Shown: piece after piece, positions 1-64,000 of the stretch
Position numbering within the stretch: position 1 is the stretch's first letter
Layout of the letters: the number at the start of each line of letters is the position of its first letter
Origin: Methyloversatilis sp.
Lineage (GTDB): Bacteria; Pseudomonadota; Gammaproteobacteria; Burkholderiales; Rhodocyclaceae
Direction of reading: 5' to 3'
DNA: 64,000 nt
Assembly: GCA_017984755.1 (NCBI GenBank)
Contig: JAGNYW010000009.1
Location: forward strand, 1-64,000
The notes under the pieces: model-generated
Databases searched by the model: none
Told to the model about the DNA's origin: nothing
What the model saw: the letters and a program-made list of their open reading frames with translations, nothing else
Program-made: the position numbers and the translations under genes

Positions 1-908
1 CGGTGCACGGCGTCGCCACGATCCCGATCTATCTCTTCTATTCGATGTTCGGATTCCAGCGCGTCGGCGACCTGATCTGGGCGGCCGGCGACCAGCGTTC
101 GCGCGGCTTCCTGATCGGCGGCACGGCCGGGCGCACGACTCTCAACGGCGAGGGCCTGCAGCATGAGGACGGCCACTCGCATCTGTGGTCAGCCGCCATT
201 CCGAACTGCATCAGCTATGACCCGACCTTCTCGTACGAAGTCGCGGTCATCGTGCACGACGGCCTGCGCCGCATGATGGCGGAGCAGGAAGACGTGTTCT
301 ATTACCTCACGGTGATGAACGAGAACTACGAGCACCCGGCGATTCCGGACGGCGCCGAAGCGGACATCCTGAAGGGCATGTACCTGTTCCGCCGCGGTGC
401 CGCCTCCAACGGTCCGCGCGTTCAGCTGACCGGCAGCGGCACCATCTTCCGGGAGGTGATCGCCGCGGCGGAACTGCTGCGCAGCGACTGGGGTGTCGAG
501 GCCGACCTGTGGTCCTGCCCCAGCTTCACCGAGCTGGCGCGCAACGGCGCCGACTGCGCGCGCTGGAACCTGCTCAATCCGCTGGAAGCACCGCGCATGT
601 CGCACGTCGAGCACTGCCTGCGCGATACGCGCGGACCGGTGATCGCCGCAACCGACTACGTGCGTCTGTTCGCCGAGCAGATCCGCGCCTTTGTGCCACG
701 CCGCTACGTGGTGCTGGGTACCGACGGTTTCGGGCGCTCCGACACGCGCGAGGCGCTGCGCGCGCATTTCGAGGTGGACCGGCGCTGGGTGACGGTGGCG
801 GCGCTCAAGGCGCTGGCCGATGACGGTGCGCTCGACCGCACGAAGGTGGCGGAAGCCATCGCGCGCTACGGTCTGGACGTATCGAAGCCCAATCCGCTGT
901 ACGTCTGA
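1..908 (+). CDS. aceE: Pyruvate dehydrogenase E1 component, C-terminal part (cut by window edge)
   Basis: This is the last ~301 residues of a homodimeric, thiamine-diphosphate-dependent pyruvate dehydrogenase E1, an enzyme normally close to 890 residues. The reading frame runs in from the left edge (first complete codon at base 3), so the true start lies outside the window. Typical features of the family's C-terminal half are visible, such as a GRTTLNGEGLQHEDGHS stretch near the left end and a YVVLGTDGFGRSDTR segment near residue 240. E1 decarboxylates pyruvate and reductively acetylates the lipoyl groups of E2. It is followed 175 bp later by aceF and lpdA on the same strand, as expected for a pdh operon. 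Identity is secure; only the N-terminal part is missing. Confidence 0.95.
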   Translation, partial: VHGVATIPIYLFYSMFGFQRVGDLIWAAGDQRSRGFLIGGTAGRTTLNGEGLQHEDGHSHLWSAAIPNCISYDPTFSYEVAVIVHDGLRRMMAEQEDVFYYLTVMNENYEHPAIPDGAEADILKGMYLFRRGAASNGPRVQLTGSGTIFREVIAAAELLRSDWGVEADLWSCPSFTELARNGADCARWNLLNPLEAPRMSHVEHCLRDTRGPVIAATDYVRLFAEQIRAFVPRRYVVLGTDGFGRSDTREALRAHFEVDRRWVTVAALKALADDGALDRTKVAEAIARYGLDVSKPNPLYV

Positions 909-1083
909 GCGAAACAGGCACTTGCCGCAGATCGACGAGAAGATATCCGATGAACATTGATCAGGCCCGACTGGTTTCGACCTTCCCTGCGTCAATCGGA
1001 CTCTTCAATGCATCTCGGCGGCAAAGCCCTCATCGAACACGCCCCGGCCGCATCTGGCGGCCGCATCCGAATGCGAGGCAAGA

Positions 1084-2406
1084 ATGAGCACGATCAATAT
1101 AGAAGTACCCGACATCGGTGACTTCACCGATGTTCCGGTCATCGAAGTCCTGGTCAAACCGGGCGACCGCGTCGAACTGGACGCACCGCTGGTGACACTG
1201 GAATCCGACAAGGCCACGATGGATATCCCGGCGCCGGCAGCCGGCGTGATCGGTCAGATCACGGTGAAGGTCGGTGACCGCGTGTCGCAGGGCGCCACCA
1301 TCGGCACGATGGAAATCGCCGCAGCACCGATCGCCGCCTCCGCCGCACCTGCTGCGGCGGTAGCCAGTCCGGTTGCAGCACCGGTCACGGCTCCCCCCGC
1401 TCCGGCTGCCGTTCCGCCGGTCACGACTGCCGTACAGTTGCCGACGGCAGCGGCCATCGCGCCGGATCGTGTGGGCGGCAACAAGGCGCACGCCAGTCCA
1501 TCGATGCGCGCGTTCGCGCGCGAGCTGGGTGTCGACCTGCTGCGCGTCAAGGCATCCGGCCCGAAAGGGCGGATCACGCGCGAAGACATCAATACCTACG
1601 TCAAGGGCGCGCTGCAGGCCCCGCCATCGGCAGTCGCGTCGGGGTCAGCCGGCGGCAGCGGACTGGATCTGCTGCCCTGGCCGAAGGTCGATTTCGCGAA
1701 GTTCGGCGCAGTCGAGCGCAAACCGTTGTCGCGCATCGGCAAGCTTTCGGCTGCAAACCTGTCGCGCAACTGGGTGATGATTCCGGCGGTTACGTATCAC
1801 GAAGAAGCGGATGTCACCGACCTGGAGGCCTTCCGTCAGCAGATCAATGCCGAACAGGCCAAGGCCGGCGTCAAGCTGACCATGCTGGCCTTCATCATCA
1901 AGGCCGTGTGCTCGGCGCTGAAGAAATTCCCGGAATTCAACAGCTCCATCGACCTGCAGGCCGATGAACCGGCGCTGATCATGAAGCAGTACTGCCACAT
2001 AGGCTTCGCCGCCGACACGCCGGGCGGACTGGTGGTGCCGGTCATCCGCGACGCCGACAGGAAGGGCGTGGCCCAGCTCGCGGCCGAATGCGGCGAGCTG
2101 GCGGCCAAGGCGCGCGACGGCAAGTTGAGCGCGACAGACATGCAGGGCGCCTGCTTCACCGTTTCCAGCGTCGGCGGGCTCGGTGGCACCGGCTTCGCGC
2201 CCATCATCAACGCGCCCGAAGTGGCCATCCTCGGCGTGAGCCGCACGACGATGAAGCCAGTGTGGGACGGCACGGCCTTCCAGCCGCGCCTGATACTGCC
2301 GCTGTCGCTGACCGCGGATCACCGCGTGGTCGACGGCGCCGCTGCTACCCGCTTCAACGCACACGTCGCCGCATTGCTGGCCGACATGCGCCGCGTGCTG
2401 ATGTAA
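1084..2406 (+). CDS. aceF: Dihydrolipoyllysine-residue acetyltransferase (pyruvate dehydrogenase E2)
   Basis: The 440-residue product is the E2 core of the pyruvate dehydrogenase complex and transfers acetyl groups from lipoamide to CoA. One N-terminal lipoyl domain (about 1-75) carries the lipoylation lysine K43 in an ESDKATMDIP context. An Ala/Pro-rich linker follows (about 80-130), then a peripheral-subunit-binding domain starting near ASPSMRAFARELGVD (about 137-172). The catalytic acetyltransferase domain ends with the DHRVVDGAAA motif that holds the active-site His and Asp. E2 proteins carry one to three lipoyl domains, and this one has a single domain. The downstream lpdA starts 10 bp after the stop and supplies another lipoyl domain, so the two genes are almost certainly co-transcribed with aceE. 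Confidence 0.96.
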   Translation: MSTINIEVPDIGDFTDVPVIEVLVKPGDRVELDAPLVTLESDKATMDIPAPAAGVIGQITVKVGDRVSQGATIGTMEIAAAPIAASAAPAAAVASPVAAPVTAPPAPAAVPPVTTAVQLPTAAAIAPDRVGGNKAHASPSMRAFARELGVDLLRVKASGPKGRITREDINTYVKGALQAPPSAVASGSAGGSGLDLLPWPKVDFAKFGAVERKPLSRIGKLSAANLSRNWVMIPAVTYHEEADVTDLEAFRQQINAEQAKAGVKLTMLAFIIKAVCSALKKFPEFNSSIDLQADEPALIMKQYCHIGFAADTPGGLVVPVIRDADRKGVAQLAAECGELAAKARDGKLSATDMQGACFTVSSVGGLGGTGFAPIINAPEVAILGVSRTTMKPVWDGTAFQPRLILPLSLTADHRVVDGAAATRFNAHVAALLADMRRVLM

Positions 2407-2416
2407 GGAGACCGAC

Positions 2417-4195
2417 ATGAGCACACTGACTGTAAAAATCCCCGACATCGGCGACTTCACGGACATCCCCATCATTGAAATCATGGTGAAGCCGGGCGAC
2501 ACGGTGGAGGCCGACGCGCCGCTGATGTCACTCGAGTCCGACAAGGCCACGATGGACATTCCGGCACCGCAGGCCGGCCGCATCGTCGAACTGCTGGTGA
2601 AGGCCGGCGACCGCGTGTCCGAAGGCAGCGTGGTGCTGACGATGGAATCGGCAGGCGTGTCCGCGGCTGCCGCGGCGCCGCCTGCCGCCCCTGCCACGAC
2701 GCCGGCACCCGCTCCAGCCACCACTCCGGTCGCCGCCACAGGCAGCGCACCGGCCAGGGCCGATGAAAGCTGCGCCGTGCTGGTGATCGGCGGCGGCCCA
2801 GGCGGCTATTCGGCCGCCTTCCGCGCAGCCGACCTCGGGCTGGATGTGATCATCGTCGAGCGCTACGCGACGCTGGGCGGCGTGTGCCTGAACGTCGGCT
2901 GCATTCCGTCGAAAGCGCTGCTGCACGTCGCCGCGGTGGCCGACGAGGCGGAGGCGCTGGCTGCACACGGCATCAAGTTCGGCGCGCGCGAGATCGATCT
3001 GGGTGCCTTGCGCGGCTGGAAGGACAAGGTCGTCGGCAAACTGACCGGCGGCCTGGCCGGCATGGCCCGGGCACGCAAGGTCAAGGTCATGCGCGGCACG
3101 GCGCAGTTCGTCGATCCGCACCATGTCGAGGTCGCACTGACGTCGGGCGACGGCAGGCAGACGACCGGCGAAGTGAAGGTACTGAATTTCGGGCACTGCA
3201 TCGTCGCGGCCGGCAGTCAGTCGGTGAAGCTGCCCTTCATGCCGGTCGATCCGCGCGTCGTCGACTCGACCGGCGCACTGCTGCTCGCCGACATCCCGAA
3301 ACGCATGCTGGTCATCGGCGGCGGCATCATCGGCCTCGAAATGGCGACCGTCTATTCAACGCTGGGCGCGCGCATCGAGGTGGTGGAAATGACCGGGGGG
3401 CTGATGCAGGGTGCCGATCGCGATCTGGTCAAGGTGTGGGAAAAGAGGAACGCGCACCGCTTCGACGCCGTCATGCTGAACACCCGCGTCAACGGCGCCG
3501 AGGCGACGCCCGACGGCATCAGGGTCAGCTTCGAAGGTGCGAAGGCGCCGGCCGCTCCGCAGACCTACGACCGTGTGCTGGTCGCAGTCGGCCGCACGCC
3601 CAATGGCCGCACGCTGAACGCCGAAGCCGCCGGACTGCAGGTGACCGAGCGCGGTTTCATCGCGGTCGATAGCCAGATGCGCACCAATCTGGCGCACATC
3701 CACGCCATCGGCGACATCGTCGGCCAGCCCATGCTGGCGCACAAGGCGGTGCATGAAGGCCATGTCGCGGCGGAAGTGATCGCCGGGCACAAGCGCCATT
3801 TCGACGCCACCGTGATCCCGTCGGTCGCCTATACCGACCCGGAAGTTGCGTGGGTCGGTCTGACAGAGGACGAAGCGAAAGCACAGGGACAGACAGTGAC
3901 CGTCGGGAAATTCCCGTGGGCTGCAAGTGGTCGCGCCATTGCGAACGGGCGCGACGAAGGCTTCACCAAGCTGCTGTTCGATGCCGCGACGCATCGCATC
4001 GTCGGCGGCGGCATCGTCGGCGTATCAGCCGGGGACATGATCGGCGAAGTCGCACTGGCGATCGAGATGGGGGCCGATGCGGTCGATATCGGTCACACCA
4101 TCCACCCGCATCCGACGCTGGGGGAAAGCATCGGTCTGGCGGCGGAGGTGGCGGAAGGCAGTTGCACAGACCTGCCGCCGCTCAAACGTGCCTGA
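2417..4195 (+). CDS. lpdA: Dihydrolipoyl dehydrogenase with N-terminal lipoyl domain (E3)
   Basis: This 592-residue flavoprotein reoxidises dihydrolipoamide with NAD+ and completes the pyruvate dehydrogenase complex. Residues 1-75 form a lipoyl domain nearly identical in layout to that of AceF, with K43 in ESDKATMDIP. After a Pro/Ala linker comes the FAD-binding VIGGGPGGYSAA motif (from about residue 121). The redox-active disulfide is in GGVCLNVGCIPSK (cysteines near 156 and 161), the NAD-binding motif is VIGGGIIGLEMA, and the C-terminal HPHPTLGES contains the His-Glu pair. Ordinary E3 is about 470 residues, and the extra length is the lipoyl domain. The start follows an AAGGAG ribosome binding site 10 bp after aceF. 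Confidence 0.96.
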   Translation: MSTLTVKIPDIGDFTDIPIIEIMVKPGDTVEADAPLMSLESDKATMDIPAPQAGRIVELLVKAGDRVSEGSVVLTMESAGVSAAAAAPPAAPATTPAPAPATTPVAATGSAPARADESCAVLVIGGGPGGYSAAFRAADLGLDVIIVERYATLGGVCLNVGCIPSKALLHVAAVADEAEALAAHGIKFGAREIDLGALRGWKDKVVGKLTGGLAGMARARKVKVMRGTAQFVDPHHVEVALTSGDGRQTTGEVKVLNFGHCIVAAGSQSVKLPFMPVDPRVVDSTGALLLADIPKRMLVIGGGIIGLEMATVYSTLGARIEVVEMTGGLMQGADRDLVKVWEKRNAHRFDAVMLNTRVNGAEATPDGIRVSFEGAKAPAAPQTYDRVLVAVGRTPNGRTLNAEAAGLQVTERGFIAVDSQMRTNLAHIHAIGDIVGQPMLAHKAVHEGHVAAEVIAGHKRHFDATVIPSVAYTDPEVAWVGLTEDEAKAQGQTVTVGKFPWAASGRAIANGRDEGFTKLLFDAATHRIVGGGIVGVSAGDMIGEVALAIEMGADAVDIGHTIHPHPTLGESIGLAAEVAEGSCTDLPPLKRA

Positions 4196-4444
4196 AAGAT
4201 CGAGAGTTGTCAGAATTCTTTACAGCTCACTCATCCGCCCATCTGACGCATGGATGCAAGGCACTGAATACGTGTGTTTTTCTAAAAAAAACCATCGCGG
4301 CATCTTTTTTGCTTTGCCATGGGTGAGAGCATCAAGTTCAGCGTCACTTGTGTCTTTGGGTTACGAGTGTGACGCATTGACTTAACGCCTGCGTGGTTTT
4401 TGGCGAACCTAGCCATACTTGCAAGCTCATCGGGCAGAGATTTC

Positions 4445-5290
4445 ATGAATCAGATCAACGAAAACAACGATAGCGAACGTCAGGGCGAACAGCCTTCGAC
4501 CATTCAAGGTGCGTCGCAAACCCGACGCCGCTTCGTTTCCGGCAGCCTGAGTGCGGCACCGGTTCTTCTCGCACTGCAGTCGTCATCTGCGCTCGCCACG
4601 ACCTGCCGCACGCCGTCGCGCATGATGTCGGGCAACCTGAGCAATCACGGCGACAAGACGACCTGCATGGCAGGACGTTCGCCGGGTTTCTGGGTACAGC
4701 CGCAGAAATTCGGAGAATGGCGCGTTGATAAGCCGACACTGCAGGAGCGGAAACTCAATCCGTCCCCGTCCTGGAGAGACATCACCTCAGGGTCGCCGTC
4801 ACTCGAAAAATTCACCTATACGTCGCTGCCGCCCGCTCAGGGCGACTGCCGTGTCAAGCCGGCAGATGACGCAAATCCTGTGAGCGTTGATTTCGGCGCA
4901 ATGTTCGAAGACATCTTCGTGCATCGCCGTAGCATGAACAACGTTCTTCCGTCGCCCGTAAAGGCGTCGGAACTCGGTACCAAGGCACCGGTGGTCGACA
5001 CCTTCCGCAAGATTTCCTTCTGGGAAATTCTTGCTTACCCGACCCAACTGGGCATTGATGCCGTTACCGCACAGCTTGCACGGCACTGCATCGCAGCTTA
5101 TTTGAACGCCCTGATGGCGGAGGCGACCGGGCAGTTCTATCCCATCACCTCGCAACAGGCGATCTACATGTGGCAGGACGGATCCGCGGGCGGCTACTGC
5201 GCGATCGATAACTGCTCGGCGCCCTGGTCGGCCGCGCAGATCATCGATTACATCAAGAGTACTTTTGACGGTCAGTTCATGGACTATTGA
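4445..5290 (+). CDS. Putative Tat-exported protein of unknown function, first gene of the HprK-related kinase operon
   Basis: I do not recognise this 281-residue protein. ATG 4445 is preferred over an in-frame TTG at 4400 because it sits after an AGAG-type ribosome binding site and puts a signal sequence near the N terminus. After about 25 polar residues there is a twin-arginine-like motif TRRRFVSG, a hydrophobic stretch and an SSALA cleavage-like site, so Tat export is plausible. The mature part has scattered cysteines (TTCRTP, KTTCMAG, GDCRV, ARHCIAA, GYCAIDNCSAPW) and many aromatic residues. No enzyme motif is evident. Its stop overlaps the start of the PqqD-like gene by one base (TGATG), which ties it to the kinase and nucleotidyltransferase downstream. 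By position it is a candidate substrate of that machinery; this is inference. Confidence 0.7.
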   Translation: MNQINENNDSERQGEQPSTIQGASQTRRRFVSGSLSAAPVLLALQSSSALATTCRTPSRMMSGNLSNHGDKTTCMAGRSPGFWVQPQKFGEWRVDKPTLQERKLNPSPSWRDITSGSPSLEKFTYTSLPPAQGDCRVKPADDANPVSVDFGAMFEDIFVHRRSMNNVLPSPVKASELGTKAPVVDTFRKISFWEILAYPTQLGIDAVTAQLARHCIAAYLNALMAEATGQFYPITSQQAIYMWQDGSAGGYCAIDNCSAPWSAAQIIDYIKSTFDGQFMDY

Positions 5291-5583
5291 TGTTTTCGGC
5301 TGTCGTGGAACAGCGCTGGAGCCTGCATGACAGGCTACAGCGCTCTGCTGACTGGGACGACGGTATTGCCGTCTGGCACGAGCAGACCGGGCAGACTGTT
5401 GCTCTCGCGCCGTTCGCTGCAGCCGTGTTCTCGCAACTCGAAGCATCAGGCTGCGCCGGGCACGATGAGATAGTTGACACGCTCTCCCGCGATGAATCAG
5501 GCGATCGTGACCGAATCGCCCTGCTTGTGGCGCAAACACTTCTAGAATTCGAGCGGCTGGATATTGCTTTCCGCCACTCTTGA
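5290..5583 (+). CDS. PqqD-like protein (HPr-rel-A-type peptide-binding partner)
   Basis: A 97-residue protein with the layout of PqqD-like domains: an N-terminal beta-rich part (IAVWHEQTGQTVAL), a helix with APFAAAVFSQLE, and a C-terminal helical part starting at HDEIVDTLSRD. PqqD-type domains bind leader peptides or substrate proteins and present them to modifying enzymes. Here the neighbour is an HprK-related kinase, and paired PqqD-like/HprK-related genes are a known but functionally unresolved combination. The ATG at 5290 overlaps the previous stop by one base, and the 3' end overlaps the kinase gene by four bases, so the genes are probably translationally coupled. Assignment rests on size, residue pattern and context rather than on a diagnostic motif. 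Confidence 0.72.
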   Translation: MFSAVVEQRWSLHDRLQRSADWDDGIAVWHEQTGQTVALAPFAAAVFSQLEASGCAGHDEIVDTLSRDESGDRDRIALLVAQTLLEFERLDIAFRHS

Positions 5584-6488
5584 TACTTTCCGAACTTACC
5601 GAAAACGACCTGCGCGCCAGACTGGCCGGCGGACTGACCCTGCGGATTGCACCCGTGGCGGTGCGCGTCCATTCGTCCATTGCATCGGTTGCCACCGGGC
5701 TGGCCGCCCATTACGGCGAACATGACGTTCTGGATGACGACGCGTTCGCCGATTTTCACATCGGGCTGCACCGCCCGCCCGGACTGAGGCATTTCTTCCG
5801 TCCGCAGGTGGACTTCCTGTTCGATGCGGAAAAGCCTTTCAAGCCCCTGCCGCTGGACCAGGCCTACCCGTTCTTCGAATGGGGTCTCAACTGGTGCATG
5901 GCAAACAGCTATCACCGCTTCGTGGTCATGCACGCGGCGGTCGTTGAGCGCAACGGCTTTGCCGTCGTGTTGCCGGCGCCACCCGGCTCCGGCAAGAGCA
6001 CCTTGTGCGCTGCGCTGGTGTGCAACGGCTGGCGGCTGTTTTCCGACGAGCTCGCCCTGTGCGCACCCGGCTGCACGGCACTGGTGCCGATGCCGAGGCC
6101 GGTTTGCCTGAAGAACGAATCGATCGACATCATCGCCCGACACTTCGGCGCCCGCATCGGCGATCGGATAAGCGACACGCGCAAGGGCGACATCGCCTAT
6201 CTGCCGCAGCCTGCCGGCGCGACACATGGCGCCGACCGGGTCGCCGAACCGCGCTGGATCATCTTTCCGAAATATGTGGCCGGCAGTCCGCTTGCGGTCA
6301 GCCCGGTCTCGAAGCCGGAAACGGTCGTGCAGCTCGCCGAACAATGCTTCAACTACCCGGTGCTCGGCGGCGAAGCCTTCGACACGGTGTGCGCGATGGT
6401 CGATCAGTCCGAATGCCTGTCGCTCAGCTACAGCCGTTTCGATGACGTACTCGCGTGGTTCGACCGCAAGGCGGATGAAATTGGCTGA
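5580..6488 (+). CDS. HprK-related kinase
   Basis: A 302-residue P-loop kinase related to HPr(Ser) kinase/phosphorylase. The Walker A motif APPGSGKST lies near residues 133-142 and is followed by a FSDELALCAPG segment resembling the HprK Walker-B/acidic region. No N-terminal DRTGG-type domain of classical HprK is apparent, and no HPr or PTS gene lies nearby. The kinase probably phosphorylates Ser/Thr in a dedicated partner rather than HPr. The best start is TTG 5580, which overlaps the PqqD-like stop (TTGA), giving tight coupling; no better ATG exists near the N terminus. The gene overlaps the next one by 14 bp. Related kinases phosphorylate the precursor in some lasso-peptide clusters, but no lasso cyclase or protease is present here. 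Confidence 0.78.
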   Translation: MILSELTENDLRARLAGGLTLRIAPVAVRVHSSIASVATGLAAHYGEHDVLDDDAFADFHIGLHRPPGLRHFFRPQVDFLFDAEKPFKPLPLDQAYPFFEWGLNWCMANSYHRFVVMHAAVVERNGFAVVLPAPPGSGKSTLCAALVCNGWRLFSDELALCAPGCTALVPMPRPVCLKNESIDIIARHFGARIGDRISDTRKGDIAYLPQPAGATHGADRVAEPRWIIFPKYVAGSPLAVSPVSKPETVVQLAEQCFNYPVLGGEAFDTVCAMVDQSECLSLSYSRFDDVLAWFDRKADEIG

Positions 6489-7575
6489 GCGCCCGCTTCT
6501 GGTCGATGTGCTGCTGCAACCGGAGCGCGTGGCAGGCCTCGGCGGACGCGAACTGGACCTTCTGCTTCGTCAGGCGCGGGTGGCCCGCCTGATCGCCCGT
6601 CTGCAGGTCGTGCTGCAGGACGCAGGCCTCGTCGACCGTCTGCCGGTCGAATTTCGCCACCATCTGGATGCAGCCGGGCGGGCACTCGCTCATCAGCACC
6701 GCGCCCTCGACCACGAACTGGACCGATTCGTCGAACTGTTCGGGCCGATGGGCATCGAGCCCGTTCTGCTGAAGGGCGCAGCCTATGTTGCAGCCGGTCT
6801 CGACGCCGGGCGCGGGCGGACGTTCAGCGATATCGACATCCTCGTGCCCGTCGGACGCATCGCCGACGTCGAGTCCCGTCTGATGCTCGACGGCTGGGCG
6901 TGCACGATGCGCGACGAATACGATCAGCGCTACTACCGGACATGGATGCACGAGATTCCACCGCTCACCCACATGAAGCGAGGCACGTCGCTTGACGTTC
7001 ACCACGCGATCACGCCGCTGACCGCTCGCATCCGGGCCGATTCGGAAGCCATGCTCGCCATGGCCCGACCGCTCGACGGCCGCCCCGGCCTGCGCACCCT
7101 GTGTCCGGCCGACCGCTTCCTGCACAGCGCAGCCCACCTCTTTCTGGACGGCGACTTCGACGCCGGGCTGCGCGACATGTTCGACCTGCGCAGCCTGCTG
7201 CAGGAAGGACGCGCAGCCGATCCGGCTTTTTCCGCGGCACTCGGACGTCGCGCGGGCGAAGTCGGCCTCGAATTGCCGCTGGGCTATGCGCTGCACTATC
7301 TCGAACACCTTCTCGAAGTCCGCGACCTCGACGAGGTGCGTTCGGCCATGACGCGGCCGGTGCCGCGTGGCTTGAGGCTCGCCTGGATGGACAGCCTGTT
7401 TTCCCGGGTGCTGGTGCCGCACCACCCGAGTTGCGCCGATGCCCTGACGTCCTCCGCAAAACAGGCCCTCTACGTGCGCGGACACTGGTTGCGCATGCCC
7501 CTGCACCTTCTTTTGGCGCATCTGACGCGCAAAGCCTTGCGTCGGGAGGAGGAGAGCCCGGACAATCCGGGTTAA
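6475..7575 (+). CDS. Nucleotidyltransferase-family protein of the HprK-related operon
   Basis: A 366-residue protein with a nucleotidyltransferase-type active site. It has a VLLKGAAY segment (about 99) followed by [10 protein letters not shown] (about 116-125), whose two aspartates match the D-x-D metal-binding pattern of this fold (the NTP_transf_5-like group). A C-terminal helical region contains [12 protein letters not shown]. The frame is open upstream, but ATG 6475 is the sensible start because longer versions run deep inside the kinase gene. The overlap with the kinase is 14 bp. In some lasso-peptide clusters a homologous nucleotidyltransferase further modifies a kinase-phosphorylated serine, which suggests sequential tailoring here. 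The donor and acceptor are unknown. Confidence 0.75.
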
Positions 7576-7591
7576 GCCCTCACACCTGCAC

Positions 7592-8272
7592 ATGAACATG
7601 ACCACCCAGGACGAACTGAAACGCCAGACTGCGATCGCAGCGCTCGATCATGTGATCGCCGGAGAATTTCTCGGCGTCGGCACCGGATCGACCGCCAACC
7701 ACTTCATCGATGGACTCGCAGCGCGCAGGATTGCGATCACGGGAGCCATCGCCAGTTCCGAAGCATCGGCTGCGCGCCTGCGCAGTCACGGGATTCCGGT
7801 GCTCACGCTCGACGAAGTGATCGCGTCCGGCAGACGCATCCCGGTCTATGTCGACGGCGCCGACGAAATCGATCCCGGCCTGCACATGATCAAGGGCGGT
7901 GGTGGCGCGCTGACGCGTGAAAAGATCGTCGCGGCGGCCTCCGACTGTTTCGTCTGCATCGCCGACGGTTCGAAGTGCGTCGAGGTGATGGGACGATTCC
8001 CGCTGCCGATCGAGGTGATTCCGATGGCACTCCGACTGGTGGAGCGCGAGCTGTGCAAGCTCGGAGGCACGCCGAAGCTGCGCGAAGGCTTCGTGACGGA
8101 CAACGGCAACCTCATCCTGGACGTATCCGGCCTGCAGATTACCGATCCTGTCGCATTCGAAAGCGAACTTGATCATCTGACGGGTACAGTGACGAACGGA
8201 CTGTTCGCGCGCCGCCGTGCCGACATCGCGCTGATTTCATCGGCAGATGGCGTACGCACTCTGCGCGCGTAA
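7592..8272 (+). CDS. rpiA: Ribose-5-phosphate isomerase A
   Basis: A 226-residue cytosolic enzyme that interconverts ribose 5-phosphate and ribulose 5-phosphate. The family motifs are visible: [12 protein letters not shown] near the N terminus (phosphate-binding), YVDGADEID around residue 87 with catalytic acidic residues, and [11 protein letters not shown] just after it. Length matches the family (about 220). The start could be ATG 7592 or the second ATG at 7598. It begins 16 bp after the nucleotidyltransferase gene and could be read through from it. It also supplies ribulose 5-phosphate, the substrate of the phosphoribulokinase encoded later in the window. Confidence 0.95.
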
Positions 8273-8349
8273 CGCACTTGCAAGCGCCTGAAAAAACCTC
8301 CCGGCAATACGCCTGAATTCGAAGCCCCGATCCGGAAGCACTGACAGAC

Positions 8350-9051
8350 ATGAGCGAACACATTTCCAAGCGCTACGACCACGAACTCGAGGGTGTGCGG
8401 ACCGGCCTGCTGCAGATGGGCGGCCTCATCGAGCAGCAGATCGAGCACGCCATGCGTGGTGTGATCGACCGCAACCTGCCGCTTCTGGAAGAGGTCATCG
8501 CCAACGACAAGAAGGTCAACGCGATGGAAATCGAGCTGGACGATGCCTGCAATCACCTGATTGCGAAGCGTCAACCGGCCGCCAGCGACCTGCGGGTGAT
8601 CATGTCGGTGGTCAAGACCATCACCGACCTGGAACGGATCGGTGATGAGGCAAAGAAGATCGCCAAGATGGGGCGCCACATTCTGGAATCCGATGCGATA
8701 TTCGCGCCATCCGTCGAACTGCGCCATGCGGCAGGTCTGGCGACGGAAATGCTGCGCCGTACGCTCGATGCGCTGGCTCGCATGGATGTCGCAGGGGCAA
8801 CGGAGGTCGTGCGTCGCGATCGCGAGGTCGATGCCGAATTCAAATCGATCGTGCGTCAGCTCATCACATTCATGATGGAAGATCCACGCACGATTTCCTG
8901 CGGGCTGGACATGGTGTTCATCGCCAAGGCCATCGAACGCATCGGCGACCACTCGAAGAACATGGCGCAATACGTGGTGTTCATGGTCAACGGTACGGAT
9001 GTGCGACATGGCGGTCTGGCTGCGATGGAAGCGGCCGCCGCCGGCAAGTAA
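8350..9051 (+). CDS. phoU: Phosphate signalling complex protein PhoU
   Basis: A 233-residue all-helical protein with the two tandem PhoU repeats, each ending in a metal-binding E-x-x-x-D pattern (ERIGDEAKKIAK near residue 97 and ERIGDHSKNMAQY near 197). PhoU links the Pst phosphate transporter to the PhoR sensor kinase and keeps the Pho regulon off when phosphate is plentiful. No pst, phoB or phoR genes are next to it, so it stands apart from its usual partners. A polyphosphate-using enzyme (13788-15260) is nearby but separate. Length and both repeats fit the family fully. Confidence 0.94.
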   Translation: MSEHISKRYDHELEGVRTGLLQMGGLIEQQIEHAMRGVIDRNLPLLEEVIANDKKVNAMEIELDDACNHLIAKRQPAASDLRVIMSVVKTITDLERIGDEAKKIAKMGRHILESDAIFAPSVELRHAAGLATEMLRRTLDALARMDVAGATEVVRRDREVDAEFKSIVRQLITFMMEDPRTISCGLDMVFIAKAIERIGDHSKNMAQYVVFMVNGTDVRHGGLAAMEAAAAGK

Positions 9052-9057
9052 CCCGGT

Positions 9058-9903
9058 TCAGGGTTTGTCCGCGCGCTCTTCGGGGGGTGAGGTCACCCGT
9101 TGCGCAGAAACAGGTGGCACCTCCGCTGAACCGGGCGACAGCGCAAGCTGCAGATCGCGTGACAACTGCTGGGCCTGCGCCACCTGCTCGGGCTTGAGCG
9201 AAGCGGCGATTTCGTCGCGCGCGCCCCGCGCCGCAACATGGCCCTGCGACGCGGCCCGGTTGAACCACGCGTAGGCACGCATCAGGTCGAGTTCAACACC
9301 TTCACCGATGCGATGCAGACGCCCCATGTGGTACTGCGCGGAGACGTGTTGCTGGCGCGCCGCGGTGTCGAACCAGCGCGCTGCCGAAGAGTAATCCTGC
9401 AGCGTTCCGCGCCCGAGCTTGTAGGCAAGTGCAAGTTCGAACTGCGCCTGCGCATGCCCCTGGATGGCCGCCTTTTCAAGCCAATGGATGGATTCGACGA
9501 GATCTTCAGGTTCGCCTGCCCCGCCCTGTGCGAGCAGCATCGCATAATCGAACTGGGATCCGGCGTCGCCGGTTTCAGCGCGTCGGCGCTCGGCTTCCCT
9601 CGGTTCGAGTTCGGCCAGCTTGCGTTCGTGTTCGGTCGGAAGATTTGAATCGACGTCCCGCGCAATGACCGCTACCAACACCGCGAAACCGAGAACCACC
9701 CCGCCTGCCACCGCCGCGAGCGGCACCCTGCGATAGCGCACGAAGCGCTTGTGGCAATTACGACATCGAACCGGTTTGAGCCAGAATCGCCCGGCCTTCT
9801 CACCGGAGTTTTTCCAGCCGGAGTCCTTGGTGTTGCTGCTCAGGCAGTAAGGACAGGCATGCAGGCCCTGCAATACGCTGGAAACTCTGGTCGAGATGGT
9901 CAT
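9058..9903 (-). CDS. Zinc-ribbon, single-membrane-span protein with Sel1/TPR-like repeats
   Basis: A 281-residue protein of unknown function with three visible parts. An N-terminal zinc ribbon has CPYC (about 18-21) and CRNC (about 48-51). One transmembrane helix follows (about 60-82, VPLAAVAGGVVLGFAVLVAVIA). The C-terminal region is built of Sel1-type repeats, with units such as DYAMLLAQGG, FELALAYKLGRG and YHMGRLHRIGEG spaced about 36 residues apart. Sel1 repeats mediate protein-protein contacts, often in envelope signalling or stress. The topology suggests a cytosolic zinc ribbon and periplasmic repeats, but this is inference. It ends 6 bp from the phoU stop (convergent) and lies just downstream of yggX on the minus strand. 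Confidence 0.75.
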   Translation of the reverse strand: MTISTRVSSVLQGLHACPYCLSSNTKDSGWKNSGEKAGRFWLKPVRCRNCHKRFVRYRRVPLAAVAGGVVLGFAVLVAVIARDVDSNLPTEHERKLAELEPREAERRRAETGDAGSQFDYAMLLAQGGAGEPEDLVESIHWLEKAAIQGHAQAQFELALAYKLGRGTLQDYSSAARWFDTAARQQHVSAQYHMGRLHRIGEGVELDLMRAYAWFNRAASQGHVAARGARDEIAASLKPEQVAQAQQLSRDLQLALSPGSAEVPPVSAQRVTSPPEERADKP

Positions 9904-9958
9904 GACCGGAAATTATCACGTCAATGCAAAGGCTTGCCGTGAATTTATGTACCACCAG

Positions 9959-10231
9959 TCATGCTGCGGGCGGTACGAAACCCGATACCTGATCAGCACC
10001 TTCGCCGAAGAAATGCTTCTCCATCTGTTCGGCAAGATATTTGCGCGCACGCGCATCCATGAGACTGAGCCTGTTTTCGTTGATCAGCATGGTCTGATAC
10101 TTCACCCACTGCTGCCATGCTTCCTTCGATACCGACTCGAAAATCCGGGCACCCAGCGCTCCAGGCACCGGCGGGAAATCAAGTCCCTCCGCTTCCCGGC
10201 CGAGTTTGATGCAGTGAACCATGCGTGCCAT
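9959..10231 (-). CDS. yggX: Probable Fe(2+)-trafficking / oxidative damage protection protein YggX
   Basis: A 90-residue protein matching the YggX family in length and in its N-terminal [19 protein letters not shown] signature, which includes the conserved cysteine 7. The W-x-x-W-like region [18 protein letters not shown] is also typical. YggX homologues protect iron-sulfur clusters against oxidation and have been proposed to move ferrous iron in the cytosol. In many beta- and gammaproteobacteria it is a stand-alone gene or near argA; here argA lies two genes upstream on the same strand. Confidence 0.93.
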
Positions 10232-10336
10232 GCCGCGACTCCTTGAAGCATTGATGAATCCGTAATTCTAAAGGCTGGACCGTCGAGCCGGTGGAGATTG
10301 CTTGAGCGCAATCCAACCTGACCAAAGCACCTGAAA

Positions 10337-12388
10337 CTATTGGACAGACATGCGGAATCCGTTCTTGCCGTCGTGCTTTGCGACGTACATCGCCGCATCG
10401 GCGGCACCGAGCAGAGCCTCGCCGGTGAGGGCGTGCGAAGGAAAGATGGCGATGCCGGTACTCACGGTGACCCCGGCGCGTCGGCCATCGAATTCGAACA
10501 CCATGTCCGCCACGCGCTCGCCGATACGTCGCGCGAGGCCCATGATGGCAGGTTCGTCTGTATCGGGCGCCAGAACACCGAATTCGTCACCACCCAGCCG
10601 GAAAAAGATTTCGTTGCGACGAACAACAGCTCCCACTTCGCGCGCCAGCCTCACCAGCACTGCGTCGCCGGCCTGATGCCCGTAGCTGTCGTTGATCGGC
10701 TTGAAGCCGTCCAGGTCGAACAACAACAGACCAAGATGCGTTTTCCGGCGACCGGCGTCGGCAATCATGCGCTCAAGTTCTTCGTGGAAGCGACGGCGGT
10801 TGTAAAGGTTGGTCAAGGGGTCGCGTTCGGCCATCCGCACCAGCGCCTCGGCGGCGTGGCGCTCTGCAGTCACATCCTCGAAAATCCAGACCCGACCCAG
10901 GAAGCGTCCGGGAACCGCCGCGGCAACCAGCGCAGAATGCTCCCGGATGATCCGTCCGTCGTGCAGCGCGATGTCGTGAGGTTCGGTCGGCTCGCGCGAT
11001 GACAGCACATGCTGCAGACGGTCACGGTAAGCCACCTCGTCCGTGAGCAGCTTGCCGGTGCGGTCGATCAGCAGGGAGTCTCGCATTCCCGACAGATTTT
11101 CGTCCAGGGGAAAGCCCCATATGACCTTGAGCATCCTGTTGGCGTGCTGAACACGGCCGTCACGGTCAACAAACAGAACGCCCAGCTTGATGAGGTCAAG
11201 CAGCGCCTGCAGCCGCGACCGTTCCTCCTCGCTCCGCGTCAGGTAGTAATCACGCAAGCCCTGTTCGCGGCGGAGGGCGGTCACGGTGTCGAGCAATTTG
11301 AATTCGGCTTCCTTGCGGCTCTGGATGTCGTCGGCCGAGACCCGCACCCCAAGGCAGACGCCTGCGTCGTCATAGATCGGTTGCCAGTTCAGCGACACCC
11401 ACACCACGGAACCGTCGCGCCGCAGAAGCCGTACCTCGAAGCTCTCACCGCTGGCGCCAGCCAGCGCATCCTGCGCACGCGACGCGAATATCTTGCGATC
11501 CTTCTCATGCACCAGCATTTTCGCCAGATCTTCGCTGAGCAGACAATCGAGAGGGCTGTGACCGGTCACCCGCTCAATCGAACGATTCACCCAGATCAAC
11601 CTGCCCTGCGGACCGAACCATGCCTCGACCCCGAACGTGAAATCGGCGATGGCGTGAAAGCGAGCTTCGCTCTTGCGCAGCGCCATCACACGCTCTTCGA
11701 GCGCCTGCACCATCTGGTTGAAGGCGCGCGTAAGCCGGGCCAGCGCATCATCGCCATGTACCGGCAATGGCTCGACCGCTTCTGCGCGGCGCAGGGCAAT
11801 GGCCCGCTTTTCGATGCCGGCCACGCCGTCGAGCATGCCAGCCAGCACCCAGCGGGTGAGCAGCACATGCAGCGCCAGCAGTGTCAAACCAAGCGCAATC
11901 GATACATTGCGCAGCACGGCGATCGTCTGTTCGAGTTCGGCAAGGTTCGCACTGGCACGGAGCTCACCCAGCGACACACCGTGACCCGCCAGACTCAGAT
12001 CGACACGGAAATCATAAGCACCACGCCCGCCCTCCAGGCCGGCACGCAGATCCGCATGCGGCGCGCCGAGTGCGGCCGGCCCGCCGTCGGCGATCAGCAC
12101 GCGACCGGCACTGTCCCGGATTTCGAGATATTCCAGATCGCCACGCATGCGCAGCACCGAAACCTCGCGCGCAAGATGCTGTGGGCTGTTCTGGAGGATG
12201 TCGGCGACACGCCGCTGCATGTCGGTCGCCAGCAGATCGATGCGCGTCGCCTCGCGCGACACCAGATGGTCGGCGATGAACAGGTGGATGAAGGTCAGCC
12301 CGCACAGCAGAACAATACCGAGAACCGCTGACGAAGCGAGCAGTCTCCACTGCAGCGCGCCGAATCGCGGGAGCGTGACCGGCTTCAT
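10337..12388 (-). CDS. Membrane-bound PAS-GGDEF diguanylate cyclase
   Basis: A 683-residue inner-membrane protein likely to make cyclic di-GMP. Order of parts: transmembrane helix (about 14-36), periplasmic sensor region (37-155), second helix (about 158-182), HAMP-like segment, PAS domain (about 240-355), second PAS domain (about 395-510), then GGDEF domain (about 520-683). The active-site loop reads RLGGDEF, and DPLTNLYNRRRF and FDLDGFKPINDSYGH are intact, so catalysis is expected. The inhibitory I-site position reads RRNE instead of RxxD, which may weaken product inhibition. No EAL domain is present. Its start is 21 bp from the argA stop on the same strand, so co-transcription with argA is possible. 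Confidence 0.9.
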   Translation of the reverse strand: MKPVTLPRFGALQWRLLASSAVLGIVLLCGLTFIHLFIADHLVSREATRIDLLATDMQRRVADILQNSPQHLAREVSVLRMRGDLEYLEIRDSAGRVLIADGGPAALGAPHADLRAGLEGGRGAYDFRVDLSLAGHGVSLGELRASANLAELEQTIAVLRNVSIALGLTLLALHVLLTRWVLAGMLDGVAGIEKRAIALRRAEAVEPLPVHGDDALARLTRAFNQMVQALEERVMALRKSEARFHAIADFTFGVEAWFGPQGRLIWVNRSIERVTGHSPLDCLLSEDLAKMLVHEKDRKIFASRAQDALAGASGESFEVRLLRRDGSVVWVSLNWQPIYDDAGVCLGVRVSADDIQSRKEAEFKLLDTVTALRREQGLRDYYLTRSEEERSRLQALLDLIKLGVLFVDRDGRVQHANRMLKVIWGFPLDENLSGMRDSLLIDRTGKLLTDEVAYRDRLQHVLSSREPTEPHDIALHDGRIIREHSALVAAAVPGRFLGRVWIFEDVTAERHAAEALVRMAERDPLTNLYNRRRFHEELERMIADAGRRKTHLGLLLFDLDGFKPINDSYGHQAGDAVLVRLAREVGAVVRRNEIFFRLGGDEFGVLAPDTDEPAIMGLARRIGERVADMVFEFDGRRAGVTVSTGIAIFPSHALTGEALLGAADAAMYVAKHDGKNGFRMSVQ

Positions 12389-12409
12389 TTCAGTGCGGTG
12401 AAAGCGTAT

Positions 12410-13732
12410 TCAAAGAACCTTCACCAAGACCTTGCTGCGTCGCTGCGGGTTGTAGTTTTCGCGCCTGACGCGGGGCAGTGCATCGACGCCCGCTTCGACG
12501 AAACCGCGTTCGACGAACCAGTGCGCGGTCACGGTGGTCAGGACGAAGAGCCGCTTCATCCGCTCGGCGCGCGCGCGCCCTTCGACATAGCTCAGTATCT
12601 GCTCACCGTAACCGTGGCGCCGGTACTCCGGCATCACCGCAAGGCAGGCCAGTTCGGCCATTTCGTCTTCGGCGTACGGATAGAAGGCCGCGCAGCCCAT
12701 GATGACTTCATCGTGCTCGAGCACACTGAAGCGCTCGATCTCGCGCTCAAGTCTTTCACGGCCGCGACTGACCAGCGTTCCGTCCGCCTCCAGCGGCGCG
12801 ATCAGGCCGGCAACTGCCGGCACATCATCCATGCGCGCATTGCGCATGCGCGCCAGCCGCTCGCGCGAGATGACGCTGCCTACGCCCTGTGTGGTGAAGA
12901 ATTCGAGCAACAGGGCTCCGTCGAGATCGCGGTCGATCATATGGACACGCGCCACTCCGAGCTTCACCGCCCGAATCGCACGCGGCAGGTAAAGCCCCAG
13001 GTCTTCGGTGATGCCGCGCCCGGCTCCGAGCCATTCGGATGCTTCGTCGGCAGTGAGTTCGGGCACCAGCTCGCCGGACTCGTCGACGATGCCCGGTGCA
13101 TCGCACAGGTAGATCAGCTTGATCGCCTGCAGCGCGATCGCGACCGATTCGGCCACCTCTTCCATGCACAGGTTGAACACTTCGCCGGTCAGGGAATAGC
13201 CGTAGGGCTGCATCAGCACGATATCGGCGTCGACGAGTGCATCGTTCAGCGCCTCGACATCGACCTTGCGCACGGTACCGGTGTATCCGTGATCGATGCC
13301 ATCGACCACACCGACCGGTCGAGCCGTGAGGAAATTGCCGGACGCCACTTCAATGGTGCTGCCGGCCATCGGCGTATTCGGCAGCCCTTGCGAAAACAGG
13401 GCTTCGACATCGATGCGGATCGAACCGTTGGCCCGCTTCACGCAGTCCATCGCACGGGCATCCGTGACCCGCAAGCCCTTGTGGTAGCGAGGCTCGAGCC
13501 CGCGCGCGGCCAGTTCTTCCTCGATCTGCGGCCGGGCGCCGACCACCAGCACGAGCTTGATGCCGAGCGCGGCAAGCAGGTTGCAGTCCTGGACCAGTGA
13601 ATTGGCGCCCGGTCCCTGCAGCACCTCGCCACCCACTGCAATCACAAAGGTACGCCCACCAAAGGCGTGAATGTAAGGTGCAGCACTGCGCACCCAGGCT
13701 ACGAAGCGGGGTGAATCGGGATCGGCGTGCAT
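12410..13732 (-). CDS. argA: Amino-acid N-acetyltransferase (N-acetylglutamate synthase)
   Basis: A 440-residue enzyme catalysing the first step of arginine biosynthesis, acetylation of glutamate by acetyl-CoA. The N-terminal ~290 residues form the amino-acid-kinase-like domain (GGRTFVIAVGGEVLQG, then LVLVVGARPQIEEEL), which in this family binds arginine as feedback inhibitor. The C-terminal ~145 residues form a GNAT acetyltransferase domain with LAVMPEYRRHGYGEQIL as the acetyl-CoA-binding motif. Length equals that of classical proteobacterial ArgA. No other arginine genes adjoin it. Confidence 0.96.
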   Translation of the reverse strand: MHADPDSPRFVAWVRSAAPYIHAFGGRTFVIAVGGEVLQGPGANSLVQDCNLLAALGIKLVLVVGARPQIEEELAARGLEPRYHKGLRVTDARAMDCVKRANGSIRIDVEALFSQGLPNTPMAGSTIEVASGNFLTARPVGVVDGIDHGYTGTVRKVDVEALNDALVDADIVLMQPYGYSLTGEVFNLCMEEVAESVAIALQAIKLIYLCDAPGIVDESGELVPELTADEASEWLGAGRGITEDLGLYLPRAIRAVKLGVARVHMIDRDLDGALLLEFFTTQGVGSVISRERLARMRNARMDDVPAVAGLIAPLEADGTLVSRGRERLEREIERFSVLEHDEVIMGCAAFYPYAEDEMAELACLAVMPEYRRHGYGEQILSYVEGRARAERMKRLFVLTTVTAHWFVERGFVEAGVDALPRVRRENYNPQRRSKVLVKVL

Positions 13733-13787
13733 ATCATTTCCGTCTGTTCAAGCGCGGATTCTATCCGAGCGCGCGAGTGAAAACGGC

Positions 13788-15260
13788 TCAGCGCAACGCA
13801 GATTCCAGCCGGGAGCACAGCGCCCGCAGGATGTCTATCCGTGCCTGATACTTGTCGTCCGACTGTATGACCGACCAGGGTGCAGCGTCGATGTGCGTGC
13901 GGGCCAGCATGTCGCGCACAGCAGGCACGTACTGCGGCCACCTCTCCCGGTTGCGCCAGTCGTCGGGGGTGATCTTGAAGCGCTTGAAGCGGGTGCGACT
14001 GCGCTCGTTGAAACGGCGCAACTGCTCTTCCGGACTTACATCAAGCCAGAACTTGCACACGATGGCGCCGTGGCGGCACCACTCCTGTTCGAATGCATTG
14101 ATTTCGTCGAACGCTCTCATCCAGTCGTTTTCGGCAGCGAAACCTTCCACCCTTTCGACCAGCACGCGTCCGTACCAGGATCGATCGAACAAGGCGACCA
14201 TGCCGTCGCGCGGCACGTCACGCCAGAAGCGCCACAGCCACGGATAGCTTCTTTCATGCTCCGACGGCGCCGCAACCGGATGCACGCGGTACGCCCGTGC
14301 GTCGAGTGCATGAGTGATGCGCCTGATGGCACCACCCTTGCCGGCAGCATCCATGCCTTCGAACACGATCACCAGCGAGTGCTGTTTGAAGGACGCCTGG
14401 CGCAGCAGAAGATTCAGCTGCCCCTGCAGCGCTTCCAGCTGCGGCTGATACTGTGCCTTCGTCATCGGTCTGGCCGGGCGGACAAGCTTGATGGCCGACG
14501 GTGGGTCGTTCGCCACGACAGGCGGCAGGGGCGCCGGGCGAACGGCAGATCCGGCCAGCGCAGCACGTAGCGCACGCAGAATCAGCCGACCGACCGCCAG
14601 TTTGCACAGATCACCATCGCTCGCTTCGATCAGATGCCAGGGCGCATGCCTGTCGTCGGACAAAAGAATCGCCTCTTCGGCCACCTTGCAGAGCCGCCGG
14701 TACCGGCGGTGCTCGCGCCAGTCTTCCGGCGTCACGCGCCAGCGCGTCGCCGGATCGCTTTCCTGCTCCTTGAACCGCGCCCGCTGCGTGCCGGAGTCGA
14801 GATGCAGCCAGAACTTCAGCACCACGGCGCCTTCCATCGCGAGCAGGTGTTCGAACCGCTTGATGCCATGCAGCAGCTCGTTGAAGGCCGGGCGCTTGAT
14901 GCGGCGGTCCACGCGCGACCGGATGGCCTCACTGTACCAACCTTCGAAAATGATGGCGGTACGGCCACGCGCCGGCAACGCCTGCCAGTAGCGCCACATG
15001 TGCGGGCGCTGGCGTTCCGCCTCATCGCGCGGACCGAAAGCCCGTGTGCGTATGTGGCGCGGGTCCATCCATTCGTTCAGCGTATTGACCAGATCGCCCT
15101 TGCCGGCCCCGGCGACACCGGCCAGCAGCAGCACAACCGGCGCACGGCCCTGTTCAAGAATCGAGTACTGGGCGTCCAGCAAATCGGCGCGCAGTCGGGT
15201 GACCGCTCGATCAAGACGGGTCGGATCCATCTTTTCGGCCACCGGCAGCGCATCGAACAT
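13788..15260 (-). CDS. pap: Polyphosphate:AMP phosphotransferase (two-domain PPK2)
   Basis: A 490-residue protein made of two fused PPK2 domains. The first has a P-loop GVAGAGKGDLVN (about 50) and the second GMDAAGKGGAIRR (about 300). Each is followed by the FEGWYSE or FDRSWYGR-type segment and a KFWLH/KFWLD strand, as in class II PPK2. The family phosphorylates AMP to ADP using polyphosphate. The true start is ATG at 15260, where ATG overlaps the rsmE stop by one base. The frame is open much further upstream, but that part lies inside rsmE. Coupling to rsmE is therefore likely on the minus strand. Confidence 0.93.
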   Translation of the reverse strand: MFDALPVAEKMDPTRLDRAVTRLRADLLDAQYSILEQGRAPVVLLLAGVAGAGKGDLVNTLNEWMDPRHIRTRAFGPRDEAERQRPHMWRYWQALPARGRTAIIFEGWYSEAIRSRVDRRIKRPAFNELLHGIKRFEHLLAMEGAVVLKFWLHLDSGTQRARFKEQESDPATRWRVTPEDWREHRRYRRLCKVAEEAILLSDDRHAPWHLIEASDGDLCKLAVGRLILRALRAALAGSAVRPAPLPPVVANDPPSAIKLVRPARPMTKAQYQPQLEALQGQLNLLLRQASFKQHSLVIVFEGMDAAGKGGAIRRITHALDARAYRVHPVAAPSEHERSYPWLWRFWRDVPRDGMVALFDRSWYGRVLVERVEGFAAENDWMRAFDEINAFEQEWCRHGAIVCKFWLDVSPEEQLRRFNERSRTRFKRFKITPDDWRNRERWPQYVPAVRDMLARTHIDAAPWSVIQSDDKYQARIDILRALCSRLESALR

Positions 15261-15982
15261 CAGAAATCTCCCATCAGTACATTGAGCGCCGCGATCACGG
15301 CAATGCCCGCAGTCTCGGTTCGCAGCACGCGCGGCCCCAGGGTCACGGCAGCGAAACCTGCATCGCGCGCGGCTGCCAGTTCTTCCGCATCGAAGCCACC
15401 TTCCGGACCGATCAGCAGACTGATCGGCGCATCTACCTGCAGACCCGAAGCCTTCAAGAGCGCGCCGCCCTCCGGATGCAACATCAGACGCTGTCCGCCG
15501 GCATGCGCGAGCGCCTGGGCAAAGGTCTGCAGCGGGAGCACGTCCGGCACCCGGTTGCGACCGCACTGCTCGCAGGCCGCAACGGCAATCTGCTGCCAGT
15601 GCTCGACCCGACGCTGTGCCCGATCGCCGGACAGTTTCACGACGGCGCGCCGGCTGGCCACCGGTTGCACCCGGACCGCACCGAGCTCCACGGCCTTCTG
15701 CACGATCCAGTCCATCTTGTCCGATGCGGCGAGACATTGCATCAGGGTGATCTGCAGGGGCGACTCGCGCAGCGGCGCACTGCGTTCGCCCAGTACCGCG
15801 CGCAGGTTGCGCCCGCCGCCCTCGAGCACGGCCTCGACTTCGACACCGCTGCCATCGAACAGGATCAACCGGTCCCCCTCGACAAGACGCAACACACGCT
15901 CGACATGATGTGCGACGGCCGGCGGCAATGCGATCGATCCGACCGGATCGACCGGCAGGGGGCAAAAGAAACGTGGATTCAT
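15260..15982 (-). CDS. rsmE: 16S rRNA (uracil(1498)-N(3))-methyltransferase
   Basis: A 240-residue SPOUT-class methyltransferase that methylates U1498 in the small-subunit rRNA. The start MNPRFFCPLP at 15982 fits family N termini. The C-terminal knot motifs are clear: LLIGPEGGFDAEEL for S-adenosylmethionine binding and LGPRVLRTETAGIAVIAAL. The middle SDKMDWIVQKAVELG segment is diagnostic of RsmE. The frame is open upstream to 16453, but that extension overlaps the divergent thioredoxin-like gene and lacks family residues. The stop overlaps the start of the pap gene by one base. Confidence 0.95.
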   Translation of the reverse strand: MNPRFFCPLPVDPVGSIALPPAVAHHVERVLRLVEGDRLILFDGSGVEVEAVLEGGGRNLRAVLGERSAPLRESPLQITLMQCLAASDKMDWIVQKAVELGAVRVQPVASRRAVVKLSGDRAQRRVEHWQQIAVAACEQCGRNRVPDVLPLQTFAQALAHAGGQRLMLHPEGGALLKASGLQVDAPISLLIGPEGGFDAEELAAARDAGFAAVTLGPRVLRTETAGIAVIAALNVLMGDF

Positions 15983-16057
15983 CGTAATATGACCCGCGCA
16001 ATGCGACAGGGCTGCAGTTCGGCAGAGCGGACGCTGCAGCGAACCGATGGAAGCATC

Positions 16058-16615
16058 ATGGTCAGCACCTCGACACCCGTCTGTAATTTCGATCTTCCGG
16101 CACCGCACTTCAGGTTGCGTGGTTTCGACGGCCGGGACTACACGCTGGACACCGTGCGCGGCCCGTCGGGTCTGCTCGTGATGTTCATCTGCAACCACTG
16201 TCCGTATGTGCAGGCGATACTGCCACGGCTGGTCGCCGCTGTGCGCGAACTGCGCGATCTCGGCATCGGCGCGATCGCCATCATGCCGAACGACACCTCG
16301 CACTACCCGCAGGATGGCCCGGACGCCATGCAGGCACTGGCGCTCGAACTGGACTTTCCCTTTCCCTACCTGCTGGACGCCGATCAGTCGGTTGCACGTG
16401 CCTACGGCGCTGTCTGCACACCCGACTTCTTCGGCTACAACAGCGCACTGCAACTTCAGTACCGCGGCCGCTTCGACGCATCGCGCAAGGAGGCAGCACC
16501 TGCCGGCACACCGCGCGAACTGTTCGACGCGATGCGCTCGATTGCGCTTGCAGGTCGAGGTCCGAGGGAGCAGACAGCAGGTATCGGTTGTTCAATCAAG
16601 TGGCGCCAGGACTGA
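16058..16615 (+). CDS. Thioredoxin-like (redoxin) family protein
   Basis: A 185-residue protein with a thioredoxin/peroxiredoxin-like fold. The core LLVMFICNHCPYVQAILPRL carries a CNHC pair at the CxxC position, and the cis-Pro region reads AVCTPDFFGYN. Such cytosolic redoxins are widespread and mostly uncharacterised; a peroxidase or disulfide-reductase role is possible. ATG 16058 is preferred because a GGA-containing ribosome binding site precedes it and the family N terminus (PAPHFRLRGFDGRDY) begins soon after. An in-frame ATG at 15989 is an alternative. The gene is divergent from rsmE and is followed 6 bp later by the monophosphatase gene. Confidence 0.8.
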   Translation: MVSTSTPVCNFDLPAPHFRLRGFDGRDYTLDTVRGPSGLLVMFICNHCPYVQAILPRLVAAVRELRDLGIGAIAIMPNDTSHYPQDGPDAMQALALELDFPFPYLLDADQSVARAYGAVCTPDFFGYNSALQLQYRGRFDASRKEAAPAGTPRELFDAMRSIALAGRGPREQTAGIGCSIKWRQD

Positions 16616-16621
16616 TTCATC

Positions 16622-17422
16622 ATGAGCTCATCGACACTCCTCCAGATCGTTGACACCGCGAGGAACGTAGCGCGCGAAGTGATCATGCCGCACTTCCTCA
16701 CGGCACAGCGCAAGCAGAAGGACGACGGCAGCCTGTTCACCGTCGTCGACCTCGCAGCCCAGGAAGCGCTCATCGAGAGGCTGCCGCGAATCATCGACCG
16801 TCCGGTGCTGGGCGAGGAAATGCCGGAATCGCTGCAACTGCGCCTGTGGCACGAAGGCGAGGAAGGTATCTGGTGCATCGATCCGATCGATGGCACCACG
16901 AACTTCATCAACGGCATTCCGTTCTTCGGCGTCGCGATTGCCTACATCGCCGGCGGGCAGACGCGTTACGGGGTGGTCTACAACCCGATGACCGACGAGG
17001 CCTTCTACGCCGAACGGGGCGGCGGCGCCTTCCTGAACGGTACGGCGCTGCCGCTGCGCTCGCCCGCCAGGCACCTTATGGATTCGGTCGCCGGCGTGGA
17101 TTTCAAGCGCATTCCGAAGCGCCTGGCCGATGCGCTGGCGACGCAGTCGCCGTTTTACTCTCAGCGCAACTTCGGCTCAAGTGCGCTCGAATGGTGCTTC
17201 ATTGCAGCAGCCAGACTCGACGTCTACCTGCATGGCGGCCAGATGATGTGGGACTTCGCCGCCGGCAGCCTGATTGCCGCCGAGGCCGGTGCGCAATGCT
17301 CGATGCTGGACGGCGAAGCGCTCGACATGGCGCCCGGACGCAAGACCCCGGTCGTCGTCGGGGCAAGTCCGGAGCTTTATGGAGAGTGGATGGACTGGCT
17401 CAACGCACATGGTGCGCGTTGA
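16622..17422 (+). CDS. Inositol monophosphatase family protein
   Basis: A 266-residue metal-dependent sugar- or nucleotide-phosphate phosphatase. The family's metal ligands are present: GEEMPE (about 66), the signature IDPIDGTTNFINGIP (about 86-100) and the late WDFAAGSLIAAEAG motif (about 210-223). Members hydrolyse inositol phosphates, histidinol phosphate, fructose 1,6-bisphosphate or 3'-phosphoadenosine 5'-phosphate, and the sequence does not decide between them by eye. It lies 6 bp after the thioredoxin-like gene, so the two probably form an operon. It ends convergently 12 bp from the cbbR stop. If it has FBPase activity it could complement the unusual FBPase encoded at 18801-19904, which is speculative. 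Confidence 0.88.
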   Translation: MSSSTLLQIVDTARNVAREVIMPHFLTAQRKQKDDGSLFTVVDLAAQEALIERLPRIIDRPVLGEEMPESLQLRLWHEGEEGIWCIDPIDGTTNFINGIPFFGVAIAYIAGGQTRYGVVYNPMTDEAFYAERGGGAFLNGTALPLRSPARHLMDSVAGVDFKRIPKRLADALATQSPFYSQRNFGSSALEWCFIAAARLDVYLHGGQMMWDFAAGSLIAAEAGAQCSMLDGEALDMAPGRKTPVVVGASPELYGEWMDWLNAHGAR

Positions 17423-17434
17423 GCAGGACTCAGC

Positions 17435-18388
17435 CTATCCGTGCGGCGGGGTCGGTGCCGGCGAGAGTTGCGCATTGATCAGGCGACCACCTTCCTTCAT
17501 CAGAAAATCCCGCAACGCTCGCGCAGCCGGCAACAGGTTCTTGCGATCGCGGTAGACAACGTGCCAGTTGCGGGTGACCGGCGTGCCCGCCGCGGCGACC
17601 CGGCACAGCACACCGGTGCGCAGTTCGAGCTGGCACGTGTGCTCCGACAGAAACGCCAGCCCCATACCGGCGATCGCCGCCTGCTTGATGATTTCGTTGC
17701 TCGGCAGTTCGATGATTTCCACGGGACGGATCCCCTGTTCGAGCAGAAAACTCTCCTGCGTCACGCGCGTACCGGACCCTCGCTCGCGTATCAGGAACGA
17801 TTCCCGGCCGAGATCTTCGGCGGTGACCACACCCAGCCGGGTCAGCGGGTGTCCCTCGCGGGCCAGCACCGACAGCGGATGCTCGGCGAACACGTAGGCC
17901 TCGCAGCCAAGCGCCGCCGGCGGGCGCCCCATGATGGCAAGGTCGATCAGGTTGTCTTCCAGCTGCCGGAAAATATCGTCCCGGTTGTGCAGTGAAATGC
18001 GCACCTGCACGTCCGGGTATCGCTCGCGGAACGCCATCAGAAGCTTGGGCGCCACATACTTGGCCGTACTCACCACCCCGACCGTCACCAGACCGGCGTG
18101 GCCACTCGCCATCTGTGCAAGGGCCGCCTCGGCTTCGGCAAGCTGATGTTCGATCGCGCGCGCATGGCGGGCGATCTCCATGCCGACATCGGTGACCTTG
18201 AGCTTCTTGCCCAGGGTTTCAATCAGCTGCAGGCCAACCAGTCCATCGAGCGCCTTCACCTGCATCGACACCGCCGGCTGCGTCAGATGCAACTCCTCCG
18301 CCGCCCGGGAAATGGACCCAAGGCGAGCTACCGCTTCGAATATCCGCAACTGGCGAAGAGAAACTCCGCGCGTCCACTGAGTAGTCAT
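17435..18388 (-). CDS. cbbR: LysR-family transcriptional regulator, CbbR type
   Basis: A 317-residue LysR-type regulator. The N-terminal winged helix-turn-helix covers about residues 9-68 (RQLRIFEAVARLGSISRAAEEL, then LTQPAVSMQVKALDGLVG). The rest is the effector-binding domain with family landmarks such as GVVSTAKYVAPKLL and ELPSNEIIKQAAIAGMGLAFLSEH. It is transcribed away from fbp-prk-tkt, the usual position of CbbR, which activates Calvin-cycle genes and senses metabolites such as RuBP or NADPH in other species. A perfect short palindrome lies 8 bp upstream of its start (see the site at 18396-18416), suggesting autoregulation. Confidence 0.87.
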   Translation of the reverse strand: MTTQWTRGVSLRQLRIFEAVARLGSISRAAEELHLTQPAVSMQVKALDGLVGLQLIETLGKKLKVTDVGMEIARHARAIEHQLAEAEAALAQMASGHAGLVTVGVVSTAKYVAPKLLMAFRERYPDVQVRISLHNRDDIFRQLEDNLIDLAIMGRPPAALGCEAYVFAEHPLSVLAREGHPLTRLGVVTAEDLGRESFLIRERGSGTRVTQESFLLEQGIRPVEIIELPSNEIIKQAAIAGMGLAFLSEHTCQLELRTGVLCRVAAAGTPVTRNWHVVYRDRKNLLPAARALRDFLMKEGGRLINAQLSPAPTPPHG

Positions 18389-18395
18389 ATCAGGC

Positions 18396-18416
18396 TTAAT
18401 CAGAATATCTGATCAA
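18396..18416. promoter_or_regulatory. LysR-type operator upstream of cbbR
   Basis: The site contains ATCAG-AATAT-CTGAT, an exact inverted repeat with 5-bp spacer, which extends to 7 of 8 matching positions per arm. It satisfies the T-N11-A rule of LysR-type binding boxes. It sits 8 bp before the cbbR start codon, in the region shared with the fbp promoter. CbbR is the obvious candidate protein. Seen directly: the palindrome; binding is inferred. Confidence 0.6.
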
Positions 18417-18607
18417 TGCTATCAAAAAGTCTTATTTTAACCCAAGGCAATTTCCAGATATATTGCACTGCAACAGCAATTCGAAACGTGTTCGCGGCGT
18501 CGCGAATAATTTTCGGACCGCTACTAAATTTTGTGTCAAAGCCTGTCTGCTCAACAATTATCGACAGGTGACCCAGGCTCCTCCTCCACAACCTTGTTTG
18601 TGGATTC

Positions 18608-18642
18608 ATACCCCGGCTCGCAAGAGCTCGGGGTATTTTTTT
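18608..18642 (+). terminator. Strong intrinsic terminator without an assigned upstream gene
   Basis: The arms ATACCCCG and CGGGGTAT pair perfectly, continued by GCTC/GAGC with a single bulged T. They are closed by a GCAA (GNRA) tetraloop and followed by a run of seven T. It points in the plus direction. The nearest plus-strand gene upstream ends at 17422 and lies beyond the opposing cbbR, so the terminator must serve a transcript that starts within the cbbR-fbp gap, or act as an attenuator or insulator before fbp. Confidence 0.8.
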
Positions 18643-18741
18643 GCGCTCGCACACTCTGTTACTCGCGGCGGAGCAAACCGTTCCAGCACCGCAGCACATC
18701 TCGGGCGGACATCTCTGCCACCCTTGCCAAGGGTCGCTGAT

Positions 18742-18770
18742 GTGACAGCGCACAGCCCGGCAGCTAGGAT
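18742..18770 (+). promoter_or_regulatory. Sigma-70-like promoter for fbp
   Basis: GTGACA (one mismatch to TTGACA) is separated by exactly 17 bp from TAGGAT (two mismatches to TATAAT). Transcription would begin near 18777, a short distance before a good GGAG ribosome binding site and the fbp ATG at 18801. It lies downstream of the terminator at 18608-18642, so fbp could be expressed independently of any attenuated leader. Confidence 0.45.
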
Positions 18771-18800
18771 AAATCCACACCGGTTGCGAAGGAGATTGCC

Positions 18801-19904
18801 ATGAGTGAAGGGCGCAAGACCCTGACGCGTTACACCATCGAGGCTCAGCAGCAGCATCCGCAGGCGAGCGGAATGTTTTCGAGCCTGCTGAATGCGATAG
18901 CGACCGCAGTCAAGATCATCGCAAACAACGTGAACAAGGGGGCGCTCGTCGGCTCGCTCGGCAGCTTCGAAGCTGTCGGAAGCGGCGCCGCGATCAATCT
19001 GTCCGGTCGCGTGACGCAAAAGCTGGACACTATCGCCAACGAAGCGATGCTGCGGGAATGCGAATGGGGCGGACACCTCGCGGCACTGGCGCCGGAGGGG
19101 CTGGAGGGGCTGGAAAACTTCATACCGACCCCGGACCAACCACCGCGCGGCAAATACCTGTTGCTGTTCGACGCACTGGACTGCAGCAACAACATCGACG
19201 TCAATCTGAGCGTCGGCAGCCTGTTTTCGGTACTCATGGCGCCCAATCCGGGCGAAGAACCGAAGCTGTCGGACTTCCTCCAGCCGGGCACCCAGCAGGT
19301 GTGCGCCGGTTTCGCCCTTTATGGCCCGTCGACCATGCTGGTGCTCACCACCGGAGAGGGTGTCGATGGCTTCACGCTGGACCGGGACATCGGCGCCTTC
19401 ATCCTGACGCACCCAAAGATGCGCATCCCCCGGCAGACAACCGAATTCGCGATCAACGCATCGAAGTCGCGTTTCTGGGAGCCGCCGGTCAAGCGCTATG
19501 TCGAAGAGTGTCTGGCCGGGCAGACAGGGCCACGCGAGACGGATTTCAACATGCGCTGGATCGCCTCCCTCGTTGCGGAAACATTGCGGGTGCTGATGCG
19601 CGGCGGCGTCATCCTTTACCCGGCAGACACCATGCAGCCGCAGCCGCCCGGCCGCATCTCGCTGATGTACGAAGCCAACCCGATCGCCTTCCTGATCGAG
19701 CAGGCGGGCGGAGAAGCAACCGACGGACGCCGCCGCATACTTGAACAGGTACCGCGCAGCCTGCAATGCCGCACTCCGCTGATCTTCGGCTCCGGCGACG
19801 AAGTGAGGCGCATCGCGCAGTACCATCGCGACAACGATGAGGGCGTTGACCGCGAATACACCTCGCCGCTATTCAACATCCGGGGTCTTTTCTCCACCCT
19901 CTGA
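18801..19904 (+). CDS. fbp: Class I fructose-1,6-bisphosphatase family protein with altered active-site motifs
   Basis: A 367-residue protein aligned over its whole length with class I FBPases, which remove the 1-phosphate of fructose 1,6-bisphosphate in gluconeogenesis and the Calvin cycle. It keeps NIDVNLSVG, DFLQPGTQQV, YGPSTMLVLTTG and YEANPIAFLIEQAGG. However, the metal/phosphate loop normally reading DPLDGSSN is DALDCSNN here, the ASEE metal-ligand segment is APEG, and a conserved KLR before the YE motif is RIS. These changes could reduce or alter catalysis. It opens the gene cluster with prk, tkt, gap, pgk, pyk and fba, divergent from cbbR. Family membership is certain, but activity is in doubt. 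Confidence 0.85.
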   Translation: MSEGRKTLTRYTIEAQQQHPQASGMFSSLLNAIATAVKIIANNVNKGALVGSLGSFEAVGSGAAINLSGRVTQKLDTIANEAMLRECEWGGHLAALAPEGLEGLENFIPTPDQPPRGKYLLLFDALDCSNNIDVNLSVGSLFSVLMAPNPGEEPKLSDFLQPGTQQVCAGFALYGPSTMLVLTTGEGVDGFTLDRDIGAFILTHPKMRIPRQTTEFAINASKSRFWEPPVKRYVEECLAGQTGPRETDFNMRWIASLVAETLRVLMRGGVILYPADTMQPQPPGRISLMYEANPIAFLIEQAGGEATDGRRRILEQVPRSLQCRTPLIFGSGDEVRRIAQYHRDNDEGVDREYTSPLFNIRGLFSTL

Positions 19905-19945
19905 CCGGGCACTGTCCGGCCAGCGTCAGCCCAGAAGAGGTCAAC

Positions 19946-20830
19946 ATGTCAGCGCGCCACCCCGTCATTGCAATCACCGGATCGTCGGGCGCAGGCACGA
20001 GCACAGTCACGCGGACCTTTCAGCACATTTTCCGGCGCGAAGGCGTGCTACCGGTGATCGTCGAAGGAGACGCCTTCCATCGCTACGACCGCGAGGAAAT
20101 GAAGGCGGTGATGGCGCGTGAAGCGGCTGCCGGCAATGAGCACTTCAGCCACTTCGGCCCGGACGCGAACCTCTTCGAAGAGCTGGAAACGCTGTTCCGG
20201 CAGTACGGGGCAGACGGCAGCGGACGCCTGCGTGCCTATCTGCACAACGAGAAGGAAGCTGCGCCCCATCAGCAGCCTCCAGGCACCTTCACGCCATGGC
20301 AGGGCATACCGGCGAACACCGACATCCTGTTCTACGAAGGACTGCACGGCGCGGTGAAGACCGACAAGGTCGACATCGCCCGCTACGCCGACCTGCGCAT
20401 CGGCGTCGTGCCCATCATCAACCTGGAATGGATCCAGAAACTGCACCGCGACCGCGAGCAGCGCGGCTATACGACGGAAGCGGTGACCGACACCATCCTC
20501 CGCCGCATGCCGGAGTACGTGCACTTCATCTGTTCGCAGTTCGAGAACACGCACATCAATTTCCAGCGTGTGCCGATGGTGGACACGTCCAACCCATTCA
20601 TTGCGCGCGCCATTCCCACGCCGGAAGAGTCGATGGTGGTGATCCGCTTCGCCAACCCCCGAGGCATCGATTTCCAGTACCTGCTCAGCATGCTGCACGG
20701 CTCCTTCATGTCGCGCGCCAACACCATCGTGATTCCGGGCGGAAAGATCGATCTGGCCATGCAGCTGATCTTCACGCCCCTGATCCTCCGTCTTGTGGAA
20801 AACGGCCGGAAGGCAAGAGCACGATACTGA
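19946..20830 (+). CDS. prk: Phosphoribulokinase
   Basis: A 294-residue kinase of the proteobacterial (octameric, class I) type that converts ribulose 5-phosphate and ATP to ribulose 1,5-bisphosphate, the step unique to the Calvin-Benson cycle. The P-loop has the characteristic Prk form GSSGAGTST (about 13-21). EGDAFHRYDREEM (about 41-53) contains the catalytic-base aspartate region, and NTDILFYEGLHG contains the Walker-B-like strand. Length is standard for bacterial Prk. It follows fbp by 41 bp in the cbb cluster. No RuBisCO gene is found in the window. Confidence 0.95.
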   Translation: MSARHPVIAITGSSGAGTSTVTRTFQHIFRREGVLPVIVEGDAFHRYDREEMKAVMAREAAAGNEHFSHFGPDANLFEELETLFRQYGADGSGRLRAYLHNEKEAAPHQQPPGTFTPWQGIPANTDILFYEGLHGAVKTDKVDIARYADLRIGVVPIINLEWIQKLHRDREQRGYTTEAVTDTILRRMPEYVHFICSQFENTHINFQRVPMVDTSNPFIARAIPTPEESMVVIRFANPRGIDFQYLLSMLHGSFMSRANTIVIPGGKIDLAMQLIFTPLILRLVENGRKARARY

Positions 20831-20931
20831 CCGGCCCGACAGGACCCGCCCCTGGTGATGCGCTGCAACACGCTATCCAGAGTGCTTGTTTTCGCGGATA
20901 ATTATGGGTTTTCCGGCCAGAACCCAGTCCG

Positions 20932-22953
20932 ATGAATCCATCTACCGTAATCCCCCGCGCAGGTTTCAATCCGATCACCGGTGCCATCCGGGCACTGGCG
21001 ATGGATGCCGTGCAGAAAGCCAATTCCGGTCACCCCGGTGCGCCGATGGGCATGGCGGAGATTGCGGAAGTGCTTTGGCGGGGTCACCTGCGCCACAATC
21101 CGGGCAATCCCCACTGGGCCAACCGCGACCGCTTCGTGCTGTCTAACGGGCACGGTTCGATGCTGCTGTACGCGTTGCTGCACCTGACCGGCTATGACCT
21201 ATCGATCGACGACCTCAAGGCATTCCGGCAACTGCACTCGAAGACGCCCGGCCACCCTGAATACGGCTATACACCGGGCGTGGAGACCACGACCGGCCCG
21301 CTGGGTCAGGGCCTGGCAAACGCGGTGGGCATGGCGATCGCGGAACGCGGCCTCGCTGCACAGTTCAACCGCGACGGACATGCCATCGTCGACCATTACA
21401 CCTATGCGTTCGCAGGCGACGGCTGCCTGATGGAAGGCATTTCGCACGAAGTATGCTCGCTGGCCGGCACGCAAGGGCTGGGCAAGCTCATCGTCTTCTA
21501 CGACGACAACGGCATTTCGATCGACGGCCATGTCGAGGGCTGGTTTACCGACGACACGCCGAAACGCTTCGAAGCCTACGGCTGGCAGGTCATTCCGGGC
21601 GTCGACGGCCATGACCGCGACGCGATCGATCGCGCCATCGTCGCCGCCAAGGCCGACACCGACCGGCCGACGCTCATCTGCTGCCGCACGGTGATCGGCC
21701 TGGGTTCGCCGAACAAGGCGGGCGGCCACGACGTGCACGGCGCGCCTCTCGGAGCTGCGGAAATCGAAGCGGCACGGGCCCTCATCGGCTGGACACATGC
21801 ACCGTTCGAGATACCTGCAGACGTCCGCGCCGCCTGGGACGCACGTCCGGCAGGCAGGCAGCATGAAGCTTCGTGGAGCGAGCGCTTTGCATCCTACGCG
21901 GCGGCACACCCCGAACTGGCAGCAGAATTCACGCGCCGCATGGACGGAACCCTGCCCGACAGTTTCGATCAGGTCGTCAGCGACACGTTGGTGAAATTCG
22001 CAGCCAAAGCCGAGAACATCGCCAGCCGCAAGGCCAGCCAGAACTGCATCGAAGCGTTCGCGCCGGCGCTGCCGGAACTGCTGGGTGGCTCTGCCGACCT
22101 GGCAGGTTCCAATCTGACGCTGTGGTCGGGTTCGAAAGGCATTTCGACCGCCAATCCGGGGGGCAACTACTTCTACTACGGTGTACGCGAATTCGGCATG
22201 GCCGCCATCGCCAACGGCATTTCGCTGCACGGTGGTTTCGTTCCCTACACCGCCACCTTCCTGATGTTCTCGGAGTACGCGCGCAACGCCCTGCGCATGG
22301 CGGCGCTCATGAAAGTCCGGCAGATATTCGTGTTCACTCACGATTCGATCGGCCTGGGCGAAGACGGCCCTACCCATCAGCCGGTTGAACAGACCGCCAC
22401 GCTGCGCCTGATGCCCAATATGGACGTCTGGCGTCCGTGCGACACCATCGAGTCGGCGGTTGCATGGGCCAGCGCGCTCAAGCGCGCAAATGGCCCGAGC
22501 TCGCTCATGTTCTCGCGCCAGAACCTGCCGCACACGACGCGCGACGCAGCAACCACTGCCGCCATCGCGCGCGGCGGTTACGTGTTGTCGGAGGCGGCCG
22601 GCGCAGCGGAGGTGGTGCTGATCGCCACCGGCTCCGAAGTTTCACTGGCGCTTGCGGCGCAGAAGACACTCGCTGCAGATGGCATTGCTGCGCGCGTGGT
22701 GTCCATGCCGTCTACCTCCGTGTTCGACCGGCAGGATGCGGCATGGCGCGTTGCAGTGCTGCCGCGCGGAATACCGCGCGTTGTCGTCGAAGCCGGCGTC
22801 ACCGATCTGTGGCGCAAGTACGTCGGCCTGGAAGGTGCAGTCATCGGTCTCGATCGCTTCGGCGAATCGGCGCCGGCCGGCGAGCTTTACAAGGCCTTCG
22901 GGATCACTGCCGACGCAGTGGTTGCCGCGGCGCGCGAAGTGCTTGGGCGCTGA
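20932..22953 (+). CDS. tkt: Transketolase
   Basis: A 673-residue thiamine-diphosphate enzyme moving two-carbon units between sugar phosphates in the pentose phosphate and Calvin cycles. Motifs seen: [14 protein letters not shown], the cofactor-binding [12 protein letters not shown] (about 163-174), and the second-domain loop [19 protein letters not shown] (about 471-489) typical of transketolase rather than dihydroxyacetone synthase. Length fits bacterial TktA (about 660-670). It starts 101 bp after prk and continues the cbb/glycolysis cluster. Confidence 0.96.
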
Positions 22954-23054
22954 TCCGCCGACGATGCCAACTATGGCGCAGCGCGGCCAAAAGCTGCACT
23001 GCACAATTCCGACGTTTTGTTGAATCCATACCCACTGGAAAGGAAGTTGCTGAA

Positions 23055-24068
23055 ATGACGATCAAGGTTGCCATCAACGGTTACGGGCGCATCGGCCGCA
23101 ATGTACTGCGTGCGCATTACGAGGGCGGCAAGCGCCACGACATCCAGATCGTCGCAATCAACGACCTCGGGGATCCGAAGACCAATGCGCACCTGACCCG
23201 CTACGACACCGCCCATGGCAAGTTTCCGGGCGAAGTGAGCGTCGACGGCGATTACATGGTGGTCAACGGCGACAGGATCCGCGTACTGGCGAACCGCAAC
23301 CCGGCCGAGCTGCCGTGGGGCGAGCTGGGTGTCGATGTGGTGCTCGAATGCACCGGCTTCTTCACCACGAAGGAGAAGGCCGCGGCGCACATCAAGGGCG
23401 GTGCGAAGAAGGTCATCATTTCGGCGCCGGGCGGCAAGGACGTCGATGCCACCATCGTCTATGGCGTGAATCACGGCTTATTGAAGGCGACGGACACCGT
23501 CATTTCGAATGCCAGCTGCACCACCAATTGCCTGGCCCCGCTGGTCAAGCCGCTCAACGACAAGGTCGGCGTCGTGCACGGTCTGATGACCACCATCCAT
23601 GCCTACACCAATGATCAGGTGCTGACCGACGTCTACCACGAGGACCTGCGTCGCGCGCGCAGTGCCACGATGTCGATGATCCCGACCAAGACCGGGGCTG
23701 CCGCAGCGGTCGGTCTGGTGCTGCCGGAACTGAACGGCAAGCTGGACGGCTTCGCGATGCGCGTACCGACCATCAACGTATCCATCGTCGACCTGACCTT
23801 CACCGCCGCACGCGCGACCACGACGGATGAGGTCAACGCCATCCTCAAGGCCGCCTCGGAAGGCGAACTGAAGGGCGTGCTCGGTTACAGCACCGAACCG
23901 CTGGTATCGATCGACTTCAACCACGATGCACGCTCGTCGATCTTCGATTCGACGCAGACGCGCGTCATGGGCGGTACGCTGGTGAAGGTGCTGTCGTGGT
24001 ACGACAACGAATGGGGTTTTTCGAACCGCATGCTGGACACGACGGTCGCACTGATGAACGCAAAGTAA
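23055..24068 (+). CDS. gap: Glyceraldehyde-3-phosphate dehydrogenase, type I
   Basis: A 337-residue dehydrogenase with the NAD-binding [13 protein letters not shown] start and the catalytic cysteine in [14 protein letters not shown]. The ATG at 23055 follows an AGGAAG ribosome binding site, and the frame's extension upstream lies inside tkt and is spurious. It interconverts glyceraldehyde 3-phosphate and 1,3-bisphosphoglycerate in either direction of the cluster's carbon flow. Position between tkt and pgk supports joint use in Calvin-cycle regeneration and glycolysis. Confidence 0.96.
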
Positions 24069-24177
24069 GGGCGCGGCGACACCGCAGCGGGGTCCGGGGT
24101 GTGCACACCCCATGCCCCGCTTCGTTTTTGACGTATCCCGAAACGTTTCATCCACGCGCCTCAGCAGGGGAATCACG

Positions 24178-25344
24178 ATGCAGTTCAAGCGACTTTCCGA
24201 TCTCGACCTCAAGGGCAAGCGGGTATTCATCCGCTCCGACCTCAACGTGCCGCAGGACGACGCCGGCAACATCACAGAAGACACGCGGATCCGTGCCTCG
24301 CTGCCGGCGATAGTCGCCGCGCGCGATGCCGGCGCGGCGGTCATGGTGACGTCCCACCTCGGCCGCCCGACCGAGGGCGAACTGAAGCCGGAAGACTCGC
24401 TGGCGCCGATCGCGCGCCGCATGTCCGAACTGCTCGGCTTCGAAGTGACGCTGGTGGCAGACTGGGTCGATGGCGTGACCGTTGCACCGGGTGAAGTGGT
24501 ACTGCTGGAAAACTGCCGCGCCAACAAGGGCGAGAAGAAGTGCGACGAAGCACTGTCGCGGAAACTCGCCGCGCTGTGCGACGTGTGGGTGAATGACGCC
24601 TTCGGCACCGCTCATCGCGCCGAAGCGACGACCTACGGCATGGGGCAGTACGCGCCGATCGCCTGCGCCGGCCCGCTGATGGCCAGCGAACTGGACGCCC
24701 TGAGCAAGGCGCTCGGCCAGCCGGCGCGTCCGCTGGCCGCCATCGTCGCCGGCTCCAAGGTGTCGACCAAGCTCACGCTGCTCGAAAATCTGGCCGACAA
24801 GGTCGACCAGCTCATCGTAGGCGGTGGCATCGCCAACACCTTCCTGCTGGCGGCCGGCAAGAAGATAGGAAAGTCCCTTGCCGAACCCGATCTGCTCGAC
24901 GCTGCGCGCCGCGTGATGGCGAAGACCAAAGTGCCGCTGCCGCAGGACGTGGTGTGCGCCAAGGAATTCTCGGCCGGCGCAATCGCCTCCGTCAAACCGG
25001 TCGACGCAGTCGAAGACGACGACATGATTCTCGACATCGGCCCGCAGGCCGCTGCCGAGCTGGCGGAAATGCTGTCCAGATCGGGCACCATCGTATGGAA
25101 CGGCCCGGTCGGAGTATTCGAATTCGACGCCTTCGGACACGGCACCGAAACGGTGGCGCGCGCCATCGCCGGATCGAAGGCCTACTCCATCGCAGGCGGA
25201 GGCGATACGCTTGCTGCCATCGCAAAGTACGGCATCGCGGACCAGGTGAGCTACATCTCGACCGGTGGCGGCGCCTTCCTGGAGTTCCTCGAAGGGAAGA
25301 CGCTGCCGGCTGTCGACATACTGCTGCGTCGCGCCCGAGACTGA
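24178..25344 (+). CDS. pgk: Phosphoglycerate kinase
   Basis: A 388-residue kinase exchanging phosphate between 1,3-bisphosphoglycerate and ADP. The N-terminal [16 protein letters not shown] (about 19-34), HLGRPTEGE, and the C-terminal nucleotide-binding [13 protein letters not shown] and [10 protein letters not shown] segments are all present. The start [14 protein letters not shown] at 24178 matches proteobacterial Pgk. A 109-bp gap separates it from gap, and pyk follows 31 bp later. Confidence 0.96.
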
Positions 25345-25375
25345 CCCATCAACCCACCCGGACCTGTCCTCCTCC

Positions 25376-26824
25376 ATGCACCGCTTCACTAAAATCGTTG
25401 CAACGCTCGGCCCCGCCTCGAGCGACCTCGCCACACTGACCCGCCTCGTCGAAGCGGGTGTCGACGTGGTGCGACTCAACTTCTCGCATGGCAAGCCGGA
25501 CGATCACAGGGCACGTGTCGAGACGCTCGCGCAGGCAGCGGCGAAGGTCGGTCGCACGGTCGGCGTGATGGCCGATCTGCAGGGGCCGAAAATCCGGGTC
25601 GGCAAGTTCGCCGGCAGCAAGGTGCTGCTGAAGGCGGGCCAGAAGTTCTTTTTCGACATCGAATGCCAGATGGGCGATGCGGACCACGTCGGCCTCGATT
25701 ACCCGGAATTGGTGAACGATGTCGAGGCCGGTGCAGTACTTCTGCTCGACGACGGCCGCATCGTGATGGACGTGAAGAGCGTGAACCGCACGCAGATCCA
25801 CTGCACCGTGCGCCATGGCGGCGAGCTGTCGAACAACAAGGGCATCAATCGCCAGGGCGGCGGTCTGTCGGCGCCGGCACTGACGCCCAAGGACATGGAA
25901 GACATCAAGATCGCCGCGTCGCTCAATGTCGACTACGTGGCGGTCAGCTTTCCCAAGAGTGGCGCAGACATGCGTCAGGCGCGCGAGTTGCTGCGTGCCG
26001 CCGGTTCCAACGCACTGCTGATTGCCAAGATCGAGCGCGTCGAAGCGATCCCCGCGCTGGAAGAAATACTTGAAGCATCGGATGGCGCCATGGTGGCGCG
26101 TGGCGACCTTGCGGTCGAAGTCGGCGATGCAGCCGTACCGGCCATGCAGAAACGCATCATCCGCGTGTCGCGCGAAATGAACAAACTGGTCATCACGGCC
26201 ACCCAGATGATGGAGTCGATGATCCACAGCCCGGTGCCGACCCGCGCCGAAGTGTCGGACGTCGCCAACGCAGTGCTCGACGGCACCGATGCGGTGATGC
26301 TGTCGGCGGAAACCGCATCCGGCGAATACCCGGTGGAAACGGTCGAGGCGATGAGTCGCATCTGCATCGAGGCGGAAAAATCGGCCGAAGTGAAGCTGGA
26401 CCAGGAATTCCTGACCCGCGTGTTCACCCGCATCGACCAGTCGATCGCCATGGCGGCACTTTTTTCGGCCTTCCATCTGAAGGTGAAGGCGATCGCCACG
26501 TTGACCCAGTCGGGCTCGACCTCGCTGTGGATGTCGCGTCTGAACAGCGGTGTGCCGATCTACGCGCTGACCCCCGAAGTACGCACGCGCTACAAGCTGT
26601 CGATGTATCGCGGCGTCACGCCCCTGATGATCAAGCTTGATCCGGACGCCGACCGCGACCGCATGCTAATCGACGCCGAAGCCGAACTGCTGCGCAGCGG
26701 CGCCGTGAAGGTCGGTGACCTCATCGTGCTGTCCTTCGGCGAGCCGATAGGCGTTCCGGGCGGTACCAATACACTGAAAATCGTCAAGGTCGGGGAGTAT
26801 CGTCAACTCTCCACCGTCATCTGA
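25376..26824 (+). CDS. pyk: Pyruvate kinase
   Basis: A 482-residue enzyme converting phosphoenolpyruvate and ADP to pyruvate and ATP. The start [15 protein letters not shown] at 25376 is standard. Further landmarks are [13 protein letters not shown], the active-site [17 protein letters not shown] with its catalytic lysine, and the [19 protein letters not shown] segment. Length is that of a typical bacterial Pyk. It lies between pgk and fba; pyruvate kinase inside such a cluster implies a shared glycolytic role rather than a purely Calvin-cycle operon. Confidence 0.96.
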
Positions 26825-26843
26825 TCCAGCCAGGAGAATCTAT

Positions 26844-27908
26844 ATGCCCATGGTGTCCATGCGTCAGCTGCTCGACCACGCCGCCGAAAACGGTTACGGC
26901 ATTCCCGCGTTCAACGTAAACAACCTCGAACAGGTGCAGGCGGTGATGAGCGCAGCGCACGAAGTCGGCGCGCCGGTCATCCTGCAGGCCAGTGCCGGCG
27001 CCCGCAAATACGCCGGCGAGAGCTTCATCAAGCACCTGATCCAGGCCGCGCTCGAAGCCTATCCGCACATTCCGCTCGTGATGCACCAGGATCACGGCCA
27101 GTCGCCGGCGATCTGCCAGGGCGCCATCGACCTCGGTTTCGGCTCGGTCATGATGGACGGCTCGCTGAAGGAAGACGGCAAGACGCCCGCTTCGTTCGAC
27201 TACAATGTCGAGGTCACGCGCAAGGTCGTCGACATGGCGCACAAGGTCGGTGTCACCGTGGAAGGCGAACTGGGCTGCCTCGGCTCGCTGGAGACCGGCA
27301 TGGCCGGCGAGGAAGACGGCCATGGCGCCGAAGGCAAGCTCGATCACTCCTCGCTGCTGACGGATCCGGAAGAAGCCGCGCGCTTCGTCGAGGCAACTCA
27401 GCTGGATGCACTGGCCATCGCCATCGGCACCAGCCACGGTGCCTACAAGTTCACCCGGAAACCCACCGGCGACATCCTTGCCATCGGCCGCGTCCAGGAG
27501 ATCAATGCCCGCATCCCGAACACCCATCTGGTGATGCACGGCTCGTCGTCCGTGCCGCAGGATCTGCTGGCCATCATCAACCAGTACGGTGGCAAGATGA
27601 AGGAAACCTTCGGCGTACCGGTCGAGGAGATCCAGAAGGCCATCAAGTTCGGGGTGCGCAAGATCAACATCGACACCGACATTCGTCTGGCGATGACCGG
27701 CGCGGTGCGCAAGTTCCTGACCGAGAACCCGGAAAAGTTCGACGCCCGCGAATGGCTGAAGCCGGCACGCGAAGCCGCCAGGGTGATCTGCAGGGAACGC
27801 TACCTTCAGTTCGGCTGCGAAGGCCAGGCAGCCAAGATCAAGGCTGTCCCGCTGGACGAAATGGCCCGCCTTTACGCAAGTGGCAAACTCGCCCAGACCG
27901 TCAACTGA
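26844..27908 (+). CDS. fba: Class II fructose-bisphosphate aldolase, Calvin-cycle subtype
   Basis: A 354-residue zinc-dependent aldolase that condenses or cleaves fructose 1,6-bisphosphate (and can act on sedoheptulose 1,7-bisphosphate). The N terminus [24 protein letters not shown] is typical. [11 protein letters not shown] (about 74-84) provides catalytic Asp and a zinc ligand, and [11 protein letters not shown] and [13 protein letters not shown] contain further ligand and substrate-binding residues. The ~350-residue length and these motifs match the subtype found in cbb operons. An AGGAG site precedes the start, 20 bp after pyk. Confidence 0.95.
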
Positions 27909-27937
27909 CCCCTACCTAAGACGTACCGAAGATCTAA

Positions 27938-28819
27938 ATGGCCGACGCACTGTTCGAATCCAGCATCAAGAGCCTGCCGCTCATCGCGCGCGGCAAGGTC
28001 CGTGACATCTACGCCATCGACGACGACACGATGCTCATCGTCACGACCGATCGCCTGTCGGCGTTCGATGTCATCCTGCCCGACCCCATTCCCGGCAAGG
28101 GCAAGGTGCTGACGGCCGTTTCGAATTTCTGGTTCGACAAGCTCGCCGGCGTGGCGCCCAACCATCTGACCGGCATCGCGCCCGAATCGGTGGTTGCGGC
28201 AGACGAACGTGATCAGGTCACCGGCCGCGCCATCGTGGTGCGTCGGCTCAAGCCGCTGCCGATCGAAGCGGTGGTGCGCGGCTATCTGATCGGTTCGGGC
28301 TGGGGTGATTACTCGCGCACCGGCACCGTGTGTGGCGTGGCGTTGCCACACGGACTGCGCATGGCATCCAAGCTGCCCTCCCCGATCTTCACGCCAGCCA
28401 CCAAGGCGGCTGCCGGCGATCACGACGAGAACATCAGCTACCAGCAGACCGAAGCACTGATCGGCGCCGCGCTGTCGGCGCAGGTTCGAGATACCGCCAT
28501 TGCCCTGTACAGCGCCGCTGCGGACTACGCGCTGAGCCGCGGCATCATCATCGCCGACACCAAGTTCGAATTCGGTCTGGACCGCGACGGCAGACTCATC
28601 CTGATCGACGAGGCGCTGACGCCGGATTCATCGCGTTTCTGGCCTGCCGACCAGTACCGCGAGGGCGTGAACCCGCCTTCTTTCGACAAGCAGTTCGTGC
28701 GTGACTATCTGGAAACGCTGGACTGGAACAAGACGGCCCCAGGCCCGAAACTGCCGGCCGACATCATCGAGCGCACCGGTGACAAGTACCGCGAGGCGCT
28801 GACCCGCCTGATCGGCTGA
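27938..28819 (+). CDS. purC: Phosphoribosylaminoimidazole-succinocarboxamide synthase
   Basis: A 293-residue enzyme of purine synthesis that ligates aspartate to CAIR with ATP to give SAICAR. Motifs: [15 protein letters not shown] at the N terminus, [16 protein letters not shown] (about 107-122), [10 protein letters not shown] and [13 protein letters not shown]. The longer (~290-300) form is common in beta- and gammaproteobacteria as opposed to the 240-residue form. It starts 30 bp after fba, so it may be read through from the glycolytic cluster. Its stop abuts the convergent histidine kinase stop. Confidence 0.96.
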
Positions 28820-31480
28820 TCAGGCCTCCGTACCGGTCCGGGTCGAGCTCTCGGGTCCCGGCAGCGGCAGGGCCGGCTGGAAGGAATCCAGCGTGAAACT
28901 GAAGGTCGCGCCCTTGTCCGGCACGGCGTGCACACTCACGCGCCCGCCGTGGCGCTCGACGATGCGCTTGACGATGGCCAGACCGACCCCGGTACCGGCA
29001 AACTCGCTGGCTCCGTGCAGCCGCTGGAACACGCCGAAAAGACGATCGGCGTATTTCGGATCGAACCCCACCCCGTTGTCGCGAACGCAGATCGCCGCCT
29101 GGCCGTCGAGCAGCGCCACGAACACGTCCACGGCCGGAGATGCGGCATGCGCGGAGAACTTGAGTGCGTTCGCCATCAGGTTGAAGATCACCTGCCTGAG
29201 CATGGGCTGATCTCCACTGGCACGGCCGAGCGGTGCAATGGTGACGCGGGCCGCCGGATACTGTTCGAGCAGTTCCGTTGCAACCGACCGCGTTACGGCA
29301 TCGAGATCGACCTCGCTGCATGTCATGTCGACGCGCGCCATGCGAGAGAAATGGAGGATGTCGTCGATCAGTTGCCCCATGCGCGTCGAGCCCCGCTGTA
29401 TCCGCTCCAGCATGTCGCGCCCCTGCTCATCCAGCACGGGTGCAGCGTGTTCGGCCAGCAGATGCGCGAAACCGTTGATCGCACGCAGCGGGCTGCGCAG
29501 GTCGTGCGACACCGAGTAGGAAAACGCTTCCAGTTCATTGTTGGCCTGTTCCAGCAGCGCGGTGCGCTCGGCCACGCGTTGCTCCAGCGACTCGTTCAGC
29601 GCCCTGACCTGACGTTCGGTGCGGGCGCGTTCGAGTGCCAGCTGCGCAATATCGACCAGACGTTCGACCAGACCTTCTTCGGTGCGCCCGGGACGCCACG
29701 GGTGCGGGTGACAGATGACCAGGCACCCCATCAGCACGTTGCCGTAACCGACAAGTGGCAGCATCCAAAGCGAATGCATCGCTTCGGCCTGCATGAGCTC
29801 GCGCAAGGGAACAAAGCCCTCGGTCTGTTCCAGGTCGTCGAACAGCACCGGGCGCAAGCCACGCGGCGCATTCGCCAGTACGCTCTCGATCAGTTGCCGG
29901 GATGCAACGGCTGCGGACGCATGAAACGCTGCCGAAAGGCCGGGGGCTGCCACCTCGACCTGCTCCGGATGCGTCGGGTCGAATACGAAGACGGCAGCCC
30001 GCGAGTGCTCGTTTAGCGTCTGCTCCACCAGGATCGCCAGTCGTGACATCACGTCCGGCAAAGGCACGGAGGCGGCAATCAGCGCCAGCAGTTCCCGCTC
30101 GGCGCCATCAACCTCCTCGAGGCGCTTTCTCACCGAAACATCCGCCACGGTCACGACGACGCGGTGGGCACGTCTGCCCGCCTCGCGCTGGGCAGCACCA
30201 CGCAGCCTGAAACAGTGGTAGCTGCCATCGGCATGCATTACACGCAGTTCTTTCTGGAAATGCCCCTGTCTGTCGCGCAGCACGCCGTACAAGGTCGCCT
30301 TCCATGCGGCCCGGTCGGCTGGATGAATGCGCTGCAGGGCGTCACTCACCTTCATGCGGCGCCCTCCGGCGTCATGGCCCATGATCTGCGACAGCCGCGC
30401 CGACACATAGAGCTGGTCGCTTCCGCTGAGCCATTCCGCCAGCCCTTCGTTCATGCCGCGCAAGGCCAGCGCGTAGCGCTGCTCGCTGGCGCGCAGCGCA
30501 CGTTCGGCCCTGATGCGCGCAGTCAGGTCGGAATAGGACGCAACCACCGCGTAGGGCCGGCTTGCGCCGGCGTGAAACAGCGGCTGCGTCGTGACGGCGA
30601 GCCAGCGCGTCTGGCCGGCCGCGTCTTCGGTACCGATGACCACATCGCGCAGAGGCTGGCCGTCCGCGAGGGAGCGCATGACCGGATGCAGCGCGGGTGG
30701 CAGGACACGGCCCTGCTCGTCGCACAGCCGCGCATCCGCCCGTCCGCCGCGCAGGACTGCATGAGCAGCCTCGAGCCAGCCGGCCGCCTGTGCCGCACGA
30801 TTGCGCGTAAGCACGCAGGACTGGGCGTCGTACAGCACCACTGCTTCGGACAAGGCGCCCAGCAGCAGCCGGAAGCGCTCTTCGCTGGCAATCAGCGAAC
30901 GCTGAGCCTGCTTGTGGCCGGTGATGTCGTGACAGACGACGAATAGCGCCATGCGTCCGTCGAAACCGTCGGGGCGCCCGCATACGGATAGCCAGCGCAC
31001 GCTGCCGTCTGCGCGGCGCGCAGGCAGTTCGACGTCGTCGAATCGGTGACCGCTCCGAAGCACCTTCGCCAGACGCACCGCATCCTGCGTCTGCGCACAG
31101 AATCCGCCAAGCTCACGGCCAAGCAGCCCCTCCCGCGTCTCGCCAGAAAGATCGACCATCGCATCATTCGCGAACAGGATTTCGCCACCCGGCAGCGCGC
31201 AAACGCAGGTCGCGAGCGGAATGGCGTGAACGATGCCGCGCTCCGCCGCGATCTCCGGTGCCGATTCGCGGGCCAGCCCCGCCTTGCGCAGGCGGCTCGC
31301 CAGCGCAGCCCCGCATGCGGCGCACCACAAGGCCCAGACGGACTGCATCAACCAGGCATCGCTTCCCAGCAGCAGGGTCGCAGGCAGCCAGATACCGACC
31401 ATGCAGAGCGCCACTTCACCATTGACACCCGCCATCGACTGCAGGGCTTGTCGCAGGAATGATGAACGACTCGTCGGCAA
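28820..31480 (-). CDS. Multi-PAS, GAF-containing membrane sensor histidine kinase
   Basis: An 886-residue sensor kinase of unknown signal. Two hydrophobic helices near the N terminus (about 20-65) anchor it. Three PAS-like domains follow (about 80-200, 205-335, 340-460), then a GAF-like domain (about 475-635), a coiled-coil (LNESLEQRVAERTALLEQ), and a HisKA domain with the phosphoacceptor in FSYSVSHDLRSPLRA (near residue 657). The HATPase domain comes last, with DNGVGFD and GTGVGLAIVKRIV. The dimerisation/catalytic region resembles phytochrome-type kinases, but no bilin-binding cysteine could be assigned. No response regulator lies next to it, so it is an orphan kinase in this window. It diverges from the narX control region. 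Confidence 0.88.
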   Translation of the reverse strand: MPTSRSSFLRQALQSMAGVNGEVALCMVGIWLPATLLLGSDAWLMQSVWALWCAACGAALASRLRKAGLARESAPEIAAERGIVHAIPLATCVCALPGGEILFANDAMVDLSGETREGLLGRELGGFCAQTQDAVRLAKVLRSGHRFDDVELPARRADGSVRWLSVCGRPDGFDGRMALFVVCHDITGHKQAQRSLIASEERFRLLLGALSEAVVLYDAQSCVLTRNRAAQAAGWLEAAHAVLRGGRADARLCDEQGRVLPPALHPVMRSLADGQPLRDVVIGTEDAAGQTRWLAVTTQPLFHAGASRPYAVVASYSDLTARIRAERALRASEQRYALALRGMNEGLAEWLSGSDQLYVSARLSQIMGHDAGGRRMKVSDALQRIHPADRAAWKATLYGVLRDRQGHFQKELRVMHADGSYHCFRLRGAAQREAGRRAHRVVVTVADVSVRKRLEEVDGAERELLALIAASVPLPDVMSRLAILVEQTLNEHSRAAVFVFDPTHPEQVEVAAPGLSAAFHASAAVASRQLIESVLANAPRGLRPVLFDDLEQTEGFVPLRELMQAEAMHSLWMLPLVGYGNVLMGCLVICHPHPWRPGRTEEGLVERLVDIAQLALERARTERQVRALNESLEQRVAERTALLEQANNELEAFSYSVSHDLRSPLRAINGFAHLLAEHAAPVLDEQGRDMLERIQRGSTRMGQLIDDILHFSRMARVDMTCSEVDLDAVTRSVATELLEQYPAARVTIAPLGRASGDQPMLRQVIFNLMANALKFSAHAASPAVDVFVALLDGQAAICVRDNGVGFDPKYADRLFGVFQRLHGASEFAGTGVGLAIVKRIVERHGGRVSVHAVPDKGATFSFTLDSFQPALPLPGPESSTRTGTEA

Positions 31481-31795
31481 GCGGGACTCTCCTTTCCCGG
31501 CGTTGACTCGTCAGGACTGACAATCGGCACCGGTCAGCCTCGACTGGCTAAAACTGCAGCGTACCGGCAGGCGACGCCCTGCCAGGGGGGAACAAATGGC
31601 AAAAGCGTGCGGAATTACCGGATACGCATGTAACGGGTATGCCGCCGTATGCTCCGGTGACGGGCCCCGGGAATGCGTCCCGAAACCGGCCACCGGATCG
31701 CTGCAGCCCCTGCAGCCCGAAATATCGACCGATTCACTCCGGCGCGCCGGCGCCAGGCGGTGCTTCGCGCCGCCGCATTGGCTACACTGGGCGCC
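31481..31795. other. Divergent intergenic region upstream of narX (315 bp)
   Basis: No recognised gene lies here. A hairpin GGCAGG/CCTGCC occurs at about 31567-31584. A short frame of 68 codons (31596-31802) begins with ATG after a very strong GGGGGGAA ribosome binding site and ends 7 bases inside narX. Its product is Cys/Pro-rich and unlike known proteins. A TACACT element at 31783-31788 lies exactly seven bases before the narX ATG. I see no clear FNR box here. Confidence 0.4.
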
Positions 31796-33709
31796 ATGGT
31801 GATACGGAAGCAATTCGGACTGGGCGCCAAGCTCGCGCTGTCGGCCGCGCCTTTCGCGCTGCTCGCGATGCTGTCGATCGTGCTGACGCTGTGGGTATCG
31901 TGGCAGCTCGACGGCGGCGCAGCGGCTGTGAATGAAGCCGGCCGGATGCGCATGCAGGCCTACCGCATGTCACTCATGGTCAGCAGCGACGACCGGGCGA
32001 TGCTGCCCGATGCGCGCGCGGAATTCGAAAGCAGTCTGCAGCTCCTGCGTGTCGGTGATCCGGAACGCCCGCTGTTCATGCCATGGGACGACTCGGTCCG
32101 CAGGCACTTCGCCGAAGTCGAGACAGCTTGGGCGGCGTACCGGCATCGGTGGCTCGACGTGCCGGACGCAAATCTCCGGGGGCTGCATCAAGAAACCGCT
32201 GCCTTCACGTCACGCGTCGACAAGCTGGTGGCGAGCGTGGAAGCCCACATGTCGCGCTGGACAGCCACGCTGCATCTGCTGCAGCTGGCAACCATGGCAC
32301 TCGCCGTGCTGGGTGCCTGCGTACTGCTTTACGTCGGCTACCTGTTCGTGATCGAGCCGGTCGGACAGCTCAAGCAGGCGCTCGAAAAACTTCAACAGGG
32401 CGACCTGAGCGCCCGGGTCGAACGACCGACCAACGATGAGTTCGGCACGCTGGCCGACGGCTTCAACGACATGGCCGGCCAGATTCAGGCCATGTACCGC
32501 AACCTCGAAGCGCGCGTATCCGAAAAAACCGCGGAACTGCAGGAGAAGCGCGAACGTCTGGAAGCGCTTTACGGCGTCACCACGCTGGTGTCGACGGCCG
32601 GTTCTCTCGATGAACTGGCACGCGGCTTCGTGCAGCAGATCGCACGCGTGATCCACGCCGACGGTGTTGCACTGCGCTGGTCGGACGAATCCAACCAGCG
32701 GTTCCTGATGCTTGCATCGGAAGGTCTGCCCGCCTACATGGGTGATGGCGAACGCTGTCTGCGCGCCCACGAATGCCACTGCGGCATGCCCGACGCACCG
32801 CCGGGCACCCGCGTCATCCCCATCCGCTCGATGGCGCAGACCGGTCTCCAGTATTGCGGCGAAGCCGGTTTCGAAACGCTGGTATCGGTGCCGGTGCGTC
32901 TCAAGGAACGGCTGATGGGCGAAGTCGACCTTTTCTTCCACGCCGGCCTCGTGCTTTCGGAATCCGAACGCTCGCTGCTCGAGGCACTGGCCAGTCACCT
33001 CGCGAGCGGCATGGAAAACCTGCGCCTGAATGCTCTGGCGAAGGAAGCGGCCGTGTCGCAGGAGCGCAACTTCCTGGCCAGCGAACTGCATGACTCGATC
33101 GCACAGTCGCTCGCCTTCATGAAGATGCAGGTTCAGATGATGCGCGACGCGCTGGCCGACCAGGACGCCTCTCAGGTCGAGAAGATACTGGGCGAACTCG
33201 ATGCCGGCGTGCGCGAAAGCTACAGTGACGTGCGCGAACTGCTGCTGCATTTCCGCACGCGTGCCAACGCCGAGGACATCGAACCGGCGCTGCTGTCGAC
33301 CCTGCGCAAGTTCGAGCACCAGAGCGGTATCCGGGCCACGCTCAACATGCACGAACATGGCATTCCGCTGCAGCCGGACGTGCAGATCCAGGTGCTGCAC
33401 ATCGTGCAGGAAGCGCTGTCCAACGTGCGCAAGCACGCATGCGCCAGCCAGGTCTGGCTCGACGTGCAGCAGCAGCCCGTCTGGCGCTTCGAGGTGCGCG
33501 ACAACGGCCGCGGCTTCTCGACCAGCGACGGACCGATCGATGAAACCCACGTCGGGCTGCGCATCATGTCGGAGCGCGCCGATCGCATCGGCGCCGAACT
33601 CGAAGTGTTCTCGACGCCGCAACGCAGCACGTCCATTGTGCTCACTCTGCCATCTCCCGCCCAGCCGGCAGACAGCCCGCAGAACATCCCGGAGACCCTT
33701 TCCGCATGA
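31796..33709 (+). CDS. narX: Nitrate/nitrite sensor histidine kinase
   Basis: A 637-residue membrane sensor kinase. Transmembrane helix 1 (about 16-38) is followed at once by a P-box-like nitrate-binding segment NEAGRMRMQAYRMSLMV (about 46-62). A periplasmic helical region, second helix (about 157-178), HAMP domain and coiled-coil come next. The central GAF-like module contains a cysteine cluster (CLRAHECHCG, QYCGE), as in NarX proteins. The HisKA_3 dimerisation domain carries the His in ASELHDSIAQSLA (near residue 430), and the ATPase domain has DNGRGF and GLRIMSERA. It should sense nitrate and phosphorylate NarL, whose gene overlaps it by 4 bp. No Shine-Dalgarno sequence precedes the ATG. 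Confidence 0.92.
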   Translation: MVIRKQFGLGAKLALSAAPFALLAMLSIVLTLWVSWQLDGGAAAVNEAGRMRMQAYRMSLMVSSDDRAMLPDARAEFESSLQLLRVGDPERPLFMPWDDSVRRHFAEVETAWAAYRHRWLDVPDANLRGLHQETAAFTSRVDKLVASVEAHMSRWTATLHLLQLATMALAVLGACVLLYVGYLFVIEPVGQLKQALEKLQQGDLSARVERPTNDEFGTLADGFNDMAGQIQAMYRNLEARVSEKTAELQEKRERLEALYGVTTLVSTAGSLDELARGFVQQIARVIHADGVALRWSDESNQRFLMLASEGLPAYMGDGERCLRAHECHCGMPDAPPGTRVIPIRSMAQTGLQYCGEAGFETLVSVPVRLKERLMGEVDLFFHAGLVLSESERSLLEALASHLASGMENLRLNALAKEAAVSQERNFLASELHDSIAQSLAFMKMQVQMMRDALADQDASQVEKILGELDAGVRESYSDVRELLLHFRTRANAEDIEPALLSTLRKFEHQSGIRATLNMHEHGIPLQPDVQIQVLHIVQEALSNVRKHACASQVWLDVQQQPVWRFEVRDNGRGFSTSDGPIDETHVGLRIMSERADRIGAELEVFSTPQRSTSIVLTLPSPAQPADSPQNIPETLSA

Positions 33710-34416
33710 CGACGACCGTAACGAACGGCGAAACCGTACGCATCCTGCTGGTGGATGACCACACGCTGTTCCGCCGCGGCCTGACCGCACTGCTGTCGCG
33801 CGATCCGCAGCTCAAGGTGGTGGGCGATGCAGCCGATGCAGGCGAAGCCATGCGGCGCGCCCAGTCGTTGCAGCCGGATGTGATCCTGCTGGACAACCAC
33901 CTGCCCGGCGTCAACGGCGTAGACATGCTGCCCGGCCTGCGCGATGCTGCTCCCGGCGCGCGCGTGCTGATGCTCACCATCAGCGAGGATGAACAGGATC
34001 TGGCCGCTGCGCTGCGCGGCGGCGCCTGCGGCTATCTGCTCAAGACGATGGAGGGCGAAGCGCTGACGCACGCCATCCATCGCACCATGCGCGGCGAAAG
34101 CGTCGTGGCCGACGAAATGACGGGCAAGCTGGTGTCGGTTTACCGACAGGCAGCGGCGACGCCAGCCCCAGCACCGGCGCCGGCGCCGGACCCGGACCCG
34201 GGGTTCATACCGGCTGCGGGCGGAAACGCCCTTTCACCGCGTGAATTCGACATCCTGCGGGGCATCGCCCGCGGTGACAGCAACAAGCTGATAGCCCGCG
34301 ATCTGGGCATCGCCGAAACTACCGTCAAGGTGCACGTGCAGCACATCCTGCGCAAGCTCGATGTCGCGTCGCGCGTACAGGTCGCCATCATCGCCGTGGA
34401 GCGCGGCCTGATCTGA
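33706..34416 (+). CDS. narL: Nitrate/nitrite response regulator NarL
   Basis: A 236-residue response regulator. The receiver domain (about 10-130) has the acidic pair in LLVDDHTLFRR, the phosphoacceptor Asp in VILLDNHLPG (about 61-63) and the conserved Lys in YLLKTMEG. A Pro/Ala repeat linker (PAPAPAPAPDPDPG) leads to a LuxR-type helix-turn-helix (LSPREFDILRGIARG to AETTVKVHVQHILRKL, about 175-225). It probably activates the nar genes just downstream in response to NarX. ATG overlaps the narX stop (ATGA). Confidence 0.93.
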   Translation: MTTTVTNGETVRILLVDDHTLFRRGLTALLSRDPQLKVVGDAADAGEAMRRAQSLQPDVILLDNHLPGVNGVDMLPGLRDAAPGARVLMLTISEDEQDLAAALRGGACGYLLKTMEGEALTHAIHRTMRGESVVADEMTGKLVSVYRQAAATPAPAPAPAPDPDPGFIPAAGGNALSPREFDILRGIARGDSNKLIARDLGIAETTVKVHVQHILRKLDVASRVQVAIIAVERGLI

Positions 34417-34521
34417 GCATGCGCAAGGTGGGAGCGGCGGGTGCATCGCCACTGCAGGTCATGCGCGCGCCAGATCCGCCCGCCCCCCACCATCCCGGAC
34501 ACGCTGGCTGGACAGCCCGTA

Positions 34522-34535
34522 TTGATCCAGCGCAA
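34522..34535. promoter_or_regulatory. Possible FNR/Anr half-conserved site upstream of narK
   Basis: TTGAT-CCAG-CGCAA matches the FNR consensus perfectly in the left half and 3 of 5 positions in the right half. It lies 152 bp before the narK start and just ahead of the UUCG hairpin. Anaerobic control of nar genes by FNR-type proteins is well established in proteobacteria, but this match alone is weak. Confidence 0.3.
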
Positions 34536-34554
34536 ACGCGACGGCTTTTTCCGG

Positions 34555-34601
34555 GGCACTAGTTCTTCGGAACTAGTGCCGCCGACCCGCACTAGTTCTT
34601 C
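34555..34601. repeat. Perfect 11-bp UUCG hairpin plus extra direct copy upstream of narK
   Basis: GGCACTAGTTC (34555-34565) and GAACTAGTGCC (34570-34580) pair perfectly across a TTCG tetraloop. A further direct copy GCACTAGTTCTTC follows at 34589-34601, so the ACTAGTTC core occurs three times within about 45 bp. There is no T-run after the stem, so it is not a standard terminator. It stands between narL and narK and may act on the 5' end of the narK mRNA or as a protein-binding site. Confidence 0.7.
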
Positions 34602-34687
34602 TTCCCTGCGCCGACGCTACCTCCGAAGGATGTTGTCACGGTGGCCGCCCACCTACCATCGACGAAACCATAAGGAAGGATTGCGTC

Positions 34688-35938
34688 ATGACCAGGAAAG
34701 GGCAGGCACTGTCGGTGCTGATCGTAAGCACCCTGGCGTTCACCGTGTGTTTCATGGTGTGGATGATGTTCGGTGTGATCGGCATACCGATCAAGAAGGC
34801 GCTTGACCTCAACTCCACGCAGTTCGGTCTGCTGACCGCCATGCCGGTGCTCGCCGGTTCTCTGGTGCGCGTGCCGCTGGGCATCTGGACCGACAAGTAC
34901 GGCGGCCGCATCGTGATGACGCTGCTGATGGCGAGCACGGTGCCGGCGATCTGGATGATGAGCTATGCCACCGAGTACTGGCACTTCCTCGTCATCGGCC
35001 TGTTCGTGGGTCTGGCAGGCGGTTCGTTCTCCGTCGGCACCCCCTACGTCGCGCGGTGGTTTCCGAAGAATCAGCAAGGTTTCGCGATGGGCATCTATGG
35101 TGCAGGCAACTCGGGAGCGGCCGTCAACAAGTTCGTCGCACCGGCACTGCTGGTGGCCTTCGGCTGGACCATGGTGCCGCAGGCCTACGCGGCCATCATG
35201 CTCGGTACGGCAGTGATCTTCTGGCTATTCAGCCACAGTGACCCGACACACCTCGTGCCGAGCAACGTGCGCTTCACGGATCAGCTCAAGGCGCTCAAGG
35301 ATCCGCGCGTGATGAAGTACTGCCAGTACTACAGCATCGTGTTCGGCGGCTACGTCGCACTCAGCCTGTGGATGGTGCAGTACTACGTCGGCGAATACGG
35401 CATGGAGATCCGTTCGGCTGCGCTGCTTGCCGCCTGTTTCTCGCTGCCGGGCGGTGTGCTTCGCGCCGTGGGCGGCTGGCTCAGCGACAAGTACGGCGCA
35501 CACAGCGTCACCTGGTGGGTGCTGTGGGTGAGCTGGATTTGCCTGTTCCTGCTGAGCTATCCGCAGACGCAATTCACCATCACCACGGTCGACGGCCCGA
35601 AGACCTTCGACATCGGCCTGAACGTGTATGCCTTCACCGCGCTGATGTTCTGTCTCGGCATCGCCTGGGCCTTCGGCAAGGCCAGCGTATTCAAGTACAT
35701 CAGCGATGACTACCCGACCAACATCGGCACCATCAGCGGCATCGTCGGTCTGGCCGGCGGTCTCGGCGGCTTCGTGCTGCCCATCATGTTCGGCGCCCTC
35801 GTCGATCTCACCGGCATCCGTTCCAGCGCCTTCATGCTGATGTACGCCGTGGTGTGGGTGTCGCTCATCTGGATGTACTTCACCGAAGTCCGCGGTACCC
35901 AGCTCATGGGTAAATCCGGCCTCGCGCAGCAAAGCTGA
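34688..35938 (+). CDS. narK: Nitrate/nitrite transporter, MFS family (NarK1-like)
   Basis: A 416-residue, twelve-helix major facilitator transporter. It has the MFS loop motif RVPLGIWTDKYGGR (about 58-71) and nitrate-porter-type segments such as GAGNSGAAVNKFVAPALL. NarK1-type proteins are thought to import nitrate with protons, while NarK2-type proteins exchange nitrate for nitrite; the sequence here matches the shorter, NarK1-like group. A strong AAGGAAGGA ribosome binding site precedes the ATG. A second transporter gene follows 26 bp later, so the pair resembles the narK1K2 arrangement of denitrifiers. Confidence 0.9.
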   Translation: MTRKGQALSVLIVSTLAFTVCFMVWMMFGVIGIPIKKALDLNSTQFGLLTAMPVLAGSLVRVPLGIWTDKYGGRIVMTLLMASTVPAIWMMSYATEYWHFLVIGLFVGLAGGSFSVGTPYVARWFPKNQQGFAMGIYGAGNSGAAVNKFVAPALLVAFGWTMVPQAYAAIMLGTAVIFWLFSHSDPTHLVPSNVRFTDQLKALKDPRVMKYCQYYSIVFGGYVALSLWMVQYYVGEYGMEIRSAALLAACFSLPGGVLRAVGGWLSDKYGAHSVTWWVLWVSWICLFLLSYPQTQFTITTVDGPKTFDIGLNVYAFTALMFCLGIAWAFGKASVFKYISDDYPTNIGTISGIVGLAGGLGGFVLPIMFGALVDLTGIRSSAFMLMYAVVWVSLIWMYFTEVRGTQLMGKSGLAQQS

Positions 35939-35964
35939 CACCTCACACAAGAAAGAGGACCATC

Positions 35965-37620
35965 ATGAACACGAACACACGCGCCGGCACACCGCCGGTC
36001 ACCCCGACAACCGGTCCCGACATCGCCGACTGGCGGCCGGAGGACGAGCAGTTCTGGGAATCCACAGGCAAGAAGATCGCCTACCGCAACCTGTGGATCT
36101 CGGTCCCGGCCTTGCTCTGCGGCTTCGCCGTGTGGGGCATGTGGGGAATCATCACCGTGCAGATGCTCAACCTCGGCTTCCCCTTCGCCAAGGAAGAGCT
36201 GTTCACGCTGACTGCCATCGCCGGCATCGCCGGCGCCACGATGCGCATCCCCGCTTCGTTCCTGATCCGACTGGCCGGCGGCCGCAATACCATCTTCCTC
36301 ACCACCGCCATGCTGCTGGCCCCGGCCATCGGCACCGGCATCGCGCTGCAGCACCCCGAATGGCCGCTCTGGGTGTTCCAGTTGATGGCGCTGTGGTCGG
36401 GCGTGGGCGGCGGCAACTTCGCCAGCTCGATGTCCAACATCAGCACCTTCTTCCCGAAGAAACTGCAGGGCACTGCGCTGGGCCTCAATGCCGGCCTCGG
36501 CAACTTCGGCGTGACGACGATGCAGATCGTGATCCCGCTGGTCATGACGGTCGGACTGTTCGGTGCCTTCGGCGGCGAACCGATGGTTCTGGTCAAGGAC
36601 AGCGGCTGGATCGGCGGCAAGATCCTGGCCGGCACGCCCACATGGATCCAGAACGCCGGCTTCGCCTGGGTGCTGTCGCTGGTTCCGCTGGCCATCCTGT
36701 GCTGGTTCGGCATGAACAACCTGAAGACCGTTTCGCCGAACACCGGCAACCCGATCGTCGCGTTCTCGAAGATCACCTATCTGTATACGCTGGCCTTCGT
36801 GCCCGCCATCTTCATGCTGTGGCTGTACCTGCCCGCACCGACCGGGCTGGGCGTGCTGAGCATGTGGGTGGCGATTCCGCTGGACATCATTCTTGCGCTG
36901 CTGGTCATGAAGGTGGCCGCCTTCGGCGAAATGAAGGAAGGCGTGACCAAGCAGTTCGCGATCTTCAAGAACAAGCACACGTGGTCGATGACGGCGCTCT
37001 ACATCGTCACCTTCGGCTCCTTCATCGGTTTCTCGATGGCGCTGCCGCTGGCCATCACGGTCATCTTCGGCACCAGTCACGTGCCTGATGCCGCCGGCGT
37101 CATGCAGCACACGCTGAAGAATCCGAACGCCCCCTCGGCACTGACCTACGCCTGGATCGGCCCCTTCGTCGGTGCCGCTGTGCGACCGCTGGGCGGCTGG
37201 ATCTCCGACAAGCTCGGCGGCTCCATCGTCACCCAGGTGATTTCCGTAGTGATGGCCATCGCTTCGGTGGCGGTGGGCTACGTGATGATGCAGGCCTACG
37301 GCTCGGCAACGCCGGAAGAATACTTCCCGATGTTCCTCGGCCTCTTCATGGTGCTGTTCTTCGCCAGCGGCATCGGCAACGGCTCGACCTTCCGCACCAT
37401 CGGCGTCATCTTCGACCGCACGCAGGCCGGCCCCGTGCTCGGCTGGACCTCGGCCGTCGCCGCCTACGGCGCCTTCATCGCACCGGTGGTGATCGGCGAA
37501 CAGATCAAGGCCGGAACACCCGAGCTCGCCATGTACGGCTTCGCAGTCTTCTATGCGATCTGCCTTGTCCTAAACTGGTGGTTCTACCTTCGCCGCAATG
37601 CGTACGTGAAGAACCCCTGA
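35965..37620 (+). CDS. narK: Nitrate/nitrite transporter, MFS family (NarK2-like)
   Basis: A 551-residue transporter with a longer N-terminal part (about 45 residues containing WRPEDEQFWESTGKKIAYRN) and extended loops compared with the preceding gene. Helical segments and the signature LGNFGVTTMQIVIPLVM (about 176-192) match the nitrate signature region of NarK/NarU. It is likely to exchange cytosolic nitrite for nitrate during nitrate respiration. It lies between the NarK1-like gene and narG in one orientation with short spacers, which supports co-transcription with the reductase. Confidence 0.9.
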   Translation: MNTNTRAGTPPVTPTTGPDIADWRPEDEQFWESTGKKIAYRNLWISVPALLCGFAVWGMWGIITVQMLNLGFPFAKEELFTLTAIAGIAGATMRIPASFLIRLAGGRNTIFLTTAMLLAPAIGTGIALQHPEWPLWVFQLMALWSGVGGGNFASSMSNISTFFPKKLQGTALGLNAGLGNFGVTTMQIVIPLVMTVGLFGAFGGEPMVLVKDSGWIGGKILAGTPTWIQNAGFAWVLSLVPLAILCWFGMNNLKTVSPNTGNPIVAFSKITYLYTLAFVPAIFMLWLYLPAPTGLGVLSMWVAIPLDIILALLVMKVAAFGEMKEGVTKQFAIFKNKHTWSMTALYIVTFGSFIGFSMALPLAITVIFGTSHVPDAAGVMQHTLKNPNAPSALTYAWIGPFVGAAVRPLGGWISDKLGGSIVTQVISVVMAIASVAVGYVMMQAYGSATPEEYFPMFLGLFMVLFFASGIGNGSTFRTIGVIFDRTQAGPVLGWTSAVAAYGAFIAPVVIGEQIKAGTPELAMYGFAVFYAICLVLNWWFYLRRNAYVKNP

Positions 37621-37675
37621 TCACCGAAACTACGCCCGCACAGCGCCCATTCCGAACGCATCACGGAGACTACAC

Positions 37676-40600
37676 ATGAGCCACTTTCTAGACCGACTGA
37701 CCCACTTCTCCATCCCGAAGGAATCCTTCTCGGGCGACCACGGCATCGCCACCGGCGAGGACCGCACCTGGGAAGACGCCTACCGCAACCGCTGGGCGCA
37801 CGACAAGATCGTGCGCTCCACGCACGGCGTGAATTGCACGGGCTCCTGCTCGTGGAAGATCTACGTCAAGGGCGGCATCGTTACCTGGGAAACCCAGCAG
37901 ACCGACTACCCGCGCACGCGCTGGGACCTGCCGAACCACGAACCGCGCGGCTGTGCCCGCGGTGCCAGCTACAGCTGGTATCTGTACAGCGCCAACCGCG
38001 TGAAGTACCCGATGGTGCGCGGCCGACTCTTGAAAAGCTGGCGCGAAGCACGTCTTGCGCATGGCCCGGTCGAAGCGTGGGCCTCGATCGTCGAAAACGA
38101 TGCCAAGCGGCGCGACTATCAGAAGGTGCGCGGCATGGGCGGCTTCGTTCGCAGCACTTGGGACGAGGTCAACCAGATCATCGCCGCATCGAACGTCTAC
38201 ACCATCAAGAAACACGGCCCCGACCGTGTGATGGGCTTCTCGCCCATCCCGGCGATGAGCATGGTCAGCTATGCCGCCGGCAGCCGCTACCTGAGCCTGA
38301 TCGGCGGCGTCTGCCTGAGCTTCTACGACTGGTACTGTGACCTGCCGCCGTCCAGCCCGCAGGTGTGGGGCGAACAGACCGACGTGCCGGAATCGGCCGA
38401 CTGGTACAACAGCACCTACATCATCGCCTGGGGCTCCAACGTGCCGCAGACGCGTACCCCCGACGCCCACTTCTTCACCGAGGTGCGCTACAAGGGTGCC
38501 AAGACGGTGGCCGTCACCCCTGACTACAGCGAAGTGGCCAAGCTGGCCGACCTGTGGCTGCACCCCAAGCAGGGCACCGACTCGGCGCTGGCGATGGCCA
38601 TGGGTCACGTGGCGCTCAACGAGTTCTACTTCAAGGAACGCAGCCCGTACTTCGACGATTACGCTCGCCGCTACACCGATCTGCCGCTGCTGGTGATGCT
38701 GAAGGAGCACACCCTGCCGGATGGCAGCAAGACCCTCGTGCCCGACCGCTACCTGCGCGCCAGCGACTTCAACGGCAAGCTGGGGCAGGACAACAACCCC
38801 GAGTGGAAGACCGTTGCCTTTGACATCAACGGCCGGGCCGTGCTGCCCAATGGCAGCATCGGCTTCCGCTGGACGCCGGAGGGCGGCGTCGACCAGGGCA
38901 AGTGGAACCTGGAGAACAAGGAAGCGCGCCATGGCACCGACGTAAAGCTCAAGCTGTCCGTCCTGGAAGATGGCGAACAGGTCCATGAAGTCGTCGACAT
39001 CGGCCTGCCGTACTTCGGCGGCGTGTCGTCACCGCACTTCAAATCGAATGTGCAGAACGGCGAGATCAATTTCGTCAAGGTGCCGGCCGTGCGGCTGCGC
39101 CTGGGCAAGGAAGGTGATCACCGCGAGGCTCTGGTAGCCACTGTGTTCGACCTGCAGGCCGCGCAGTACGGCATCGACCGTGGCTTGGGCAGCGGCGCGA
39201 AGAGCTACGACGACAATGCGGCCTACACGCCGGCCTGGGCCGAAAGCATCACCGGCACGCCACGCGACCAGATCATCACCGTGGCCCGCCAGTTCGCTGA
39301 GAACGCGCACAAGACGCATGGCAAGTCGATGGTCATCATCGGCGCGGCGATGAACCACTGGTACCACGCCGACATGAACTACCGCGGTGTCATCAACCTG
39401 CTGATGATGTGCGGCTGCATCGGCCAGAGCGGTGGCGGCTGGGCTCACTACGTCGGCCAGGAAAAGCTGCGCCCGCAGACCGGCTGGACGGCACTGGCGT
39501 TTGCGCTTGACTGGATCCGCCCGCCGCGGCAGATGAACGGCACCAGCTTCTTCTACGCCCACACCGACCAGTGGCGCTACGAGAAGCTGGGCATGGAGGA
39601 GATCGTGTCGCCGCTGGCCGACAAGAAGATGTACGCCGGCAGCATGATCGACTACAACGTGCGCGCCGAGCGCATGGGCTGGCTGCCCAGCGCACCGCAG
39701 CTCAAGACCAATCCGATGCAGGTGGTGAAGGACGCCACCGCCGCCGGCATGGATCCGAAGGACTATGTCGTCAAGGCGCTGAAGGACGGCACGGTGCAGA
39801 TGAGCTGTGAAGATCCGGACGCGCCGCAGAACTGGCCGCGCGTGCTGTTCGTGTGGCGCTCGAACCTGCTGGGCTCATCCGGCAAGGGTCATGAGTACTT
39901 CTGCAAGCACCTGCTGGGCACCGAGAACGGCATCCAGGGCAAGGATCTGGGCAAGGACGACGCGAAGCCGTCGGAGGTGAAGTGGCATGAGCAAGCGCCC
40001 GAAGGCAAGCTCGATCTGGTGGTCACGCTCGACTTCCGCATGAGCACCACCTGCCTTTATTCCGACATCGTGCTGCCCACGGCCAGCTGGTACGAGAAGA
40101 ACGACCTCAACACCAGCGACATGCACCCGTTCATCCACCCTCTGTCGGCAGCAGTCGACCCGGTGTGGCAGGCCCGCAGCGACTGGGAGATCTACAAGGG
40201 CTTCGCAAAGACCTTCAGCGAAGTCTGCGTTGGTCACCTTGGGGTGGAAAGGGAAGTCGTGCTGACGCCGATCATGCACGATACCGCCGGCGAGCTGGCA
40301 CAGCCGTTCGACGTCAAGGAGTGGAAGAAGGGCGAGTGCGAGCTGATCCCCGGCCGGACCGCGCCGCAGATCGCTGTCGTCGAACGCGACTACCCGAACG
40401 TGTTCAAGCGCTTCACCGCTCTGGGCCCCCTGATGGACAAGCTGGGCAACGGCGGCAAAGGTATCGGCTGGAAGACCGGCACCGAGGTCGAGCAACTGGG
40501 CCAGCTCAACGGCAAGACGCTGACCGAGGGCGTCACGCAGGGCATGCCCAGGATCGTGACCGACATCGACGCCTGCGAAGTCATCCTGCAGCTGGCACCC

Positions 40601-41479
40601 GAGACCAACGGCCATGTCGCCGTCAAGGCCTGGGAAGCGCTGGGCAAGCAGACCGGACGCGACCACACGCATCTGGCGCTGTACCGAGAGGACGAGAAGA
40701 TCCGCTACCGCGACGTTCAGGCGCAGCCGCGCAAGATCATCAGTTCGCCCACCTGGAGCGGTATAGAGAGCGAAACCGTCAGCTACAACGCCGGTTATAC
40801 GAACGTGCATGAACTGATCCCATGGCGCACCCTCACCGGGCGTCAGCAGTTCTACCTGGACCACCCGTGGATGATCGCCTTCGGCGAGGCCTTGAGCAGC
40901 TACCGCCCGCCGGTGGACCTGAAGACCACGGCCGGCATCCACAACATCAAGCCCAACGGCCACCAGGAGATCCTGCTCAACTTCATCACGCCGCACCAGA
41001 AGTGGGGCATCCACAGCACCTACAGCGACAACCTGATGATGCTGACGCTGAACCGCGGCGGCCCGGTAGTGTGGCTGAGCGAGGACGATGCAAGGCGCTC
41101 CGGCATCGAGGACAACGACTGGGTCGAAGTCTTCAACATCAACGGCGCCATTGCGGCCCGGGCGGTGGTGAGCCAACGGGTGAACCCCGGCATGCTGCTG
41201 ATGTACCACGCACAGGAAAAGATCATCAACACCCCGGGCTCGCAGATCACCGGTGTGCGCGGAGGCATCCACAACAGCGTGACGCGCATCGTGCTCAAGC
41301 CCACCCACATGATCGGTGGCTACGCACAGTTCAGCTACGGTTTCAACTACTACGGCACCATCGGCACCAACCGCGACGAGTTCGTCGTGGTGCGCAAGAT
41401 GGCCAAGGTCGACTGGCTGGACACTCCCGCCGGCGACCACCTTGCCGAGGCCTACCAGGGCCAGGGCGAGAACCCCTGA
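37676..41479 (+). CDS. narG: Respiratory nitrate reductase, alpha subunit
   Basis: A 1267-residue molybdoprotein that reduces nitrate to nitrite at the cytosolic face of the membrane. The N-terminal iron-sulfur motif has His and cysteines in STHGVNCTGSCSWKIYVKGG (about 49-68), the FS0 cluster pattern of NarG. ADWYNSTYIIAWGSNVPQTR (about 240) holds the Mo-bis-MGD ligand region. No twin-arginine signal is present, consistent with cytosolic NarG rather than periplasmic Nap or archaeal-type Nar. Length matches family members (about 1240-1270). It forms narGHJI with the following genes. Confidence 0.97.
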   Translation: MSHFLDRLTHFSIPKESFSGDHGIATGEDRTWEDAYRNRWAHDKIVRSTHGVNCTGSCSWKIYVKGGIVTWETQQTDYPRTRWDLPNHEPRGCARGASYSWYLYSANRVKYPMVRGRLLKSWREARLAHGPVEAWASIVENDAKRRDYQKVRGMGGFVRSTWDEVNQIIAASNVYTIKKHGPDRVMGFSPIPAMSMVSYAAGSRYLSLIGGVCLSFYDWYCDLPPSSPQVWGEQTDVPESADWYNSTYIIAWGSNVPQTRTPDAHFFTEVRYKGAKTVAVTPDYSEVAKLADLWLHPKQGTDSALAMAMGHVALNEFYFKERSPYFDDYARRYTDLPLLVMLKEHTLPDGSKTLVPDRYLRASDFNGKLGQDNNPEWKTVAFDINGRAVLPNGSIGFRWTPEGGVDQGKWNLENKEARHGTDVKLKLSVLEDGEQVHEVVDIGLPYFGGVSSPHFKSNVQNGEINFVKVPAVRLRLGKEGDHREALVATVFDLQAAQYGIDRGLGSGAKSYDDNAAYTPAWAESITGTPRDQIITVARQFAENAHKTHGKSMVIIGAAMNHWYHADMNYRGVINLLMMCGCIGQSGGGWAHYVGQEKLRPQTGWTALAFALDWIRPPRQMNGTSFFYAHTDQWRYEKLGMEEIVSPLADKKMYAGSMIDYNVRAERMGWLPSAPQLKTNPMQVVKDATAAGMDPKDYVVKALKDGTVQMSCEDPDAPQNWPRVLFVWRSNLLGSSGKGHEYFCKHLLGTENGIQGKDLGKDDAKPSEVKWHEQAPEGKLDLVVTLDFRMSTTCLYSDIVLPTASWYEKNDLNTSDMHPFIHPLSAAVDPVWQARSDWEIYKGFAKTFSEVCVGHLGVEREVVLTPIMHDTAGELAQPFDVKEWKKGECELIPGRTAPQIAVVERDYPNVFKRFTALGPLMDKLGNGGKGIGWKTGTEVEQLGQLNGKTLTEGVTQGMPRIVTDIDACEVILQLAPETNGHVAVKAWEALGKQTGRDHTHLALYREDEKIRYRDVQAQPRKIISSPTWSGIESETVSYNAGYTNVHELIPWRTLTGRQQFYLDHPWMIAFGEALSSYRPPVDLKTTAGIHNIKPNGHQEILLNFITPHQKWGIHSTYSDNLMMLTLNRGGPVVWLSEDDARRSGIEDNDWVEVFNINGAIAARAVVSQRVNPGMLLMYHAQEKIINTPGSQITGVRGGIHNSVTRIVLKPTHMIGGYAQFSYGFNYYGTIGTNRDEFVVVRKMAKVDWLDTPAGDHLAEAYQGQGENP

Positions 41480-41510
41480 CCGCCCGGCCGACCTCTTAAG
41501 GAGCAAACAG

Positions 41511-43034
41511 ATGAAGATACGCGCACAAGTCGGCATGGTCCTTAACCTGGACAAATGCATCGGTTGTCACACCTGCAGCGTGACCTGCAAGAACGTATGG
41601 ACCAGTCGCCCCGGCGTGGAATACGCCTGGTTCAACAACGTGGAAACCAAGCCCGGCATCGGCTACCCCAAGGAATGGGAGAACCAGGACAAGTGGAACG
41701 GCGGTTGGATCCGCAGGAGCAACGGCGCCATCGAGCCGCGCCAGGGGGGCCGGTGGAAGCTTCTGATGAAGATCTTCGCCAACCCGAACCTGCCGGAGAT
41801 CGACGACTACTACGAACCCTTCACCTTCGACTACGACCACCTGCAGTCGGCGCCCGAGATGCAGCACGCGCCCGCCGCACGGCCGCGCAGCCTGATCACT
41901 GGCAAGCGCATGGAGAAGATCGTCTGGGGGCCGAACTGGGAAGAGATCCTGGGCGGAGAGTTCTCGAAGCGGTCGAAAGACAAGAACTTCGACGATATCC
42001 AGAAGGACATCTACGGCGAGTTCGAGAACACCTTCATGATGTACCTGCCCAGGCTGTGCGAGCACTGTCTGAACCCGGCTTGTGTCGCATCGTGCCCCAG
42101 CGGCAGCATCTACAAGCGCGAAGAGGACGGCATCGTCCTCATCGACCAGGACAAGTGCCGCGGCTGGCGCATGTGCGTCTCGGGCTGCCCGTACAAGAAG
42201 ATCTACTACAACTGGAAGAGCGGCAAGGCCGAGAAGTGCATCTTCTGCTACCCGCGCATCGAGGCCGGCCAGCCCACCGTGTGCAGCGAGACCTGCGTGG
42301 GCCGCATCCGCTACCTGGGCGTGCTGCTGTATGACGCCGACCGCATCCAGGAGGCCGCCAGCGTCGAGCATGACAAGGACCTCTACCAGGCGCAACTCGA
42401 TATTTTCCTGGATCCGAACGACCCGAAGGTCATCGCCCAGGCACTGAAGGACGGCATTCCGCAGAACTGGCTCGATGCGGCGAAGAACAGCCCGGTCTAC
42501 AAGATGGCCGTCGACTGGAAGGTTGCCCTGCCGCTTCACCCTGAATATCGCACGCTGCCGATGGTGTGGTACGTGCCGCCGCTGTCACCGATCACCGCAG
42601 CCGCAAACGCCGGCCAGGTCGGCACGAACGGCGAGATCCCCGATGTCAAGCAGTTGCGCATCCCGGTCAAGTACCTGGCCAACCTGCTGACCGCCGGCGA
42701 TACGCCACCGGTCGAGCGGGCGCTCGAGCGCATGCTGGCAATGCGCGCCTATCAGCGTGCCAAGCATGTCGATGGCCAGCCCAACCATGCAGCGATCGAT
42801 CAGGTCAAGCTGACTGTCGCGCAGGTCGAAGAGATGTACCAGGTGATGGCGATCGCTAACTACGAAGACCGTTTTGTCATACCGACCACGCACCGCGAGT
42901 ACGCCGAAAACGCGTTCAACGTGCGCGGCGGCTGCGGCTTCAGCTTCGGCAACGGCTGTAGTGAAGGTGTCACCGAGACCAGCCTCTTCGGCAGCACGAA
43001 GAGGCGCACCATCCCGATCAAGGCGACGCTATGA
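41511..43034 (+). CDS. narH: Respiratory nitrate reductase, beta subunit
   Basis: A 507-residue electron-transfer subunit with four iron-sulfur cluster motifs: DKCIGCHTCSVTCKNVW (about 13-29), CEHCLNPACVASCPSG, CRGWRMCVSGCPYKK (the tryptophan-containing site of the 3Fe-4S cluster) and CIFCYPRIEAGQPTVCSETC. The true start MKIRAQVGMVLN at 41511 follows a TAAGGAG ribosome binding site, and the upstream open frame is part of narG. NarH passes electrons from NarI haem to NarG. Its stop overlaps narJ by 4 bp. Confidence 0.97.
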   Translation: MKIRAQVGMVLNLDKCIGCHTCSVTCKNVWTSRPGVEYAWFNNVETKPGIGYPKEWENQDKWNGGWIRRSNGAIEPRQGGRWKLLMKIFANPNLPEIDDYYEPFTFDYDHLQSAPEMQHAPAARPRSLITGKRMEKIVWGPNWEEILGGEFSKRSKDKNFDDIQKDIYGEFENTFMMYLPRLCEHCLNPACVASCPSGSIYKREEDGIVLIDQDKCRGWRMCVSGCPYKKIYYNWKSGKAEKCIFCYPRIEAGQPTVCSETCVGRIRYLGVLLYDADRIQEAASVEHDKDLYQAQLDIFLDPNDPKVIAQALKDGIPQNWLDAAKNSPVYKMAVDWKVALPLHPEYRTLPMVWYVPPLSPITAAANAGQVGTNGEIPDVKQLRIPVKYLANLLTAGDTPPVERALERMLAMRAYQRAKHVDGQPNHAAIDQVKLTVAQVEEMYQVMAIANYEDRFVIPTTHREYAENAFNVRGGCGFSFGNGCSEGVTETSLFGSTKRRTIPIKATL

Positions 43035-43726
43035 GCAAGACCTCCACACTGACGCTGCGGGTGCTGGCGCACCTGCTGAGCTACCCCGACGCCACGCTGC
43101 GCGAGCACCTGGGCGAGATGCAGACGGCGCTGGAACGGGAACGGGCGCTGAGCCCGGCACGCCTTGCCGAACTGATCGCGCTGATGCAGCACCTCGGCAG
43201 CGCCCGCACGATGGACACCGAGGCCACCTACGTCGAACTGTTCGACCGCGGCCGCGGCACGGCCTTGCACCTGTTCGAGCATGTACACGGCGACAGCCGC
43301 GACCGCGGCCCGGCCATGGTCGACCTGATCAAGACCTACGAGCAGGCCGGCCTCTTCATCAAGGAAGGCGAGCTGCCCGACCACCTGACCGTGGTGCTGG
43401 AATACGCGTCTACCCAGCCCGCTGCGGAAGCCCGGGATTTCCTGCGCGAGATCTCGCACATCCTGCAGATGATCTTCAGCGCGCTGCTCAAGCGCGAGAG
43501 CCCCTATGCCAGCGTTCTGGCTGCAGTGCTCGACCTGGCCGGAGAGAAAGCCCAGGCCGTCAAGATCCCCGAAGAGCCGGCGATCGATGACAGCTGGGAA
43601 GAACCGATGGCCTTCGACGGCTGCTCCACTCAAGGCCAGGCACGCCCAGGCCAGCCGCAACCCATCCAGATCGTCAAGCGGTCGCCCGTCGGTGCCGCCC
43701 CCACCTCTTCAGGAGCCCACACATGA
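43031..43726 (+). CDS. narJ: Nitrate reductase molybdenum cofactor assembly chaperone
   Basis: A 231-residue TorD/NarJ-family chaperone that binds NarG and allows molybdenum cofactor insertion before membrane docking. LLSYPDATLREHLGEM near the N terminus and the ETYVELFDRGRGTALHLFEHVHGDSRDRG-like core (about 67-95, with FDRG and HLFEH) are diagnostic. The C-terminal ~50 residues are low-complexity Pro/Gln-rich. It overlaps narH and narI by 4 bp each (ATGA), a sign of coupled translation. Confidence 0.95.
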   Translation: MSKTSTLTLRVLAHLLSYPDATLREHLGEMQTALERERALSPARLAELIALMQHLGSARTMDTEATYVELFDRGRGTALHLFEHVHGDSRDRGPAMVDLIKTYEQAGLFIKEGELPDHLTVVLEYASTQPAAEARDFLREISHILQMIFSALLKRESPYASVLAAVLDLAGEKAQAVKIPEEPAIDDSWEEPMAFDGCSTQGQARPGQPQPIQIVKRSPVGAAPTSSGAHT

Positions 43727-44460
43727 ACGCCACCGTGCACAACTTTCTGTTCAACGTCTATCCGTACATCTGCCTCGCGGTCTTCCTGATGGGCAGCCTG
43801 GCGCGCTTCGACCGCGACCAGTACACCTGGAAAAGCGACTCGTCGCAGTTGCTGCGCGCAGGTCAGCTGCGCTGGGGCAGCAACCTGTTCCACGCCGGCA
43901 TCCTGTTCCTGTTCTTCGGCCACCTGTTCGGGCAGCTCACACCGCACGCGGTCTACGAGATCTTCGTCAGCGCGCCGCAGAAGCAGCTGATTGCCGTGGT
44001 CGCCGGCGGCATCGCGGGCGGGCTGTGCTTCATCGGCCTGTCCTTGCTGCTGCACCGGCGCATCTTCGACCCGCGCATCCGGCTGACCAGCCACCGCACG
44101 GACCTGGCCATCCTGATCATTCTTTGGGTACAACTGGTGATCGGTCTGTCGACCCTGCCGTCGTCGCTGCACCATGTGTCCGACCCCAAGACAATGCTGC
44201 AGCTGGCGAGCTACCTGCAGGGCATCGTGCTGCTGCAGCCCGACGCCAGCCTGGTGGTCGGCACCGAATGGCACTTCCAGGCCCACATGCTGCTGGGCAT
44301 GACCATCTTCCTGCTGTTCCCCTTCAGCCGGCTGGTGCATGTATGGAGCGGCTTCGGCTCGGTGGCCTACCTGTTCCGCCCCTACCAGGTGGTGCGTGCC
44401 CGCCGCCTCAACCTGCCGGCCGGTCACAACCAGCCGCGTCAGCCCGACGCCAGCGTCTGA
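43723..44460 (+). CDS. narI: Respiratory nitrate reductase, gamma subunit (cytochrome b)
   Basis: A 245-residue integral membrane protein with five predicted helices that binds two b-type haems and oxidises quinol. Features include the start FLFNVYPYICLAVFLMGSLARFD, histidines in HAGILFLFFGHLFG (helix 2) and WHFQAHMLLGMTIFLLFPFSRLVHV (helix 5) at haem-ligand positions. Length matches NarI (about 225-245). It overlaps narJ by 4 bp; the parvulin gene starts 10 bp later. Confidence 0.95.
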   Translation: MNATVHNFLFNVYPYICLAVFLMGSLARFDRDQYTWKSDSSQLLRAGQLRWGSNLFHAGILFLFFGHLFGQLTPHAVYEIFVSAPQKQLIAVVAGGIAGGLCFIGLSLLLHRRIFDPRIRLTSHRTDLAILIILWVQLVIGLSTLPSSLHHVSDPKTMLQLASYLQGIVLLQPDASLVVGTEWHFQAHMLLGMTIFLLFPFSRLVHVWSGFGSVAYLFRPYQVVRARRLNLPAGHNQPRQPDASV

Positions 44461-44470
44461 GGAGATCGAA

Positions 44471-45253
44471 ATGACCGTCGAAACCCTTTCCCGCGTGGCA
44501 CGCGTCAATGGCGTGCAGATCAGCGGCGAAGACGAAATGCTGACCCGTGAAACACTGCAGCAGCGCGCCTACACCGAACTGCTGCGTCAGGAGGCACAGG
44601 CAGCCGGCCTGCTGTCGGCTGCCGACACGGCCACGCCGGACGGTGTCATCAGCGAATCGGCCGCGACAGCGATCGATGCGCTGGTCGAGCAGGTGGTCCA
44701 GTTGCCCGAGCCGTCCGAAGAAGCCTGCCGCAGGCATTACGCGGCCCACGAAGCGAGCTACCGCACCGGTGAGAAAGTGCGCGTGCGGCACATCCTTTTC
44801 GCCGTCACCGAAGGCGTCGACGTGGTGGCGCTGCGCAAGCGGGCCGAAGGCGTGCTGCTCGACGTACGCTGCCATGACGGCTCGGAACAGGACACGTTCG
44901 CACACGCTGCCGAGCAGTTTTCGAACTGCCCGAGCGGCGCGCGCGGCGGCGAACTCGACTGGCTAACGGCCGAAGACTGCGCGCCGGAATTCGCACGCGA
45001 AATATTCGGTCATGTCGAGGTCGGCGTGCTGCCGCGCCTGGTGCACAGCCGCTTCGGCCTGCATGTGGTCGAGGTGCTGGAACGCGATCCCGGCACCGCG
45101 CAGAGCTACGAATCGGTGCGCGGCGCGGTTGCAGGCACGCTGCGCCAGCAGAGCTTCGTCACGGCATTGCGCCAGTACCTGAGCCTGCTGGCCGGTGCAG
45201 CGACGATTGAAGGCATCGATCTCGACCGTTCGGATTCACCGCTGGTGCAATAA
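44471..45253 (+). CDS. Cytosolic parvulin-type peptidyl-prolyl isomerase at the end of the nar operon
   Basis: A 260-residue protein with a PpiC/parvulin domain starting at RVRHILFAVTEG (about 104) and continuing through CPSGARGGELDWL and HSRFGLHVVEVLER. There is no signal peptide, unlike SurA or PrsA, so it should act in the cytosol. Parvulin genes at the end of narGHJI are recurrent in denitrifying proteobacteria, where a role in nitrate reductase folding or assembly is assumed. ATG 44471 follows a GGAGAT ribosome binding site 10 bp after narI. A perfect hairpin begins 5 bp after its stop. Confidence 0.9.
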   Translation: MTVETLSRVARVNGVQISGEDEMLTRETLQQRAYTELLRQEAQAAGLLSAADTATPDGVISESAATAIDALVEQVVQLPEPSEEACRRHYAAHEASYRTGEKVRVRHILFAVTEGVDVVALRKRAEGVLLDVRCHDGSEQDTFAHAAEQFSNCPSGARGGELDWLTAEDCAPEFAREIFGHVEVGVLPRLVHSRFGLHVVEVLERDPGTAQSYESVRGAVAGTLRQQSFVTALRQYLSLLAGAATIEGIDLDRSDSPLVQ

Positions 45254-45258
45254 GACTG

Positions 45259-45300
45259 CTGTCCGCGCACCTGGCTGCACTTTGCCAGGTGCGCGGACAG
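45259..45300. terminator. Perfect 17-bp hairpin after the nar operon
   Basis: CTGTCCGCGCACCTGGC pairs without mismatch with GCCAGGTGCGCGGACAG around an 8-base loop TGCACTTT. It begins five bases after the parvulin stop codon and ends about 107 bp before ubiU. No T-run follows, so it may serve as a 3'-end stabiliser or Rho-assisted terminator rather than a classical intrinsic terminator. Confidence 0.65.
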
Positions 45301-45407
45301 ACAGTGGCTGAACCCGGCAAACGGGTGCACCGCAGATTTCCCCCTGGCCGGGCGGCGCACCCGCATCGACCGGCAGCAGCTTCCCGAACATCACGCTCCA
45401 TCCGGAC

Positions 45408-46460
45408 ATGCACTCCCCTCCTCACGCTTCCCCCCACGACATGGCTCCGCCGGCACCGCGCAAGCCGCAGCTCGTCTGTCCGGCAGGATCGCTTCGCGCA
45501 CTGACGCTGGCCATCGACGCCGGCGCCGACGCCGTCTACCTGGGTCTGAAAGATGCCACCAATGCGAGAAACTTCGCCGGTCTGAATTTCGATCTCGCGC
45601 AGGCACGCGAAGGCATCGCCTACGCTCACGCACGCGGCCGGCACGCACTGATGGCGCTCAACACCTTCGCCGATGCGCGCGAACCTGCACGCTGGTACCG
45701 CGCGGTCGATGCTGCAGCGGAACTGGGTGTCGACGCCCTGATCTGCGCCGACACTGCGGTACTCGCCCATGCACGCGATCACCAGCCGCAGCTGCGCCTG
45801 CATCTTTCGGTACAGGCTTCGGCCACCACCTGGGAAGCCATCGAGTTCTATCGCGAGCGCTACGGCATACGGCGCGCCGTTCTGCCGCGCGTGCTGACGC
45901 TGCCCCAGGTCGATCAGGTGTGCCGCCAGAGCGGCGCCGAGATCGAGGTATTCGGCTTCGGCAGCCTGTGCGTGATGGTCGAAGGGCGCTGCGCGCTGTC
46001 GTCCTACGCCACCGGTCAGTCGCCCAACACGGCCGGCGTCTGTTCGCCGCCGTCGGCGGTGCGCTGGGAAGACGCGCCCGACGGCGTCAGAGCACGGCTC
46101 AATGGCGTGCTGATCGACCACTACGCACCTGAGGAGCCGCGCGGCTATCCGACGCTGTGCAAGGGCCGCTTCGACGTCGAGGGCACGCGCGACTACGCGC
46201 TGGAGGAACCCACCAGCCTGAACACGCTGTCAGTTCTGCCGCAGCTGATGGAAATGGGCGTTTCCGCGATCAAGATAGAAGGTCGCCAGCGCAGCCCTGC
46301 CTATGTCGAACAGGTGACCCGCGTCTGGCGTGCCGCCATCGACAGCTGTGCCGCGCAGCCGGCACGCTTCGGCGTGCAGCCGCAATGGGTGGCAGCACTC
46401 GGTCGCTGGTCGGAAGGCCAGCAGCACACGCTGGGTGCCTACAACCGGCCGTGGCGCTGA
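45408..46460 (+). CDS. ubiU: UbiU, U32-family protein of oxygen-independent ubiquinone synthesis
   Basis: A 350-residue member of the peptidase U32 family. With UbiV it forms an iron-sulfur complex that hydroxylates ubiquinone precursors without O2. The U32 core is seen in LVCPAGSLRALTLAIDAGADAVYLGL (about 24-49). Cysteines at cluster-binding positions lie in GSLCVMVEGRC, NTAGVCSPP and YPTLCKGRF. The start could be ATG 45408 or ATG 45441; neither has a good ribosome binding site. It precedes ubiV by 21 bp. Its position after the nitrate reductase genes fits a need for ubiquinone during anaerobic respiration. Confidence 0.9.
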   Translation: MHSPPHASPHDMAPPAPRKPQLVCPAGSLRALTLAIDAGADAVYLGLKDATNARNFAGLNFDLAQAREGIAYAHARGRHALMALNTFADAREPARWYRAVDAAAELGVDALICADTAVLAHARDHQPQLRLHLSVQASATTWEAIEFYRERYGIRRAVLPRVLTLPQVDQVCRQSGAEIEVFGFGSLCVMVEGRCALSSYATGQSPNTAGVCSPPSAVRWEDAPDGVRARLNGVLIDHYAPEEPRGYPTLCKGRFDVEGTRDYALEEPTSLNTLSVLPQLMEMGVSAIKIEGRQRSPAYVEQVTRVWRAAIDSCAAQPARFGVQPQWVAALGRWSEGQQHTLGAYNRPWR

Positions 46461-46481
46461 ACCACCGCCCATCGGAACATC

Positions 46482-47411
46482 ATGAATACACGCATCGCAC
46501 TCACCGTCGGCCCTGTCCTGTACTACTGGCCGCGCCGTACCCTGCTCGACTTCTACGCAGCGGTCGCCGAATCGGCCGCCGACACCGTGGTGCTCGGCGA
46601 AGTCGTGTGCTCGCGCCGCCACGAAATGAAGCCGGACGACTGGCTGGCGCTTGCGCGCGATCTGGCCACCTGCGGCAAGGAAGTGGTGCTGGCCAGCCAG
46701 GCACTGCTCGAATCCGCCGCCGATCTGCGCGGCGTGCATCGCTGGGCGCAACAGGACGATTTCATGGTCGAGGCCGGCGACGCGTCGGCGCTGCGCGCAC
46801 TCGCCGGGCGGCCGTTCGTTCTGGGTCCGCACATCAATATCTACAGCCAGCCGGCCTTGCTCGAGCACGCCCGCCTCGGCGCCGTGCGCTGGGTCGCGCC
46901 GGTCGAACTCGGGCTGGATGCGCTGTCGCTGATCAACCCGCGGCAGGCGCCGGTTGCCGGGGGGCCGCAGAACGACATACCGATCGCCACCGAAGTGTTC
47001 GCCTTCGGCCGTCTGCCGCTGGCCTTCTCGGCACGCTGCTTCACCGCACGTCACTTCCATCTGAACAAGGACGACTGCGCCTTTCGCTGCATCGAGCACC
47101 CGGACGGCCTGCAGCTCGACACCGGCGAGGGCGAACCCTTCCTCGCGCTGAACGGCATCCAGACGCAGTCGGCCGCGCTGCATTGCCTGATCGGGGATGG
47201 CCCCGCGCTGCGTACGGCAGGTGTCACACGCGCGCGACTGTCGCCAACCTCGCAGGGTTTCACGGAAGTCATCAATCTCTTCGAGCGCGTGTTCAACCAC
47301 GGTGCCGACGCCCGCGCGGCCGCTGCCGTGCTCGACGCACTGAGCTTGCCCGGCGGGCTGGTCAATGGGTTCGCCCATCGCCGCGCCGGACTGGAAAGGA
47401 TGCCGACATGA
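46482..47411 (+). CDS. ubiV: UbiV, U32-family partner of UbiU
   Basis: A 309-residue U32-family protein. It has LTVGPVLYYWPRRTLLDFYA at the N terminus and the four cysteines expected to hold a 4Fe-4S cluster in VVCSRRHEM (about 41-45) and SARCFTARHFHLNKDDCAFRC (about 184-204). UbiV works with UbiU in O2-independent hydroxylation steps of ubiquinone biosynthesis. It overlaps ubiT by 4 bp (ATGA), and the three genes form a compact operon. Confidence 0.92.
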   Translation: MNTRIALTVGPVLYYWPRRTLLDFYAAVAESAADTVVLGEVVCSRRHEMKPDDWLALARDLATCGKEVVLASQALLESAADLRGVHRWAQQDDFMVEAGDASALRALAGRPFVLGPHINIYSQPALLEHARLGAVRWVAPVELGLDALSLINPRQAPVAGGPQNDIPIATEVFAFGRLPLAFSARCFTARHFHLNKDDCAFRCIEHPDGLQLDTGEGEPFLALNGIQTQSAALHCLIGDGPALRTAGVTRARLSPTSQGFTEVINLFERVFNHGADARAAAAVLDALSLPGGLVNGFAHRRAGLERMPT

Positions 47412-47848
47412 CCCCTTCGACTGCATATTCGCTCCCCACACTGCCGGTCGCCGTTCGCGCCTTCATCGCGCGCCTGCCGATACTGCCGCCGTCGCTGCTG
47501 CTCGCCGCCGCGCTCAACCGCACGCTGCACCCCCGCCTGCCGCCGGACGCAGCTCGGCAGCTGGCCGACGGCACAGTCGAAATCGAAGTCCGGGATCTCG
47601 GCGTGCGTTGCCGCGTGATGTTGCGCGGCGGACGCTTCCGCAGCGCACCCGACCACGGCCCGGTAACATTGCGCATCGTGGCCGACGCCGCCAGCTATCT
47701 GCGCCTGCTGCGCGGCGACGAAGACGCCGACCGGCTCTTTTTCGAGCGTGCGCTGGTGATGGAAGGCGACACCGAGTACGGACTGATGCTGAAGAACACG
47801 CTGGATGCGATCGGTCCGGTGCTGACCTCGCCGATGCGCCGATACTGA
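47408..47848 (+). CDS. ubiT: UbiT, SCP2-domain accessory factor of anaerobic ubiquinone synthesis
   Basis: A 146-residue protein with an SCP2 (sterol carrier) lipid-binding domain: the beta-rich GTVEIEVRDLGVRCRVMLRGGRF (about 55-77), followed by LRIVADAASYLRLLRGDEDADRLFFERALVMEGDTE, where a small residue set binds prenyl-quinone intermediates. UbiT replaces UbiJ in the anaerobic pathway. The start at 47408 overlaps the ubiV stop; longer open frame upstream is spurious. Context with ubiU and ubiV makes the assignment firm. Confidence 0.9.
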   Translation: MTPSTAYSLPTLPVAVRAFIARLPILPPSLLLAAALNRTLHPRLPPDAARQLADGTVEIEVRDLGVRCRVMLRGGRFRSAPDHGPVTLRIVADAASYLRLLRGDEDADRLFFERALVMEGDTEYGLMLKNTLDAIGPVLTSPMRRY

Positions 47849-47870
47849 TCCGGCCACTGGAGATACCGCC

Positions 47871-48563
47871 ATGCCCGATGAATTGCTTGCGCGACTGCGC
47901 CGCTTCCACGACCACACCTTCCCGGGTGTGCAGGACCAGTTCCAGGATCTGGTGCGCGATGGCCAGCATCCGACCATCCTGTTCATCGGCTGTTCGGATT
48001 CGCGCCTGGTGCCCTATCTGCTGACCGGTACCGGGCCGGGGGAACTGTTCATCGTACGAAACGTGGGTGCCTTCGTGCCGCCCTACGAAAGTCATGTCGA
48101 TCAAGGCCAGCTCGCCGGCTATCACGGCACATCGGCTGCCATCGAATTCGCCGTACTCAACCTCAAGGTCGCGCACATCGTCGTGTGCGGCCACAGCCAT
48201 TGCGGCGGCATCCGTGCGCTGTACGAAGGAGTCGGCGCGGACGCGCCGAACCTGAACGCATGGCTCGACCTCGGGCGCGAAGCGGTGCTGCCGGTGCAAC
48301 TCACACCCGAAGCGCTGCGCCGCACCGAACAGCGCGCCGTCGTACTGCAGCTCGAACGGCTGATGGACTACCCGATGGTGCGTCGTCAGGTCGACGCCAA
48401 CCAGATCGCACTGCACGGCTGGCACTACGTGATCGAAGAAGGCGAAGTACATGTGTTCGACGTGCACAGCGGCGCGTTCGTGCCGGCGTCCAGCGCATCG
48501 CACAGCGGCACCGGTCCCTATCTGCAGGCAGGCGACGACCTGAACCCGGTGGATGCATGGTGA
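47871..48563 (+). CDS. Beta-class carbonic anhydrase
   Basis: A 230-residue zinc enzyme interconverting CO2 and bicarbonate. The zinc ligands and Asp-Arg dyad are in IGCSDSRLVPYLL (about 40-46), and the remaining ligands in CGHSHCGGIRALYE (about 103-108). FIVRNVGAFVPPYE and HGTSAAIEFAV are further beta-class markers. Cytosolic, as no signal peptide is seen. It is 22 bp after ubiT, so it may be co-transcribed. Bicarbonate supply for carboxylases is the usual role; a link with the Calvin-type genes in the window is possible but not shown. Confidence 0.93.
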   Translation: MPDELLARLRRFHDHTFPGVQDQFQDLVRDGQHPTILFIGCSDSRLVPYLLTGTGPGELFIVRNVGAFVPPYESHVDQGQLAGYHGTSAAIEFAVLNLKVAHIVVCGHSHCGGIRALYEGVGADAPNLNAWLDLGREAVLPVQLTPEALRRTEQRAVVLQLERLMDYPMVRRQVDANQIALHGWHYVIEEGEVHVFDVHSGAFVPASSASHSGTGPYLQAGDDLNPVDAW

Positions 48564-48994
48564 GTTATTCTGCGACGCACCTTCATGGCCAGACCAAAGC
48601 CGCTTCCGACATGCGCACCGACCCTGCTGCCGGTACTCGCCGCGACTTCCCGGGCCGACGCTGGGTACTCGTCACGCTGCGCTCGCTGCATCTGGTCGGC
48701 GTCGTGCTGGTCGGTGCTGCGCTGCTGTCCGGCAACGAAGAGCACCGCGCTGCCGCTGCCGCGTTGATGCTCGTCACCGGCCTCGGTCTCTACGGGGTAG
48801 AGGTATGGGCCAAGCCACGCCACGCCGTCGAACTGGCCGGACTGTTCATCCCGCTCAAGCTGATCGGCGTCGCAGCCATGATCTTCCTGCCGCATCTCGC
48901 CGCCTCGCTCTTCTGGCTGCTGCTCGTCGCGTCGTCCGTCGTATCGCACGCGCCGGCCGGCTTCCGTCACCTGCGTTTCCCGGGGAAAGGCTGA
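48557..48994 (+). CDS. Small membrane protein of unknown function
   Basis: A 145-residue hydrophobic protein with about four transmembrane helices: VLVTLRSLHLVGVVLVGAALL, AAAALMLVTGLGLYGVEVW, LAGLFIPLKLIGVAAMIFL and LAASLFWLLLVASSVVSHA. I do not recognise a family. The start at 48557 overlaps the carbonic anhydrase gene by 7 bp and has a weak GGTGG ribosome binding site; the alternative ATG at 48611 would give 127 residues. The overlap suggests co-translation with the carbonic anhydrase. Soluble N terminus of about 30 residues, and helices with few charged residues. Confidence 0.65.
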   Translation: MVSYSATHLHGQTKAASDMRTDPAAGTRRDFPGRRWVLVTLRSLHLVGVVLVGAALLSGNEEHRAAAAALMLVTGLGLYGVEVWAKPRHAVELAGLFIPLKLIGVAAMIFLPHLAASLFWLLLVASSVVSHAPAGFRHLRFPGKG

Positions 48995-49164
48995 CCGTCC
49001 CCGCTCGCTGTGTGCGAAATCGCGGCACGGCAGGAAGGTGTCTTTCAGGTACCCCGCGCATCCGGGTTGCGATTCGTCAAATCGCGCCGTGATGAAACAG
49101 TTTCCAATCGATGGAGTTCAACCCGGATCGTCCGGGTGGATAACCGACATCGAGGGCCGGAAAC

Positions 49165-49878
49165 ATGGATCGCCGACGCCTGCTTCACATGGGTCTCTGC
49201 GCAGTGCTCATGCTCGGCAGCGCGTCTGCCGGAGCGGTGGACGTCATCGGATCGATGACGGCGGACAACCACTACGCGCTCTATCACGGCGGGGAAGACG
49301 GCTCTGGTCTGGCTTACGTCGGACGGAACGAAGACGGTACTGCCGGCAATCCGGGCGCATACAACTTCAGCGTGCCGGAAAACTGGAGTTTCGCGGTCGC
49401 TGCCGGCGATCGACTGTATGTCGTTGCCTGGGACGACGGAGGACCGCAGATGCTGCTCGGCAACTTCACGTGGGCGGAGTCTCAGCTGATCGTGACCGAT
49501 ACGGCCAGTTGGGAATACTTCGTTCCTGCCGGTCCGGCAGAGGGCTTCAGCAGCAGCGGTTCGCCACCCATCGCCGTCGATGACCTGAGCAACCTGATTG
49601 CCACGGGGAATCGGTCCGCCAGTTGGTCGACACCACAAGCCACCGCGGACAACGATGTGAACAACCCTACATGGGGCGCCATCGGCGGCGTGCATCCCGA
49701 CGCGCAGTTGATATGGCACGACGCGCTCTACGACAGCAGCAGTTCCGACGGCAGGTACGTGGTCTTCCGCAGCGTCGCGACAGTCGACCCGATCCCCGAG
49801 CCTGAAACCTGGGCAATGCTGCTGGCCGGACTGGGACTCGTTCTCGGCACGGCTTGTGGCGCAAGACTGCATTGCTGA
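49165..49878 (+). CDS. PEP-CTERM domain protein with weak basic tail
   Basis: A 237-residue exported protein. It has a signal peptide (MDRRRLLHMGLCAVLMLGSASAGA), a beta-rich middle with WAMLL-type aromatic residues, and a C-terminal IPEPETWAMLLAGLGLVLG segment. That is the PEP motif plus hydrophobic helix recognised by exosortase (EpsH/Xrt) in exopolysaccharide-producing Gram-negative bacteria. The normal terminal cluster of arginines is missing; the protein ends GARLHC. Function of the exported part is unknown. A second PEP-CTERM gene follows 55 bp later. No exosortase gene is in the window. Confidence 0.82.
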   Translation: MDRRRLLHMGLCAVLMLGSASAGAVDVIGSMTADNHYALYHGGEDGSGLAYVGRNEDGTAGNPGAYNFSVPENWSFAVAAGDRLYVVAWDDGGPQMLLGNFTWAESQLIVTDTASWEYFVPAGPAEGFSSSGSPPIAVDDLSNLIATGNRSASWSTPQATADNDVNNPTWGAIGGVHPDAQLIWHDALYDSSSSDGRYVVFRSVATVDPIPEPETWAMLLAGLGLVLGTACGARLHC

Positions 49879-49933
49879 CGACAGCGATCGCCGGCAAATG
49901 GAATCAACCGAACCCCCGAGAAAAGGACACATC

Positions 49934-50662
49934 ATGAAAAAGACAGGCTCGCGCATCGCGCACGAAACCGGCGTCACCACCTTGATCATGGGCGCAGCCC
50001 TGCTGGCGTGCACCACATCGGCGAGTGCGGCAACGCTCCCGGTCAGCAGCTACGACATGATCAATGGAGCCGCCAGCACTCCCGGTCTCAGCCTGCGGGA
50101 CGACACGTATGCGGGAGGAACCGGGAACCCCGGCGAAAACTACTCGACGCTTGCCGGCGGCAAGGGCGATCTCACAGACGGTCTCATTGCAACCAGCAAC
50201 TGGAACATCACGCCGGCGGAGTTCGTCGGCTGGAGCCAGATCTATGTTCGGAACCCCGAGATCACCTTTCATTTCGCTCAAGTGATGGACATTGCCGACG
50301 TGTCCATCCACATGAACTGGGGGTACAGCGCGAGTTCGGTTGATTTTTCGGTGGACCGCACGACCTGGATCAATCGCGTCATCAACCTGCCGGATCCGCC
50401 CACCGGCGCGAATTTCCAGGCTGGATTCGCCGGCCTCGGCCTCACCGGCGATACGCTGGTCATACGCCTCAATGACCGGTCACCGTTCTACTGGAACTCA
50501 AGCCTTCTCTCAGCCGACTGGATACTGATCAGCGAAGTGAGCATCGAAGGTTCGCTGGCGCCCATCCCGGAACCGACCGTAACCAGCCTGCTGCTGGCGG
50601 GCATCGGTGTCGTGTGCTTCGCCGCGCGCCGGCGCGTCAGACCCGGCATACTGCCGGGGTGA
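49934..50662 (+). CDS. PEP-CTERM domain protein
   Basis: A 242-residue exported protein with an N-terminal signal sequence (hydrophobic part GVTTLIMGAALLACTTSASA) and a canonical PEP-CTERM tail: IPEPTVTSLLLAGIGVVCFAARRRV followed by eight more residues. The centre is beta-rich with FSVDRTTWINRVINLPDPP and resembles discoidin/jelly-roll surface domains only loosely. It would be processed by an exosortase and linked to the cell surface or exopolysaccharide matrix. ATG 49934 follows an AAAGGA ribosome binding site; the open frame extends upstream but without a signal. It ends convergently 39 bp from glmS. Confidence 0.85.
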   Translation: MKKTGSRIAHETGVTTLIMGAALLACTTSASAATLPVSSYDMINGAASTPGLSLRDDTYAGGTGNPGENYSTLAGGKGDLTDGLIATSNWNITPAEFVGWSQIYVRNPEITFHFAQVMDIADVSIHMNWGYSASSVDFSVDRTTWINRVINLPDPPTGANFQAGFAGLGLTGDTLVIRLNDRSPFYWNSSLLSADWILISEVSIEGSLAPIPEPTVTSLLLAGIGVVCFAARRRVRPGILPG

Positions 50663-50674
50663 ACTGTCAGTGAG

Positions 50675-50698
50675 GGCGCCCGGATGCCCCCGGGCGCC
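50675..50698. terminator. Bidirectional hairpin between PEP-CTERM gene and glmS
   Basis: GGCGCCCGG (50675-50683) pairs perfectly with CCGGGCGCC (50690-50698) across ATGCCC. Flanking TGAG/CTCA can lengthen the stem into the glmS stop. It lies between two convergent genes with no T-run on either side; a shared transcript end is likely. Confidence 0.6.
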
Positions 50699-50701
50699 GT
50701 C

Positions 50702-52540
50702 TCACTCCACCGTTACCGACTTGGCCAGGTTGCGCGGCTTGTCGACGTCCGTACCCTTCACCAGTGCTGCGTGGTAGGCCAGCAGCTGCAGCGGGATCAC
50801 GTGCAGGACGGGTGACAGCAGGCCGTAGTTTTCCGGCATGTTCAGGATGTGCACGCCCTCGCCTTCGACCATTTCAGTGCCGGCGTCGGCGATGACGTAG
50901 AGCTCACCACCGCGCGCGCGCACTTCCTGGATGTTGGACTTCAGCTTTTCGATCAGCGCGTCGTTCGGTGCGATGGCGATGACCGGCATGTCACGGTCGA
51001 CCAGCGCCAGCGGGCCGTGCTTGAGTTCGCCGGCCGGATACGCCTCGGCGTGGATGTACGAAATTTCCTTCAGCTTCAGCGCGCCTTCGAGCGCGATCGG
51101 ATAGTGCTGACCGCGACCGAGGAACAGCGCGTGGTGCTTCATGGCGAAGCGCTCGGCCCAGGCCTGGATCTGCGGTTCGAGTTCGAGCACGCGGGTCACC
51201 GCATTCGGCAGATGACGCAGCGCCTTCAGGTATTTCTCTTCGTCGGCGACCGACAGCGTGCCGCGCGTCTTGGCGACGGCAAGCGTGAGCAGCGCGAGCG
51301 CAGCGAGCTGGGTGGTGTAGGCCTTGGTCGATGCGACGCCGATTTCCGGACCGGCACGCGTGATGAACCGGAGTGAGGACTCACGCACGATCGCCGATTC
51401 GGGCACGTTGCAGATCGACAGCGTGTGCGTCATGCCGAGCGACTTGGCGTACTTCAGCGCAGCCAGCGTGTCGGCGGTTTCACCCGACTGCGAAATGGTG
51501 ACGACCAGCGTATGCGGGTCGGCCACCGGCTTGCGATAGCGGTATTCGCTGGCGATTTCGACACTGCATTCGATGCCGGCCACGTCTTCCAGCCAGTAGC
51601 GCGCGACCAGACCGGCGTGATAACTGGTACCGCAGGCCAGCACCAGTACGCGCCGTACAGAGCGGAAGACCGAATCGGCATCGGCGCCGAACAGGTTGGG
51701 CGTGATGGAGCGTGCCTGGGCGAGCATTTCGAGCGTGTTCGACAGCGCCGCCGGCTGTTCGAAGATCTCTTTCTGCATGTAGTGGCGGAAGTTGCCGAGC
51801 TCGACCGCGTCGGCCGAAAGCTGGCTCACCTGCATCGGGCGCTCGACCGGCGTGCCGTCGAGGCGGAACATGCGCATCGACGTGCGGGTGAGCTCGGCCA
51901 TGTCGCCATCTTCGAGGTAGATCATGTTGCGCGTGACCTGCAGCAGCGCAGACGTGTCGGAGGCCGCGTAATTGCCCGTATCCGACTGCCCCAGCACCAG
52001 CGGCGAACCGTGACGCGACACGACGATGCGCGAATCTTCGCCTTCGCTGACGATGGCGATGGCGTAGGCGCCGATCAGTTCGTTGCAGGTGGCGCGCACC
52101 GCATCGATGAGGTCAGGCGTCGTCTTCAGATGATGACGCACCAGGTGCGCGATCACCTCGGTGTCGGTTTCCGACGTGAAGGCATAGCCCAGCGCGGTCA
52201 GACGGGCGCGCAGCGGCTCGAAATTCTCGATGATGCCGTTATGCACCACGGCCAGACCGTCGCTGATGTGCGGGTGTGCGTTGCGCTCGGACGGCACACC
52301 GTGCGTGGCCCAGCGTGTGTGTGCGATACCGATGCCAGATTCGAGCTTCTGCTCGTCGGCCTGTGCCGCCAGTTCGGCAACGCGGCCAACGGAACGCAGG
52401 CGCCGCAACTGGGTGCCATCCACACCATTGAGCACGGCCAGTCCGGCCGAGTCATAGCCCCGGTACTCAAGCTTGCGCAGCCCCTCGAGCAGGACGGGAA
52501 CGATATTCTGGCCGGCGATGGCCGCGACGATGCCGCACAT
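50702..52540 (-). CDS. glmS: Glutamine:fructose-6-phosphate aminotransferase (isomerising)
   Basis: A 612-residue enzyme making glucosamine 6-phosphate, the first step of UDP-GlcNAc synthesis for peptidoglycan and lipopolysaccharide. The N-terminal glutaminase domain starts with the Cys2 nucleophile ([12 protein letters not shown]), and [11 protein letters not shown] follows at about 72-82. Two SIS sugar-isomerase domains contain [15 protein letters not shown] and [21 protein letters not shown]. It ends LAKSVTVE as expected. It is downstream of glmU on the minus strand with 49 bp between them, forming a glmU-glmS operon. No glmS ribozyme-like leader is evident in that gap. Confidence 0.97.
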
Positions 52541-52589
52541 GTTGAATCCTTTGAGCAGAGCTGGGCGATGGGTTTCGGAGGAATCGGGC

Positions 52590-53948
52590 TTACTTTTTCT
52601 TGACCGGCCGTTTCCAGCCGGCGATCGTGATCTGGCGCGCGCGCGAAATGGTCAGCGCATCCGGCGGAGCATTCTCGGTCAGCGTGGTGCCCGCGCCGAG
52701 CGTGGCACCTCGCCCGACAGTCACCGGGGCAACCAGCTGGGTGTCCGAGCCGATGAAAACATCGTCTTCGATCACGGTACGGAATTTGTTGGCGCCGTCG
52801 TAGTTGCAGCAGATGGTTCCGGCGCCGATGTTCACGCGGCTCCCCACCGTGGCGTCACCGACGTACGCGAGATGGTTGGCCTTGCTGTGCGCCGCGATGC
52901 TGCTGTTCTTCACTTCGACGAAGTTGCCGATATGCACGTCATCCGCCAGCACGCTGCCCGGGCGCAACCGAGCATACGGGCCAAGCTGGCAGCTGGCACC
53001 GACTTCGGCAGAATCGAAATGGCAGAACGGCGCAATGCGGGTGCCGGCAGCCACGGTCACGTTGCGCAGCACCGAATGGGCACCCACGCACACGCCGTCA
53101 CCCAATTCGACACGGCCTTCGAAGATGCAGCCGATGTCGATCTCCACATCGCGTCCGCAGATCAGTTCGCCGCGCACGTCGATGCGGGCAGGGTCGCGCA
53201 GCGTGACGCCGTCGGCCAGCAGCCGTTCGGCGTTCTCGCGCTGATGGATGCGCTCCAGTTCAGCCAGTTGTGCCTTGTCATTCACGCCCAGCGTTTCGGA
53301 AACGCGCTCGGGCTGCGTGCTGACCACCGGCACGCCGTCACGCACGGCGGCTGCAACCACGTCGGTCAGGTAATACTCTCGCTGCGCGTTGTCGTTCGAC
53401 AGGTGCGTGAGCCAGCCGGCCAGCCGCGCACCCGGCACCACCATGATTCCCGTATTGACCTCGCGGATCCTGCGTTCGCCGTCCGACGCGTCCTTCTGTT
53501 CGACGATGCGCACGATACGCCCCGCCGCGTCGCGTACGATGCGACCGTAACCGCTCGGGTCGTCCAGCGTGACGGTCAGGATGCCCAGCTTGTCATCGCC
53601 CGCCGCCTCGGCCAGCCGCGCCAGCGTCTCGGCACGCAGCAGCGGCACGTCGCCGTAGAGCACCATGACCGGCTCGTCGCGCGACAGCACCGGCAGCGCC
53701 TGCATGACGGCATGGCCGGTACCCAGCTGATCCGCCTGCAGCGCCCATGCGACGCCGGCATCCGGAAAGGCCGCGCGGACCGCATCGCCGCCGTGGCCGA
53801 ACACTATGCAGGTATGTGAAGGCGAGAGGAATGCCGCAGTGCGCAGCACATGTCCGAGCAACGGACGATCTGACAGGGGCTGCAGGACTTTGGGCAGAGC
53901 GGAGCGCATGCGCTTGCCCTGACCGGCTGCAAGAATGACAATCTGCAT
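52590..53948 (-). CDS. glmU: Bifunctional N-acetylglucosamine-1-phosphate uridyltransferase / glucosamine-1-phosphate acetyltransferase
   Basis: A 452-residue bifunctional enzyme finishing UDP-GlcNAc synthesis. The N-terminal uridyltransferase domain has [17 protein letters not shown] (about 6-22) and [12 protein letters not shown]. The C-terminal half is a left-handed beta-helix acetyltransferase with hexapeptide repeats and [23 protein letters not shown] 53948 gives the canonical [14 protein letters not shown] start, while the open frame continues upstream without family residues. A TAGAAT -10-like element lies at 53978-53983 on the minus strand. Confidence 0.97.
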
Positions 53949-54092
53949 CGGACACCATCTGGTGAAAAATCGCATGGATTCTAGCTTGGGGGGACGTCCG
54001 CCTGCTGCGCAGCAGTTCTCGCAGACTCGACTTTGCAACCGTCACCGCCCTCACGCATCAAAGATTCAGCATCAACTTCGAGTCTTTACGAC

Positions 54093-54644
54093 ATGAAATG
54101 CGCCGTGCTTTACCTTGCAGCACTTCTCGCCGGCAACCCGTGCGCGTACGCCGACACGGTTCATCGCTGGGTGGATGAACGCGGCGTCGTCAATTACAGC
54201 GATGCGCCCCCGAATGGGGTGCGCAGCACTGCGGTATCGACGCGCGATCCATTGAAGACGGGGCCAGTTGGAACGGCCGGCCCCTCGGTGATACCGGCCG
54301 GACCGGCTCCGGCGCGGCCGGATCGCGCAGTCGTTCGTGACGAGGTCGAGCAGGCCCTGCAGCGCCAGAACGCCGCACAGGCTGCCGAGACAAGAAAACA
54401 GGAGGAAGCCGCCTGGCTGTCTGCAAGACGGCGTTGCGAAGATCAACGCCGGGTCGATTGCGACGAAAATCCCTATGCCGAAACCCATGCCGACGGACCA
54501 CCCGTGCTGGTCCGCAGGCGCAGCGTCTGGGTCAATCCTCAGGCACCGTTGCATCGGCCTGGCTATCGGCCGCCCCGCCACCCGCATGCGAACACGTCGT
54601 CGGCTCCGCAGGAGAGACCCGCGCTGATGCGCCGGCTTGACTGA
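54093..54644 (+). CDS. DUF4124 domain-containing exported protein
   Basis: A 183-residue protein with a signal peptide (KCAVLYLAALLAGNPCAYA) followed at once by the short DUF4124 motif VHRWVDERGVVNYSDAPP (about 24-41), a small beta unit found in many periplasmic proteins of unknown function. The remainder is Pro/Arg/Gln-rich with a helical central part (EVEQALQRQNAAQAAETRKQEE within 90-115) and probably disordered ends. It is divergent from glmU and convergent with gltD. Function unknown. Confidence 0.78.
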   Translation: MKCAVLYLAALLAGNPCAYADTVHRWVDERGVVNYSDAPPNGVRSTAVSTRDPLKTGPVGTAGPSVIPAGPAPARPDRAVVRDEVEQALQRQNAAQAAETRKQEEAAWLSARRRCEDQRRVDCDENPYAETHADGPPVLVRRRSVWVNPQAPLHRPGYRPPRHPHANTSSAPQERPALMRRLD

Positions 54645-54725
54645 CACTACAGCAAGTTCGCCAGCAGCGTCCCGTCCGCAAGCGATGAGTCCCGGTCAGC
54701 AGTTCTCACGCAGGCGCAACAGAGT

Positions 54726-54764
54726 GATTGCCCCTGGCTGCGGCCGAGGCCGCCAGAGGCAATC
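54726..54764. terminator. Long hairpin between DUF4124 gene and gltD
   Basis: The arms GATTGCC-C-CTGGC and GCCAG-A-GGCAATC pair with one mismatch and continue into an inner GGCC/GGCC stem after a two-base bulge. It sits 7 bp from the gltD stop between convergent genes. No long T-run is visible on either strand, so it is a probable but not typical terminator. Confidence 0.55.
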
Positions 54765-54770
54765 AGACGA

Positions 54771-56237
54771 CTATCTGGGCAGAATGGACGAGCCCATCAG
54801 GAATTGATCCACTTCGCGAGCGCACTGGCGGCCCTCGCGAATCGCCCATACGACGAGCGACTGACCGCGACGCATGTCGCCTGCGGCGAACACCTTCTTC
54901 AAGTTGGTCGCGTAGCAGCCTTCGCCGTCGGTAGTTGCCCTTGCGTTGCCGCGGCTGTCCTTTTCGACGCCGAAGCTGTCGATGATGCTGGCGGCCGGAC
55001 TGACGAACCCCATTGCAAGAAGCACCAGATCGGCGTCCATCAGGGTTTCCGAACCGGGCACTTCCTGCATGCGCCCGTCTTTCCACTCGACGCGCACCGT
55101 CTTGACCTGCTTGACCTTGCCGTTCTCGCCGATGAATTCCTTGGTCGCCACGGCCCAGTCACGTTCGCAGCCTTCTTCGTGGCTGGACGAGGTACGCAGC
55201 TTCACCGGCCAGTAGGGCCAGACCAACGGGGTATTCTCACTCTGCGGCGGCTGCGGCATCAGTTCGAACTGGGCAACGCTGGCGGCACCATGACGGTTCG
55301 AAGTACCGACGCAGTCCGAACCGGTATCACCACCGCCGATCACGACGACGTGCTTGCCGGTCGCCATGATCTGGCCGGGCACCTTGTCGCCGGCCACCAC
55401 CCGGTTCTGCAGGGGCAGGAAATCCATCGCGAAATGCACGCCATCCAGATCGCGGCCGGGCACCGGCAGGTCGCGCGGGTATTCCGCACCGCCCGCGAGC
55501 ACCACCGCGTCGAAATCCGCCTGAACCTGTTGCGGGCTGATCACGACTTCGGCGTCGCTATGCACCGGCGAGCCGGCCGGCAGATCACCCACCCGCACGC
55601 CGGTGCGGAAGGTGACGCCTTCGGCTTCCATCTGTGCGATGCGACGGTCGATGTGCGACTTTTCCATCTTGAAATCGGGGATGCCGTAACGCAGAAGGCC
55701 GCCGATCCGGTTGTTCTTCTCGAACACCGTCACGTCGTGCCCGGCGCGCGCAAGCTGTTGCGCCGTGGCCAGACCGGCCGGGCCGGAACCGACGACCGCA
55801 ACCTTCCTGCCGGTCTTGACGGCAGGCGGCTGAGGCACGACCCAGCCCATTTCCCAAGCCTTGTCGATGATCGCGTGCTCGATCGACTTGATGCCCACCG
55901 GGTCGCTGTTGATGGTCAGCGTGCAGGCCGCTTCGCAGGGTGCAGGACAGATGCGCCCGGTGAATTCGGGGAAGTTGTTGGTCGAGTGCAGCACATCGAT
56001 CGCCTGTTTCCAGTCCTGGCGATACACCAAGTCATTGAAGTCGGGAATGATGTTGTTGACCGGACAGCCGTTGTTGCAGAACGGAATGCCGCAGTCCATG
56101 CAGCGGGCACCCTGGATCTTCGCTTCTTCATCGCTCAGGTGAAGCACAAACTCCCTGTAGTTGTGCACCCGCTCGGCTACCGGCAGCGCCGCCTCGGAAA
56201 GGCGCTGAAATTCAAGAAACCCCGTGGACTTTCCCAT
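54771..56237 (-). CDS. gltD: Glutamate synthase, small subunit
   Basis: A 488-residue flavoprotein that takes electrons from NADPH to the large subunit of glutamate synthase. The N-terminal iron-sulfur domain carries [17 protein letters not shown] (about 47-63) and [11 protein letters not shown] (about 103-113). FAD- and NADPH-binding motifs are [18 protein letters not shown] and [21 protein letters not shown]. The start [10 protein letters not shown] at 56237 lies 13 bp after the gltB stop and is typical of GltD; the frame's extension is spurious. It acts with gltB in ammonium assimilation. Confidence 0.96.
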
Positions 56238-56250
56238 TTGATCTTCCCTG

Positions 56251-60939
<4,689 letters not shown>

Positions 60940-61138
60940 TGCATTCGTCCTCGAAACTCGTTTGCCAACCGCGCGCGGCGGCGATCTGGTCGCTCGCCGC
61001 TGCGGAATTCAATACTGCCGCAACCGCAAAAAAGCCGGCTTCTGCGATCACCCTTCCTCGGATGGGTTCGGCAGGCACCGGCTCGGCTGGTCCGCTACTT
61101 CGCTGTTGAAGTTACAGACACTTCTGGGTGGACGACGG
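60940..61138 (-). promoter_or_regulatory. Structured gltB mRNA leader with competing hairpins
   Basis: Read on the minus strand, AGCCGG (61083-61078) can pair with CCGGCT (61038-61033), which is followed at once by six T (61033-61028), a terminator-like arrangement. Alternatively CTGCCGAACC (61074-61065) can pair with GGTTGCGGCAG (61025-61015) with a single bulge. The two pairings cannot form together, as in an attenuator. Further small stems occur (ACCC/GGGT near 61066-61049). It matches no riboswitch class I know. Confidence 0.45.
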
Positions 61139-61167
61139 AGTATAGGACTCGAATTCCGTGCTTACAA
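61139..61167 (-). promoter_or_regulatory. Sigma-70 promoter for gltB
   Basis: On the minus strand TTGTAA (61167-61162) and TATACT (61144-61139) are separated by exactly 17 bp. Transcription would start near 61132, about 190 bases before the gltB ATG, consistent with a long leader. Both hexamers have two mismatches to consensus. Confidence 0.6.
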
Positions 61168-61201
61168 CACCATTTTGCAACGCACCAAAAAAAAGCTTTA
61201 T

Positions 61202-61218
61202 TGCACCGTGATGGTGCA
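61202..61218. promoter_or_regulatory. NtrC-type binding site upstream of gltB
   Basis: TGCACC-GTGAT-GGTGCA is a perfect match to the NtrC palindrome TGCACC-N5-GGTGCA. It is centred about 78 bp upstream of the expected gltB transcription start and 15-31 bp after the dgt stop. NtrC controls nitrogen assimilation genes in proteobacteria, so this fits gltBD. No convincing sigma-54 (GG-N10-GC) promoter was found between the site and gltB. Confidence 0.7.
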
Positions 61219-61232
61219 TTTGAGCGTCTATC

Positions 61233-62354
61233 TCAGATGTCGCCTACAGCGAACAGCCGACGGTGCTCGCGCATTGCGTAACGATCGGTCATGCCTGCAA
61301 TGTAGTCGGCAATCGCGCGCGGCTTGTCGTCGCGTGCCATCTCGAGATATTGCGGTGGCAGCAGTCTTGGATCGCCATCGAAGGCGGCAAACAACTCGGT
61401 AATGATGCGCCGCGCCTTCGCCGTCATGCGCAGCACCTGATAGTGACGGTACAGCTCGTCCCGAAGAAACTGCTTGAGGGCGCGCTGTTCAGCTTTCATG
61501 GCATCACTGTACGCAACCAGCACCGGACCGTTTCGCACGTCGGCGACGGACTCAGGCGCAGCATCCGCGATGCGGTCGCGCGTTTCGGCCACCAGATCGA
61601 CGACCTGGGCATTGATCATGCGACGGATGGTTTCGTGAATCAGCCGACGACCGGCAATCTGCGGATATGCGGCATGCACCTCACGCCGAAAGCGTGAGAA
61701 CACAGGCACCTCCTCCAATTGCTCGAGTGAAATCAGGCCTGAACGCAGACCGTCATCGACGTCATGATTGTTGTAGGCAATTTCGTCGGCCAGATTGCAG
61801 ATCTGCGCTTCGAGGGTAGGTTGTGTCCGCTCGATGAAACGCCGTCCGAGCTCACCGAGACCGGCGGCGCGTGCCGGAGAGCAGTGCTTCAGGATGCCTT
61901 CACGCGTCTCGAAGGTCAGATTCAGGCCATCAAAGGCGCCGTAACGCTCCTCGAGAAGATCAACCGTGCGAAGACTCTGGAGATTGTGTTCAAACCCTCC
62001 ATGCTCGCGCATGCACTCATTCAGTGCATCCTGCCCGGCGTGCCCGAACGGCGTGTGACCGAGATCGTGAGACAGCGAGACCGCTTCCGCGAGGTCCTCG
62101 TTCACTCTCAGGGCGCGGGCGATAGAGCGCGCGATCTGCGCCACTTCGATGCTGTGCGTGAGACGGGTTCGGAAAAGATCACCTTCGTGATTCACGAAGA
62201 CCTGAGTCTTGTACTCCAGCCGGCGAAACGCCGTGCTGTGAATGATTCGATCGCGGTCACGCTGGAACTGGCTGCGCTCCGATGGCGCGCCCTCGGCGAT
62301 CCGGCGGCCAAGCGAATTGGCTTCGCGCGCCGCGTATGGCGCAAGTTCAGACAT
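61233..62354 (-). CDS. dgt: Deoxyguanosinetriphosphate triphosphohydrolase-like protein
   Basis: A 373-residue HD-domain enzyme that hydrolyses dNTPs to deoxynucleosides and triphosphate. The metal-binding residues are in [15 protein letters not shown] (about 60-75) and [15 protein letters not shown] (about 95-109), and [13 protein letters not shown] supplies the later Asp. ATG 62354 ([14 protein letters not shown]) is the family-typical start and overlaps aroB by 8 bp. It is part of the conserved betaproteobacterial run aroK-aroB-dgt ahead of gltBD. Confidence 0.93.
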
Positions 62355-63435
62355 CGTCACAGCAATGCGTAATGGATGCGGCGATGTCACCCGCAGACGC
62401 TTCGCCCCACACCACAGCATCGCCGATGGCACGCATCAACACCAGCCGTAGCTTGCCCGCCTCGACCTTCTTGTCGTGCGACATGAGTTCCAGATAGCGA
62501 TGGACACCGAGCTTCGGACCGCGAAGCGCCAGACCGGCCGCCTCGTGGATGCGCCTGACGCGCACCACGTCTTCTTCGCTCAACCAGCCCAGACGACGTG
62601 AAAGCTCGGCCGCCATCAAGGTACCTGCCGCCACGGCTTCGCCGTGCAGCCATTCGCCATAACCGAGCCCGGTTTCAATCGCGTGGCCGAACGTGTGGCC
62701 GAGATTGAGCAGGGCCCGCACCCCGGCTTCGGTCTCGTCCTCGATCACCACCTCGGCCTTGTTCCGGCACGAGCGGTCAATTGCGAACTCAAGCGCTTCG
62801 GCCTCACGCGCGAGCAGGCGCGGCATATTGACTTCGAGCCAGTCAAAGAAGGGGCGATCACGAATCAGTCCGTACTTGATTACTTCCGCGAGCCCGGCAC
62901 GCAGTTCGCGATCGGGCAGCGTATCAAGCGTATCGATATCGGCCAGCACCAGTCTCGGCTGATGAAAGGCGCCGATCATGTTCTTGCCCAGCGGATGATT
63001 GATTGCCGTCTTGCCGCCGACGCTCGAATCGACCTGGGAGAGCAGTGTGGTCGGAACCTGGATGAAAGGCACGCCTCGCTGATAGGTCGCCGCGGCGAAA
63101 CCCACCATATCGCCAATCACGCCACCACCGAGGGCGATCAAGGTAGTCGAGCGCTCGACCTTGGCGCCCAGCAGCGCATCGAATATCAGGTTCAGCGTCG
63201 GCCAGTCCTTGTGCGCCTCGCCGTCAGGCAACACGACCAGCTGGTGTGCGACAGCTACCGAATCAAGTGCAGCCAGCACACGCGCTGCGTAGAGCGGCGC
63301 AACGATGTCGTTGCTGATGACGACTGCGCGCTTGCGGCGCAGGGCAGCATCAAAAAGATCTCCGCGGTCAAGCAGACCACGTCCGATGTGGATGTCGTAG
63401 GCCCGCTCGTCCAGCGCGACACTCAGGCTTCGCAT
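62347..63435 (-). CDS. aroB: 3-dehydroquinate synthase
   Basis: A 362-residue NAD- and metal-dependent enzyme converting DAHP to 3-dehydroquinate in aromatic amino acid synthesis. Motifs: [36 protein letters not shown] (about 95-117), [26 protein letters not shown] and [11 protein letters not shown] with metal ligands. Length fits AroB exactly. It overlaps aroK by 13 bp and dgt by 8 bp, so all three are co-translated. Confidence 0.97.
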
Positions 63436-63950
63436 CGGCTCAGGTACTCCCGTTCGAGTTGGCGCACAATGGAACTCGGGCTGCCTTGTCCGCTGGCAGC
63501 GACGTAATCGGCCACTTCACGGTAGAGCGGGTCGCGCAGGGCGTGCAACTCGCGCACACGCGCACGCGGATCTTCCACTTGAAGCAGCGGCCGGTTGCGG
63601 TCGCCACGGGTGCGCGACCAGAGTATGTCGGGCGGCACATCCAGATAGACAACCCAACCACCCGCTTTCAGGTTGCGACGATTCTCCGGATCGAGCACAG
63701 CACCGCCGCCGGTTGCCAGAACCAGACCCGTCTCTTGGGAAAGTGCTTCGATGGCTGCACTCTCGCGGCGCCGGAAACCGGCTTCGCCTTCAATTTCGAA
63801 GATGGTCGGAATGCTGACGCCGGTGCGAGCCTCTATCTCGTGATCGCAGTCGACGAAACGCTTCCTGAGGCGCCGCGCAAGTTGGCGGCCGACCGTTGTT
63901 TTGCCGGCACCCATCAGCCCGACGAGAAAGATATTGTTGCTGTGTTCCAC
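63423..63950 (-). CDS. aroK: Shikimate kinase
   Basis: A 175-residue kinase adding the 3-phosphate to shikimate. The P-loop is [15 protein letters not shown] (about 11-25). [11 protein letters not shown] and [13 protein letters not shown] hold substrate-binding residues, and [11 protein letters not shown] is the conserved glycine-rich strand. The start is GTG at 63950, and a TAGAAT element lies seven bases upstream (63963-63958), so the transcript may begin at or almost at the start codon. It is the first gene of the minus-strand run in the window. Confidence 0.95.
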
Positions 63951-64000
63951 GGGCCGGATTCTAGCAGCGCCCGCCTGTCACGGACGCTGACCCTGCCGAA

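What the first reader, a model, noticed from the sequence alone, without database searches (positions are those of the whole stretch)
4445..7575. Four-gene unit: exported protein, PqqD-like protein, HprK-related kinase and nucleotidyltransferase
The genes overlap by 1, 4 and 14 bp, which implies coupled translation and a joint function. A PqqD-like domain usually presents a peptide or protein to a modifying enzyme; here the enzymes are a P-loop kinase (GSGKST) and a D-x-D nucleotidyltransferase. The combination is recognised in bacteria but its substrate and purpose are unresolved. I suggest a protein-modification system: the PqqD-like protein binds a substrate, the kinase phosphorylates it, and the nucleotidyltransferase adds a group to the phosphate. 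This differs from HPr control because no PTS genes are present.
Basis: partly seen in the sequence, partly recalled or inferred. Interest (0 to 1): 0.78.

Follow-up and report, generated by a model that had tools for sequence, protein, structure and literature searches.

The report
Kinase-nucleotidyltransferase unit for an exported protein
A four-gene bacterial unit appears to phosphorylate, and probably further decorate, its own exported protein at a cluster of conserved serines, and seems to be switched on with the genes for the cell's sticky surface matrix; this would give a poorly understood enzyme set a substrate and a setting.

Summary
The four genes and their 1, 4 and 14 bp overlaps are real. 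Genes 2-4 are NCBIfam's 'HPr-rel-A' pair (PqqD-like protein, HprK-related kinase A) plus a PF14907 nucleotidyltransferase. In 101 related genomes all 32 gene-1 matches lie at a kinase locus; none in the 66 genomes without an over-cut-off kinase.

New here: (1) gene 1 matches no Pfam/NCBIfam family; its most conserved mature residues include serines spaced S-x3-S-x3-S just after a Tat-type leader. Five stand-alone relatives of its C-terminal domain lack these serines. (2) A PEP-CTERM-type enhancer box plus sigma-54 promoter precede the unit, and the kinase tracks exosortase XrtA (33 of 35 versus 9 of 66). So the unit probably belongs to the PEP-CTERM/exopolysaccharide programme.

Most likely: the PqqD-like protein holds gene 1's leader, the kinase phosphorylates the serines, the nucleotidyltransferase extends the phosphate (lasso-peptide precedent: hexose on phosphoserine), and Tat exports the product. 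The partnership is well supported; the chemistry is inferred. No structure could be predicted. My searches found no paper on this unit.

The parts
4208..4224 (+). PEP-CTERM-type enhancer box TGTCAGAATTCTTTACA (layout of motif 1 of Haft 2006, which ends TTTACA); predicted PrsR site
   Evidence: 16-base core 4209-4224 exact; at <=1 mismatch 2 matches in the window, 0.03 expected; PMC1569441 section 7 passages
4298..4313 (+). sigma-54 -24/-12 type promoter CGGCATCTTTTTTGCT, 73 nt after the box, 131 nt before the ATG
4445..5290 (+). gene 1: exported protein, proposed substrate (EXP)
   Evidence: no Pfam/NCBIfam family
4514..4597 (+). twin-arginine leader, residues 24-51 (..RRRFVSGSLSAAPVLLALQSSSALA); cleavage site after A51 by eye
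   Evidence: leader-only profile ranks this gene first in its genome (3e-7, next 0.075)
4616..4642 (+). serine triad S58-x3-S62-x3-S66, proposed phospho-acceptor sites
4673..5287 (+). GRSPGFW...AAYLN domain of the mature protein
   Evidence: domain also found in other exported-type proteins
5290..5583 (+). gene 2: PqqD-like peptide-binding protein (HPr-rel-A type)
5580..6488 (+). gene 3: HprK-related kinase A; Walker A GSGKST at 5985-6002
6475..7575 (+). gene 4: PF14907 nucleotidyltransferase; D-x-D at 6829-6837

Best explanation
The unit makes one covalently modified surface protein. Under PrsK/PrsR-sigma-54 control (inferred from the promoter), the cell makes gene 1 with its three enzymes by coupled translation. 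The PqqD-like protein binds gene 1's leader (inferred from the family) and presents the start of the mature protein. The HprK-like kinase phosphorylates one or more serines of the S-x3-S-x3-S triad (inferred from conservation and lasso-peptide precedent). The PF14907 enzyme then adds a hexose or nucleotidyl group to the phosphate (inferred from pseudomycoidin). Tat exports the folded, modified protein, which joins the PEP-CTERM/XrtA exopolysaccharide matrix or envelope. Shown here: conserved order, near-exclusive co-occurrence of gene 1 with the kinase, serine conservation and its absence from stand-alone domain relatives, the two-part promoter, co-occurrence with XrtA and PrsR. Not shown: any chemistry, export route, location or phenotype.
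For: Order: EXP found in 58 of 61 training loci (56 upstream on the same strand within 1.3 kb) and 25 of 26 held-out loci; without two near-duplicates (L062, L075) 23 of 24 held-out. Exclusivity: 32 of 35 kinase genomes, 0 of 66 others, p=3e-23, all on the same contig and strand. Serines in 80 aligned EXPs: S58 70/73, S62 68/70, S66 65/70 of rows with a residue there; held-out without duplicates 17 Ser + 1 Thr of 18, 18/18, 16/18. Domain relatives without a kinase gene in the stretch fetched: 0 of 5 have the triad before the PGYW motif. Leader-only profile: cassette EXP is the best hit in 10 of 10 kinase genomes tried. Regulation: box + sigma-54 pair in 46 of 79 versus 0.25 shuffled, 3 reverse-complement, 0 of 79 inside the cassette; 40 of 69 kinase clusters. 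XrtA 33/35 vs 9/66 and 22/27 vs 29/247; PrsR 33/35 vs 9/66. Some loci lie among XrtA-system genes. Enzyme precedent: passages of PMC9266682, PMC8498205; PF14907 also sits fused to a lasso B2-type domain.
Against: No modification, binding or export is measured. Conserved serines may be structural; N221 (66/67) is conserved just as strongly and is not an obvious acceptor. 18 of 80 aligned members lack the full Ser triad; in 7 nothing aligns there; divergent cassettes such as L022, L026, L030, L051, L053, L055, L056, L059 and L139 keep mainly the leader. Either sites differ there or the triad is not the site. Lasso kinases act on a C-terminal Ser; EXP C-termini vary. 33 of 79 upstream regions lack the promoter pair. 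Two plasmid cassettes (Vibrio, Sphingomonas) have no good box or sigma-54 site; the Sphingomonas protein has no triad and the Vibrio one has Thr at its first position, both by eye.
Confidence: 0.52

Rival explanations
1. Kinase and nucleotidyltransferase act on another molecule (a sugar or lipid of exopolysaccharide synthesis); gene 1 is just a co-regulated matrix protein encoded beside them.
For: Sugar-nucleotide, glycosyltransferase and XrtA-system genes near several copies; shared regulation fits any matrix gene.
Against: Near-exclusive pairing of gene 1 with the kinase, a PqqD-like protein in the unit, a leader distinct from ordinary Tat leaders, triad absent from the five domain relatives outside cassettes.
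Confidence: 0.18
2. Only the kinase modifies gene 1; the nucleotidyltransferase adds nucleotides (AMP/UMP), or removes or regulates the modification, so no sugar is involved.
For: PF14907 is labelled uncharacterised; PMC9266682 says true nucleotidylation followed by a host glycosyltransferase could not be excluded for PsmN.
Against: The one related case with in vivo data that I saw, PsmN, is linked to hexose addition on phosphoserine.
Confidence: 0.25
3. The unit makes a small secreted natural product (RiPP) cut from gene 1.
For: PqqD-like domain; wider relatives with 57-87 aa Tat-leader peptides beside HprK-like genes.
Against: Gene 1 keeps a conserved mature domain of about 200 aa in most members; no B2 protease or cyclase domain among the seven window neighbours scanned.
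Confidence: 0.08
4. The unit is a signalling switch like HPr kinase control of carbon use.
For: Gene 3 is named HprK-related.
Against: Weak match to true HprK (13 bits versus cut-off 240); fixed exported partner. Absence of HPr/PTS not tested.
Confidence: 0.04

Closest known systems
HPr-rel-A system (NCBIfam TIGR04352, TIGR04353)
   Same: Gene 3 is far over its cut-off and gene 2 at the edge of its own; the nucleotidyltransferase follows in most loci.
   Different: The NCBIfam names seen here cover only the enzymes; no substrate family, regulon or XrtA link appears in the output (the models' own comments were not visible).
Lasso peptides paeninodin and pseudomycoidin (HprK-like kinases PadeK/PsmK, nucleotidyltransferase PsmN)
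   Same: HprK-like kinase and a nucleotidyltransferase-family protein act in sequence on a serine (review passages); lasso pathways also have a PqqD-family chaperone (model name); PF14907 occurs fused to a B2-type domain.
   Different: No lasso cyclase or B2 protease domain beside the unit; the partner is an exported protein of about 230 aa after its leader, with internal serines, not a short peptide with a C-terminal Ser.
PEP-CTERM/exosortase XrtA exopolysaccharide system with PrsK/PrsR/RpoN
   Same: Same two-part promoter layout; tracks XrtA and PrsR.
   Different: Gene 1 has no PEP-CTERM tail (not among 33 own-genome matches) and looks like a Tat client, not an exosortase client.

Membership tests
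HPr-rel-A system | HprK_rel_A kinase over TIGR04352 cut-off | tested here: met
   365.2 bits, cut-off 200
HPr-rel-A system | PqqD relative over TIGR04353 cut-off | tested here: inconclusive
   34.3 bits, cut-off 35; 1.1e-19 with a profile from the loci that includes it
PF14907 nucleotidyltransferase | over gathering score, with D-x-D | tested here: met
   160.9 bits, cut-off 31.2; D119, D121 invariant in 27
Lasso peptide cluster | B2 protease (PF13471) and cyclase (PF00733) beside it | tested here: not met
   seven neighbouring window genes (1084-13732) scanned, neither found at E<=1e-10
Lasso peptide cluster | short precursor with C-terminal Ser as acceptor | tested here: not met
   281 aa, ends MDY
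PEP-CTERM protein | C-terminal PEP-CTERM domain TIGR02595 | tested here: not met
   no match; not in own-genome list
PEP-CTERM/PrsR-RpoN regulon | box ending TTTACA, then sigma-54 site 32-92 nt on | tested here: met
   4208-4224 and 4298-4313, spacer 73; pair in 46 of 79 loci. Only the TTTACA end and the layout were compared with the paper; its logo is not held
PEP-CTERM/PrsR-RpoN regulon | transcription depends on PrsR and RpoN | not testable with these tools
   needs mutants
Tat substrate | twin-arginine leader | tested here: inconclusive
   RR pair conserved in 77 of 78 and 78 of 78 aligned rows; no NCBIfam hit at E<=1

The most novel reading that the evidence does not exclude
A distinct protein-modification and export pathway: a leader-binding PqqD-like protein guides serine phosphorylation and then glycosyl- or nucleotidyl-transfer onto a folded Tat substrate, giving a phosphodiester-decorated (perhaps glycan-linked) protein as a second, exosortase-independent class of matrix protein in the PEP-CTERM/XrtA programme.
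Probability: 0.35. Interest if true: 0.85.

Novelty: new variant of a known kind. Interest (0 to 1): 0.72.

Why it matters
The HPr-rel-A enzymes are named but have no assigned substrate or purpose in anything I found (searches). This ties them to one exported protein family, points to three specific serines, and places them in the exopolysaccharide/floc programme of environmental bacteria, so all three claims become directly testable. If right, it extends kinase-plus-nucleotidyltransferase tailoring from lasso peptides to whole exported proteins.

Tried and rejected
Rejected: PTS-like HPr control (kinase only weakly like HprK); lasso cluster (no cyclase or B2 beside it; the Asn-synthase-like neighbours scanned in L048 and L055 are XrtA-system amidotransferases, below the lasso-cyclase cut-off); PEP-CTERM protein; known fold by sequence (gene 1: no PDB match at E<=1; its profile A3: best E=0.2; kinase: best E=0.54; nucleotidyltransferase: none).

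Weak leads, not used as evidence: triad presence versus nucleotidyltransferase directly downstream (58 of 74 with, 1 of 8 without, Fisher p=4e-4) is confounded by lineage; 4 of those 8 (L055, L056, L078, L080) have such a gene or a piece of one nearby; the one 'with triad' (L078) looks spurious; and the text pattern used there misses some triads in truncated ORFs (L032, L036).

Results that limit the promoter claim: the strict own-genome pattern found only this cassette; a looser two-part test on 30 of the 33 own PEP-CTERM genes gave 8 with total mismatch <=8 versus 1.3 shuffled and 1 reverse-complement, 17 had no pair. The box consensus was read by eye from these loci before counting, so counts are fitted; the published layout is the independent support. 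Box alone: <=4 mismatches 59 of 79 versus 3.5 shuffled but 19 on the reverse complement; <=3: 44 of 79 versus 0.6 and 2. Shuffles keep base composition only. Mean spacer here is 72.9 against 62.8 in the paper.

Counts are not all independent: 87 kinase loci form 75 clusters at 80% identity. Without the own genus XrtA is still 20/22 versus 9/66. In the class-wide searches the first look scored at most 8 to 11 candidates per genome, so some matches could be missed.
Full report
WHAT IS THERE. Genes 1-4 lie at 4445-5290, 5290-5583, 5580-6488 and 6475-7575 on the + strand with overlaps of 1, 4 and 14 bp. Genes 2 and 3 match the NCBIfam models of the HPr-rel-A system and gene 4 is a PF14907 nucleotidyltransferase. 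Gene 2 misses its curated cut-off by 0.7 bit. Gene 1 has no Pfam or NCBIfam family, alone or as 38 relatives each scanned on its own. Upstream are a dihydrolipoyl acyltransferase and a dihydrolipoyl dehydrogenase with lipoyl domain; downstream rpiA and a PhoU-domain gene; so the unit sits among housekeeping genes here.

I collected 61 kinase loci: 30 from related genomes (of 35 over the cut-off) and 31 from named genomes. Iterated profiles found a gene-1 relative in 58 of 61, 56 of them upstream on the same strand within 1.3 kb; the misses are L045 (contig edge), L057 and L058; L053 is divergent and L061 further off. Because these loci trained the profile, I tested a held-out set: the 26 further over-cut-off loci from a class-wide draw of 274 genomes. 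25 of 26 have gene 1 directly upstream; L083 starts at a contig edge. Two of the 26 (L062, L075) are near-duplicates of training loci; without them it is 23 of 24. Five held-out hits are weaker (L069, L078, L080, L085, L087; 5e-5 to 7e-8) and the aligned part is mainly the leader.

EXCLUSIVITY. Across the same 101 related genomes the gene-1 profile hits 32, all among the 35 genomes with an over-cut-off kinase, on the same contig and strand; 0 of 66 others. Three of the 32 are weak, mainly leader, matches (G065, G075, G088). In 31 of 32 the match ends 216-780 bp before the kinase match; in G065 the listed coordinates put it on the other side. Of the three kinase genomes without it, G029 and G060 have short Tat-leader proteins instead (L022, L026) and G041 a variant without triad (L139). 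Class-wide, 34 of 274 genomes hit; 23 have the kinase. Of the other 11, four have only the C-terminal domain in other proteins (G180, G184, G199, G315), two have small Tat-leader peptides beside HprK-like genes below the cut-off (G201, G284), and five weak ones were not examined (G136, G153, G158, G164, G256). Four kinase genomes missed the profile there (G191, G234, G313, G359); the locus-level profile finds a leader-type protein in three of them (L087, L069, L085) and the fourth is the contig-edge locus L083.

THE SERINES. In 38 gene-1 proteins with 19% mean column identity, only S58 and S62 are invariant and S66 is at 90% or more. In 80 profile-aligned members S58 is Ser in 70 of 73 rows with a residue there (2 Gln, 1 Thr), S62 in 68 of 70, S66 in 65 of 70; 62 of 80 have all three, 52 of 68 after clustering. 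In the held-out rows: 19/20, 20/20, 18/20; without the near-duplicates 17 Ser plus 1 Thr of 18, 18/18, 16/18, with 4 of 22 rows not aligned there. Only the twin arginines (77 and 78 of 78) and N221 (66/67) are as conserved. By eye the signal-peptidase site is after A51, which puts the triad at mature residues 7, 11 and 15. The natural control: five proteins from genomes G115, G180, G184, G199 and G315 share the 'PGYW...AALLNA' domain but have no S-x3-S-x3-S in the 45 residues before it. Two of them (L132, L133) are seen whole and start with other signal-like sequences; the N-termini of the other three were not in the stretch fetched. No kinase, nucleotidyltransferase or PqqD-like gene was found in those 2-5.5 kb stretches, though G115 has a cassette elsewhere.

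THE LEADER. A profile of leaders alone (57 rows, the window's left out) ranks the cassette protein first in each of 10 kinase genomes tried; the window's scores 3e-7 against 0.075 for the next in that genome; the weakest is 0.008 (G060). In six kinase-free genomes the best is 0.0019 to 0.18. Several of the 10 genomes gave rows to the profile; G000, G041 and G060 did not. So the leader carries more than a generic Tat signal, as expected if something else, such as the PqqD-like protein, reads it (inference).

REGULATION. Upstream of gene 1 in the window are TGTCAGAATTCTTTACA (4208-4224) and CGGCATCTTTTTTGCT (4298-4313), 73 nt apart, the second 131 nt before the ATG. Haft and colleagues described such a layout upstream of proteobacterial PEP-CTERM genes: a 17-nt motif ending TTTACA, a spacer of 32-92 nt (mean 62.8), then a sigma-54 site a mean 71 nt (s.d. 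38.5) before the start codon, tied to PrsK, PrsR and PrsT (PMC1569441, passages, chiefly section 7; the motif logos are not held). The pair is found in 46 of 79 gene-1 upstream regions (spacer mean 72.9, s.d. 11.5) against 0.25 in shuffles, 3 on the reverse complement and 0 of 79 inside the cassette; by clusters 40 of 69. Sigma-54 sites alone: 44 of 80 at <=2 mismatches versus 5.5 shuffled and 1 reverse-complement. RpoN dependence of a PEP-CTERM gene and its role in floc formation are published for Aquincola (PMC9850573, passages).

PHYLOGENETIC TIE. Exosortase XrtA over cut-off: 33 of 35 kinase genomes, 9 of 66 others (p=5e-16; without the own genus 20/22 versus 9/66, p=6e-11). Class-wide: 22 of 27 versus 29 of 247 (p=4e-14); exceptions G108, G152, G157, G286, G349. 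PrsR: 33 of 35 versus 9 of 66. These tests do not correct for shared ancestry. Flanking ORFs of 31 loci (123 of 144 chosen by length, so some may be spurious) are rich in glycosyltransferase and sugar-nucleotide families, several closest to XrtA-system models. Named cases over the models' cut-offs: PrsR in L031 and beside L052, stp3 and stp2 glycosyltransferases and XrtA amidotransferases in L048 and L055. The window's own genome has XrtA, PrsR (a match cut at its start) and 33 PEP-CTERM matches, none on this window's contig.

MECHANISM. Reviews report that HprK-like kinases phosphorylate a serine of lasso precursors, and that in pseudomycoidin a nucleotidyltransferase-family protein is needed for one or two hexoses on that phosphoserine, with true nucleotidylation not excluded (PMC8498205 section 8 and PMC9266682 section 5, passages; the primary papers are not held). 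A Deinococcus protein annotated as lasso B2 carries a PF14907 domain related to gene 4. The same logic here, with a Tat-exported protein in place of the peptide, explains why the enzymes are cytosolic, why the substrate goes by Tat (which takes folded proteins; general knowledge), and why it is encoded first and coupled. The donor, the added group and the number of sites are open.

LIMITS. No structure could be predicted. Conservation cannot tell acceptor serines from structural ones. Cassettes without the triad show that it is not universal. Literature searches found no paper on this unit or on its link to PEP-CTERM; the library lacks most subscription journals, and NCBIfam's own comments on these models were not visible, so the link may already be noted there.

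Noticed in passing
L138 1077-1250 and 2713-2892; L137 1946-2209: Small (57-87 aa) Tat-leader peptides beside HprK-like kinases that fall below the TIGR04352 cut-off; leader RRxFxKKxAYxAPVVLTL-like. May be a wider, RiPP-like branch of the same idea.
   Followed up: partly
L132-L136: A 'CTPGYW...AALLNA' type domain occurs near the C-terminus of five proteins outside the kinase unit; the 38 cassette members that carry it match no Pfam family.
   Followed up: partly
L055 about 8204-9763 and L056 about 8726-10388: Magnetococcales cassettes (L055 lies between an XrtA-system glycosyltransferase and amidotransferase) have a gap of about 1.6 kb, room for an extra gene, between kinase and nucleotidyltransferase.
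   Followed up: no
L140 (Vibrio alfacsensis plasmid pVa1) 6013-9080: Plasmid-borne cassette with a triad whose first position is Thr (by eye), without a good PEP-CTERM box or sigma-54 site upstream.
   Followed up: partly
window 2431-2446, - strand: One-mismatch match to the PEP-CTERM box inside the dihydrolipoyl dehydrogenase gene; probably chance.
   Followed up: no
own genome, L092-L121: Two kinds of PEP-CTERM tail: those with 'LALxGLALAG'-like tails tend to have the box and sigma-54 site, those with 'YAMLLAGLGLIG' tails do not, suggesting two differently controlled exosortase sets (impression, not counted).
   Followed up: no
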